Shown here: in pieces, positions 1-37,289 of the stretch
Position numbering within the stretch: position 1 is the stretch's first letter
How the letters are laid out: every line of letters starts with the position of its first letter
Source of the DNA: an uncultured Alphaproteobacteria bacterium
GTDB lineage: Bacteria; Pseudomonadota; Alphaproteobacteria; HIMB59
DNA: 37,289 nucleotides
Direction: 5' to 3'
NCBI GenBank assembly: GCA_902574995.1
Contig: CACGPP010000009.1
Span: 1 to 37,289, forward strand
Position numbers and translations under genes: made by a program
The notes under the pieces: generated by a model
What the model was told of the DNA's origin: nothing
Seen by the model: only the letters and a program-made list of their open reading frames with translations
The model's database searches: none

Positions 1-11
1 ATACTAATTAA

Positions 12-902
12 TTATTTTTTAAATTTTTCCTTTAAAAGGTCATATAACTTTTGTGAGTCATAGCTTAAATCTCTTCCAGATCTTTTTATTAATCCAATTG
101 TCCTAGTTACAGAGGGATCAATTAAAGGCCTATATGACAGAGAAGAATAATCTTTTGAAATAGCCAATTTTGGGGCAAGAGTTATTCCAAGACCTTGCTC
201 AACCATATTTAATGCAGTTGGTATGTGCCTTACTTCATACGCCCAATCGATATCTTCTTCTTGGAGTGCCAGTGCATTCTCAATATAAATTCTACTCCCA
301 GAACCTTTCCATATTGAAATAAAATTCCTACCTTTAATTTCAGATATTTTTATTTTTCTTTTTTTCTCTAACTTGTCTCCTTTTGGAAATACAACGACGT
401 AATCTTCAACAAATAAATTTTCGAAGCTAATTCCAGGTTCTTGTTTACCAGTAAAATTAATACCAAAATCGCACTCCCCTCCCAAAACACTATCAACAAC
501 ATTATTAGATGACCTTTCAATAATTTGAACTTTACATCTTGGTTCAATTTCTTTGAATTGTTTGAGTGATGAAAATAAAATATTTCTTAATGCCGAATGA
601 ACCACTCCAATTTTAATTATTGAAGGAAAACTATATTTTTCATTAAGAGTTTTTGTTGCTGTCTTGACTGCTTCTATAATTCCTCTCGCTCGATCATAAA
701 AATTTCTCCCCGAGTAAGACAGTTGAACTTTTCTAGTGGTCCTATCAAATAGAGTAGTTCCTAATTCGTGCTCTAGCTTTTGAATTCTTCTTGAGAGAGC
801 GGGTTGAGATAAATTTAAATTATTTGCTGCTTTAGCAAAAGAGTTAGTCTCAGTTAATTCAATAAATGCTTCAATATCACCAATTTCAATATTAATGCGC
901 AC
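12..902 (-). CDS. LysR-family transcriptional regulator
   Basis: A 296-residue LysR-type regulator. An N-terminal winged helix-turn-helix lies at about residues 8-66 (NSFAKAANNLNLSQPALSRR is the recognition region), followed by a two-lobed effector-binding domain. The start is a GTG, since no in-frame ATG lies near it. The gene sits 24 bp after glpK on the same strand and is probably the last gene of a glpD-glpK-lysR operon. I infer a role in glycerol or glycerol-3-phosphate control from this context only. LysR regulators are often divergent from their targets, so a co-transcribed position is less usual. The effector is unknown. Confidence 0.9.
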   Translation of the reverse strand: MRINIEIGDIEAFIELTETNSFAKAANNLNLSQPALSRRIQKLEHELGTTLFDRTTRKVQLSYSGRNFYDRARGIIEAVKTATKTLNEKYSFPSIIKIGVVHSALRNILFSSLKQFKEIEPRCKVQIIERSSNNVVDSVLGGECDFGINFTGKQEPGISFENLFVEDYVVVFPKGDKLEKKRKIKISEIKGRNFISIWKGSGSRIYIENALALQEEDIDWAYEVRHIPTALNMVEQGLGITLAPKLAISKDYSSLSYRPLIDPSVTRTIGLIKRSGRDLSYDSQKLYDLLKEKFKK

Positions 903-926
903 ACAACATAAATATCAAAAATATTT

Positions 927-2417
927 TTATTTGCTATTCTTTTTTGTAGTTATTTTTTTTATGGCCTTTAGCCATCCTTGGTAAAGATATTTAACCTCTT
1001 TTTTATGAAGTTTTGGTTTAAATATTTTATCACTTTGCCATTTTTTAGAGATTTCTTCAGTATTTTTAATAAATCCTGAAGAAAGCCCTGCTAGATAGGC
1101 TGCTCCCAATGCAGTTGTCTCAGTTATTTTTGGTCTATCACAATTTAAAATTAAAATATTTGATAAAAATTGTAGGAAATCTTCATTTGTCACCATTCCA
1201 CCATCAACTTTAAGTTGTTTAATAGGAACACCGCTATCTTTCTGCATTGCAATGACTAAGTCTTTAGTTTGGTATGCAACACTATCTATCGTGGCTTTTA
1301 CAAATTCTGCTATCCCAGTATTCCTTGTCATTCCAAAAATTGCACCTCTAGCTTCCCCGTCCCAATATGGAGCTCCTAAGCCTACAAAAGCTGGAACAAA
1401 GTAAATTTTTTGACTTTGATCACTCTTTGAGTAAAAATTTTCTGTCTCTTGAGCAGTTTTGATAACTTTGAGTGAGTCTCTTAACCACTGAATAGCAGCC
1501 CCAGCAATAAAAATTGACCCTTCCAAGGCATAAGTAGTTTTATTGTTAATTTTATATGCAATAGTCGTTAGCAAATTATTTTTAGATATTTTAAGTTTTT
1601 GTCCAATATTCATGATCATAAAGCAACCAGTCCCGTACGTAGATTTAACAGACCCTGGTTTAAAACAGGCCTGCCCAATTGTTGCGGCTTGTTGGTCACC
1701 GGCAATGCCTCCTATTTTAATCTTATTTCCAAAAAGTGTTGTGTACCCAAAGTCATCTGCACTATCTTTTACTTCCGGAAGAATTTTATGAGGTATATTA
1801 AATAATTTTAGTAATTCTTTTGACCAACAATTCTTTTTGATGTCATATAACATGGTTCTTGAAGCATTCGTAGCTTCAGTGAAAAAAGACCTCCCCTCTG
1901 TTAACTTCCAAAGAAGCCAAGTATCAATAGTTCCAAATAAGAGTCTATCCTCTCTTAAAAGTTTTTTTGATGACTCTATGTTATCGAGTATCCATTTAAC
2001 TTTAGTCGCTGAAAAATATGAATCAATTACAAGTCCTGTAATTTTTTGTATTTTTTTTGCAAATCCTTTCCTAGTTAAATCTTTGCAATAATTTACTGTT
2101 CTTCTATCTTGCCAAACAATAGCTCTGTAAATAGGCTTACCTGTTTGTTTGTCCCAAATGACTACTGTTTCTCTTTGATTAGTTATTCCTATACTTAATA
2201 TTTGGCTTGAATTAATTTTTGCTTTTTTAATTACATTTTGTACTGTTTGCAAAACAGTATTAAATATTTCTTGAGGATCGTGTTCTACACAACCATCTTT
2301 AGGAAAGTATTGTCTAAATTCCAGTTGATCACTAGAAACAATTTCAAAATTATCATTAAAAATTATTGAACGTGTTGAAGTTGTGCCCTGATCAATTGAT
2401 AAAATAAATTTTTGCAC
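927..2417 (-). CDS. glpK: Glycerol kinase
   Basis: Glycerol kinase, which makes sn-glycerol-3-phosphate from glycerol and ATP in the cytoplasm. At 496 residues it has normal family length. The N-terminal phosphate-binding loop DQGTTSTR is at residues 9-16, the catalytic-base region GIAGDQQAA near residue 240, the STYGTGCF loop follows, and GLGAPYWDGEARG is near residue 345. All are typical FGGY-kinase motifs. It lies 21 bp after glpD, so the pair should be co-expressed and feed glycerol into triose phosphate. No glycerol facilitator gene is present in the window. Confidence 0.96.
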   Translation of the reverse strand: MQKFILSIDQGTTSTRSIIFNDNFEIVSSDQLEFRQYFPKDGCVEHDPQEIFNTVLQTVQNVIKKAKINSSQILSIGITNQRETVVIWDKQTGKPIYRAIVWQDRRTVNYCKDLTRKGFAKKIQKITGLVIDSYFSATKVKWILDNIESSKKLLREDRLLFGTIDTWLLWKLTEGRSFFTEATNASRTMLYDIKKNCWSKELLKLFNIPHKILPEVKDSADDFGYTTLFGNKIKIGGIAGDQQAATIGQACFKPGSVKSTYGTGCFMIMNIGQKLKISKNNLLTTIAYKINNKTTYALEGSIFIAGAAIQWLRDSLKVIKTAQETENFYSKSDQSQKIYFVPAFVGLGAPYWDGEARGAIFGMTRNTGIAEFVKATIDSVAYQTKDLVIAMQKDSGVPIKQLKVDGGMVTNEDFLQFLSNILILNCDRPKITETTALGAAYLAGLSSGFIKNTEEISKKWQSDKIFKPKLHKKEVKYLYQGWLKAIKKITTKKNSK

Positions 2418-2438
2418 AAATTTATAATATCATAAGAA

Positions 2439-3872
2439 CTAAAGGTGTCTTTTTAAAATAATTTCCAATTTATCCCTTGCTTCTTTAGGGAAATCTATTC
2501 CAAGTTTTGTTCTCCTAAATAAAATGTCCTCAGAAGTTCGAGCCATTTCTTCTTTAATAAGATATTTTGCTTCAAATTCATAAAAATCATCAAAAATTAA
2601 CTCCCCACCAGTGTCAAATTCATCATAAAATTCATTTAGTTTAGATATTTTATTTCCATAAGTCTTGATAAGACGCTTAAAAATTCGTTGAGGGATATTT
2701 CTATTATTTATTATTTTATCATATGCTCCTGGTAAGGCTTCTTCAGATGTCCATTTTTTGTTCGAAAACACGAGGTACTTGTTTAACTTTTTCAAAATTT
2801 GTTCAGAGAGTTTTCTATATGTTGTAAGTTTTCCACCTAAAATAGTTATTATTGGGGCTCCATCCTTGTCATCAACCTCAAAAGAATAGTCCCTTGATAC
2901 TTTAGATGCTTTTTGATTATTATCTTCAATTAATGGTCTTATTCCTGAATATGTCCATAATATATCACTTTCACTAATTTCTTTTTTAATAAATGAATTG
3001 ACTGATTTTATCAGATAATTTTTTTCTTCATCAGTGATTTTGGGATTTTCAAAATTATCTACCTCATGATCGGTGGTGCCTATTAAAGTATATTTATTTT
3101 GATATGGGATCATAAATATTATCCGTTTATCATCTAACTGAAGAATATATGCTTGATCTCCCTCATAAATTTTTTTCACAACTAAATGGCTTCCCTGCAC
3201 TAGCCTTAATTTTTTATTTGATTTTAATTTAAAAATATTATTTAAAACTGATATTGCAAATGGACCTGTTGCATTAACCACTACTTTTGATTTTAAAACC
3301 TCACCACTATCTAAAGTAATAAGCCAAAAGCTCCTATCTCTTAATACCTTAACAATTTTTGTATTTAGATATATTTTTGCGCCCCTTTTCATCGCATCCT
3401 CTGCATTTAGTAAAGCAAGTCTTGAGTCATCAACATATAAATCAGAGTAAATATAACCACTTATAAAATTTTCTTTAATTGGATTTTCTTTAAAATGGTC
3501 ATTCAAATTAATAAATTTTGATTTTTCAAATGATGATTTACCACCTAATCTGTCATATAAAAATAATCCAATTCTTATCATCCAACTCGGACGCAAACTA
3601 GGAACGTGAGGTAGAACAAAATTTATTGGTTTAGTAATGTGAGGTGCGATCTTCTTTATAACTTCTCTTTCTTTTAGAGACTCCCTTACTAGTTTAAAGT
3701 CATAATTTTCTAAATATCTTATCCCTCCGTGAATTAATTTTGTAGACCATGAAGAAGTTTGGGATGCAATATCACCTTTTTCAATTAGACAAGTATTTAA
3801 ACCTCTACCTACAGCATCTCTTGCTGTACCAACACCATTAATACCACCACCAATAATAATTAAATCATACAC
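2439..3872 (-). CDS. glpD: Aerobic glycerol-3-phosphate dehydrogenase
   Basis: FAD-dependent glycerol-3-phosphate dehydrogenase, a membrane-associated enzyme that oxidises glycerol-3-phosphate to dihydroxyacetone phosphate and passes electrons to quinone. The FAD-binding GGGINGVGTARDA motif is at residues 8-20, followed by the family block TKLIHGGIRYLENYDFKLV near residue 44 and a C-terminal DAO-type domain containing LGGKLTTYRKLSEQ. The 477-residue length is slightly short for the family (E. coli has about 500). It is the first gene of the minus-strand operon with glpK and the LysR gene. The upstream gap at 3873-4006 should hold the promoter. Confidence 0.95.
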   Translation of the reverse strand: MYDLIIIGGGINGVGTARDAVGRGLNTCLIEKGDIASQTSSWSTKLIHGGIRYLENYDFKLVRESLKEREVIKKIAPHITKPINFVLPHVPSLRPSWMIRIGLFLYDRLGGKSSFEKSKFINLNDHFKENPIKENFISGYIYSDLYVDDSRLALLNAEDAMKRGAKIYLNTKIVKVLRDRSFWLITLDSGEVLKSKVVVNATGPFAISVLNNIFKLKSNKKLRLVQGSHLVVKKIYEGDQAYILQLDDKRIIFMIPYQNKYTLIGTTDHEVDNFENPKITDEEKNYLIKSVNSFIKKEISESDILWTYSGIRPLIEDNNQKASKVSRDYSFEVDDKDGAPIITILGGKLTTYRKLSEQILKKLNKYLVFSNKKWTSEEALPGAYDKIINNRNIPQRIFKRLIKTYGNKISKLNEFYDEFDTGGELIFDDFYEFEAKYLIKEEMARTSEDILFRRTKLGIDFPKEARDKLEIILKRHL

Positions 3873-4006
3873 AGTTCTAACCTCTTATAAAAAATTTAAA
3901 AAGTAAAGATAGAGAAAACTTATTTTTTGTTTTTTGAAACAATATTTTTGAATTTTTCATTGACTTATTAAAATGAAATGTTCTTAAAATGTAAAAATTA
4001 TCGTAA

Positions 4007-4405
4007 TTAACGGTAAATTCTTTTTAATCCCAAACCCATTTTTGAAAATCTTTTTCTAAAACTATAGAATTCTTGGTTATGTTTTGCTGAATTTTGTTTC
4101 AGAACTAGTTTTTGATAATAATGAACCATTTCATGTCCTAAAATCTCAACAAATTCCTGAAAATTCTTAAATTTATTATGTAGAGTAATTCTATAACAGT
4201 GCTTTGTAGCATAAGGGTTAAATTCGAATAAACCTAGTGCACCTCGTATTCTTCTGATTTTGATATAAGGTGTTTTTAAACGATTATTAAAAATCTCTCT
4301 ATTTAATATTTTATATATCGCAGGTATTTTATTAGCTTTAGGTTTAAATACTCTCTCACTCCCATAGTACTGAATAAGTGTAGCTAAACTTTTTGTTCTT
4401 GGCAT
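4007..4405 (-). CDS. SprT-like zinc metallopeptidase-fold protein
   Basis: A 132-residue protein of the SprT-like family. It carries the zinc motif HEMVHYYQ (HExxH, residues 91-98) and a following NQEF/F-rich helix. The C-terminal zinc ribbon found in longer SprT proteins is absent. SprT-like domains in eukaryotic Spartan cleave DNA-protein crosslinks, and the bacterial role is unclear. It stands alone on the minus strand between glpD and two small genes. The ATG start is followed by a basic leader (MPRTKSLATL) and no signal peptide, so it is predicted cytoplasmic. Confidence 0.75.
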   Translation of the reverse strand: MPRTKSLATLIQYYGSERVFKPKANKIPAIYKILNREIFNNRLKTPYIKIRRIRGALGLFEFNPYATKHCYRITLHNKFKNFQEFVEILGHEMVHYYQKLVLKQNSAKHNQEFYSFRKRFSKMGLGLKRIYR

Positions 4406-4452
4406 TGATTTAAAGATACAATTATTATTTATTAAAAAAAAATCAAGATAAT

Positions 4453-4679
4453 TTAATTTGGATTCTCTAACAAATAATCTATGTGTATTAATACCTCATC
4501 TAACTTATCATCAGAAATGTCTTTGTAACTTTTACCAAATTTTTCTTTAATCCTGAGAGCTATGAGTGCATATGCATTCCTTCCATTTGTATGGTAATAA
4601 GATGGCTTCAAAAGTGGTTGAAGTTTTTCGCCAGATAATTGAATTTTTTTCCAAACTCTTTTTTATTTAATTCACTCAT
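4453..4679 (-). pseudogene. Small unknown gene with a one-base frameshift in a poly-A run
   Basis: The first frame starts at the ATG ending at 4679 and reads MSELNKKEFGK. A seven-A run (minus strand) then leads to an early stop. Adding one A restores a long frame from KIQLSGEKLQPLLKPSYYHT to YLLENPN and a stop at 4453, giving about 75 residues. The second frame has no usable start of its own. It begins directly at the stop of the 34-residue upstream gene (ATGA overlap), so the two look translationally coupled. The family is not recognised. The shift could be a real mutation, a sequencing or assembly error in the homopolymer, or slippage. Confidence 0.6.
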
Positions 4680-4780
4680 AATGATAGGCCTCCAGGAAAA
4701 AAAAATTCCAGCAAAATTCTTATAAGTGCAAAACCTATTCCACAAAATATAATAATTGTGATTAACTGTTTATTTATCAT
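4676..4780 (-). CDS. Small single-pass membrane protein (34 residues)
   Basis: A short frame starting with an ATG reads MINKQLITIIIFCGIGFALI followed by RILLEFFFPGGLSL. It has one hydrophobic segment (residues 6-28) and ends PGGLSL. The stop overlaps the start of the next minus-strand gene as ATGA, which supports real translation. No family is recognised. It faces the divergent secreted-protein gene at 4801. Confidence 0.5.
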   Translation of the reverse strand: MINKQLITIIIFCGIGFALIRILLEFFFPGGLSL

Positions 4781-4800
4781 GATGTATAAAATTAATTATT

Positions 4801-5190
4801 ATGAAATACTTTAGCACTATTTTATGTTTATTTCTCTTTAATTTGACATTTGCTGAAAATATGGAAAAGTTTCCTCTTGCTTGTATTTGTGATAAAAGCA
4901 TAAATGCACTAAAGTACTTTGATTGTAAACAAAAAGTTTCTGGAACACAATTAAATGTCATTGATAGCCAAGATAATAAAAATATTTTTATATTTAGTAG
5001 TTTTGATGAAAAAAATTACCAATTAGTAGATAAAGATCTCTTAAGTTTAACATTTGAATATGATACGCAAGATTACATTTCTTCTTTTTTGATCAAAAAA
5101 AATTTAGATCTAATTTTTTCTATATCTTATAAAAAATATAATAAAAAATGGTCATACGATTTAAAGTGTGTTTCATTAAAAAAAGATTAA
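4801..5190 (+). CDS. Secreted protein of unknown function
   Basis: A 129-residue protein with a clear signal peptide (MKYFSTILCLFLFNLTFA, cleavage after about residue 18). The mature part holds five cysteines (CIC, DC and KC contexts), which suits a periplasmic disulfide-bonded domain. I do not recognise the family. The gene starts 20 bp after the divergent small membrane gene and ends 19 bp before the EamA transporter, so it may lead that plus-strand operon. Confidence 0.7.
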   Translation: MKYFSTILCLFLFNLTFAENMEKFPLACICDKSINALKYFDCKQKVSGTQLNVIDSQDNKNIFIFSSFDEKNYQLVDKDLLSLTFEYDTQDYISSFLIKKNLDLIFSISYKKYNKKWSYDLKCVSLKKD

Positions 5191-5209
5191 AGTTTCAACT
5201 TAATTCAAT

Positions 5210-6082
5210 ATGTTAGATAAAAAATTTATTTTTCCTTCCACAATATCATTTATAGGTTTTTTGTTTCTAGTATCAATGGACTCAGTAATAAAGGTTTTAG
5301 GTGAAACTTATTCTGTATTACAATTACTATTTTTAAATGCTTTATTTTCTCTAATACCTTTGTTTTTTTTTATTTATAAAAAACATGGTTTCCAATTTTA
5401 TAAAAAACAAAATTATACTTTCCAATTTATAAGAGGTATAATTCACACAATTGGCTTCTTATTTGTCTTAAAAGGAGTTTTATTATTGCCACTTTCAGTA
5501 GTTTACCCAGTTTTATTTACTTCACCTTTAATGTTACTAGTGATGTCCCATTTTTTCTTAAGTGACAATATCAATATAGTGAGAGTTTTAGCGATTTTAA
5601 TAGGCTTTTTAGGTGTGGTGATTTCAGCAGAACCATTTGGGACCAACATTGTTTCTATTTTGGGTGTTTTATTTGTCTTTGCAGGTGCTTTCTGTATTGC
5701 AATCACTCATTTGATAACAAGGAAATATAATTATTTAACATCCTCATATTCAGCAGCTTTTTACAGTATGATTGTAAGCGTTGTAGTTTTTTTATTTTCT
5801 ATAAATTTTGATTTTGAGCCTATGACCTTTATCGATTTACTGCTCTCTATGCTTGGTGGCGCATTCGCAGGACTTGGTATCAGTGCAGTAATTTATGGTT
5901 CTCAAACTCTTCCCTCCTCAGTATTTGGTTTAACGAGTTATGTTCAGATAATTTTTGGCGTACTTTTGGGCTGGCTTGTTTTTAATCAGCTGCCAACTTT
6001 GTATAATTATATTGGGATACTTATAGTTATATCGGCTGGAGTAATATTATTTTATTTTGATAAAAGTCAGAAAAACAGTTAG
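5210..6082 (+). CDS. EamA/DMT-family transporter
   Basis: A 290-residue integral membrane protein with about ten predicted helices arranged as two EamA repeats. The second repeat begins near residue 145 with GVLFVFAGAFCIAITHLITR. Drug/metabolite transporters export or import small solutes; the substrate cannot be read from the sequence. The loop VVISAEPFG between the halves is typical. The next gene overlaps its end by 26 bp. Confidence 0.88.
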   Translation: MLDKKFIFPSTISFIGFLFLVSMDSVIKVLGETYSVLQLLFLNALFSLIPLFFFIYKKHGFQFYKKQNYTFQFIRGIIHTIGFLFVLKGVLLLPLSVVYPVLFTSPLMLLVMSHFFLSDNINIVRVLAILIGFLGVVISAEPFGTNIVSILGVLFVFAGAFCIAITHLITRKYNYLTSSYSAAFYSMIVSVVVFLFSINFDFEPMTFIDLLLSMLGGAFAGLGISAVIYGSQTLPSSVFGLTSYVQIIFGVLLGWLVFNQLPTLYNYIGILIVISAGVILFYFDKSQKNS

Positions 6083-7112
6083 TGCATTGATTTCTCTTTT
6101 AATTTTATTTGTAGTTTCATATTTAATTTTCATTTTTCCATTTGATATTTTATCATCCTGGTTAGGCAATCCATTTTCATTATCGGAAGCCTTAGTAGGA
6201 ACCTCTGTAGTTTTTGGATTTTGTCTATATTACTTTAGATCAAAAAGCACAAATAAAATTATTAAGTTTTTTGTTTATGAGGGATTTGGAGTAGGGACAG
6301 TATCTTTTTTTATTATTTTACCCCTTATTCTAATAAATTATTTTCAAATTTTAATTGATTTGCACTTAGTGCTTCTATTTTTTACTATTCAATTACCTGT
6401 AATTATCTATGGATACTTAAATTCAAAAAAACTTAAAATTAAAAAAATATCTATTGAGTCAAATCTAATTAGTAGAAATATTAAATTTGTATTTATTAGT
6501 GACGTGCATATAGGTTCAAATCATCCTTCATCATTAAAAAAATTAGTATCCAAAATAAATTCCCTGGACTTCCATTTCTTGATTATAGGCGGTGACTTAA
6601 TAGATAGTAGTGCGTTTAAAATTAATGACCTTAACGAATTTATAAAAATTAATAAGCCTATTTTTTTTGTAACTGGAAACCATGAATACTATATAAAAAA
6701 TTATGACAAACATCTTGATGAATTACACAAAGTTGGAATTCAAACCCTAGATAATGAGGCAATACAACTTGATGAACTAAACTTAGTTGGTCTTTCTGAT
6801 AATCAGACTAATAAATCAAAAATAGAATATGCAAATAAACTCTCCAAAGAAAAATTTTTTAACCTTTTTGTAGTGCATAAACCATCTATATGGAAAAAAG
6901 TTTCAAATAAAGCCAATTTAATGCTCTCAGGCCATACTCATAATGGTCAAATTTTTCCATTTAATTTAATAGTAAAACTTAAATTTCCACAAAATTATGG
7001 TCTTTACAAAAATAATAACAACCATTTGTACGTTAGCTCAGGATCAGCCACTTGGGGTCCAAAAATAAGAATTGGATCTAATAATGAAATTATTCATCTC
7101 GAATTAAAATAG
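6057..7112 (+). CDS. Membrane-anchored metallophosphoesterase (YkuE/YaeI-like)
   Basis: A 351-residue protein with three to four N-terminal membrane segments (residues 8-28, 45-60, 80-120) and a calcineurin-like phosphoesterase domain. The metal ligands are seen in ISDVHIGS (D149, H151), GGDLIDS, TGNHEYY and GHTHNGQ. Homologues hydrolyse phosphodiesters such as UDP-diacylglucosamine or other lipid phosphates at the membrane; the substrate here is unknown. The start is a TTG overlapping the EamA gene by 26 bp, and no upstream in-frame ATG is available. Translation is probably coupled to that gene. Confidence 0.85.
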   Translation: MIKVRKTVSALISLLILFVVSYLIFIFPFDILSSWLGNPFSLSEALVGTSVVFGFCLYYFRSKSTNKIIKFFVYEGFGVGTVSFFIILPLILINYFQILIDLHLVLLFFTIQLPVIIYGYLNSKKLKIKKISIESNLISRNIKFVFISDVHIGSNHPSSLKKLVSKINSLDFHFLIIGGDLIDSSAFKINDLNEFIKINKPIFFVTGNHEYYIKNYDKHLDELHKVGIQTLDNEAIQLDELNLVGLSDNQTNKSKIEYANKLSKEKFFNLFVVHKPSIWKKVSNKANLMLSGHTHNGQIFPFNLIVKLKFPQNYGLYKNNNNHLYVSSGSATWGPKIRIGSNNEIIHLELK

Positions 7113-7145
7113 TACAAATTTCCTTATTGGATAATATTTTACATT

Positions 7146-7649
7146 ATGTATGCTTTTTTTATGAAAATAATACTCACTTATTTTTTATTAATAGGAACTT
7201 TATTTGCTGATGAGCATATTTTAGAGCAAGAAAATTTTGATGCTTGGCAATTTACTTGTGTTGAGGAGCAAAAACAAAAAATCTGTGAACTAAGAGAATT
7301 AGTATTTGATCCAAATACAGAGGAGGTTGTGAGCTATTTATCAATTACTATAAATCCTGAAAATTTAACTCAAATGCAAATAGCTTTTCCACATGCTGTA
7401 AATCTAAAGAGCCCAGTTTCTTTACAAATTGATGACAAGGATCCTTTGGAATTAGATTATGCATACTGTAACCAAAGTGCCTGTTTTGTTGCAGAAATAA
7501 TTGGAGAAAATTTTGTTAATTTTTTCAAAGCTGGAAATCAAGTTAATCTAAAAATATTATTATTAGATAACAGACAAGCGACTATTACGTATTCGTTATC
7601 TGGTTTTACGGCTGGTTATAATAAGTTATCTTCTGCACTGGTTAACTAG
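7146..7649 (+). CDS. IalB-like periplasmic protein
   Basis: A 167-residue exported protein matching the invasion-associated locus B (IalB) family common in alphaproteobacteria. After the signal sequence come W-x-F-T-C, an I-C-E-L-R segment, and the later C-x-x-x-A-C-F motif. IalB-family proteins are periplasmic or outer-membrane associated, and their biochemical role is not settled. The ATG at 7146 is used here. The second ATG at 7161 (MKIILTYFLLIGTLFA) would give a cleaner signal peptide and may be the true start. The end overlaps the convergent MFS gene by 8 bp. Confidence 0.75.
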   Translation: MYAFFMKIILTYFLLIGTLFADEHILEQENFDAWQFTCVEEQKQKICELRELVFDPNTEEVVSYLSITINPENLTQMQIAFPHAVNLKSPVSLQIDDKDPLELDYAYCNQSACFVAEIIGENFVNFFKAGNQVNLKILLLDNRQATITYSLSGFTAGYNKLSSALVN

Positions 7650-9180
7650 CTTTATTAAACTTAATTTTATTTTTAATTAATAAGAGACAAACTAAAGAGG
7701 GAACTACCATTAAAGCTGTAATGATGAAAAATAATCCCCAGTTACCACCTAACCCATCAACTAATGCTCCAGAAGAAGAAGCTAGTAAAGTTCTTCCTGC
7801 TGTTCCAACAGAGGCTAATAAAGCATATTGAGTAGCAGTAAAGCTACGATCAACTAAAAGAGATATAAATGCAACAAATGCCACTGTTGCAAATGCTGCT
7901 GCTAAGTCATCTAATATTACAGCAAAGGCAAAAAGAGTTTTCGATGGTCCTACCCAAGCTAGCACTGAAAATAAAATATTTGTACCGGCCATTGCAATAC
8001 CTGCCACAATTAATGTTTTAAAAATACCAGATCTCATTGCTATAGCTCCACCAATAAGCGTAAATACAATGGTTGTAATCCAGCCTAATGCTTTTGAAAA
8101 TATTGCTATATCACCCTTAGAAAAACCAATTTCCTTATAAAATACTAAACTCATTCTTCCAAGAAACGCCTCACCTATTTTGAATAAAAATACAAAAGCA
8201 AGAATTGCAATACCAATTTTCACTCCATTAATACTAAAGAAACTATTTAAGGGGTTTGCTACAACATTATTTAAATAATAGAGAGTTTGAGAAACAGGAT
8301 TATCCTCACCAAATCTTTGTATGTAAAATGAAAAAAAATAAAAGGCTCCACCAATAACAACAAAAGCTAAACCACCATTTGTAAACCAAATTTTTTCGAA
8401 GAATTTTCCAACTAAAAAGCATAAAATTCCTATTGAGGCAAACAGGTATCCAGCATTTCTTACACTATTTACATTTGAATTTGAGGAGTCAGTGTTTGTT
8501 ATCTCTTGGAATCTCTCTTTATTAGACTCAGGTATAAATACCAAACCTACGTTACATAGTACTATAATTGCCATTAAAAAAATAAATGTTACTTGCCAAT
8601 ATTGATCTACACCTGATAATTCGAGTTTCTCAGCTATTTCTAAACAAATAAAACCTCCAAGTTTAAAACCAGTCCACCATCCAACAACGGCCATAGCTGC
8701 TCCTGCAGCCATACTTGAGGTTTCATCCCTTTTTATTTGTTCAATTCTTAGAGCATCGATTGTTATGTCTTGAGTAGCAGATGAAATAGCAATAGCTAAT
8801 CCAACTCCAATTATTAAGGCCAAGTTTTGTGTTGGCTCTAAGACGCTCCATATAACAAGACATATTAAGATAACTGTTTGCATCATTATAATTATTGATT
8901 TCCTATGACCCATCTTATTAGTCAAAAAAGGGAGTCTTAATCTATCGATAATAGGTGCCCATAAAAAATTGAATGCATAAACTCCAAAAATTAGTCCAGC
9001 CCAACCTATAGTGCTTCTACTTAAACCCTCCTCCTTTAACCACAAAGATAGTGCGCTTGCAATTAACACCCAAGGGAAACCACTAATTATACCTAAAAGA
9101 AGAATACGTATCATTCTTCTGTCATAGTAGGCTCCAAATAAAGATTTTAATTTACTAGAATCTATAGATACAGAACTCAT
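7642..9180 (-). CDS. AmpG-like MFS permease
   Basis: A 512-residue major facilitator with about 12-14 helices. The N-terminal block GFPWVLIASALSLWLKEEGL, the WAPIIDRLRLP loop and the QDITIDALRIE motif are characteristic of the AmpG/acetyl-CoA transporter branch. AmpG imports anhydro-muropeptides for wall recycling. No other wall-recycling genes are near, so the substrate is inferred from family only. It ends convergently with the IalB gene. Confidence 0.85.
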   Translation of the reverse strand: MSSVSIDSSKLKSLFGAYYDRRMIRILLLGIISGFPWVLIASALSLWLKEEGLSRSTIGWAGLIFGVYAFNFLWAPIIDRLRLPFLTNKMGHRKSIIIMMQTVILICLVIWSVLEPTQNLALIIGVGLAIAISSATQDITIDALRIEQIKRDETSSMAAGAAMAVVGWWTGFKLGGFICLEIAEKLELSGVDQYWQVTFIFLMAIIVLCNVGLVFIPESNKERFQEITNTDSSNSNVNSVRNAGYLFASIGILCFLVGKFFEKIWFTNGGLAFVVIGGAFYFFSFYIQRFGEDNPVSQTLYYLNNVVANPLNSFFSINGVKIGIAILAFVFLFKIGEAFLGRMSLVFYKEIGFSKGDIAIFSKALGWITTIVFTLIGGAIAMRSGIFKTLIVAGIAMAGTNILFSVLAWVGPSKTLFAFAVILDDLAAAFATVAFVAFISLLVDRSFTATQYALLASVGTAGRTLLASSSGALVDGLGGNWGLFFIITALMVVPSLVCLLLIKNKIKFNKAS

Positions 9181-9217
9181 TATTTATATGATATTGAAAA
9201 TTTAATGAATGAAAACT

Positions 9218-9736
9218 TTAATCGCTCAAAGAACTTAGCCATTTAATTAAATCGGCTCTATCTTGGTCTTTTTTTATACCATTATAATTCATTTTTGTTC
9301 CAACTATATACTTTTTAGGTTTTAACAAAAATTTGTTTAACTCTTCAACATTCCAATCACCACCAAATTCTACTAAAGCACCAGAATACGCAAAACCTTC
9401 CATAGACCCCTTTGATCTATTTACTATTCCCCACATAGCAGGACCTACTTTGTTTTCTCCACCTTTAACTTGTGTGTGACAAGAGGCACATTTTTTAAAA
9501 ATTTTTTCCCCGTTTTCCATACTTGCTGAAGCTAACATAGGGGTTATTTCAGGAAGAACCTCAAATATATTAACCTCTTCCTTTATTTCTGAAGAGACAC
9601 CACCCTCTGGGACCTCAATTTTATAAGCTAGTTCATCGGGAAACTCTGGATGAATAGCCATATCCGCAACTTTAGAGAAAACAGCAGCTAACAAAAGGGC
9701 GAGGATTATTGCCCCTAGAATTTTATTGGTTTCCAT
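9218..9736 (-). CDS. Membrane-anchored class I cytochrome c (CycM-like)
   Basis: A 172-residue cytochrome. An uncleaved N-terminal membrane anchor (residues 7-24) is followed by an acidic linker and a class I cytochrome c domain. The haem site is CASCH (C83, C86, H87), and M149 in GTKMNY is the likely second axial ligand. It resembles the cytochrome c552/CycM proteins that carry electrons from the bc1 complex to cytochrome c oxidase in alphaproteobacteria. It is divergent from kdsB, with 60 bp between; this cytochrome/kdsB/pheA order is seen in many alphaproteobacteria. Confidence 0.9.
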   Translation of the reverse strand: METNKILGAIILALLLAAVFSKVADMAIHPEFPDELAYKIEVPEGGVSSEIKEEVNIFEVLPEITPMLASASMENGEKIFKKCASCHTQVKGGENKVGPAMWGIVNRSKGSMEGFAYSGALVEFGGDWNVEELNKFLLKPKKYIVGTKMNYNGIKKDQDRADLIKWLSSLSD

Positions 9737-9796
9737 ATTTGAAAGAGAAGTCTATGTTTAAAAATATAGCACTTAAAACGGATTTTTGTCGCATTA

Positions 9797-10516
9797 ATGA
9801 ACGATACTATAATAATTATACCAATCAGATTAAAGGCTTCTAGATTTCCAAATAAACCTTTTGCAAAGATTGGAGACTTACCCATGCTGCATTATATTTA
9901 CAAACGTGTATCGGATATCACGGACAATTTATTGTTAGCTATATGTGATCAAGAAGTAAGAGAATACTGCAAAGAAATGAAACTAAAATTTATCATGACA
10001 GACCCTAATCATATGTCTGGTACTGATAGAATTGGAGAGGCAGTAAGAAAACTAGAGGAAATGAAAAAATTTAAATTTGTTATTAATGTTCAGGGAGATA
10101 TGCCATTCATTAGTGCCAATCATTTAAAACTACTAAAAGAGAAATTACTACAATTCCAAATTAGCACTCTAGCGTGCCCATTTATTAACATTGATGAGGC
10201 TAAGAATAGTTCCAAAGTAAAAGTCACAATAGATCAACTAAATTATGTTTCAAATTTTTCGAGAATACTTGATAGCAATTTAAAAATTAATAAAAATGTA
10301 TTTCATCATATTGGAGTGTACGCTTATCATAAGAAATTCTTATTAGATTTCATCTCTATGCCGCCAACTCAAAGAGAGCTTGATGAAAAATTAGAACAAC
10401 TTCGTATAATCGACACCAGTAAAATTGGAATTTCTTTAATAAAAGAAGAGATTTTGGGTGTTGATACAAAAGAGGATTTAGATAGAGTAAATCGGTTAAT
10501 TTTAAAAAATGAGTAA
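9797..10516 (+). CDS. kdsB: 3-deoxy-manno-octulosonate cytidylyltransferase
   Basis: CMP-KDO synthetase, which activates KDO with CTP for lipopolysaccharide inner-core assembly in the cytoplasm. The 239-residue protein begins with the nucleotide-binding segment IIPIRLKASRFPNKPF and carries NVQGDMPF near residue 100 and QLRIIDTSKIGI near residue 200, all family hallmarks. Its end overlaps pheA by 8 bp, so the two are translationally linked despite unrelated pathways. Its presence implies a KDO-containing outer membrane. Confidence 0.93.
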   Translation: MNDTIIIIPIRLKASRFPNKPFAKIGDLPMLHYIYKRVSDITDNLLLAICDQEVREYCKEMKLKFIMTDPNHMSGTDRIGEAVRKLEEMKKFKFVINVQGDMPFISANHLKLLKEKLLQFQISTLACPFINIDEAKNSSKVKVTIDQLNYVSNFSRILDSNLKINKNVFHHIGVYAYHKKFLLDFISMPPTQRELDEKLEQLRIIDTSKIGISLIKEEILGVDTKEDLDRVNRLILKNE

Positions 10517-11348
10517 AAGAATATCTTTCCAAGGAGTTGATGGAGCTTACAGTCAATTGGCTGTAAAAGATTTTTTTTCAGGTGCAGAAACACTTCCATG
10601 CAAAACATTTGAGATTGCTTTGAATGAAGCTGAGTTGGGTAACGTCGATTATGCCATGATTCCGATTGAAAATTCTGCTGCAGGGAGAGTAGCTGATATT
10701 CATCGTTTAATACCCAAGTCTAATTTGCATATAAACTTCGAACATTTTCAAAAAGTTGAACACAAGCTTTTAATTCACCCAGATAGTAAAATCGAAAATA
10801 TTAAAAATATTTTAAGTCACGAACAAGCTTTGGCACAATGTAGTGATAAAATCCAAAAATTAGATTTAAATATTTTGATTGGAGCTGATACTGCTGGCTC
10901 TGCAAAAACTATCTCTGATGAAAAAATACTTGATACTGCCGCAATTGCTTCAAGCTTGGCAGGTAAAACATATGGCTTAAAAGTAATTGATGAGAATTTT
11001 GCAAATTCTTTAAATAACATTACAAGATTCTATGTCATGTCTAAAAACGAAAACTTAGAATTTGACAAAAAAAAGACCTATATATCATCATTTTTATTTT
11101 CCGTAAAAAATACACCGGGTTCTTTATTTAAAGTAATGGGTGGTTTTGCAACAAATAATGTAAATATGATAAAACTTGAGAGTTATAATTATGGAGCTGA
11201 CTTTGTAATAACACAATTTTATTGTGAAATTGAAGGACATCCTGAACAAGATAATACCAAATTTGCTTTAGATGATATGTATCATTACTGCTCAAAGGTT
11301 AGAAAATTAGGAGTTTTTGAAAAATCTCCATATCGGGTAAGACAATAA
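10509..11348 (+). CDS. pheA: Prephenate dehydratase
   Basis: Monofunctional prephenate dehydratase making phenylpyruvate for phenylalanine synthesis. In its 279 residues the catalytic PDT domain runs from FQGVDGAYSQLA (residues 7-18) to the NNITRFYV motif (about 169-176), and an ACT domain follows (TPGSLFKVMGGFATNNVNMI). The ACT domain normally gives phenylalanine feedback inhibition. The usual ESRP motif reads ESYN here, so regulation may differ. There is no chorismate mutase domain. The 4.5S RNA lies next, 37 bp downstream. Confidence 0.93.
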   Translation: MSKRISFQGVDGAYSQLAVKDFFSGAETLPCKTFEIALNEAELGNVDYAMIPIENSAAGRVADIHRLIPKSNLHINFEHFQKVEHKLLIHPDSKIENIKNILSHEQALAQCSDKIQKLDLNILIGADTAGSAKTISDEKILDTAAIASSLAGKTYGLKVIDENFANSLNNITRFYVMSKNENLEFDKKKTYISSFLFSVKNTPGSLFKVMGGFATNNVNMIKLESYNYGADFVITQFYCEIEGHPEQDNTKFALDDMYHYCSKVRKLGVFEKSPYRVRQ

Positions 11349-11385
11349 CTTCATATTTTCATTTAATACTGCTATAAGATAATTT

Positions 11386-11473
11386 GAGAATTACATGGGC
11401 AGTTTTTTATGCCAATCCGGTCAGGTTCGAAAGAAAGCAGCCGTAACATCAAGAATTGGGTCGTGTAATTCTC
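11386..11473 (+). ncRNA. ffs: Signal recognition particle 4.5S RNA
   Basis: The conserved SRP domain IV is seen around 11418-11446: GGTCAG, then a hairpin capped by a GAAA tetraloop (TTCGAAAGAA), then AGCAGCC. The outer ends GAGAATTACA (11386-11395) and TGTAATTCTC (11464-11473) are perfectly complementary and close the long hairpin, giving about 88 nt. The changes around the tetraloop relative to E. coli keep the pairing, which supports a functional RNA. It pairs with the Ffh protein for co-translational membrane targeting. It ends 4 nt before dnaX. A promoter probably lies in 11349-11385 (TATAAG near 11373). Confidence 0.9.
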
Positions 11474-11477
11474 CTAC

Positions 11478-13091
11478 ATGCCTGTAATGAAAAATCAATC
11501 AAAAATCTTAGCATTAAAATATAGACCTTCAAATTTTCAAGATTTGATTGGACAAGAGTATCTGGTTGATACCATCCAAAAATCTATTGAGCTTAATAAA
11601 ATTCCTAATGCATATATTTTCACTGGCATTCGTGGTGTAGGTAAAACAACAACTGCTAGAATTGTAGCTAAAATGTTAAATTGTACAGTTTTTGATAACA
11701 ACAAGAATCCTGATTTAGATAATTGTGAACAAGCTAAAGCTATCACTGAGGATAGACACCCGGATGTCATAGAAATTGATGCTGCGTCGAACACAAGTGT
11801 AGAAAACGCAAGAGATATAATTGAGAACGTAAAATATAATCCAGTTCTTGGAAAATATAAAGTTTATATAGTTGACGAAGTACATATGTTATCTAAAAGT
11901 GCTTTTAATGCACTACTAAAAACCCTTGAGGAGCCACCACCTCACTCAAAATTCATATTTGCAACTACAGAAATATCCAAAGTTCCAATAACAATTCTTT
12001 CTAGATGTCAAAGATTTGATCTGAGACGAGTTGATAAGAGGACTTTATTAAATTTTATAGAGGGTATTGCTGAAAAAGAGGCTATATCGATATCGAAGGA
12101 TGCTTTAAATTTAATTGTAAAGGCTAGTGAAGGTTCAGTTAGGGACTCACTTAGTATACTAGACCAAGCTAATGTATTCAAATCTCAAAAAGAAATTACT
12201 GTAGAAGAAATCATCAACATGCTCGGTTTTGCAAAGCAAACTGATTTATATGAATTATCTAAATATATTTTAGATAACAATCTTCCAAAATTAATAGCTA
12301 TGCTTGATGAAATGTATCAAAGAGGATCAGAGACCACTAAAATTATAGAGGATATGATGAATATAATAAATTGGTCATGTAAATTAAAGATAAATAAAGA
12401 ACTTCTTAATGATGAGTTCTTGACTGAAGAAGATAAAAATTTTGCCTCGTACATTATTCAATTTGACCAAGGTAAGCTTAATATTTTTTGGCAAAGCTTA
12501 ATGAAAGGTTATGATGAAATTAAAATTTCACCTCAACCGCACATAACTTTAGAAATGGTTCTTCTAAGGTGCGCATTCCTATTAAATGATAATCAATCAA
12601 CAGTCTCAGAAGAAAAAAAAAAGTCTGAAATTAATCAAAATATAAGTCAAGCTTCACCTAACCTTGATCAAGTAATTCAAAATAAAGTAAATCAATTACC
12701 AGAGAAGTCTTTAAAAGATAAAATTGATATGCATAATCTTTTTTTTCAATATTATGGAAAAAATTTTTCACCTTTAATGGCAGGAATTATTATGGAAAAT
12801 ATTCAAGTAGTTGAATTCTCAGAAAAAAATAAAATACTCCATATCAATGTAATTGATAAAAATTTTAATGGAAGTGAAGAGCTATATAAAAATATTATGA
12901 CTGAATATGAGCTTGAGGTCACTGAGAAAAAAGAAATAACAACTATAGAAAAAATTAAGTCTCTATATAAACAAGAGTTAATTGAGCAAGAAATGAAGAC
13001 TGATGAATTTAAAAAAGTTCTTGCTAAATTTCCTAATGCTAAGATTATAGATGTTGAAGAATTAGAAAGAGGTGACGAAAATGATGGGTAA
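11478..13091 (+). CDS. dnaX: DNA polymerase III subunits gamma/tau
   Basis: Clamp-loader ATPase, 537 residues. Walker A (GVGKTTTAR) is near residues 53-61, Walker B within VYIVDEVHML, and the arginine-finger SRC motif in LSRCQRFDLRR. The zinc module is degenerate: C69 and C83 remain, but the two middle cysteines of the usual CxxC cluster are missing. A ten-A run at 12613-12622 contains the heptamer A AAA AAG in the reading frame; a -1 shift gives one valine codon and then TGA, predicting a gamma-like product of about 383 residues. The gene is followed by ybaB and recR, the standard order. Confidence 0.95.
   Translation: MPVMKNQSKILALKYRPSNFQDLIGQEYLVDTIQKSIELNKIPNAYIFTGIRGVGKTTTARIVAKMLNCTVFDNNKNPDLDNCEQAKAITEDRHPDVIEIDAASNTSVENARDIIENVKYNPVLGKYKVYIVDEVHMLSKSAFNALLKTLEEPPPHSKFIFATTEISKVPITILSRCQRFDLRRVDKRTLLNFIEGIAEKEAISISKDALNLIVKASEGSVRDSLSILDQANVFKSQKEITVEEIINMLGFAKQTDLYELSKYILDNNLPKLIAMLDEMYQRGSETTKIIEDMMNIINWSCKLKINKELLNDEFLTEEDKNFASYIIQFDQGKLNIFWQSLMKGYDEIKISPQPHITLEMVLLRCAFLLNDNQSTVSEEKKKSEINQNISQASPNLDQVIQNKVNQLPEKSLKDKIDMHNLFFQYYGKNFSPLMAGIIMENIQVVEFSEKNKILHINVIDKNFNGSEELYKNIMTEYELEVTEKKEITTIEKIKSLYKQELIEQEMKTDEFKKVLAKFPNAKIIDVEELERGDENDG
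12613..12622 (+). other. Candidate slippage/frameshift site in dnaX
   Basis: A run of ten A with the E. coli-type heptamer A AAA AAG in frame at 12617-12623. After a -1 shift the frame reads AAA GTC TGA, so termination comes one codon later. RNA with 9 or 11 A would also stop early, after 8 codons or 1 codon beyond the run. I see no strong Shine-Dalgarno-like stimulator upstream and no obvious strong stem downstream, so transcriptional slippage is the simpler mechanism. Confidence 0.5.
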
Positions 13092-13407
13092 TATGGGCGG
13101 TATGATGAAAAAAGTCCAAGAAATGCAAACAAAAATGCAGGAAATGCAGAAGGAATTAGAAAATAAAACTGTTGAAGCTGAGTCTGGTGGAGGAATGGTT
13201 AAAATTACAATGAATGGTAAACAAATTGTTCAAACAATTAATATAGATCCATCACTGTTGTCCTCTGATGAGAAAGAAGTTCTTGAGGATTTAATTAAAG
13301 CTGCACTAAATCAAGCAAAAGAAAAAGTTGAGGAAATGTCAGCTGAAGAAATGAAAAAAATAACTGGAGGATTACCATTACCTCCGGGAATGAAGATGCC
13401 TTTTTAA
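13081..13407 (+). CDS. ybaB: YbaB/EbfC nucleoid-associated protein
   Basis: A small DNA-binding protein of the YbaB/EbfC family, dimeric and usually co-encoded with recR. The coiled N-terminal helix (MMKKVQEMQTKMQEMQKELE) is followed by a VEAESGGGMVKITMNG sheet region and the PPGMKMPF tail. I use the ATG at 13081: an AGAGGTG Shine-Dalgarno ends 6 bp before it, whereas a possible GTG at 13072 lies inside that site. It overlaps the end of dnaX by 11 bp. Length is 108 residues. Confidence 0.9.
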   Translation: MMGNMGGMMKKVQEMQTKMQEMQKELENKTVEAESGGGMVKITMNGKQIVQTINIDPSLLSSDEKEVLEDLIKAALNQAKEKVEEMSAEEMKKITGGLPLPPGMKMPF

Positions 13408-13409
13408 AA

Positions 13410-14006
13410 TTGTCACAAGACGAACTTCAAAAATTTATTAATTTAATTTCTAGGTTACCTGGTATAGGGCATCGCTCTGCGCAAAGAATAGCCTTATATT
13501 TGATGAAGAATAAACAAGAATTAATGTTACCTTTAGGAGAGAGTATAAAAGAAACTGCATCTGTGGTAAAAAAATGTACTAATTGTGGAATATTAGATGT
13601 TATTGCTCCGTGTAAAATTTGTTCTTCAGAAAATAGATCAAAAACTACAATATGCATCGTTGAAGATATGGCTGATGTATGGGCATTTGAAAGATCTGGA
13701 TATCATAAAGGTCTTTATCACGTTATTGGCGGGCTTTTATCAGCCTCAAAAAATTTTACAGAACAAGATTTAAATTTAAATAAACTCAAAGAAAGAATTA
13801 TAAACAATCAAGTACAAGAAATTATTCTAGCATTGAGCGCAACAATTGAGGGACAAACTACAGCTTTAGTAATAAAGGATAAACTAGAAAATCATAATAT
13901 TAAAATTACGCAACTCGCATACGGTGTTCCTGTAGGAAGTGAAATTCATTATTTAGATGATAATACCTTAGGAGCAGCTTTAGAGTCGCGTAAAAACTTA
14001 AGCTAA
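13410..14006 (+). CDS. recR: Recombination protein RecR
   Basis: Recombination mediator that works with RecO/RecF to load RecA at gaps. In its 198 residues a helix-hairpin-helix region (RLPGIGHRSAQRIALYL) comes first, then a four-cysteine zinc finger (C56, C59, C68, C71) and a Toprim domain beginning at ICIVEDMADVWA. The start is TTG, 2 bp after ybaB. The zinc finger is intact here, in contrast to that of DnaX. Confidence 0.95.
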   Translation: MSQDELQKFINLISRLPGIGHRSAQRIALYLMKNKQELMLPLGESIKETASVVKKCTNCGILDVIAPCKICSSENRSKTTICIVEDMADVWAFERSGYHKGLYHVIGGLLSASKNFTEQDLNLNKLKERIINNQVQEIILALSATIEGQTTALVIKDKLENHNIKITQLAYGVPVGSEIHYLDDNTLGAALESRKNLS

Positions 14007-14035
14007 TTTAAGCAGAAGCAAAACACTCTAAAAGT

Positions 14036-14065
14036 TTGATTTATTGTTTCTGATAACTGTATAAA
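14036..14065 (+). promoter_or_regulatory. Candidate sigma-70 promoter for def-fmt-truA
   Basis: TTGATT at 14036-14041 and TATAAA at 14060-14065 are separated by 18 bp, in the 73-bp gap between recR and def. The spacing is acceptable and it precedes def by 14 bp. In such AT-rich DNA chance matches are common. Confidence 0.4.
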
Positions 14066-14079
14066 CTATATTAAGTTCT

Positions 14080-14592
14080 ATGTTGAAGCTTATTTATGCA
14101 CCTGATCCCATATTAAAAAAAGAGAGCGTATCTATACCTCAGGTAGACAATCATCATAGAGAACTTATAAAACAAATGTATGAGATTATGTATTCTGCAA
14201 ATGGAGTTGGATTAGCTGCTCCACAGATAGGTTTAAATATTCGCATATTTGTTCTTGATGCAGGCTCTAGAGATGAAGAAAAAAAACCTATCACAATGAT
14301 AAATCCTAAAATTATATCATTACATGAAAATAAAGTGCCTTATGAAGAGGGTTGTTTATCTTTCCCAGAACATTTCGCTGAAATAGACCGTCCTGAAAAA
14401 ATTAAGATAGAGTATCTTGATGAAGACAACTCAAAAAAAAACTCTACATTTACAGGATTTGAATCGAGAATAATACAACATGAATTGGATCACTTAAATG
14501 GTATTTTATTCGTTGACCACTTAAGTCGTTTAAAAAGAGACGTGATTATTAGAAAGATGAGAAAGTATAAAAAAGAAAAAGAAATAATTTAA
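14080..14592 (+). CDS. def: Peptide deformylase
   Basis: Removes the N-terminal formyl group from new proteins. All three metal/active-site motifs are present in 170 residues: GVGLAAPQIG near residue 45, EGCLSFP near residue 90 and QHELDHLNG near residue 133. It ends directly before fmt with no gap, so formylation and deformylation enzymes are co-expressed as in most bacteria. Confidence 0.96.
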   Translation: MLKLIYAPDPILKKESVSIPQVDNHHRELIKQMYEIMYSANGVGLAAPQIGLNIRIFVLDAGSRDEEKKPITMINPKIISLHENKVPYEEGCLSFPEHFAEIDRPEKIKIEYLDEDNSKKNSTFTGFESRIIQHELDHLNGILFVDHLSRLKRDVIIRKMRKYKKEKEII

Positions 14593-15522
14593 ATGAAAAA
14601 ACAACGTGTAGTTTATTTTGGCTCTCCAGAATTTTCTCTTCCACCTCTAAAGACCCTTTATCTTGGTGGATATGATATAGTGGGCATTTATACACAAGAG
14701 CCAAAAAAAAAATTTAGAGGACAAAAAAAATATAACACACCAGTTCAACAATGGGCAGAAAGTCAACTTCTACCTGTTTTTACTCCTAAAATACTTGATG
14801 ATACATCTTTGAGAGAATTTCAATCATTAAAGCCTGATGTCGCAATCCTTTTTGCTTATGGAAAAATAGTTCCATTGAATTGGTTAAACACTCCTTTAAA
14901 TGGTTTTATTAATATACACGCCTCACTTCTACCAAGATGGAGAGGAGCAGCACCTGTTCAAAGAGCTATTGAAAATAATGACAAAGAGACAGGTATTAGT
15001 ATTATCAAAATGAACGATAAAATTGATGAAGGTCCAATTTTAGCCCAGCAGAATATAGAAATTAATGAATTAACTGATGCAAAGCAATTAATTGATCAAA
15101 TTAGTCATGACTCTTGCTCATTATTATACAACACTTTAAAAAAATATTTTTTAGGTCAAATTCAATTAAAAGAACAAGACCATTCACAGTCTACATATGC
15201 AAAAAAAATAGACAAATATGAAACACAAGTAGATTGGGGATTATCTGCAAACATAATTGAAAAAAAAGTAAGAGCTTTTTACCCATCACCGGCAATGTGG
15301 TTTAAATATAAGGGTCAGAGATTTAAAATTTTGAAAGCTAAAATTTCTCACATGCAAGATGATGAGGGTAAGGTAATTAATTTACCTCTAACTATTGCAT
15401 GTAAAAATAACAGTCTAGATATTTTAGAAATTCAAGCTGAAGGTAAGAAATCATTAAACATTGAGGAATTTGTTTTAGGAAATAATCAATTTCAATTAAA
15501 TGAAATAATCGATAATGTCTAA
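14593..15522 (+). CDS. fmt: Methionyl-tRNA formyltransferase
   Basis: Formylates initiator Met-tRNA using 10-formyl-tetrahydrofolate. In the 309-residue protein the catalytic segment HASLLPRWRGAAPVQRAI lies near residue 110, and the C-terminal OB-like tRNA-binding domain begins near residue 205. The start ATG follows the def stop immediately, and the end overlaps truA by 8 bp. Confidence 0.95.
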   Translation: MKKQRVVYFGSPEFSLPPLKTLYLGGYDIVGIYTQEPKKKFRGQKKYNTPVQQWAESQLLPVFTPKILDDTSLREFQSLKPDVAILFAYGKIVPLNWLNTPLNGFINIHASLLPRWRGAAPVQRAIENNDKETGISIIKMNDKIDEGPILAQQNIEINELTDAKQLIDQISHDSCSLLYNTLKKYFLGQIQLKEQDHSQSTYAKKIDKYETQVDWGLSANIIEKKVRAFYPSPAMWFKYKGQRFKILKAKISHMQDDEGKVINLPLTIACKNNSLDILEIQAEGKKSLNIEEFVLGNNQFQLNEIIDNV

Positions 15523-16252
15523 TATAAAACTTACAATAGAATATCATGGTTTACCATATTGTGGTTGGCAATACCAAAAAAATGAGAAAACCGTGCAAGG
15601 TGAAATAGAAAAAGCAATATTTAAATTTTCTGGAGAAAAAAAAACTATTCAAGGTGCAGGAAGAACTGATGCAGGTGTTCATGCTATTGGACAATGCGCT
15701 AATTTTGAATTAGAAAAACAATTTGATGAATATCAAATTTTAAATGGGATTAATTTTCACCTTGGGACCGAAAAGATTAGAGTTACTAAAGTTGAAAATG
15801 TCGATGACAAGTTTAATGCTCGTTTTACTGCTAAAAACAAGACTTATAATTACCAAGTTTTTAATAGTCTAGCCCCATCTGTTATTGAGGACGATTTCAG
15901 TATACATATTCGTCAACCTTTAGACTTAGGTGTAATGCAAGAAGCTATTAAACTGTTTCTTGGCAAACACGATTTTTCATCGTTTAGAGCACAAGGATGT
16001 CAAGCTAATAAACCACTTAGAACTATTAACGAGGCATCAATTGATGTCAAAGGTAATAAAATTATTTTTGTATTTAATGCACAGTCCTTCCTTTATCAAC
16101 AGATTAGAATAATGGTTGGATCTTTATTGGAAGTAGGTTTAAAAAATAAAAATATTAATTGGATAAGGGAATTAATTGAAGCTAAAGATAGAAAGCTAGC
16201 GGGACCAACGGTCCCTTCAAAAGGATTGATTTTAAAGGAGATATCTTATTAA
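15515..16252 (+). CDS. truA: tRNA pseudouridine(38-40) synthase
   Basis: Makes pseudouridine at positions 38-40 of the tRNA anticodon arm. The catalytic aspartate is in GRTDAGVHA near residue 52, and the C-terminal AGPTVPSKGLIL block is typical. At 245 residues it has normal length. It overlaps fmt by 8 bp, and its stop TAA overlaps the proposed ATT start of the next glycosyltransferase. Confidence 0.95.
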   Translation: MSNIKLTIEYHGLPYCGWQYQKNEKTVQGEIEKAIFKFSGEKKTIQGAGRTDAGVHAIGQCANFELEKQFDEYQILNGINFHLGTEKIRVTKVENVDDKFNARFTAKNKTYNYQVFNSLAPSVIEDDFSIHIRQPLDLGVMQEAIKLFLGKHDFSSFRAQGCQANKPLRTINEASIDVKGNKIIFVFNAQSFLYQQIRIMVGSLLEVGLKNKNINWIRELIEAKDRKLAGPTVPSKGLILKEISY

Positions 16253-17297
16253 CATTCTCATATATACACAATGTTTTGCTCCCAAATTAGGTGGCATCGA
16301 GTCTGTAATGACAAATATAGCTCAACATGCATCTAGGACACGAAACAAAGTAACAGTTCTCTCTGATGGGTCTAAACTCTTCTCCTCAGATTTTGACAAT
16401 AAATGTAAGTTTGATATTTACAGATTTGATCAAATCAAGTTTCTTAGAAAAAGAATTAAATTAAGTTTCGCTCAGAACTTTCTAAAAAAAAATAAAATTG
16501 ATATTATTTTTTTTGATAGTTGGAAATCTTTAGAGCTATTTAGTAGCACTACAGATATTAGAAAAATTTGCTTAGCTCATGGAAATGAAATATTAAAATT
16601 AAGTGATAAAAATAGAATTCTAAATTCTTTAAACAAAGCAGATTTAATTATCTACAATTCTCAATTTACAAGAAATAAAACATTTAAAAATTTTAAAATT
16701 CTGAAAAAAATTAATCATAAAATAGTTTATCCAGCTTTTATTAAAAAAATTCCTAAAAACATAAACAATAAAAAAAAATACGATTTATGTACAGTTGCGA
16801 GACTAGAATATAGAAAGGGGCACCATTTAGTATTTGAAGCAATGTCTATACTAAGAAATTATTATAAGATATCGCTTAAATATGCAATTCTTGGAGATGG
16901 ACCAGAATTATCTAGATTGAAGGATCTTGTTATGAAATTGTCACTACAAAAGCAGGTAGACTTCATAGACCACAATATCTCAAGTGAAAAAATTTATAAA
17001 AATTCCTCTGTTCATATAATGCCAACTATAACTGCACCTGAAAGTATTGAGGGCTTTGGAATATCCAATGTTGAAGCCGCTTCTTATGGATTGCCTTGCA
17101 TAGTTAGTAATAGTGGGGGGACTCCAGAGTCAATAGGTAACAATGGTATAATTATAAAAGAAAATGACACCAAACAACTTGTCAAATCAATTATCGACAT
17201 TTTTAAAAAGTATAAAAGCTATAGTAGAAAAAGCTACCTATTCGCAAATAATTTTGAGTCAGGTAAAAAAATAAAAGAGTATTTAAATGCTATCTAA
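16248..17297 (+). CDS. GT4-family glycosyltransferase (probable ATT start)
   Basis: A GT-B glycosyltransferase, family 4/group 1. The first ATG is at 16308, but the frame upstream encodes INILIYTQCFAPKLGGIESV, which is the standard N-terminal donor-fold strand and glycine loop of this family. No ATG, GTG or TTG lies in that stretch. An ATT at 16248 is preceded by AAAGGAG at 16234-16240 with 7 bp spacing, so an AUU start is the best reading (349 residues). The C-terminal part shows CTVARLEYRKGHHLVFEAM, ILGDGPEL and a PESIEGFGISNVEAASYGLP nucleotide-sugar site. The sugar and acceptor are unknown. It follows truA and ends convergently with the peroxiredoxin. Confidence 0.8.
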   Translation: MNILIYTQCFAPKLGGIESVMTNIAQHASRTRNKVTVLSDGSKLFSSDFDNKCKFDIYRFDQIKFLRKRIKLSFAQNFLKKNKIDIIFFDSWKSLELFSSTTDIRKICLAHGNEILKLSDKNRILNSLNKADLIIYNSQFTRNKTFKNFKILKKINHKIVYPAFIKKIPKNINNKKKYDLCTVARLEYRKGHHLVFEAMSILRNYYKISLKYAILGDGPELSRLKDLVMKLSLQKQVDFIDHNISSEKIYKNSSVHIMPTITAPESIEGFGISNVEAASYGLPCIVSNSGGTPESIGNNGIIIKENDTKQLVKSIIDIFKKYKSYSRKSYLFANNFESGKKIKEYLNAI

Positions 17298-17759
17298 AAC
17301 TGACTCATAGCTTGTTTCTTTTAACTCACCTGGCTTATCACAAATTAATTTTTCAACTTTGAGATTATTTATTAGGATAATTGAACGAATAAGTCTTTGC
17401 CCCATAAAGCTTTTTTCATGATTTCTAATTAATTGAGAGGATAATAAAAACTCATTATTTCCATCTGATAAAAATAAAATTTCTGAGTCACCTAACTCTT
17501 TTCTCCACAGATCAAGTACATAAGGATCATTAGTGGTCATGCAACAAATTTGATCAATTTGCTTTTCAGACATTAACTTTTTTGCACCTTTAATAAAAGG
17601 AGGAAGATGTTGTATGTGACATGTTGAAGTAAATGCTCCTGGAACACAAATTATCATTGCTCTTTTTAACTTGAAGTTGTCGTGTAATCTAAAATTTTTT
17701 GTACCATCTACCGAAACAGATCTTAAAGTAACATCAGGAATTAAATCTCCTTGTTTCAA
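17283..17759 (-). CDS. Peroxiredoxin, Prx5-type
   Basis: A 158-residue peroxiredoxin of the Prx5/AhpE-like branch that reduces hydroperoxides. The active-site motif PGAFTSTC is at residues 40-47 with C47 as the peroxidatic cysteine, and TNDPYVLDLWRKEL is the conserved second block. An adjacent Cys-Cys pair near residues 71-72 is unusual. It starts at a TTG overlapping the dapE stop (TTGA), so it is coupled to dapE. The end overlaps the convergent glycosyltransferase gene by 15 bp. Confidence 0.88.
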   Translation of the reverse strand: MKQGDLIPDVTLRSVSVDGTKNFRLHDNFKLKRAMIICVPGAFTSTCHIQHLPPFIKGAKKLMSEKQIDQICCMTTNDPYVLDLWRKELGDSEILFLSDGNNEFLLSSQLIRNHEKSFMGQRLIRSIILINNLKVEKLICDKPGELKETSYESVLDSI

Positions 17760-18919
17760 TTGTCAAAAAAGTTTTCTAAAGTTTTGAAATAGATTTGTTC
17801 AGTCGTTTTGAGATCCTCAATAGAAACACACTCATTAACTTTGTGAAGAGTTTTGTTAATTGTTCCAAATTCAAATACAGGACAAACCTCTTGCATAAAT
17901 CTAGCATCTGATGTTCCACCACCTGTATCTTGGCTAGCTTCTAATCCTGTTACGTCTTTGATTGCTTTAATACAATGTTTTGTAAATGGATTATCGAAAG
18001 ATTGGAAAGGCATACCTCTAAAAGTTAACTTCAATTTATATGAACAATTATTTTCAGAGCAAATCTTAGTCAAGTGTTCATCAAAATAGTTCTGTATTTT
18101 TTCTTTATCCCAGTTGTCATTAAAGCGCATATCGCCAACAGTTATCAATTTTTCAGGGATTACATTTTTTGCCTTATTATTTAAATTGACCTGAGTAAAT
18201 TGAAGAGTAGATGGTTCAAAGTATTCTGCACCATCATCAAGTTTTTGATCATCAAAAAAAGAGATAACTTTAGACAAACAATGTAAGGGGTTTTGAGCCA
18301 GTTGAGGATACGCAGCATGCCCTTGCTTACCAATAATTTCAACTTGAACATCCACAGCTCCTTTTCTTCCAACTTTGATCTGATCACCGATTATTTTCTC
18401 AGAGGATGACTCAGTGGCTATTGACCCGTCTATTCTTATGCTATTTTCTTTCAACCATTTTACAACTTTCTTTACACCATTTACGGAGTCTGCTTCTTCA
18501 TCTCCAGTTATGATAAAACTTATTGTGCCATTAAAATCTTTATTTTCCTTTATAAATTTAAATACGCTTACCATGCTGGCTGCCGTGCACCCCTTCATAT
18601 CCTCTGATCCACGACCATATAAATACCCATCTTTAATCGTTGGTTCAAAAGGTGGTGTGTCCCAATCCTCTAAGTTACCAGGGGGCACTACATCAACATG
18701 ACATAAAAAATTAAAATGTTTTCCATTTGTATTGGTTGGCCCATACGTAGCCATGATATTAATTACTTCGTAACTCCCATCTCCATCAAAGTTTAGTTGT
18801 TTTGTTGTAAAACCATTTTCTTCAAATGTTTCAATTAAGAAATCAAAAATATCTTGTTTTGCTGGTGTAACAGAGTCAAAAGATATTAATTTTTTTGATA
18901 GTTCTATTGTGTCTAACAT
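17756..18919 (-). CDS. dapE: Succinyl-diaminopimelate desuccinylase
   Basis: Zinc-dependent M20-family hydrolase giving LL-diaminopimelate and succinate in lysine and peptidoglycan synthesis. In its 387 residues the metal motifs CHVDVVPPG near residue 72, YGRGSEDMKG near residue 103 and TGDEEADS near residue 138 are present, as is the late GGTSDARF motif. It lies 1 bp after dapD, forming a dapD-dapE-peroxiredoxin operon on the minus strand. Confidence 0.94.
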   Translation of the reverse strand: MLDTIELSKKLISFDSVTPAKQDIFDFLIETFEENGFTTKQLNFDGDGSYEVINIMATYGPTNTNGKHFNFLCHVDVVPPGNLEDWDTPPFEPTIKDGYLYGRGSEDMKGCTAASMVSVFKFIKENKDFNGTISFIITGDEEADSVNGVKKVVKWLKENSIRIDGSIATESSSEKIIGDQIKVGRKGAVDVQVEIIGKQGHAAYPQLAQNPLHCLSKVISFFDDQKLDDGAEYFEPSTLQFTQVNLNNKAKNVIPEKLITVGDMRFNDNWDKEKIQNYFDEHLTKICSENNCSYKLKLTFRGMPFQSFDNPFTKHCIKAIKDVTGLEASQDTGGGTSDARFMQEVCPVFEFGTINKTLHKVNECVSIEDLKTTEQIYFKTLENFFDN

Positions 18920-18920
18920 T

Positions 18921-19751
18921 TTAATCTCTTAATAATTCATTAACGGAGGTTTTTGAACGAGTTTTTTCATCAACCGTTTTTACAATCACAACACAGTACA
19001 ATGATGCATCTCCTTTAGAACTCGGAAGACTACCTGGAACGACTACAGAATATGGAGGAACTTTTCCCATATAAATTTCTTTAGTTTCACGATTATAAAT
19101 TTTTGTTGAAGCACCAATAAATACTCCCATGGATAATACTGATCCCTCTCCAACAATTACACCCTCGGCGACTTCTGACCTCGCGCCAATAAAACAATTA
19201 TCCTCTATTATAACTGGATTTGCCTGCAAAGGTTCTAAGACTCCTCCTATACCTGCACCTCCTGAGATATGACAGTTTTTTCCAACTTGAGCACAAGATC
19301 CAACAGTAGCCCAAGTATCAACCATTGTTCCCTCATCTATATATGCACCCAAGTTAACAAAGCAAGGCATAAGCACTGCACTTTTTGCAATAAAGGCTGA
19401 CCTTCTTACAACACAGTTAGGAACAGCTCTAAAACCAGCTGATTGAAAATTTTCTGATTTCCAATCTTGAAATTTTGAGGGAACTTTATCCCACCATGAA
19501 GTAGTTCCATCTTTTACACTTGGACCGCCAGTGATTATTTCCATATCTTGAATTCTAAAACTTAAGAGAATTGCTTTTTTAAGCCATTGATTTACATGCC
19601 ATTCATTTTCTTTTTTTTCGCATACTCGAAGCTTTCCCTCATCCAATAGGTTAAGAACATTTTCTATATTTTTTTTTGCCTCATTATCCTCAATAAAATT
19701 TATCTGATCTCTTTGATCCCATAATTTTTCAACTATATCTTGGTGGCTCAT
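18921..19751 (-). CDS. dapD: Tetrahydrodipicolinate N-succinyltransferase
   Basis: Left-handed beta-helix acyltransferase that adds succinyl from succinyl-CoA to tetrahydrodipicolinate. At 276 residues it has normal length. The hexapeptide-repeat core includes [37 protein letters not shown] and [20 protein letters not shown]. With dapE it shows the succinylase route to diaminopimelate. Seven bp separate it from the upstream HAD gene. Confidence 0.96.
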
Positions 19752-19758
19752 AATACTT

Positions 19759-20442
19759 TTATATCACGTTTTTTAAGAAATTTTCCAAATCATCAGTAAC
19801 ATGTGATATGTAACCTTTTTCATCAATAATTTTTTGGATATCTTCTTGTTGATTCACATCTTTATTTAGGTTGTATTCAAGGTTATTCGTTACCCAAACT
19901 GTCTGCCAACCCATTTTATGTGGCTCTTTCAAATTAATATGAAGATCCTCAAACATAGCTGTTGAACTATTGTCTAAATTGAATTTATTTTGGAATGAGT
20001 CGTAAACTTCTTTGTGAGGTTTTGGCATATAGTCACTTTCAGAAATGTCAAAACATCCATCAAAAATATTAGTCATATTTAGTTTTTCTAAAACTTTTTC
20101 CACATGTTCAAAGTTAGCATTTGTAAAAATATACTTTTTTCCATTTAAGCTTTTTAATATTTCTGCAAGAGATGTATTTGGTTGAACTACTTCATAATTA
20201 ATTTGATGAACGTAGTCCAAATATTCATTAGGATTTACTTGATGTTCAATCATAAGACCTCTAAGTGTTGTTCCATATTGATGATAATATTTAGACCTAA
20301 GAGCTTGTGCATCACCAGAGGCTAAATTTAATTTTTCCTCAATAAACTTACCCATAAGTATGTGTACTTTATCAAACAAACCACACTCTGCTTTATAAAG
20401 TGTATTGTCTAAGTCAAAAACCCAATTTGTTATATTGTTCAT
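19759..20442 (-). CDS. HAD-family pyrimidine 5'-nucleotidase-like phosphatase
   Basis: A 227-residue HAD hydrolase resembling the SDT1/PPM1-type pyrimidine 5'-nucleotidases. Motif I is FDLDNTLY (D10 nucleophile, D12), motif II is near IFTNAN, and the C-terminal block [17 protein letters not shown] holds the last acidic motif. The substrate is probably a nucleotide monophosphate, inferred from the family. It lies between engB and dapD on the same strand. Confidence 0.85.
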
Positions 20443-20485
20443 AAGCGTGTTAAACTAATGTTTATTATATAAAAGCCAAGAAGAT

Positions 20486-21061
20486 TTATAAAAATTCAAA
20501 AATTTTTTTTTGAATTTCAAATATGTTTTCGTTTGTTTTTGAGCTTACAATGTAGTTTTCAAATTCAGTATTTAAATTGTCTAAAAAAGCAGACTTTTCT
20601 TTTATTTTTTTGTCACTTTTCGTATAGCAAATAATAATTTTTTGTTTTATTTGTTTCATCGAGTCAATCATCTCTATATCTATTTTTTTTGGCCCCAATG
20701 AATTATCAATTAATACAAATATTTTCTTTAAATTTTCACGAGATGTTAAATATTGAGAGACAAGATCTGATATTTGAAATGCCTCCTTTTGAGATATTTT
20801 TGCAAATCCATACCCAGGAAGATCAACAACCATCATTGAGTCCCCGTGATTAAAAAAATTAATTTGTCTTGTTTTACCTGGGGTATTGGAAATATGTGCC
20901 AGTTTTTTCATAAAAACTGCATTGATTAAACTAGATTTTCCAACATTTGACCTACCTATGAAAGCTATTTCAGGAAAACTTACATTAGGATATTGACGAG
21001 GTTGTGTAGCGCTTAGTAAAAACTTAGTTTGTTTTTTGAAATAATTTGAGACAAGGCTCAT
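20486..21061 (-). CDS. engB: Ribosome-biogenesis GTPase EngB/YsxC
   Basis: GTPase needed for large-subunit assembly. In 191 residues the G1 motif GRSNVGKSS begins near residue 36, G3 is DLPGYGFAK, and G4 is YTKSDK near residue 147. Its ATG overlaps the yidC stop by 1 bp. The block rpmH-rnpA-yidD-yidC-engB is a common alphaproteobacterial arrangement linking ribosome and membrane biogenesis. Confidence 0.95.
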   Translation of the reverse strand: MSLVSNYFKKQTKFLLSATQPRQYPNVSFPEIAFIGRSNVGKSSLINAVFMKKLAHISNTPGKTRQINFFNHGDSMMVVDLPGYGFAKISQKEAFQISDLVSQYLTSRENLKKIFVLIDNSLGPKKIDIEMIDSMKQIKQKIIICYTKSDKKIKEKSAFLDNLNTEFENYIVSSKTNENIFEIQKKIFEFL

Positions 21062-22749
21062 TAACTCTTCATAATTTTTCTTTGTATGATGTATTGTTGA
21101 GCCATTGATAAAACATTGTTAGTTGTCCAATAAATAACTAGCCCTGCTGCGAAGCCACCTAAAATGAAAGTAAATACTATTGGCAATAAACCAAAAATTT
21201 TTGCCTGCATTTTATCTACCGGAGCTGGGTTCAATTTAAATTGAATATACATCGAAATACCCATTAGGATTGGCCAAATTCCAACATTTAGAATTTGCAA
21301 AATACCTGGAACGTTCCATTCCACAAAACCAAAAAGAGTAAGAGCCCCTAAGGGATCTGGCGCTGAGAGATCATGTACCCATCCTATAAAAGGAGCATGT
21401 CTCATTTCAATAGTTACAAATAAAACTTTATACAAGGCAAAGAATACTGGTATTTGTAAAAGTATTGGCAAACAACCAGCTATAGGATTTGCCTTTTCTC
21501 TTTTATATAAAGCCATCATTTCTTTTTGCATTCCAGCTCTATCATCTCCGTATTGTTCCTTGAGTCTTTGCATCTCAGGAGCAAGTTTTTTCATTTTTGC
21601 CATTGATTTAAACGATTGTTGAGCAAGTGGAAAAAAACATATTCTCATCAAAACTGTAAACAGAATTATTGACCAACCAAAGTTTCCTACATACCCGTAT
21701 ATAAATTCTAAAACATTAAAAATGGGTTTTGTTAAAAAATAAAACCAACCAAAGTCCACTGAACGATCAAAACCGTCAAACCCATATTCTTCCATATATT
21801 TGTCGATAATATTTACGATTTTTGGTCCTGCAAAAATTTTAAAATTATGGGAGATACTCGCATTATTTGAAACAGCTATTCTTTCCCCAACAATATCAGT
21901 TTGAAAATTATCTATATTATCAACAAAGCTGTAACTGTATGTCTGCTGAACAGGTTCGTTTTGGTTAGGGATTATCGCAGTCTGCCAATACTTATCTGTC
22001 ATCCCAATCCACCCTCCAACAGAAGAATGTTTAATTTTTTTATCATCTTTTAAATCGTCATAATCATATTCTTCCAATACTCCATCAGTGATTGACAGGG
22101 GACCCTCATGAAGGATGAAGAAATTTTGCATTTCCGGAATTCCTTGTCTTTTGGATAATCCGTAAGGATAAAGGTCGAAAGAAAGACCAGAATTATTTAT
22201 AACCCTTTGATCAACGCTAAATAAATAGTTTTCATCTAGAGTTATGATCTTTTCAAAAGTGATGTTCTGATCACTAGTCCAAGTCAGTTTTACAGGTTCA
22301 TTAACACCGATAGTGTTTTTATCAGCAATCCAAATACTATAACTATTAGGTAATTCAACTGTGCTATCAGAGCTTACCCAACCTGTATCTAAATAATAGG
22401 CATTATCAGATCCTAAAGGACTCAAAAATTCAATTAAGTCAGATGTTGGATCTAAAGTTTCCCTGAATTCTTCTAAGATTAGATCATCAATTACTGCTCC
22501 ATTTAAATTAATAGAACCTTTAATTTTAGAGTTATCAAAGTTCACTCTACCTGTCTGATTTATTACTTCCACTCTATCAGCTAAAACATTAGTTGAAGAT
22601 TTTTGAATACTGAGATCAACAAGACTTTCATCATTTGTTTGTTCTTCAGTCATTGGCGCTCTCTCTGGTTGAGGCACTAGTAACTGAAAACCAAAAATGA
22701 TTGCCATTGAAATTATAATAGCTAAGAATAAGTTCTTTTGATTTTCCAT
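21061..22749 (-). CDS. yidC: Membrane protein insertase YidC
   Basis: Oxa1/YidC insertase, 562 residues. An N-terminal membrane anchor (residues 8-25) is followed by a large periplasmic beta domain (about 50-330) and the conserved five-helix C-terminal core with NPIAGCLPILLQIPVFFALY and NVLSMAQQYIIQRKIM. It works with Sec and the SRP route, and the SRP RNA is elsewhere in this window. One bp separates it from yidD. Confidence 0.96.
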   Translation of the reverse strand: MENQKNLFLAIIISMAIIFGFQLLVPQPERAPMTEEQTNDESLVDLSIQKSSTNVLADRVEVINQTGRVNFDNSKIKGSINLNGAVIDDLILEEFRETLDPTSDLIEFLSPLGSDNAYYLDTGWVSSDSTVELPNSYSIWIADKNTIGVNEPVKLTWTSDQNITFEKIITLDENYLFSVDQRVINNSGLSFDLYPYGLSKRQGIPEMQNFFILHEGPLSITDGVLEEYDYDDLKDDKKIKHSSVGGWIGMTDKYWQTAIIPNQNEPVQQTYSYSFVDNIDNFQTDIVGERIAVSNNASISHNFKIFAGPKIVNIIDKYMEEYGFDGFDRSVDFGWFYFLTKPIFNVLEFIYGYVGNFGWSIILFTVLMRICFFPLAQQSFKSMAKMKKLAPEMQRLKEQYGDDRAGMQKEMMALYKREKANPIAGCLPILLQIPVFFALYKVLFVTIEMRHAPFIGWVHDLSAPDPLGALTLFGFVEWNVPGILQILNVGIWPILMGISMYIQFKLNPAPVDKMQAKIFGLLPIVFTFILGGFAAGLVIYWTTNNVLSMAQQYIIQRKIMKS

Positions 22750-22750
22750 G

Positions 22751-23005
22751 TTATTTTTTTATTGGGTCGTAACCAGATGATCCTAACGGATTACATTTAA
22801 GAATTCTAACCACACCCATTGTTATTCCTTTCAAAACACCAAATTCCTGAATAGCCTCAATTGTATATTCAGAGCATGTTGGTAGATGTCTACAAGTTTT
22901 TGGTAACATAGGTGATATAAATAATTGGTAGAATTTTATCGGTGCAATAAAAGTTATTTTCCAAAACTTTTTAATATTATTTTTCATGAGATAAGAATTT
23001 TTCAA
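22751..23005 (-). CDS. yidD: Membrane insertion efficiency factor YidD
   Basis: A small YidD family protein (84 residues). The core FYQLFISPMLPKTCRHLPTCSEYT has the conserved cysteine pattern and is followed by GSSGYDPI. It lies between rnpA and yidC, as usual. The ATG at 23005 overlaps rnpA by 29 bp. A second ATG at 22987 (MKNNIKKFWK) would also give a normal protein and may be used. Confidence 0.93.
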   Translation of the reverse strand: MKNSYLMKNNIKKFWKITFIAPIKFYQLFISPMLPKTCRHLPTCSEYTIEAIQEFGVLKGITMGVVRILKCNPLGSSGYDPIKK

Positions 23006-23306
23006 TATCTTGTTTTAAATCAATAAAAGGTACTTTCAAAACTGTTTTTTTTAGTATTATTACAAATTTGACGTGATTTAATGAATTTATAAGACTGCAT
23101 GTGCGTATTGCCTCTCTAGCTCTTCTTTTAGCCCTATTTCTTTCCACAGCATTACCAAGCTTTTTACTAGCTATAATACCGACTAGAAAAGTTTCTAAAT
23201 CTGCGTCATGAAGAATATAGCCGTTAAAACTTAAACTTTTGAAGTAGTTCCCTTTGTTTCTGATTTGTGAAAACTGGGAGGATTTTTTTAGTGTAGGAAG
23301 TCTCAA
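22977..23306 (-). CDS. rnpA: Ribonuclease P protein component
   Basis: Protein subunit of RNase P, which helps mature tRNA 5' ends. In its 109 residues the conserved basic RNR helix NAVERNRAKRRAREAIR lies near residue 52. The start is a TTG 3 bp after the rpmH stop. The gene overlaps yidD at its end. Confidence 0.93.
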   Translation of the reverse strand: MRLPTLKKSSQFSQIRNKGNYFKSLSFNGYILHDADLETFLVGIIASKKLGNAVERNRAKRRAREAIRTCSLINSLNHVKFVIILKKTVLKVPFIDLKQDIEKFLSHEK

Positions 23307-23309
23307 TAA

Positions 23310-23444
23310 TTAAGCGGATAGTCTAGATCGACCTTTAGCTCTTCTTGCATTAATGACTTTACGACCGCCAACAGTTGACATTCTAGAACGAAATCCATGC
23401 CTTCTTTTTCTAACTAATTGACTTGGTTGATATGTTCTTTTCAT
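23310..23444 (-). CDS. rpmH: 50S ribosomal protein L34
   Basis: A 44-residue protein. It begins [18 protein letters not shown], contains [18 protein letters not shown] and ends SRLSA, a near-complete match to bacterial L34. It leads the rpmH-rnpA-yidD-yidC-engB block on the minus strand. It is divergent from panC, with 73 bp between. Confidence 0.97.
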
Positions 23445-23474
23445 TGCTAATACACCTAAAAAATTGGTTCCTAC

Positions 23475-23501
23475 ATTTAACAATTATTGATATGAAGTCA
23501 A
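23475..23501 (-). promoter_or_regulatory. Candidate rpmH promoter
   Basis: On the minus strand TTGACT (23496-23501) is followed after 15 bp by TTAAAT (23475-23480), with TG just before it as in an extended -10. It sits in the short gap between the divergent rpmH and panC genes. The spacing is shorter than ideal. Confidence 0.35.
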
Positions 23502-23517
23502 TAAATAAAAACAAATT

Positions 23518-24348
23518 ATGTTGATAATTAAAGACATTTCTAATTTACAGTCATATTTGACAGCTTATCAAAATCGAAAATACTCAATTGGTTTTGTTCC
23601 CACTATGGGCGCTCTTCATAAAGGACATGGAGAATTGATAAAAAAATCAAAAAATGATAATCACAAAACTATTGTAAGTATTTTTGTAAATGAAAAACAA
23701 TTTAACAGTAAAGAAGATTTTAACTCTTATCCCAGGAATAAAGGCCTTGACTACGATTTTTGTTCTGACAACGACGTAGATCTTTTATTTGAACCATCAG
23801 CAGAAGAAATTTACAACAAAGATGAAACTATTTTAAAAAATACTTACTTTAATAATATTCTTTGTGATAAATTTAGAAAAGGACACTTTGATGGTGTAAT
23901 CACTGTACTAAATAAATTTTTTTCAATTGTAAAAAGTAATAAAGTTTATTTTGGTGAAAAAGATTTTCAGCAGCTCAAGATAATTGAAAAATTTATTCAA
24001 GAAAAATATAAATCTTTAAAAATAGTATCTGTACCAACAAAAAGAAATGAAGAAGGTATTGCCTATTCATCGAGAAATGAAAAATTAAGTAAAAAACAAA
24101 TACAAGATTTTGTTAGTTTTCATCAAAAAGTAGAAAATTTTTTAAAAACTTTAGAAAAATCATTTGATATTAATACTGCAAACCAAAAAGCTAAAGATTT
24201 TATTGTTGAACAAGATATTGAAGAATTTGATTACTTCGAATTTAGAAATAATGAGGACCTAAGTTTCAATGGTAAAGTTTCTGAGTCGAGACTTTTTTAT
24301 GCAATCTATAAAGGCAAAATTAGACTCATTGATAATTTAAAAATTTAA
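23518..24348 (+). CDS. panC: Pantothenate synthetase
   Basis: Joins pantoate and beta-alanine with ATP to make pantothenate, the coenzyme A precursor. In 276 residues the nucleotide-binding motif GFVPTMGALHKGH (residues 25-37, with H34 and H37) is present, then VSIFVNEKQFN and YFGEKDFQQL. No panB or panD is in the window. It ends 2 bp from the 3' CCA of the convergent tRNA-Arg gene, which marks the chromosomal side of the accessory region. Confidence 0.94.
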   Translation: MLIIKDISNLQSYLTAYQNRKYSIGFVPTMGALHKGHGELIKKSKNDNHKTIVSIFVNEKQFNSKEDFNSYPRNKGLDYDFCSDNDVDLLFEPSAEEIYNKDETILKNTYFNNILCDKFRKGHFDGVITVLNKFFSIVKSNKVYFGEKDFQQLKIIEKFIQEKYKSLKIVSVPTKRNEEGIAYSSRNEKLSKKQIQDFVSFHQKVENFLKTLEKSFDINTANQKAKDFIVEQDIEEFDYFEFRNNEDLSFNGKVSESRLFYAIYKGKIRLIDNLKI

Positions 24349-24350
24349 AA

Positions 24351-24425
24351 TGGCGGTTCTGCAAGGATTCGAACCCTGAATTCTTGATCCGTAGTCAAGT
24401 GTGATATCCGTTTCACCACAGAACC
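24351..24425 (-). tRNA. tRNA-Arg(ACG)
   Basis: On the minus strand the acceptor stem GGTTCTG pairs with CAGAACC. The D arm is GTG...CAC, the anticodon stem CTTGA/TCAAG encloses the loop CTACGGA with anticodon ACG, and the T arm is CAGGG TTCGAAT CCTTG. It ends with G and an encoded CCA. The tRNA is complete and reads CGN codons after A34 is converted to inosine. Its 5' half (39 bp, 24387-24425) is repeated exactly at 26913-26951 and 28374-28412, so this gene is the integration target for the neighbouring elements. Its 5' half and promoter were probably supplied by the last element inserted. Confidence 0.97.
24387..24425 (-). repeat. Attachment-site core, copy 1 (within the intact tRNA-Arg)
   Basis: 39 bp covering the tRNA from its first base through the anticodon loop. 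It is identical to copies 2 and 3. On the left the sequence continues as the tRNA 3' half, and the other two copies diverge there, so the crossover lies in or beside the anticodon loop. Confidence 0.9.
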
Positions 24426-24435
24426 TTATTACTGA

Positions 24436-24441
24436 TTTATA
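24436..24441 (-). promoter_or_regulatory. -10 box of the tRNA-Arg promoter
   Basis: TATAAA on the minus strand, 10 bp before the tRNA start. It lies in a 19-bp stretch (24433-24451) that recurs exactly at 28420-28438, at the same distance from core copy 3. Copy 2 instead has TATACT at 26960-26965. No convincing -35 box is seen. Confidence 0.5.
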
Positions 24442-24477
24442 TACTCTTTTTTTGGATAATAAACTTGTATGGGAGAG

Positions 24478-24499
24478 TCAATACACACTCAGTACACAC
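24478..24499. repeat. Element 1 left arm-site repeat
   Basis: A tandem motif of two TCAnTACACA units, 53 bp from core copy 1. It recurs with one mismatch at the far end of element 1. The pairing and spacing suggest binding sites for the N-terminal domain of a tyrosine recombinase. Confidence 0.55.
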
Positions 24500-24500
24500 A

Positions 24501-24938
24501 TCAACAATATTTTCTATTGTATTCCTCAACTCTTTCAAAATTTTCACCAAATAAACCATAAAGTACACATGTGGCATGAAGTTCAACACTAGGGTTAATA
24601 TTTGGATAATTCTCAAACTCCTCAAAAACACCAACAATTTGATGAGCGTAGGCCCAACGCAAATCATACTTAAATTTTCTCGGAAAAACCTCATCGATAT
24701 AGGCATTCCAAAATAGTTTCATTCTCTTTTCTACATATCTACAACGCATAGGTGTTTTAGCGTATTTTTTAATTGTAGGCCTTACTTTGTTGAGCATTTC
24801 TTGAAACGTTAAATCATTCACAAACCCACACTCTGGCAAATCATCAAAAACGAGGTCCCAATCATCAAATTCAAAAATTATATTCAGTACATCAGCAACT
24901 TCTTTTACTTCAGGGTCTTGGATGATTTTCAATTTCAT
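24501..24938 (-). CDS. Unknown protein, element 1 cargo
   Basis: A 145-residue soluble protein, rich in aromatic and acidic residues, with no signal peptide or membrane segment. It contains FDDWDLVFDDLPECGF, a basic middle (RCRYVEKRMKLFWNAYIDEV) and a C-terminal HATCVLYGLFGENF stretch. I recognise no family. The 3' end abuts the left arm repeat of element 1, and it is divergent from the next gene with 59 bp between. An overlapping frame in the same interval looks like a shadow. Confidence 0.6.
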   Translation of the reverse strand: MKLKIIQDPEVKEVADVLNIIFEFDDWDLVFDDLPECGFVNDLTFQEMLNKVRPTIKKYAKTPMRCRYVEKRMKLFWNAYIDEVFPRKFKYDLRWAYAHQIVGVFEEFENYPNINPSVELHATCVLYGLFGENFERVEEYNRKYC

Positions 24939-24997
24939 TAAAATATAATATTATTAATTTAAACTCATGAGCCAAGGTATTTTTTAAAGGACTGATT

Positions 24998-25828
24998 TTG
25001 AGTCTCATTAAACCAAGCTATAACTCTTATAAGAATGGATTAGGAACAAAGTTTGAAAAAGTAGATAATAAAGTGCTTAAGATGATGAGGGAAAATCCAG
25101 AGGGTTTTCGAATAAAAGGTAAAAAAGAAATGTTAGCTAAGTACTCAATAGATAACAATTCTTATGTAAAATCATTTGATAGAATTCAAAAGGCTAATCT
25201 AAATAAAGATTTAAAAAAATTTGTATTTCCATCACGAAATGAGTTAATTAAAAATAAAAAAGAAAAAAGAAATCAAGATTTATTAAAAAAAATTAAAATT
25301 TTTAATAAAAAAGATGAGGCTATTGTAGCTTCTGGTTTATCAAAATCTCATTTTAACAGAGTATTAAGAGAACAAGGTATTAAAACAGAAGATTTAAACC
25401 TAGAAGTTGGTAAAAGAGGCACTCCAGATACTAGTGAAAAAAAAACAAATATTCTAAATAACTATTTAAAGAAAAATGTCAAAAGGAACTTTACTAGAGG
25501 GCAATTGGCAGATGCCGTTGGAATGCCAAGAAGCTATGTTAAAGATAAAAGAATTTTCCAAACAAATTTACCCAACTTAGTTACTTATAAAGAACTAAAA
25601 GGTAATGAATTTGATAAAAAAATTGATGAAATGAATATCTTAATAAAAGATATAAAGGTTGGTAAAGTAAAACCTAATATGGGTGAAATGTATTATAAAA
25701 AAATGGGATACAGGCTTCCTGACAAACTAACCAAGAACTATTTAGAATTTCCTGAAAAAGGTAATACTTCAAAGCTCATTGTCAAAAAAACAAAACTATC
25801 CTTATTAATTGGTAAAAGTAAAAAGTAA
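24998..25828 (+). CDS. Basic protein with two HTH-like segments, element 1 cargo
   Basis: A 276-residue, strongly basic (lysine-rich) protein starting at TTG with AAAGG about 8 bp upstream. Two segments look like helix-turn-helix units: about residues 103-127 (DEAIVASGLSKSHFNRVLRE) and about 165-185 (FTRGQLADAVGMPRSYVKD). This suggests a DNA-binding regulator or an element-maintenance protein, but that is inference from pattern only. It leads a tight run of three genes; the next ATG is 1 bp after its stop. No known family is recognised. Confidence 0.65.
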   Translation: MSLIKPSYNSYKNGLGTKFEKVDNKVLKMMRENPEGFRIKGKKEMLAKYSIDNNSYVKSFDRIQKANLNKDLKKFVFPSRNELIKNKKEKRNQDLLKKIKIFNKKDEAIVASGLSKSHFNRVLREQGIKTEDLNLEVGKRGTPDTSEKKTNILNNYLKKNVKRNFTRGQLADAVGMPRSYVKDKRIFQTNLPNLVTYKELKGNEFDKKIDEMNILIKDIKVGKVKPNMGEMYYKKMGYRLPDKLTKNYLEFPEKGNTSKLIVKKTKLSLLIGKSKK

Positions 25829-25829
25829 A

Positions 25830-26525
25830 ATGAGTTCAAAGAAAGAAATTAAAATTAAATTTGAGTTATTTGAAAATCAGCCAGATGAGTGGATTCTTAT
25901 TGAATACTATGCTGATATTAAAATTACAAATCTAGCTTTTAGTAATATAGATTTTTCTAATTACAAAGGATTACAAGTGTTTGGAAGTAAAGTACAAAAT
26001 CAATATTTTAAAAAACCTGAATTACTTCCTTCAAATGGATTTCCAACAAGATTTGAATTAGAAGAAGTTCAATTCCTTGAGGAAAATGATGGATTTAGGT
26101 GTGAGCCACCTGAAGAAATTCACAGAGTCAAAGATGGTTTTGTTTTGAGTGATTATAACCACATACGATTATTTATGTCTTTTTTGGCATATGTTACAAG
26201 AGAGATGTATCAGAAATTTTCTATGAGTTATAAAACCATTTTGAATTTAGAAGCAGAGGAAGAAGATGTTGAGTGGCGTGGTAAAAAATGGAAACACCCA
26301 ACTGAGAATGAAAAGGATATTAAAAATTTAGCTAAGTTTATTACAGATAATTATGATAATTTTTTTTTTAAACCTAAAGAATTTAGAAAAAACTTTAATA
26401 AAATATTAGAAAAAAATTCAATTGAGATGACAGAGTATGATATAGAGCATGAAAGATTAGATGATAATGCTTACTGCCCCCTTGCTTATTATCAATTTAA
26501 ATTAAAAATAAAATTACATGACTAA
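25830..26525 (+). CDS. Unknown cytoplasmic protein, element 1 cargo
   Basis: A 231-residue protein, acidic and rich in aromatic residues, with no signal peptide or membrane segment. The frame could start earlier at a TTG (25809) inside the previous gene, but the ATG at 25830, just after that gene's stop, is more natural. The middle part contains AEEEDVEWRGKKWKHPTENE. I recognise no domain. It overlaps the next gene by 8 bp, so all three plus-strand genes of element 1 are probably one transcript. Confidence 0.65.
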   Translation: MSSKKEIKIKFELFENQPDEWILIEYYADIKITNLAFSNIDFSNYKGLQVFGSKVQNQYFKKPELLPSNGFPTRFELEEVQFLEENDGFRCEPPEEIHRVKDGFVLSDYNHIRLFMSFLAYVTREMYQKFSMSYKTILNLEAEEEDVEWRGKKWKHPTENEKDIKNLAKFITDNYDNFFFKPKEFRKNFNKILEKNSIEMTEYDIEHERLDDNAYCPLAYYQFKLKIKLHD

Positions 26526-26817
26526 AATAATTTTCACTTTCTTTCTTATATTTGCTTACAGTTTCTCAAACGCATCTGGCCATTACAATTTTTGTGAAAA
26601 TCAAAAAAAAAGTATAGAGTCTCTTATGATTTCAATTGAAGACTCAAGATGGTATATAAATAACTCATCTGGATATTCTACATTATGGGACCCCAATAAA
26701 GAGGATAGAGCTTATAAAAATGAACAAGATTTTAAAAACTTTTATAGAGAAAAACTTTTAAAAGCTGAAGATAGATTATATATAACATCTGAAATATATA
26801 AGAACCTATGTAATTAA
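26518..26817 (+). CDS. Small secreted protein, element 1 cargo
   Basis: A 99-residue protein with a signal peptide (MTKIIFTFFLIFAYSFSNAS). The mature part of about 80 residues has one cysteine near each end (NFCENQ and NLCN), which suggests a disulfide closing the domain. No family is recognised. It is the last gene of the element 1 operon, ending 4 bp before the right arm repeat. Confidence 0.65.
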   Translation: MTKIIFTFFLIFAYSFSNASGHYNFCENQKKSIESLMISIEDSRWYINNSSGYSTLWDPNKEDRAYKNEQDFKNFYREKLLKAEDRLYITSEIYKNLCN

Positions 26818-26820
26818 ATC

Positions 26821-26842
26821 TCAATACACAGTCAGTACACAC
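26821..26842. repeat. Element 1 right arm-site repeat
   Basis: The 22-bp partner of 24478-24499, one mismatch, same orientation, starting 92 bp left of core copy 2. It is unlike the arm repeat of element 2. Confidence 0.55.
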
Positions 26843-26848
26843 TCCAAT

Positions 26849-26951
26849 GATAAAACTATGTTAAAGCTCCAAGAATTGTATTGATAATAAATGAATTAAA
26901 GAGACGTAGGATATCCGTAGTCAAGTGTGATATCCGTTTCACCACAGAACC
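26849..26951. repeat. 103-bp repeat holding core copy 2 (right end of element 1)
   Basis: Matches 28310-28412 without gaps and with 5 mismatches, all in the first 35 bp. The last 39 bp (26913-26951) are the tRNA-Arg 5' half. The 64 bp to the left are element sequence taking the place of the tRNA 3' half. The offset to the partner is exactly 1461 bp. Confidence 0.9.
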
Positions 26952-26959
26952 TTAATCTA

Positions 26960-26965
26960 AGTATA
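26960..26965 (-). promoter_or_regulatory. -10-like box beside core copy 2
   Basis: TATACT on the minus strand, 8 bp before the first base of the tRNA 5' half in copy 2. It sits where a tRNA promoter would be. It may have driven the tRNA before element 1 inserted. Confidence 0.4.
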
Positions 26966-27003
26966 TCACCATAATTCAATCGTTGTACTTAATCCTACGA
27001 AAC

Positions 27004-27028
27004 TCATTACGGAGCCATTACGGGCAAC
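27004..27028. repeat. Element 2 left arm-site repeat
   Basis: Contains two CATTACGG(GC) units in tandem, 53 bp right of core copy 2. It recurs with four mismatches in the spacer at 28282-28306. Confidence 0.55.
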
Positions 27029-27046
27029 GAATGAAGAAGGGATATA

Positions 27047-27202
27047 ATGGGAACAATAACTAGACGAAAGATGAAAGATGTAAAGGGCAATCGCTATGTC
27101 TTATTTCAAGCATAGGCGAACATGAAGGGACAAAGATATTCCCGAGCTTTTCAATATATGCGGGAAGCAAGGGCTTACATTAGCGAACAAAAGGGATTAA
27201 TC
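27047..27202 (+). pseudogene. Truncated tyrosine-recombinase integrase (N-terminal arm-binding part)
   Basis: From the ATG at 27047 the frame reads MGTITRRKMKDVKGNRYVLF, then QA, a TAG at 27113-27115, then ANMKGQRYSRAFQYMREARA and YISEQKGLI. The MGTIT-R-K start and the KGQRYS...REARAYISEQ pattern resemble the N-terminal domain of phage-type integrases, where it binds arm sites. After about 52 codons the similarity stops, and no catalytic R-H-R-Y domain follows. It lies just inside the left end of element 2, where an integrase gene is expected. The identification is from pattern memory of the family. Confidence 0.6.
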
Positions 27203-27223
27203 AGTAGAGGTTGTTTGTCGGGT

Positions 27224-27249
27224 GGAGGGAACAACGTTGTGTTTCCTCC
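27224..27249. other. Strong hairpin in the integrase-remnant tail
   Basis: Bases 27224-27233 pair with 27240-27249 (10 bp, one G-U wobble, six-base loop) with a GGAGG/CCTCC base. A second hairpin, AGAGGT/ACCTCT, follows around 27263-27287. Neither has a T-run on the plus strand. They lie at the 3' end of the converging foreign gene (ends 27287) and could stop or stabilise that transcript. Confidence 0.4.
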
Positions 27250-27286
27250 CCCCTTAGTAGTGCAGAGGTGTGAAATCTTCAAACCT

Positions 27287-27691
27287 CTAGTTAAAGGGGT
27301 AAAGTTCCCAAACTGCTTTGCCATCTGCATCGGCTTCGTAAGTAAATGCGTAAAATTTACCATTCAGTTCAGATAACGCTTCAGATGTGGTTTCGAATAT
27401 AGCGCCGCCTCTAAAAGAAGTGCCTCCATCTTTCCTCTGGTTTCCGACACCCGTAGCTTTATATGTGGCGACACCTTCTGCACACATTACAACCCCAGCA
27501 TAGGCATTTCCTGCCCATGAACCATCTGGTCTCATTTCGGCTGTAAATGCGCCCATAGACTGAACATCATGACCTAGCATCGTTCCGCTCCCTTCAGCAG
27601 TAATGTCCATAGCAGGTAAACCATATTTACCAGAGTCCATTGGCTTATTAGTTTCCTGTAATGTCATTGTTCCAATTTTATCACCAAGCAT
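27287..27691 (-). CDS. Unknown GC-richer protein, element 2 cargo
   Basis: A 134-residue protein with an ATG start and a strong AAAGGAG Shine-Dalgarno 7-8 bp upstream. It is rich in Gly, Ala and Thr and looks like an all-beta fold (repeated short strands such as GSWAGNAYAGVVMC and GKFYAFTYEADADG). No signal peptide and no family recognised. Two sampled 60-bp stretches (27481-27600) are 50-52% GC, against about 30% for the window, so the gene looks recently acquired from a different genome. It is divergent from the cupin gene. Confidence 0.7.
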   Translation of the reverse strand: MLGDKIGTMTLQETNKPMDSGKYGLPAMDITAEGSGTMLGHDVQSMGAFTAEMRPDGSWAGNAYAGVVMCAEGVATYKATGVGNQRKDGGTSFRGGAIFETTSEALSELNGKFYAFTYEADADGKAVWELYPFN

Positions 27692-27827
27692 TGTTAATCT
27701 CCTTTTCTAAAATTTATAAAATAAATGATTATAATAATTACTTGTTAAGAGTATTATTTCTTTTTTTAAATATATATATTACTCATTTGCAATAAATAAT
27801 ATTTTTTTAGATGTTATAAGAGTTTAT

Positions 27828-28259
27828 ATGTATATTTATACTAAAAAATTTAGGTTTATATTTCTTTTTTCAATTTTTCTATTTAGTTTTGGATTTTTAC
27901 ATTCTGAGGAACATCTCAAAACTAAAATTTCCCCTGTTTTAAAATCTGCAACTACAATATTAGGAAATGAAATATATTATCCTGATGGAAAAGCTGAAAT
28001 AGTGTCATTTATAGTTGAGGTGCCTCCTGGTGGTGTAACTCCAAACCATGTTCATTCTTACCCTGTTTATATTTACATTATGGAAGGAGAGATGACATAT
28101 ACTTGGGAAGACGGAACAGTTACTATTTACAAACCTGGTAAAGCATATATAGAGGATAGTAAAAGTGCTCATTACGGAAAAAATTTAGGTGACATAACAC
28201 TCAAAGCGCTGATAGTGGGCATTGGTGCAGAGGGTATAAAATTTACAACCTCTCCTTAA
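27828..28259 (+). CDS. Secreted cupin-domain protein, element 2 cargo
   Basis: A 143-residue exported protein: signal peptide (about residues 1-26, ending near FLHSEE), then a single cupin barrel. Cupin motif 1 is seen in PPGGVTPNHVHSYPVYIYIM with its two histidines and EGEM, and motif 2 is PGKAYIEDSKSAHYGKN. The metal-binding pattern is largely conserved. The function is unknown; periplasmic cupins can be sugar isomerases, dioxygenases or sensors. Codon use is as AT-rich as the core genome, unlike its divergent neighbour. Confidence 0.8.
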   Translation: MYIYTKKFRFIFLFSIFLFSFGFLHSEEHLKTKISPVLKSATTILGNEIYYPDGKAEIVSFIVEVPPGGVTPNHVHSYPVYIYIMEGEMTYTWEDGTVTIYKPGKAYIEDSKSAHYGKNLGDITLKALIVGIGAEGIKFTTSP

Positions 28260-28281
28260 AACTAAATTTTTAGCTATATTT

Positions 28282-28306
28282 TCATTACGGGCTTATTACG
28301 GGCAAC
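28282..28306. repeat. Element 2 right arm-site repeat
   Basis: The 25-bp partner of 27004-27028: two ATTACGGGC units separated by TT. It starts 92 bp left of core copy 3, the same geometry as the right arm of element 1. Confidence 0.55.
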
Positions 28307-28309
28307 ATA

Positions 28310-28412
28310 GATAAAATGTTGTTAAAGCTCAAAGAATAGTATTGATAATAAATGAATTAAAGAGACGTAGGATATCCGTAGTCAAGTGTGATATCCGTTT
28401 CACCACAGAACC
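28310..28412. repeat. 103-bp repeat holding core copy 3 (right end of element 2)
   Basis: The partner of 26849-26951, with the tRNA-Arg 5' half at 28374-28412. To its right, 28420-28438 matches the promoter region of the intact tRNA exactly. That stretch is either the original tRNA promoter or the left end of a third element. Confidence 0.9.
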
Positions 28413-28474
28413 AATAGCTTGATTTATATACTCTTTTTATTAATAATAAAATTTAATACAATGTTTTTAGGGAC

Positions 28475-28490
28475 TCAATACGGGCAAAAC
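28475..28490. repeat. Single arm-like unit beside core copy 3
   Basis: TCAATACGGGCAAAAC, 62 bp right of core copy 3, similar to one unit of the element 2 arm repeat. It ends 1 bp before the lyase start codon. A matching right-hand partner was not found up to 37289. Confidence 0.35.
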
Positions 28491-28491
28491 T

Positions 28492-29394
28492 ATGAAGACA
28501 TTCTTAACTTTATTTATATTTTTGCCAAGTTTAGTGCTTGCCTCAAGTTTTAGTGAAATTAAAAAAGCTTTAAAACAAGATGGTTTTGGAGAAATAATCC
28601 CTGAAGAACTTCATCCATTAATCTCTCCAAATGCAAAAAATCCTATATCAGTTAGCGGCAATTCAATTATTGGAGATAAATCCTTAAAGTTTGAAGTTAA
28701 TAATGGAGAGTGCGGAGAAGAACCTAAATCAAGTGACTGTGATACAGATAGAGAGAGGTCTGAAATATATTACAGCCACGAAAAGTGGAAAAAAGAGAAG
28801 TGGTATAAGTTTAATATTTTTCTTCCAAAAGATTACAATTCTATTGCCCCTGCAAAAATGTCTTTAATCCAATGGAAAAGACATAACCCATCTAAAGTTT
28901 TAGTCATGTTTCAACACACTCATGCAGGATTAACTTTTAACAGGAATAAAGACTCTTTTGAGGACTCCCACATAATTTTAAAAAGCAATGATGTACTTTT
29001 AGGCCAATGGACAGAAATAATTTTTAACACAAATTGGCATCCAGATGAGGACAAAGGTTTCATGAAGGTATGGATTGATGGGATTTTAAAAATAGATTTT
29101 AAAGGAACTAGCAATACATCTAAGGGTGAGGAACTAAATCTTAGATATGGACTGTACGCCTCTGCCATATCACGTTATAAAAAAGCATTTAATACTGAGA
29201 TAATTCCACAGCGTATCGTTTATTTTGATGGTGTAAATGCAGAGTCAAAATGTGAAAAGTTACTAGATAAACCTAAATGTAATAATTTAACTTCTCAAAC
29301 AATCGAAAAATACGAATTATTTATGTATGATAAAAATGATATAAAATTTCACAATCATTCTGTTGTTAAATTACCTATAAACTTTTTGAAATAA
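28492..29394 (+). CDS. Secreted polysaccharide lyase (heparin lyase I-like)
   Basis: A 300-residue exported protein with signal peptide MKTFLTLFIFLPSLVLAS and a beta-jelly-roll domain like the Polysacc_lyase family (PF14099). Visible family features are RSEIYY near residue 84, WYKFNIFLPKDY, the QWKRH segment, GQWTEIIFNTNWHPDEDKGF and VWIDGILKIDF, ending with LRYGLYASAISRY. Such proteins bind or cleave acidic polysaccharides such as alginate or glucuronans; the substrate here is not known. It directly follows the arm-like unit at att copy 3 and ends immediately before the ion-channel ATG. Confidence 0.75.
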   Translation: MKTFLTLFIFLPSLVLASSFSEIKKALKQDGFGEIIPEELHPLISPNAKNPISVSGNSIIGDKSLKFEVNNGECGEEPKSSDCDTDRERSEIYYSHEKWKKEKWYKFNIFLPKDYNSIAPAKMSLIQWKRHNPSKVLVMFQHTHAGLTFNRNKDSFEDSHIILKSNDVLLGQWTEIIFNTNWHPDEDKGFMKVWIDGILKIDFKGTSNTSKGEELNLRYGLYASAISRYKKAFNTEIIPQRIVYFDGVNAESKCEKLLDKPKCNNLTSQTIEKYELFMYDKNDIKFHNHSVVKLPINFLK

Positions 29395-30177
29395 ATGAAA
29401 CAAACCTTTTTTAAAATACGAGAAAGCAAGTTATTTCAATACTCAGTTTTATTTATCATTATATTTAATGCATTTACTATCGGTTTAAATACTTACAATT
29501 TAGGAGAGTTCTCAAGAGAGCTCATAAAATATCTCGATTATTTGATAACTATTTTTTTTGTAATAGAAATCTCAATTCGTTTTATTGGTGAACCTAGAAA
29601 ATCAAATTTTTTTAAAAGTGGTTGGAATATTTTTGACACTTTTATTGTTTTGGTATCATTGATACCAATACCTAACAACTCCAGTTTTCTTCTGTTAAGA
29701 TTATTGAGAGTGTTTAGAGTTTTAAGAGTCATATCTATTATTCCTGAGTTAAAATTAATCATTGAGTCATTGATTGGATCGTTAAAAAGAGTGTTTTATG
29801 TAAGTTTGCTGCTTTTCATAATTCTCTATATTTATGCGACTATTGGAGCAATAGTCTTTTCAAATAGCATACCCGAGAGATGGTCTGATGTGGGAGTTTC
29901 AATGATTACTTTATTTCAAGTTTTAACATTATCATCTTGGGAGCAGGTAATGTTGCCACTTCAAGATATTTATTGGTGGGCATGGATTTATTTTTTTAGT
30001 TTTATAATTGTCTGTGCCATTACAATGTTAAATCTTCTAATAGCAATTTTGGTTGATGTAGTTGTAAATCAGAACGAAAAAAAAGATGATATGATAAAAA
30101 CCAGAAATAATGCTGAAAAACTAAATGAACAATTTTCTGAGGAGATCAGTTTAGATAAACTAAAAAAAGATCAATAA
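29395..30177 (+). CDS. NaChBac-like voltage-gated ion channel with TLSSW filter
   Basis: A 260-residue six-helix channel subunit. S1-S3 span about residues 12-95. S4 holds arginines R102, R105, R108 and R111 at three-residue spacing. The pore loop ITLFQVLTLSSWEQVM has the filter T178-L-S-S-W-E183, and S6 is about 194-222, followed by a charged C-terminal helix. Canonical bacterial sodium channels have TLESW; here the key glutamate is serine and an acidic residue appears three positions later. Channels of this type are tetramers. The start codon follows the lyase stop directly, and the stop overlaps the next ATG by 1 bp, suggesting an operon. Confidence 0.88.
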   Translation: MKQTFFKIRESKLFQYSVLFIIIFNAFTIGLNTYNLGEFSRELIKYLDYLITIFFVIEISIRFIGEPRKSNFFKSGWNIFDTFIVLVSLIPIPNNSSFLLLRLLRVFRVLRVISIIPELKLIIESLIGSLKRVFYVSLLLFIILYIYATIGAIVFSNSIPERWSDVGVSMITLFQVLTLSSWEQVMLPLQDIYWWAWIYFFSFIIVCAITMLNLLIAILVDVVVNQNEKKDDMIKTRNNAEKLNEQFSEEISLDKLKKDQ

Positions 30178-30353
30178 TGTCAGCAGAAATCATTATGCCT
30201 ATTATTTATTTTGTATGTCTACTGATTTTAGTTGGACCTCGTTTTTTGGATACAAACTCTTCCCTTAAACAGTTTTTGAGTAATTTAAGTATATGGGCAT
30301 TAATAGTAATTGTAATTACTCTGTCATATCAGGCCTATAATTATTTTACTTAA
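30177..30353 (+). CDS. Small two-helix membrane protein (58 residues)
   Basis: A short frame with ATG overlapping the channel stop (TAATG). It begins MSAEIIMPIIYFVCLLILVG, has a PRFLDTNSSLKQFLSNLSIW loop and a second hydrophobic helix ending in YQAYNYFT. It resembles the membrane leader found in front of retropepsin-like proteases in some alphaproteobacteria, but no protease domain follows. The stop overlaps the convergent hydrolase by 4 bp. Confidence 0.6.
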   Translation: MSAEIIMPIIYFVCLLILVGPRFLDTNSSLKQFLSNLSIWALIVIVITLSYQAYNYFT

Positions 30354-31387
30354 ATTTTTCTTGTTTGACCGTGAGTCATATAAGAAAATTCATCTTTATT
30401 TAACTTAAACTGTTTAGTTAAATCTTTAAGTAATTTTATAGGTTCATCCATCGGTTCATCTGTTAATTGAAATGTTCCCCAATGCATAGCTATAGATTTT
30501 TTAGATTTAATATCTTTGTGAATTTGAATTGCTTCTTCAACATTACAATGTGAGTCTTTCATAAACCACCTTGGAGCATATGCCCCTATGGGTATTGTTG
30601 ATAAGTCAAACGATCCAAATTTTTTTTGAATATCCTTAAAATCTTTTGAATATCCAGTGTCGCCTACGAAAAAATACTTAAAGTTATTTGCTTTAACAAC
30701 CCAACCACACCAAAGTGTTTTATTGGTATCGTTAAATGTTCTCTTACTCCAATGTTGTACTGGGACAGAATGAACTTCTAAATTTTTGAACTGAGTCATT
30801 TGCCACCATTCATGTTCTATTACATTTCTTGCACCTAATTTTGATAAAATATCTCTTAATTTTAGTGGTACAAAAAATGTGGGTTGATTTACATTTTGTT
30901 TTTTTAATAAAAGCCGGATCGTCTTTGAGTCAAGATGGTCATAGTGGTTATGAGAAATTAAAACAAAGTCGATAAATGGTAGTTCCTCTATTTTTAATCC
31001 AGGAGGTGTTGTTCTTGAAGGCCCCATGAAACTTAAAGGAGAAGCTCTTTTAGTGAAATGGGGGTCAGTTAATATATTCATACCATCAATCTGTAGTAAG
31101 AAAGTTGAATGACCAATCCAAGTAATTGTTTTTTCAGATTTATTTGATTTTAAATATCCAGGGTCATTTTCAACAATAGGAAATGCAATCGGTTCCGGCT
31201 TACTTGACTCTCTCCTCCATTTCCAAAAATCTTTGAAACTACTTTTATGTGAAACGTAGTTATTGACAAAGACCCCATCTACTAGATTGAAAGGTTTAAA
31301 GAGAGTGTTTGCCATAATTTTTGTTTTTAGAATTACAAAGGATAAAGAGAAAAGTATAACCTTATTTATAAAATCTCTTCTATGCAT
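30350..31387 (-). CDS. Tat-exported MBL-fold hydrolase (NAPE-PLD-like)
   Basis: A 345-residue metallo-beta-lactamase-fold protein of the NAPE-PLD/UlaG-like branch. The N-terminus MHRRDFINKV followed by a hydrophobic helix is a twin-arginine export signal. The zinc motif HNHYDH is at residues 146-151 and further ligands are in FFVGDTGYSKDF and AMHWGTFQL. GPSRTTPPGL is typical of the branch. Relatives hydrolyse phosphodiester bonds of N-acyl phospholipids; the activity here is inferred. The folded, metal-loaded protein would act in the periplasm. Confidence 0.87.
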   Translation of the reverse strand: MHRRDFINKVILFSLSFVILKTKIMANTLFKPFNLVDGVFVNNYVSHKSSFKDFWKWRRESSKPEPIAFPIVENDPGYLKSNKSEKTITWIGHSTFLLQIDGMNILTDPHFTKRASPLSFMGPSRTTPPGLKIEELPFIDFVLISHNHYDHLDSKTIRLLLKKQNVNQPTFFVPLKLRDILSKLGARNVIEHEWWQMTQFKNLEVHSVPVQHWSKRTFNDTNKTLWCGWVVKANNFKYFFVGDTGYSKDFKDIQKKFGSFDLSTIPIGAYAPRWFMKDSHCNVEEAIQIHKDIKSKKSIAMHWGTFQLTDEPMDEPIKLLKDLTKQFKLNKDEFSYMTHGQTRKI

Positions 31388-31407
31388 CTAAATTAAGTAA
31401 TAAAAAA

Positions 31408-32133
31408 CTAATTATTAATTATTTTAACGAAGTTTTTATATATTTGGTTGCACTGCATCACCATAGTATCAATTTCTTTAGCTACCAAATCTTTCATTTG
31501 AGGTAAGGCATCGGCTCCAAGAGATTTTTCGAGAGCATTTTTATATTCAGGAACTTGAGCCCAATCATCAACAGTAGTTTTTCGAATTTCTAAATGAAAT
31601 TGAATTCCATAGGCATACTTATCATAACCAAAAATTTGATATTTTGTTGAGGGTGAAGTGCCTATAACTCTCACTTTAGAGTTAGTCTCCAAACCTACTA
31701 CTTCATAAGAATGCCATTGTAATGCTTTTATTTTATTTGGAAGAAAATCAAAAATATGATCTTCTTTTGCACCTTCTTCAATGTTAATATCCAGTAAACC
31801 AATTTCAGGCGGTGTTGACTCTACTACCTTTCCTCCCAATACCTCACCTAAAAGCTGACATCCTAAGCAAAACCCTAAAAAAGGTTTCTTAAGGTTTAAA
31901 ACATATTCACCTATTGCCTTTTTTTCAGCTACTAACCATGGATATTGATCCTCCATGAATGTATCCATAGGACCACCCATACAAAGCATAGCGTCAAATT
32001 CATCTAAATTATTTGGAATACTATCACCCTCATCCAATTGGATAGTTGTTATACTATGACCATCTTCTAAAAGAAAATCTTTAAATGTCCCCGGATCCTC
32101 AATTGAAATATGTTGCAGAGATATAAATTTCAT
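31408..32133 (-). CDS. Class I glutamine amidotransferase-like protein
   Basis: A 241-residue GATase-1 domain protein. The nucleophile C89 lies in GFCLGCQLLG, and the His-Glu pair H180/E182 lies in YGIQFHLEI, so the catalytic triad is complete. Stand-alone proteins of this type resemble GMP-synthase amidotransferase domains or gamma-glutamyl hydrolases such as PuuD; the substrate is unknown. It lies 20 bp upstream of the MBL gene on the same strand. Confidence 0.85.
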   Translation of the reverse strand: MKFISLQHISIEDPGTFKDFLLEDGHSITTIQLDEGDSIPNNLDEFDAMLCMGGPMDTFMEDQYPWLVAEKKAIGEYVLNLKKPFLGFCLGCQLLGEVLGGKVVESTPPEIGLLDINIEEGAKEDHIFDFLPNKIKALQWHSYEVVGLETNSKVRVIGTSPSTKYQIFGYDKYAYGIQFHLEIRKTTVDDWAQVPEYKNALEKSLGADALPQMKDLVAKEIDTMVMQCNQIYKNFVKIINN

Positions 32134-32186
32134 TAAATTAAATTAATTTGAACTAACTAAAGGACACGTCTTGTTAAGCGCTAAAC

Positions 32187-32351
32187 TTAATCGTCGTCGT
32201 CGCCGGTTACTGTATCTTTAACTTTGTTGTAACCTTTAGATACGGCACCCGCTACAGTATCGTAAGCGTCATTAGCTTTTTCGCTCACAGTTGCGCAACT
32301 AGTGATTAAAAAAAATGAAGAAAGTATAATTAATATTAGTTTTTTTGACAT
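32187..32351 (-). CDS. Small entericidin-like lipoprotein (54 residues)
   Basis: A short frame on the minus strand. The signal MSKKLILIILSSFFLITSCA contains a lipobox (LITSC), so the protein is lipid-anchored after cleavage at the cysteine. The mature part of about 36 residues is alanine/valine/lysine-rich, ending in four aspartates. It resembles small entericidin or stress-type lipoproteins. It stands 53 bp upstream of the amidotransferase gene on the same strand. Confidence 0.75.
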   Translation of the reverse strand: MSKKLILIILSSFFLITSCATVSEKANDAYDTVAGAVSKGYNKVKDTVTGDDDD

Positions 32352-32440
32352 TATTGGATTATCAGAAATCTAACAAAAATGTCAATTTATTTAAATGATA
32401 ATCTAAAATATATTTCATAAAGGATGATAAAATTTTTGTA

Positions 32441-33280
32441 ATGATAAAAATTTCTTTAAATGAGGATCAAAAAAAAGATTTTCAAAAAAATGGTTTTTTG
32501 ATTATTGAGAGTTTTCTCGATACCACTGATTTTGAGCGATTGTATGAGAGGTTTCAGAGTTTATTTAATGGAAACTTTGAAACAGGTATTGAGCCTGACG
32601 AGTGGAATTGGAAGTTTGAAAGTGGACCGAAAGATGTTACTAGACAAATTTGTAACGCTTGGAAATCAGATAATTCTATCAAGAAAATAGTTTGCAATGA
32701 ATTTTTAGGAAAAGCTTGTGCTGAACTAATGGGCTGGAGTGGTTCAAGACTTTTACAAGACAATGTTTTATGGAAACCACCTGGAGGTAAAACTCTAGCT
32801 TATCATCAAGATGCTGCATACGATGATTGGATTGTACCGCAAACTATGATGACATGTTGGATGCCCATCGATAATGTCGACAAAGAAAAAGGGACACTAG
32901 AATATGTAAAAGGATCACACCTTTGGGGATTAAGTCCTCCTAAAGGACAGTTTCATTCTCCTAGAGATTATAAAAAAGAGTTAAATGAATATGCATCAAA
33001 ATTAAATAAAGAAATTCAGATTCAATATGTTGAAGTTCCAGCAGGTGGAGTAGCATTTCATCATGGGTATACTTGGCATGGATCAGGTATTAATAATACA
33101 AACAGTAATAGAAGAGCAATAGTTGCTCATTGTGTTCCTTCTGACTCTAAGTTTCATCCAACAAACACAGGGGGTACTGCGAGAATTTACAAAAAATATA
33201 AAAAATTAGAAACAGATGAGTTAGATGAAAGTTTTTTTCCAATTATTTGGACAAAGGAAGGATATAAAACAAATGTTTGA
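32441..33280 (+). CDS. Phytanoyl-CoA dioxygenase (PhyH) family oxygenase
   Basis: A 279-residue Fe(II)/2-oxoglutarate-dependent oxygenase. The iron ligands H122 and D124 are in YHQDAAYDDW, the distal H213 is in TWHGSG, and R224/R225 is the likely 2-oxoglutarate anchor. Marine PhyH proteins act on varied substrates, including alkylphosphonates and lipids; the substrate here is not known. The next gene starts inside its last codons. Confidence 0.88.
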   Translation: MIKISLNEDQKKDFQKNGFLIIESFLDTTDFERLYERFQSLFNGNFETGIEPDEWNWKFESGPKDVTRQICNAWKSDNSIKKIVCNEFLGKACAELMGWSGSRLLQDNVLWKPPGGKTLAYHQDAAYDDWIVPQTMMTCWMPIDNVDKEKGTLEYVKGSHLWGLSPPKGQFHSPRDYKKELNEYASKLNKEIQIQYVEVPAGGVAFHHGYTWHGSGINNTNSNRRAIVAHCVPSDSKFHPTNTGGTARIYKKYKKLETDELDESFFPIIWTKEGYKTNV

Positions 33281-33449
33281 TGAGGAAGAGCCAAAAAAAA
33301 TAAAACCAATTGATTTAGATGATTTGAGTGTTGAAGAAATTGAGGAGATGATTGGCAATCATAAATTAGAAATCAAAAACCTTGAAGCTTTATTGAAAAA
33401 GAAAAAAGACAAACTCAAATTAGCCGATCAATTTTTTAAAAAGAATTAA
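33273..33449 (+). CDS. DUF1192-family small protein
   Basis: A 58-residue acidic and lysine-rich protein beginning MFDEEEPKKIKPIDLDDLSV, matching the alphaproteobacterial DUF1192 family. After the LDDLSVEEIEEMI segment comes a coiled-coil helix. The frame is open upstream to an ATG at 33225, but the start at 33273 fits the family and overlaps the PhyH stop by 8 bp. Function unknown. Confidence 0.8.
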   Translation: MFDEEEPKKIKPIDLDDLSVEEIEEMIGNHKLEIKNLEALLKKKKDKLKLADQFFKKN

Positions 33450-33736
33450 TATCCCTCTATCAATATCAGGTCACTTTTTGTACTATTTTGCCTGATTTTC
33501 ATAGCTTGTGAGTATTCTACAGACTCATAACATTTTTTAGCATTTTCAAAGCTTTCAAACTCTACTACGGTAGTTCTGTCTACAGGCCATTCCCCTTCAA
33601 AAACTTCAGTTTTTCCACCCCTAATTATGTATTTACCCCCATACTTATTCATAACTTCTGTTGATAAGGGAGGATATTGTTGAAATAGATTAGAGTCGAG
33701 AATAGAAACCCTTACAATAATGTATCCTTTTTTCAT
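33446..33736 (-). CDS. DUF1330-family protein
   Basis: A small ferredoxin-like-fold protein of the DUF1330 family: KGYIIVRVSI, YGGKYIIRGG, the FEGEWPVDRTTVVEFES segment and AMKIRQNSTKSDLILIEG. The frame is open to 33793, but the ATG at 33736 (MKKGYIIV) gives the usual family start and 96 residues. It overlaps the convergent DUF1192 stop by 4 bp. Function unknown; relatives form dimers. Confidence 0.82.
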   Translation of the reverse strand: MKKGYIIVRVSILDSNLFQQYPPLSTEVMNKYGGKYIIRGGKTEVFEGEWPVDRTTVVEFESFENAKKCYESVEYSQAMKIRQNSTKSDLILIEGY

Positions 33737-33947
33737 AATCCCAAAGAAGTTAATATTTTTAAACAGAGTTATCCACATATATTTAGAATGCATCTAGATT
33801 ATTAATTAAATCATGATAGGTTCAGTCGCTTTTTTTTTTTAAAAAAACTATATTTATCAAGTTTTTTTTGTAGTTTGTTCTTTTTTAGTTGATTTAATCA
33901 AATTGTTTGTACAATTTTTGAGAAAAAACATTAATCTTTTAAAAGTT

Positions 33948-34388
33948 ATGCACAAGCAAAAAGTTAATTTTTCAAAGGTCATTTATTTTGTTGCTTTTCA
34001 AGCTTTTTTTTTAATAAGTTACTCACATTCTGACCACCTTACAGCTAAGGTAACAGGATTTGTTGACGCTACAAGTCCAATTCACATCTTAGGATATGAC
34101 AGGAAATATTATTTTAAGGAAAATTCCGCACCCCTATTTTTCGTTGTTGAAAAGGATATTAACAAATTTAATGAGATTAATTTAAAAGCATTCCCACATA
34201 TAAATATTGGCTTATTTGCATTTCAAGATACTGATGGAAATGGAGAATTTTCAAGAGATTTTAAAGGTCAACCTCTAGAACCATTCGGGTTTTCATTAAA
34301 CCCTAATTTAAATTTTGAAGATGTTGTTTTTGAAAACATAGTTTTTGATATGACTAAATTTCAACAATTGGAAATTAGACTTAAGTAA
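33948..34388 (+). CDS. DUF2141-family exported protein
   Basis: An exported beta-sandwich protein related to DUF2141, recognised by FAFQDTDGNGEF followed by GQPLEPFGFS. The DxDGNG loop looks like a calcium site. The frame is open back to a TTG at 33903; the ATG at 33948 gives MHKQKVNFSKVIYFVAFQAF as signal sequence and 146 residues, and I prefer it. It overlaps the cysNC end by 8 bp. The 110-bp gap upstream is very AT-rich, with an 11-T then 7-A run at 33830-33847. Confidence 0.7.
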   Translation: MHKQKVNFSKVIYFVAFQAFFLISYSHSDHLTAKVTGFVDATSPIHILGYDRKYYFKENSAPLFFVVEKDINKFNEINLKAFPHINIGLFAFQDTDGNGEFSRDFKGQPLEPFGFSLNPNLNFEDVVFENIVFDMTKFQQLEIRLK

Positions 34389-36246
34389 TAATATTCAATA
34401 TTTTTTTTACAGCTTTACTTAAAGAAACTTTAGAGGTATCAATTTCCTGTTCAGGATTTGTGGGTTTTTCATAGATACTGTCTATGCCTGTGAAGTTTGG
34501 TATTTTACCCTGTCTTGCCTTCTTATATAAACCCTTTGGATCTCTTTTTTCAGCTACTTTCAAAGGAGTTGAAATATAAATTTCTTTAAAATCATTCTTT
34601 TCAAAAAGTGATCGAGCCATTTCTCTTTCTAATCTAAATGGTGATATAAAAGCAGTGATCACAATTAGTCCAGCGTCACACATAAGTTTTGCCACCTCTG
34701 CAACTCGCCTTATATTTTCAACTCTATCTTTGTCTGTAAAACCTAAATCTTTATTTAATCCGTGTCTGATATTGTCTCCATCAAGAATGTATGTTTTTTT
34801 ACCTTGAGAATATAATATTTTTTCTAGTTCATTAGCGATAGTGGATTTTCCAGATCCCGAGAGGCCAGTCATCCATAGCACTTGACCTTTATGACCATTA
34901 ATTTTTTCTCTTAAACTTTTATCAATAGTTAATTTTTGAAGTTGAATATTTTGTGATCTACGTAGTGAGAAGTTTATCATTCCCATTCCAATAGTTTGAT
35001 TATTAATTGGATCAATAATTATTAAAGATCCCAAAATTTTATTTTCTTTAAAAGTCGAAAAGGGAACAGCTTTATTAAATGAGATAGAAATTTCTGCAAC
35101 ATCATTGAGTTTAAGTTCATTTCCAGCAGCGAACTCTAACGTATTTACATCATATATTTTTTTTATGTTCATAATTTTAATACTGGTTGAGATATTATGA
35201 ATTTTTGCTAAATAAGTTCTTCCAGTAAAACCCTTATCCTCTGACATCCAAATAACATTCATGTTAAATTGGTCAGCCATATCAACGGAGGAGTTTTTTG
35301 AGCAGAGCATATCGCCCCTGGAGGTATCTATCTCTTTGTCTATGGTAAGTGTAATACTTTGTTTAAAACTTGCAGTTTTAAGTGATCTTTCACCTACAAA
35401 AATATCTTTTACTTTTACTTTTTGATTTGAGGGAAGAGAAATTAACTCATCACCCTTTCTAATTTTTCCCTCAGCGATGGTTCCTGAATATCCTCTGAAA
35501 TTTAAATTAGGTCTATTGACACTTTGAACAGGAAGTACAAAACTGTCTGAGCTTTGTATTTTAGTTTTAGTAGACTCTAAATAGTTAAATAGGGTTTTAT
35601 CATTGTACCATTTCATATATTTAGATTTTTTGTAAATATTATCCCCCTTAAGTGCTGATATAGGAATACTTTGAATATTTTTAAAATTTAATTTTTTTGA
35701 GAATAATTTGTATTCGGAGCTTATTTTTTCGTAAATATTTTTATCATAGTTAACTAAATCCATCTTATTAATTGCCAAGATAATATTTTTAATTCCCAGA
35801 AGAGATACAATGAAAGAATGTCTCTTAGTTTGTGTAAGTATGCCATTACGGGCATCAACAAGTAAGATAGCTAACTCAGCTGTTGAGGCCCCAGTCGCCA
35901 TGTTTCTAGTATATTGCTCGTGACCTGGTGTATCTGCTACAATAAACTTTCTTTTGCTACTTGAAAAAAATCGATATGCAACATCTATAGTAATACCTTG
36001 TTCTCTCTCAGCTGATAAACCATCGACCAGTAATGCAAAATCTATATTCTCACCTTGTGTTCCATATTTTTTTGAGTCATTTTTTAAGGAAGCAACTTGA
36101 TCATCAAATATCATTTGAGATTCATAAAGCATCCTCCCAATTAAAGTACTTTTACCATCATCAACAGATCCACAAGTGATAAACCTTAATAGATTAAGGG
36201 AGGCTTGACTTTTTAAGTATTTGCTAATTGTACCGGCTTTATACAT
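34381..36246 (-). CDS. cysNC: Sulfate adenylyltransferase subunit 1 / APS kinase fusion
   Basis: A bifunctional 621-residue enzyme. The N-terminal CysN GTPase has G1 GSVDDGKST (26-34), DTPGHEQYTRNM and NKMDL; beta-barrel domains follow to about residue 440. The C-terminal CysC domain has its P-loop GLSGSGKST at about 461-469, LDGDNIRHGLN, and the late RDPKGLYKKARQGKI block. With CysD it makes APS from sulfate and ATP, then PAPS. The start codon directly follows the cysD stop. No PAPS reductase, sulfite reductase or sulfotransferase is in the window, so the fate of PAPS is not shown. Confidence 0.96.
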   Translation of the reverse strand: MYKAGTISKYLKSQASLNLLRFITCGSVDDGKSTLIGRMLYESQMIFDDQVASLKNDSKKYGTQGENIDFALLVDGLSAEREQGITIDVAYRFFSSSKRKFIVADTPGHEQYTRNMATGASTAELAILLVDARNGILTQTKRHSFIVSLLGIKNIILAINKMDLVNYDKNIYEKISSEYKLFSKKLNFKNIQSIPISALKGDNIYKKSKYMKWYNDKTLFNYLESTKTKIQSSDSFVLPVQSVNRPNLNFRGYSGTIAEGKIRKGDELISLPSNQKVKVKDIFVGERSLKTASFKQSITLTIDKEIDTSRGDMLCSKNSSVDMADQFNMNVIWMSEDKGFTGRTYLAKIHNISTSIKIMNIKKIYDVNTLEFAAGNELKLNDVAEISISFNKAVPFSTFKENKILGSLIIIDPINNQTIGMGMINFSLRRSQNIQLQKLTIDKSLREKINGHKGQVLWMTGLSGSGKSTIANELEKILYSQGKKTYILDGDNIRHGLNKDLGFTDKDRVENIRRVAEVAKLMCDAGLIVITAFISPFRLEREMARSLFEKNDFKEIYISTPLKVAEKRDPKGLYKKARQGKIPNFTGIDSIYEKPTNPEQEIDTSKVSLSKAVKKILNIIT

Positions 36247-37197
36247 TTAAAAATAACCATCAATTTTTTTGATTTCCATAGAGCTACTTGAATCTGTATC
36301 GATAGCTCTTCCTTGTCTTTCGGATGTTTTGGATTGAAGAAGTTCAAGAACAATGTCTTCAAGTGAATTTGCATTTGATTCAATAGCACCAGTTAAGGGA
36401 TAACAACCTAGTGTTCTGAACCTAATTCTTTTTAATTCAATTTTTTCGTTAGATTGAATATTAAATCGATCATCATCGACCATAATAATCATTCCATCTC
36501 TCACGACTACAGGTCTAACTTTTGCAAAATATAAGGGGACAATTGGTATTTGTTCTTGGTAGATATATTGCCAAATATCTAATTCTGTCCAATTAGATAA
36601 GGGAAAAACCCTTGTGCTTTCACCCTTATTGATTTTAGAGTTATATAAAGACCAAAGCTCTGGACGCTGATTTTTGGGATCCCATCGATGAGAGGGGTTT
36701 CGGAATGAAATAACCCTTTCTTTAGCTCTTGATTTCTCTTCATCTCTTCTTGCTCCACCAATAGCAGCATCGTATTTATACTTGTCCAAGGCTTGTTTTA
36801 GACTCTGAGTTTTCATTATATCAGTGTGGAGAGCAGAGCCATGATCAAAGGGATTAATATTTGATTTAATACCATCAGGATTAATATGTGTTATTAGCTT
36901 CATACCACTATTTTTTTCTATCCAATTTCTAAATAAATACATTTCTCGGAACTTCCATCGAGTATCAACATGTAGTAGTGGGAATGGGGGAAGACTAGGG
37001 TAAAAAGCTTTTTGAGCAAGCCTTAACATCACTGAACTATCTTTTCCTATTGAGTAAAGCATGACAGGATTTTTTGTTTCACTAACTACTTCTCTGATAA
37101 TATGAATACTCTCCGCTTCTAGATCTGACAGATAACTGTTTGGAGGTAAATTAAATTTATTATGTAGTTTTGTATCAAGAATTTTGAGATCATTCAT
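36247..37197 (-). CDS. cysD: Sulfate adenylyltransferase subunit 2
   Basis: ATP-sulfurylase catalytic subunit of the PP-loop ATP pyrophosphatase family, 316 residues from the ATG. The PP-loop [11 protein letters not shown] is near residue 44, with [17 protein letters not shown] and the [20 protein letters not shown] segment further on. It is the first visible gene of the cysD-cysNC operon. The same frame stays open for about 30 codons upstream of the ATG to the window edge, with no clear Shine-Dalgarno before the ATG, so the true start could lie further out. Confidence 0.94.
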
Positions 37198-37289
37198 ATA
37201 AAATAAATACTCAGGAAAATAAATTGAAAGTTTTAATTTATTCTTAATTTGATTTTCATCAATTTTTTGATCAAGAAAAATTTTAATAA

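Follow-up and report, generated by a model that had tools for sequence, protein, structure and literature searches.

Small integrase-less cassettes stacked within a tRNA-Arg(ACG) gene of an HIMB59/AEGEAN-169 marine bacterium

Several classes of element are known to accumulate at RNA genes or at a single chromosomal anchor. Cis-mobilizable elements (CIMEs) lack integration and transfer genes, retain attL and attR and stand in tandem at one site through accretion; they are described as decayed ICEs or IMEs (PMC5704250). The ssrA islands of Dehalococcoides comprise several tandem islands bounded by short copies of an RNA gene, of which 16 carry an integration module with a serine recombinase and 15 have no integration module (PMC3146451). 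Additive flexible genomic islands, in which gene cassettes marked by partial tRNA repeats are added at tRNA genes of marine or freshwater bacteria, some of them streamlined, have been described in Ca. Actinomarinales (PMC7771536), in Methylophilaceae, where fGI-2 carries repeats of the last 20 bp of tRNA-Lys (PMC10872708), and in Alteromonas (PMC4119200). Tycheposons integrate at tRNA genes of streamlined aquatic bacteria, carry cargo and are described as 4-200 kb in size with a tyrosine recombinase (PMC10872708, PMC11389934). Integron cassettes are added stepwise at one anchor by an enzyme that the cassette lacks.

The locus analysed here lies on a contig of 37,289 nucleotides, referred to as the window, from an uncultured HIMB59/AEGEAN-169 bacterium (GCA_902574995.1, contig CACGPP010000009.1, positions 1 to 37,289). 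It resembles CIMEs in that no integration gene is present in the array, no transfer gene was detected and a core, a conserved end and arm-type repeats are retained at both sides of the two complete elements of the window, although the function of these ends was not tested. It differs in that the units are gene-sized and insert at the tRNA 5' half, and no conjugation gene or ICE partner was seen. Descent from an ICE or IME by decay is left undecided by the relic of an integrase, detected only in element 2 and its variants. Mobilisation in cis is equally undecided: no integrase-bearing element was seen in the array in 42 core-bearing sequences, but some of these stretches are short and the genomes incomplete. 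In contrast to the Dehalococcoides islands, none of 31 elements has an integrase, the relic is of tyrosine type and the duplicated part is the tRNA 5' half. The presence or absence of cassettes beside a tRNA gene with partial tRNA repeats agrees with additive tRNA islands; the accounts of these consulted give no end anatomy, to which arm repeats, matched left-right motifs, left ends resembling the tRNA's own upstream sequence and an integrase relic are added here. A tRNA gene borders the array as in tycheposons, but the elements measure 649-2526 bp and lack a tyrosine recombinase. No PF00589 match, and hence no integron integrase, lies at the array, and the site is a tRNA loop with arm-type repeats; attC sites were not searched for. 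None of the integrase, regulator, replication or packaging genes of phage satellites was found in the window's elements.

The arrangement was first recognised in a preliminary description made from the sequence alone, and its observation was confirmed. ARAGORN found one tRNA in the window, the first core copy continues into the intact 3' half, and the spacings of 2526 and 1461 bp between the three identical 39-bp copies of the 5' half are correct. In the genome assembly (1,155,577 bases, 73.8% complete) a search allowing 3 mismatches found only these three copies, and a reversed-pattern control found none. The 103-bp blocks at 26849-26951 and 28310-28412 are 95% identical, with 5 mismatches. 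Some corrections were required. The cargo, described as of unknown families, includes a cupin and a lyase; element 2 holds a relic of an integrase N-terminus; and the array does not end at 28412 but continues with an older element, the right end of which is lost. The arm-type repeats near both ends of the elements had not been noted in that description. The features of the locus are given in the table.

Features of the tRNA-Arg(ACG) array, with positions in the window
Positions	Strand	Feature	Observations
24351..24425	-	tRNA-Arg(ACG), intact; integration target	Element identity begins at the anticodon loop (TCCGTAG)
24387..24425	-	Core copy 1: 5' half of the tRNA	Here part of the whole gene
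24426..24466	-	Left end of element 1; presumed tRNA promoter	Resembles the sequence beside the tRNA at empty sites (TGATTTATATACTC..); promoter role inferred from conservation and position only, as a consensus scan was not above shuffles (18 sites, 20.6 expected)
24479..24499	.	Left arm-type repeat pair of element 1	CAATACACAC/CAGTACACAC, 11-bp period
24500..26527	.	Cargo block of element 1	92.6% identical to a block inside an integrase-bearing element at tRNA-Arg(TCT) of relative G023 (L187:5440-7473)
24501..24938	-	Cargo ORF, 145 aa	No family match; dN/dS 0.14 against the G023 copy
24998..25828	+	Cargo ORF, 276 aa	No significant family match (one PHROG at E 0.04); dN/dS 0.23
25809..26525	+	Cargo ORF, 238 aa	An in-frame ATG lies at 25830; no family match; dN/dS 0.37
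26518..26817	+	Cargo ORF, 99 aa	Apparent signal peptide (by eye)
26822..26842	.	Right arm-type repeat pair of element 1	CAATACACAG/CAGTACACAC
26849..26912	.	Conserved right end of element 1	..GTATTGATAATAAATGAATTAAAGAGACGTAGGAT
26913..26951	-	Core copy 2	Displaced tRNA 5' half
26952..27025	-	Left end of element 2	Second left-end type; arm pair CATTACGGAGC/CATTACGGGC at 27005-27025
27047..27202	+	Relic of an integrase N-terminal (arm-binding) domain	52 codons with one TAG
27287..27691	-	Cargo ORF, 134 aa	No family match; nearly the same protein in 13 genomes
27828..28259	+	Cargo ORF, cupin protein (PF07883), 143 aa	Alone it makes a 649-660 bp element in three relatives
28283..28303	.	Right arm-type repeat pair of element 2	CATTACGGGCT/TATTACGGGC
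28310..28373	.	Conserved right end of element 2	
28374..28412	-	Core copy 3	Displaced tRNA 5' half
28413..29394	+	Element 3, older	Left end 28413-28488 and polysaccharide lyase 28492-29394 (PF14099); complete as a core-bounded 1128-1147 bp element in six relatives; right end and core lost here, stop codon run into the next start codon
29395..30177	+	Ion-channel gene (PF00520), right flank of the array	Next gene after the tRNA in empty-site genomes G017, G041 and G050

Of 43 sequences of the genus examined, 42 carry one, two or three copies of the core at the panC-tRNA site, bounding 31 elements with about a dozen cargo types; the 43rd (G008) ends too early. The exceptions to this position are one further core with 2 mismatches at tRNA-Arg(TCG) in G023 (contig C7), and G006, where the contig starts in the tRNA. 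Outside the genus the core was found in 0 of the 110 genomes of other genera in the order (41 of 162 in all, at up to 3 mismatches). The preliminary description had asked whether relatives with an empty site, with one element, or with different cargo between the same cores exist, and all three were found. With the 2526 bp of element 1 removed in silico, the genome of the window (G000) aligns to its nearest relative (G044) over 6409 bp at 97.7% identity with 2 gap openings and an identical joint. Filled and empty alleles are provided by G045 against G041, G050 and G017, and by G033 against G032. The arrangement of three copies with the same cargo, which if fixed in all relatives would have spoken against stacking, is not fixed: the cargo of the 2526-bp element (2 of its 4 ORFs searched) was found in 1 other of 162 genomes of the order, and there at a different place. 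The few bases just outside the core vary between sites, also between G033 and G032.

The right end is shared by 30 of 31 elements at up to 6 mismatches, the exception being an element of G040 (G040_e1) with another right end. Among 12 representatives chosen one per cargo type, 10 have paired arm-type repeats at both ends whose motif matches within the element, and the observed score was reached by 2 of 20,000 permutations. Not all elements are complete, since the cupin type (4 elements) lacks a left arm pair and, by eye, five elements show a single repeat instead of a pair at one end. Exact TACGGG-N5-TACGGG pairs numbered 25 in 52 genomes, of which 24 lie in or directly beside this array and the 25th in the related element of G023:C7; the reversed control gave 1. 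Integrase-bearing elements of 3.3-9.8 kb at other tRNA genes of the genus have the same layout by eye, with arm pairs at both ends and one pair just before the integrase start.

The open form of the element-2 relic ranked first of 4200 frames for a profile of six such integrases, with an E value of 1e-4. This evidence is moderate, since the window's own copy, cut by its stop codon, scored only E 0.9 and full-length integrases found no relic by tblastn. Nine of 13 copies of the relic share the same TAG. In the 14 pairs of G030 or G033 with the seven other copies bearing TAG, panC is 79.6-81.6% and the element 95.0-97.5% identical, so element 2 spread after its integrase had died. This pattern between clades needs only one transfer, as G030 and G033 are themselves 96.0% identical in panC and 96.3% in the element. 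A lyase cassette is 98.6% identical between G026 and G046, with panC at 80.8%, but not every lyase pair supports transfer: G021 and G024 compared with G046 have panC at 96.7% and the cassette at 88.2%. Element 2 looks like a fusion of two cassettes whose joint lies exactly where the core of the cupin-only element ends; which came first was not settled.

Pfam and PHROGs scans of nine ORFs of the window, and PADLOC and NCBIfam scans of seven, revealed no transfer gene and, apart from the weak PHROG listed in the table, no match for the element-1 proteins; the cargo of other genomes was only partly scanned, and no fold was predicted. Cargo genes showed dN/dS of 0.07-0.37 in the pairs compared. 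The 9.8-kb element of G023 that shares element-1 cargo has an integrase, an HTH_17 match below its cut-off and a weak replication match.

A helper bearing these arm sites was not found. None of the 97 PF00589 matches in 52 genomes lies at tRNA-Arg(ACG), nor does any of the 20 hit places not of standard Xer size or position whose surroundings were inspected belong to this tRNA. Neither arm pattern, searched genome-wide, turned up an integrase-bearing element, although one TACACAC pair (G013:C4) was not examined. Circular forms of the elements, also proposed beforehand as a check, and attP sites were sought in viral contigs, exact searches for circular forms finding nothing and metagenomes not being scanned; the 39-bp core, a 23-base and a degenerate 24-base core pattern, the conserved right end, the integrase relic and the 276-aa cargo protein gave no match or no confirmed relative, with the reservation that records close to the window's genome may be absent from the set searched. 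The profile of six local integrases found one viral contig (L279), which carries a part of tRNA-Met upstream of the integrase and shows no sign of this site. No excised circle or activity was seen. In the literature, two HIMB59/AEGEAN-169 papers (one of them PMC10734472) showed no account of this locus, which is not proof that none is in print, and a study of lateral transfer mentions tyrosine recombinases and tRNA genes beside an operon in Pelagibacterales but not in HIMB59 (PMC12416821).

Taken together, these data are best explained, with a probability of roughly 0.7, by CIME-like cassettes that entered the anticodon loop of tRNA-Arg(ACG) one after another and were inserted by tyrosine integrases acting in trans. 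The earlier interpretation, that non-autonomous cassettes stack at one tRNA site, is well supported; its comparison with tycheposons, offered without a claim of identity, fails on size and on the recombinase, and CIMEs and additive tRNA islands are closer. The sequences themselves show that an insertion leaves the tRNA 3' half in place and brings a new 5' half plus upstream sequence, so that the tRNA is rebuilt and the old 5' half is pushed outward as a 39-bp scar, and that in the one case that can be ordered by comparison (G000 against G044) the newest element is next to the tRNA. The catalysis is inferred: tyrosine integrases would bind the matched arm repeats at the two element ends and, because no element encodes an integrase and the element-2 relic was already dead before it spread, would have acted in trans from another element or phage that was only briefly present. 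In this view cargo is exchanged between the fixed ends, in one case being shared with a larger integrase-bearing element at another tRNA gene, and some cassettes are later frozen by loss of the outer end.

Alternatively, the elements may have been inserted long ago by their own integrases, lost them, and now be moved between cells only by homologous recombination, with the tRNA, the core and the conserved ends serving as arms. The relic in element 2 and the shared stretches at the ends are compatible with this, and homologous recombination is favoured for the phosphate islands of HIMB59 (PMC10734472). The right flank gene F7 is 91-95% identical between G030 and the other clade while panC is about 80%, so larger tracts do move; the hybrid 5' half at tRNA-Arg(TCG) in G023 could be a homologous crossover between two tRNA halves; and the lyase cassettes of G021/G024 and G046 differ more than panC. 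However, in G033 both flanks are diverged from the other clade (panC 80-82%, F7 81-83%) whereas the element is 94.7-96.8% identical, so the shared tract ends near the cores. The lyase cassette of G026 and G046 has different neighbours on both sides, and the newest insertion in G000 has cargo that no other of the 43 sequences has at this site. Arm motifs match within but differ between elements, which points to separate integrase-made events. As a complete account this is considered unlikely, although homologous recombination may explain part of the spread.

Decay in place, whereby each element arrived as a full autonomous island with its own integrase and shrank where it stands, is less likely still. 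It is favoured by the integrase N-terminus in element 2 and by the existence of integrase-bearing elements at other tRNA genes. Against it, near-equal copies with the same dead relic and the same stop codon occur in diverged hosts, no relic was detected in the other cassettes at the thresholds used and, by eye, the cargo start codon of several cassettes lies right behind the left arms, where integrase genes start in the integrase-bearing elements. Insertion by the host's own XerC/XerD is improbable. All 52 genomes have PF00589 matches, nearly all of them Xer-sized, and in 16 of the 23 element-bearing genomes only Xer-sized matches were found; however, paired arm-type repeats that match between the ends are a mark of arm-binding integrases and not of Xer sites, and the relic resembles the N-terminus of an arm-binding integrase. 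Segmental duplication of the tRNA region, suggested by the direct 39-bp and 103-bp repeats, is refuted by the empty-site alleles, and unrelated cargo between near-identical cores and sharing across diverged hosts also speak against it.

A further reading, which is not excluded but is held only tentatively, is that of a helper-dependent tRNA cassette system, in which gene-sized modules without any enzyme each carry a tRNA-repair end and one of several arm-repeat addresses (TTACGGG, ATACACAC, GTACCGG and AACACAC types) and are delivered by several different passing integrases into one anticodon loop. The address would decide which helper can move the cassette, while the tRNA half and its upstream sequence would make insertion harmless. 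Such a system would act like an integron whose integrase is not resident, letting a streamlined genome gain single genes.

Streamlined ocean bacteria keep small genomes with few obvious mobile elements, and how they gain single genes is an open question. This locus gives a testable answer at the level of bases, comprising exact sites, matched end repeats, empty and filled alleles in wild cells, and a cassette that crossed between species after losing its integrase. It also gives the loosely defined class of additive tRNA islands an example with defined ends that can be searched for, and predicts a missing helper with known binding sites.

The tRNA-Arg(ACG) gene of genome G000, of which the window is contig C9, lies next to panC. 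Its 5' half, referred to here as the core, is repeated exactly at two further positions in the window (see table), and a search of the genome sequence at up to 3 mismatches found it nowhere else. The exact core occurs in 42 stretches of named genome contigs, among them those of alpha proteobacterium HIMB59 isolate MED-G104, a Pelagibacteraceae bacterium and uncultured Alphaproteobacteria, and the organism is placed in HIMB59/AEGEAN-169.

Within the genus, panC was found in 43 of 52 genomes and the core in 41 of 52 at up to 3 mismatches. The site was retrieved from 42 relatives (designated by G numbers) and, with G000, 43 sequences were examined. Of these, 42 carry a core, with 19 carrying one, 15 two and 8 three copies; G009 is included only at 4 mismatches, G006 is represented by a contig that starts in the tRNA, and the sequence of G008 ends before the core. 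This yields 31 core-bounded elements in 23 genomes, ranging from 649 to 2526 bp including one core. Pairwise comparison showed cargo families that share little but the two ends. Element 2 of the window, bounded by the second and third core copies, occurs core-bounded in nine relatives, and in G030 without a right core. An element encoding a polysaccharide lyase, bounded by cores in six relatives, corresponds to the sequence that follows the third core copy in the window. In the window and eight relatives the right end and core of this element are missing and the lyase stop codon runs into the start codon of an ion-channel gene (AAATAAATGAAAC), which may put a chromosomal gene under cassette transcription. 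The ion-channel gene is the next gene after the tRNA in G017, G041 and G050, which are empty sites. To the right of the ion-channel gene, a few kb from the array, three large genes (394, 268 and 773 aa) are present as a block in six genomes (G013, G030, G033, G040, G046 and G047) and absent in others. An HNH endonuclease (PF01844; scanned in the G004 copy) is cargo of two otherwise different elements, the second element of G004 and the first of G013.

With 2526 bp, the length of element 1, taken out, G000 aligns to G044 over 6409 bp at 97.7% identity with two gap openings, and the joint is identical. The panC of G044 is 99.8% identical to that of G000, so the insertion is recent. Comparison of G045 with three empty sites and of G033 with G032 shows the same, though G033 and G032 differ in about six bases just outside the core.

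The right end, ..TATTGATAATAAATGAATTAAAGAGACGTAGGAT, is present in 30 of 31 elements at up to 6 mismatches. Left ends fall into three types: 15 resemble the sequence beside the tRNA at empty sites (14 by script plus the second element of G040, which lacks one base, by eye), 12 are of the element-2 type and 4 are of the cupin type. Of 12 representatives, one per cargo type, 10 hold two pairs of 8-bp repeats, 11 bp apart, with one pair near each end, while the two of cupin type lack a left pair. By eye, five other elements have a single repeat at one end, on the right in G020_e1, G022_e2 and G040_e2 (named by genome and element) and on the left in G040_e1 and G047_e1. The motif of the left pair matches that of the right pair of the same element; the summed score over all 12 representatives, the two of cupin type included, was reached by 2 of 20,000 permutations. 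Genome-wide, 24 of 25 exact TACGGG-N5-TACGGG pairs in 52 genomes lie in or directly beside this array (in G016 just outside the last core) and the 25th in a related element on contig C7 of G023, whereas the reversed control gave 1. Of six TACACAC-N4-TACACA pairs, five lie at the array.

A profile search with PF00589 gave 97 matches in 52 genomes, with at least one in each. Most are two conserved proteins of Xer size, designated Xer from their size, spread and, for one, its neighbour, without a curated match. Of the 23 element-bearing genomes, 16 show only such matches. Other integrases stand at other tRNA genes: those at tRNA-Ala(GGC) in G032 and tRNA-Met in G037 duplicate the 5' half, whereas those at tRNA-Asp and tRNA-Arg(TCT) duplicate the 3' part. 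For mycobacteriophages, a core with the 3' half is described as typical (PMC10865867). By eye, the integrase-bearing elements of G032, G037, G029, G050 and G051 have arm pairs at both ends, one pair lying just before the integrase start. In G003, a 1.2-kb stretch between a partial and a whole tRNA-Gly copy has arm-like GTCGGAG pairs near both ends and no PF00589 match in it, and is perhaps another integrase-less element, of 3'-half type.

Behind the left arms, element 2 encodes MGTITRRKMKDVKGNRYVLFQA followed by a stop codon, and then continues in frame. A profile built from six local integrases ranked the open version first of 4200 frames, with E values of 1e-4 for the peptide as entered and 3e-4 to 3e-3 for the frames of G046, G040 and G038, whereas the interrupted copy of the window itself scored only E 0.9. 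Support for an integrase relic is moderate, but position and layout agree. The relic was found in 13 of 52 genomes, in element 2 and its variants. Nine of the 13 copies share the same TAG, G047 has another stop and three are open. G030 and G033 share this TAG with seven genomes of another clade; in these 14 pairs panC is 79.6-81.6% identical and the element, relic and spacers included, 95.0-97.5% identical. The element therefore crossed after the integrase was dead. One crossing is enough to account for this, since G030 and G033 are 96.0% identical in panC and 96.3% in the element.

Further evidence of movement was found in other cassettes. The lyase cassette is 98.6% identical between G026 and G046 (panC 80.8%), the G016/G022 cassette 94.6% (panC 79.9%) and the cupin cassette of G005 94.8% identical to that of the window (panC 69.6%). 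Against this, G021/G024 and G046 have close panC (96.7%) but lyase cassettes only 88.2% identical, and in G030 the right flank gene is 91-95% identical to the other clade, so homologous exchange of larger tracts also happens.

The cargo of element 1 is 92.6% identical to a block inside a 9.8-kb integrase-bearing element at tRNA-Arg(TCT) of G023, the match starting right behind the left arm pair of element 1. The direction of this exchange is not known. Elements of about 8-10 kb at tRNA-Arg(TCT) with a 424-aa integrase occur in four genomes, although the other genes were examined only in G023. There, the integrase has an arm-binding domain (PF13356), and an HTH_17 match below its cut-off and a weak replication match (DUF1376/primosomal) suggest an element somewhat like a phage satellite. 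A nearly identical 41-bp stretch encoding the signal-peptide part LLALLLLIPSLSWG was found at 29 places in 19 of 52 genus genomes, but not in G000 at 3 mismatches. It stands in front of proteins whose remaining parts fall into 18 groups without a BLASTP match between them (26 of 29 grouped, three very short frames having been left out), and looks like a portable signal-peptide module, in several cases inside mobile elements. Cargo genes show dN/dS of 0.07 to 0.37 in the pairs compared (simple counting method, most diverged pairs), so they seem to be used.

In order to assess whether the site is special, 24 other tRNA genes of G000 and 29 of G044 were examined with 1.2 to 13.7 kb on either side for copies of 22 bases or more. 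Only tRNA-Gly of G044 has a true partial copy nearby, the other hits being similarity between neighbouring tRNA genes. In G023, an element at tRNA-Arg(TCG) has the right end of this array and a hybrid 5' half that is TCG-like in its first 13 bases and ACG-like from base 22, indicating that the ends have crossed between two tRNA-Arg genes. Beside tRNA-Arg(TCG) of G000 and G044, an arm-like pair, GGGACAAATATGGGACA, is followed by the start codon of a secreted-looking protein, but no duplicated tRNA part of 22 bases or more was found there.

Positions of features in the window and in stretches (L numbers) of genus genomes.
Sequence	Position	Strand	Feature
Window	24351-24425	minus	tRNA-Arg(ACG)
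Window	24500-26527		Cargo of element 1
Window	26913		Exact repeat of the tRNA 5' half
Window	28374		Exact repeat of the tRNA 5' half
Window	after 28412		Sequence corresponding to the core-bounded lyase element
Window	29391-29398		Overlap of lyase stop and ion-channel start codons; same joint in nine genomes
L187 (G023), L188, L189, L190	L187:1567-11418		Elements at tRNA-Arg(TCT) with a 424-aa integrase
L187	4920		41-bp signal-peptide stretch (example)
L187	7464		41-bp signal-peptide stretch (example)
L210	8106		41-bp signal-peptide stretch (example)
L210 (G023:C7)	7941-9530		Element at tRNA-Arg(TCG) with hybrid TCG/ACG 5' half
L222, L239 (G000 and G044)	L222 near 8030, L239 near 7992		Arm-like pair beside tRNA-Arg(TCG)
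L186 (G003:C4)	7690-8868		Stretch between partial and whole tRNA-Gly copies

Exact insertion at the anticodon loop, the rebuilt tRNA, the matched arm repeats, the absence of an integrase and the sharing of elements between diverged hosts are all shown by the sequences. The action of an integrase in trans, the supply of a promoter by the left end and the merely transient presence of a helper are inferred from them; excision, the route of transfer and the identity of the helper were not demonstrated. The nearest described systems are the accretion of CIMEs (PMC5704250), the ssrA islands of Dehalococcoides, 15 of which are without an integration module (PMC3146451), and additive tRNA islands (PMC7771536, PMC10872708, PMC4119200). 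To these the present array adds the absence of integrases in all 31 elements, matched arm addresses of several kinds, repair of the tRNA from the 5' side and a dead integrase relic that travelled.
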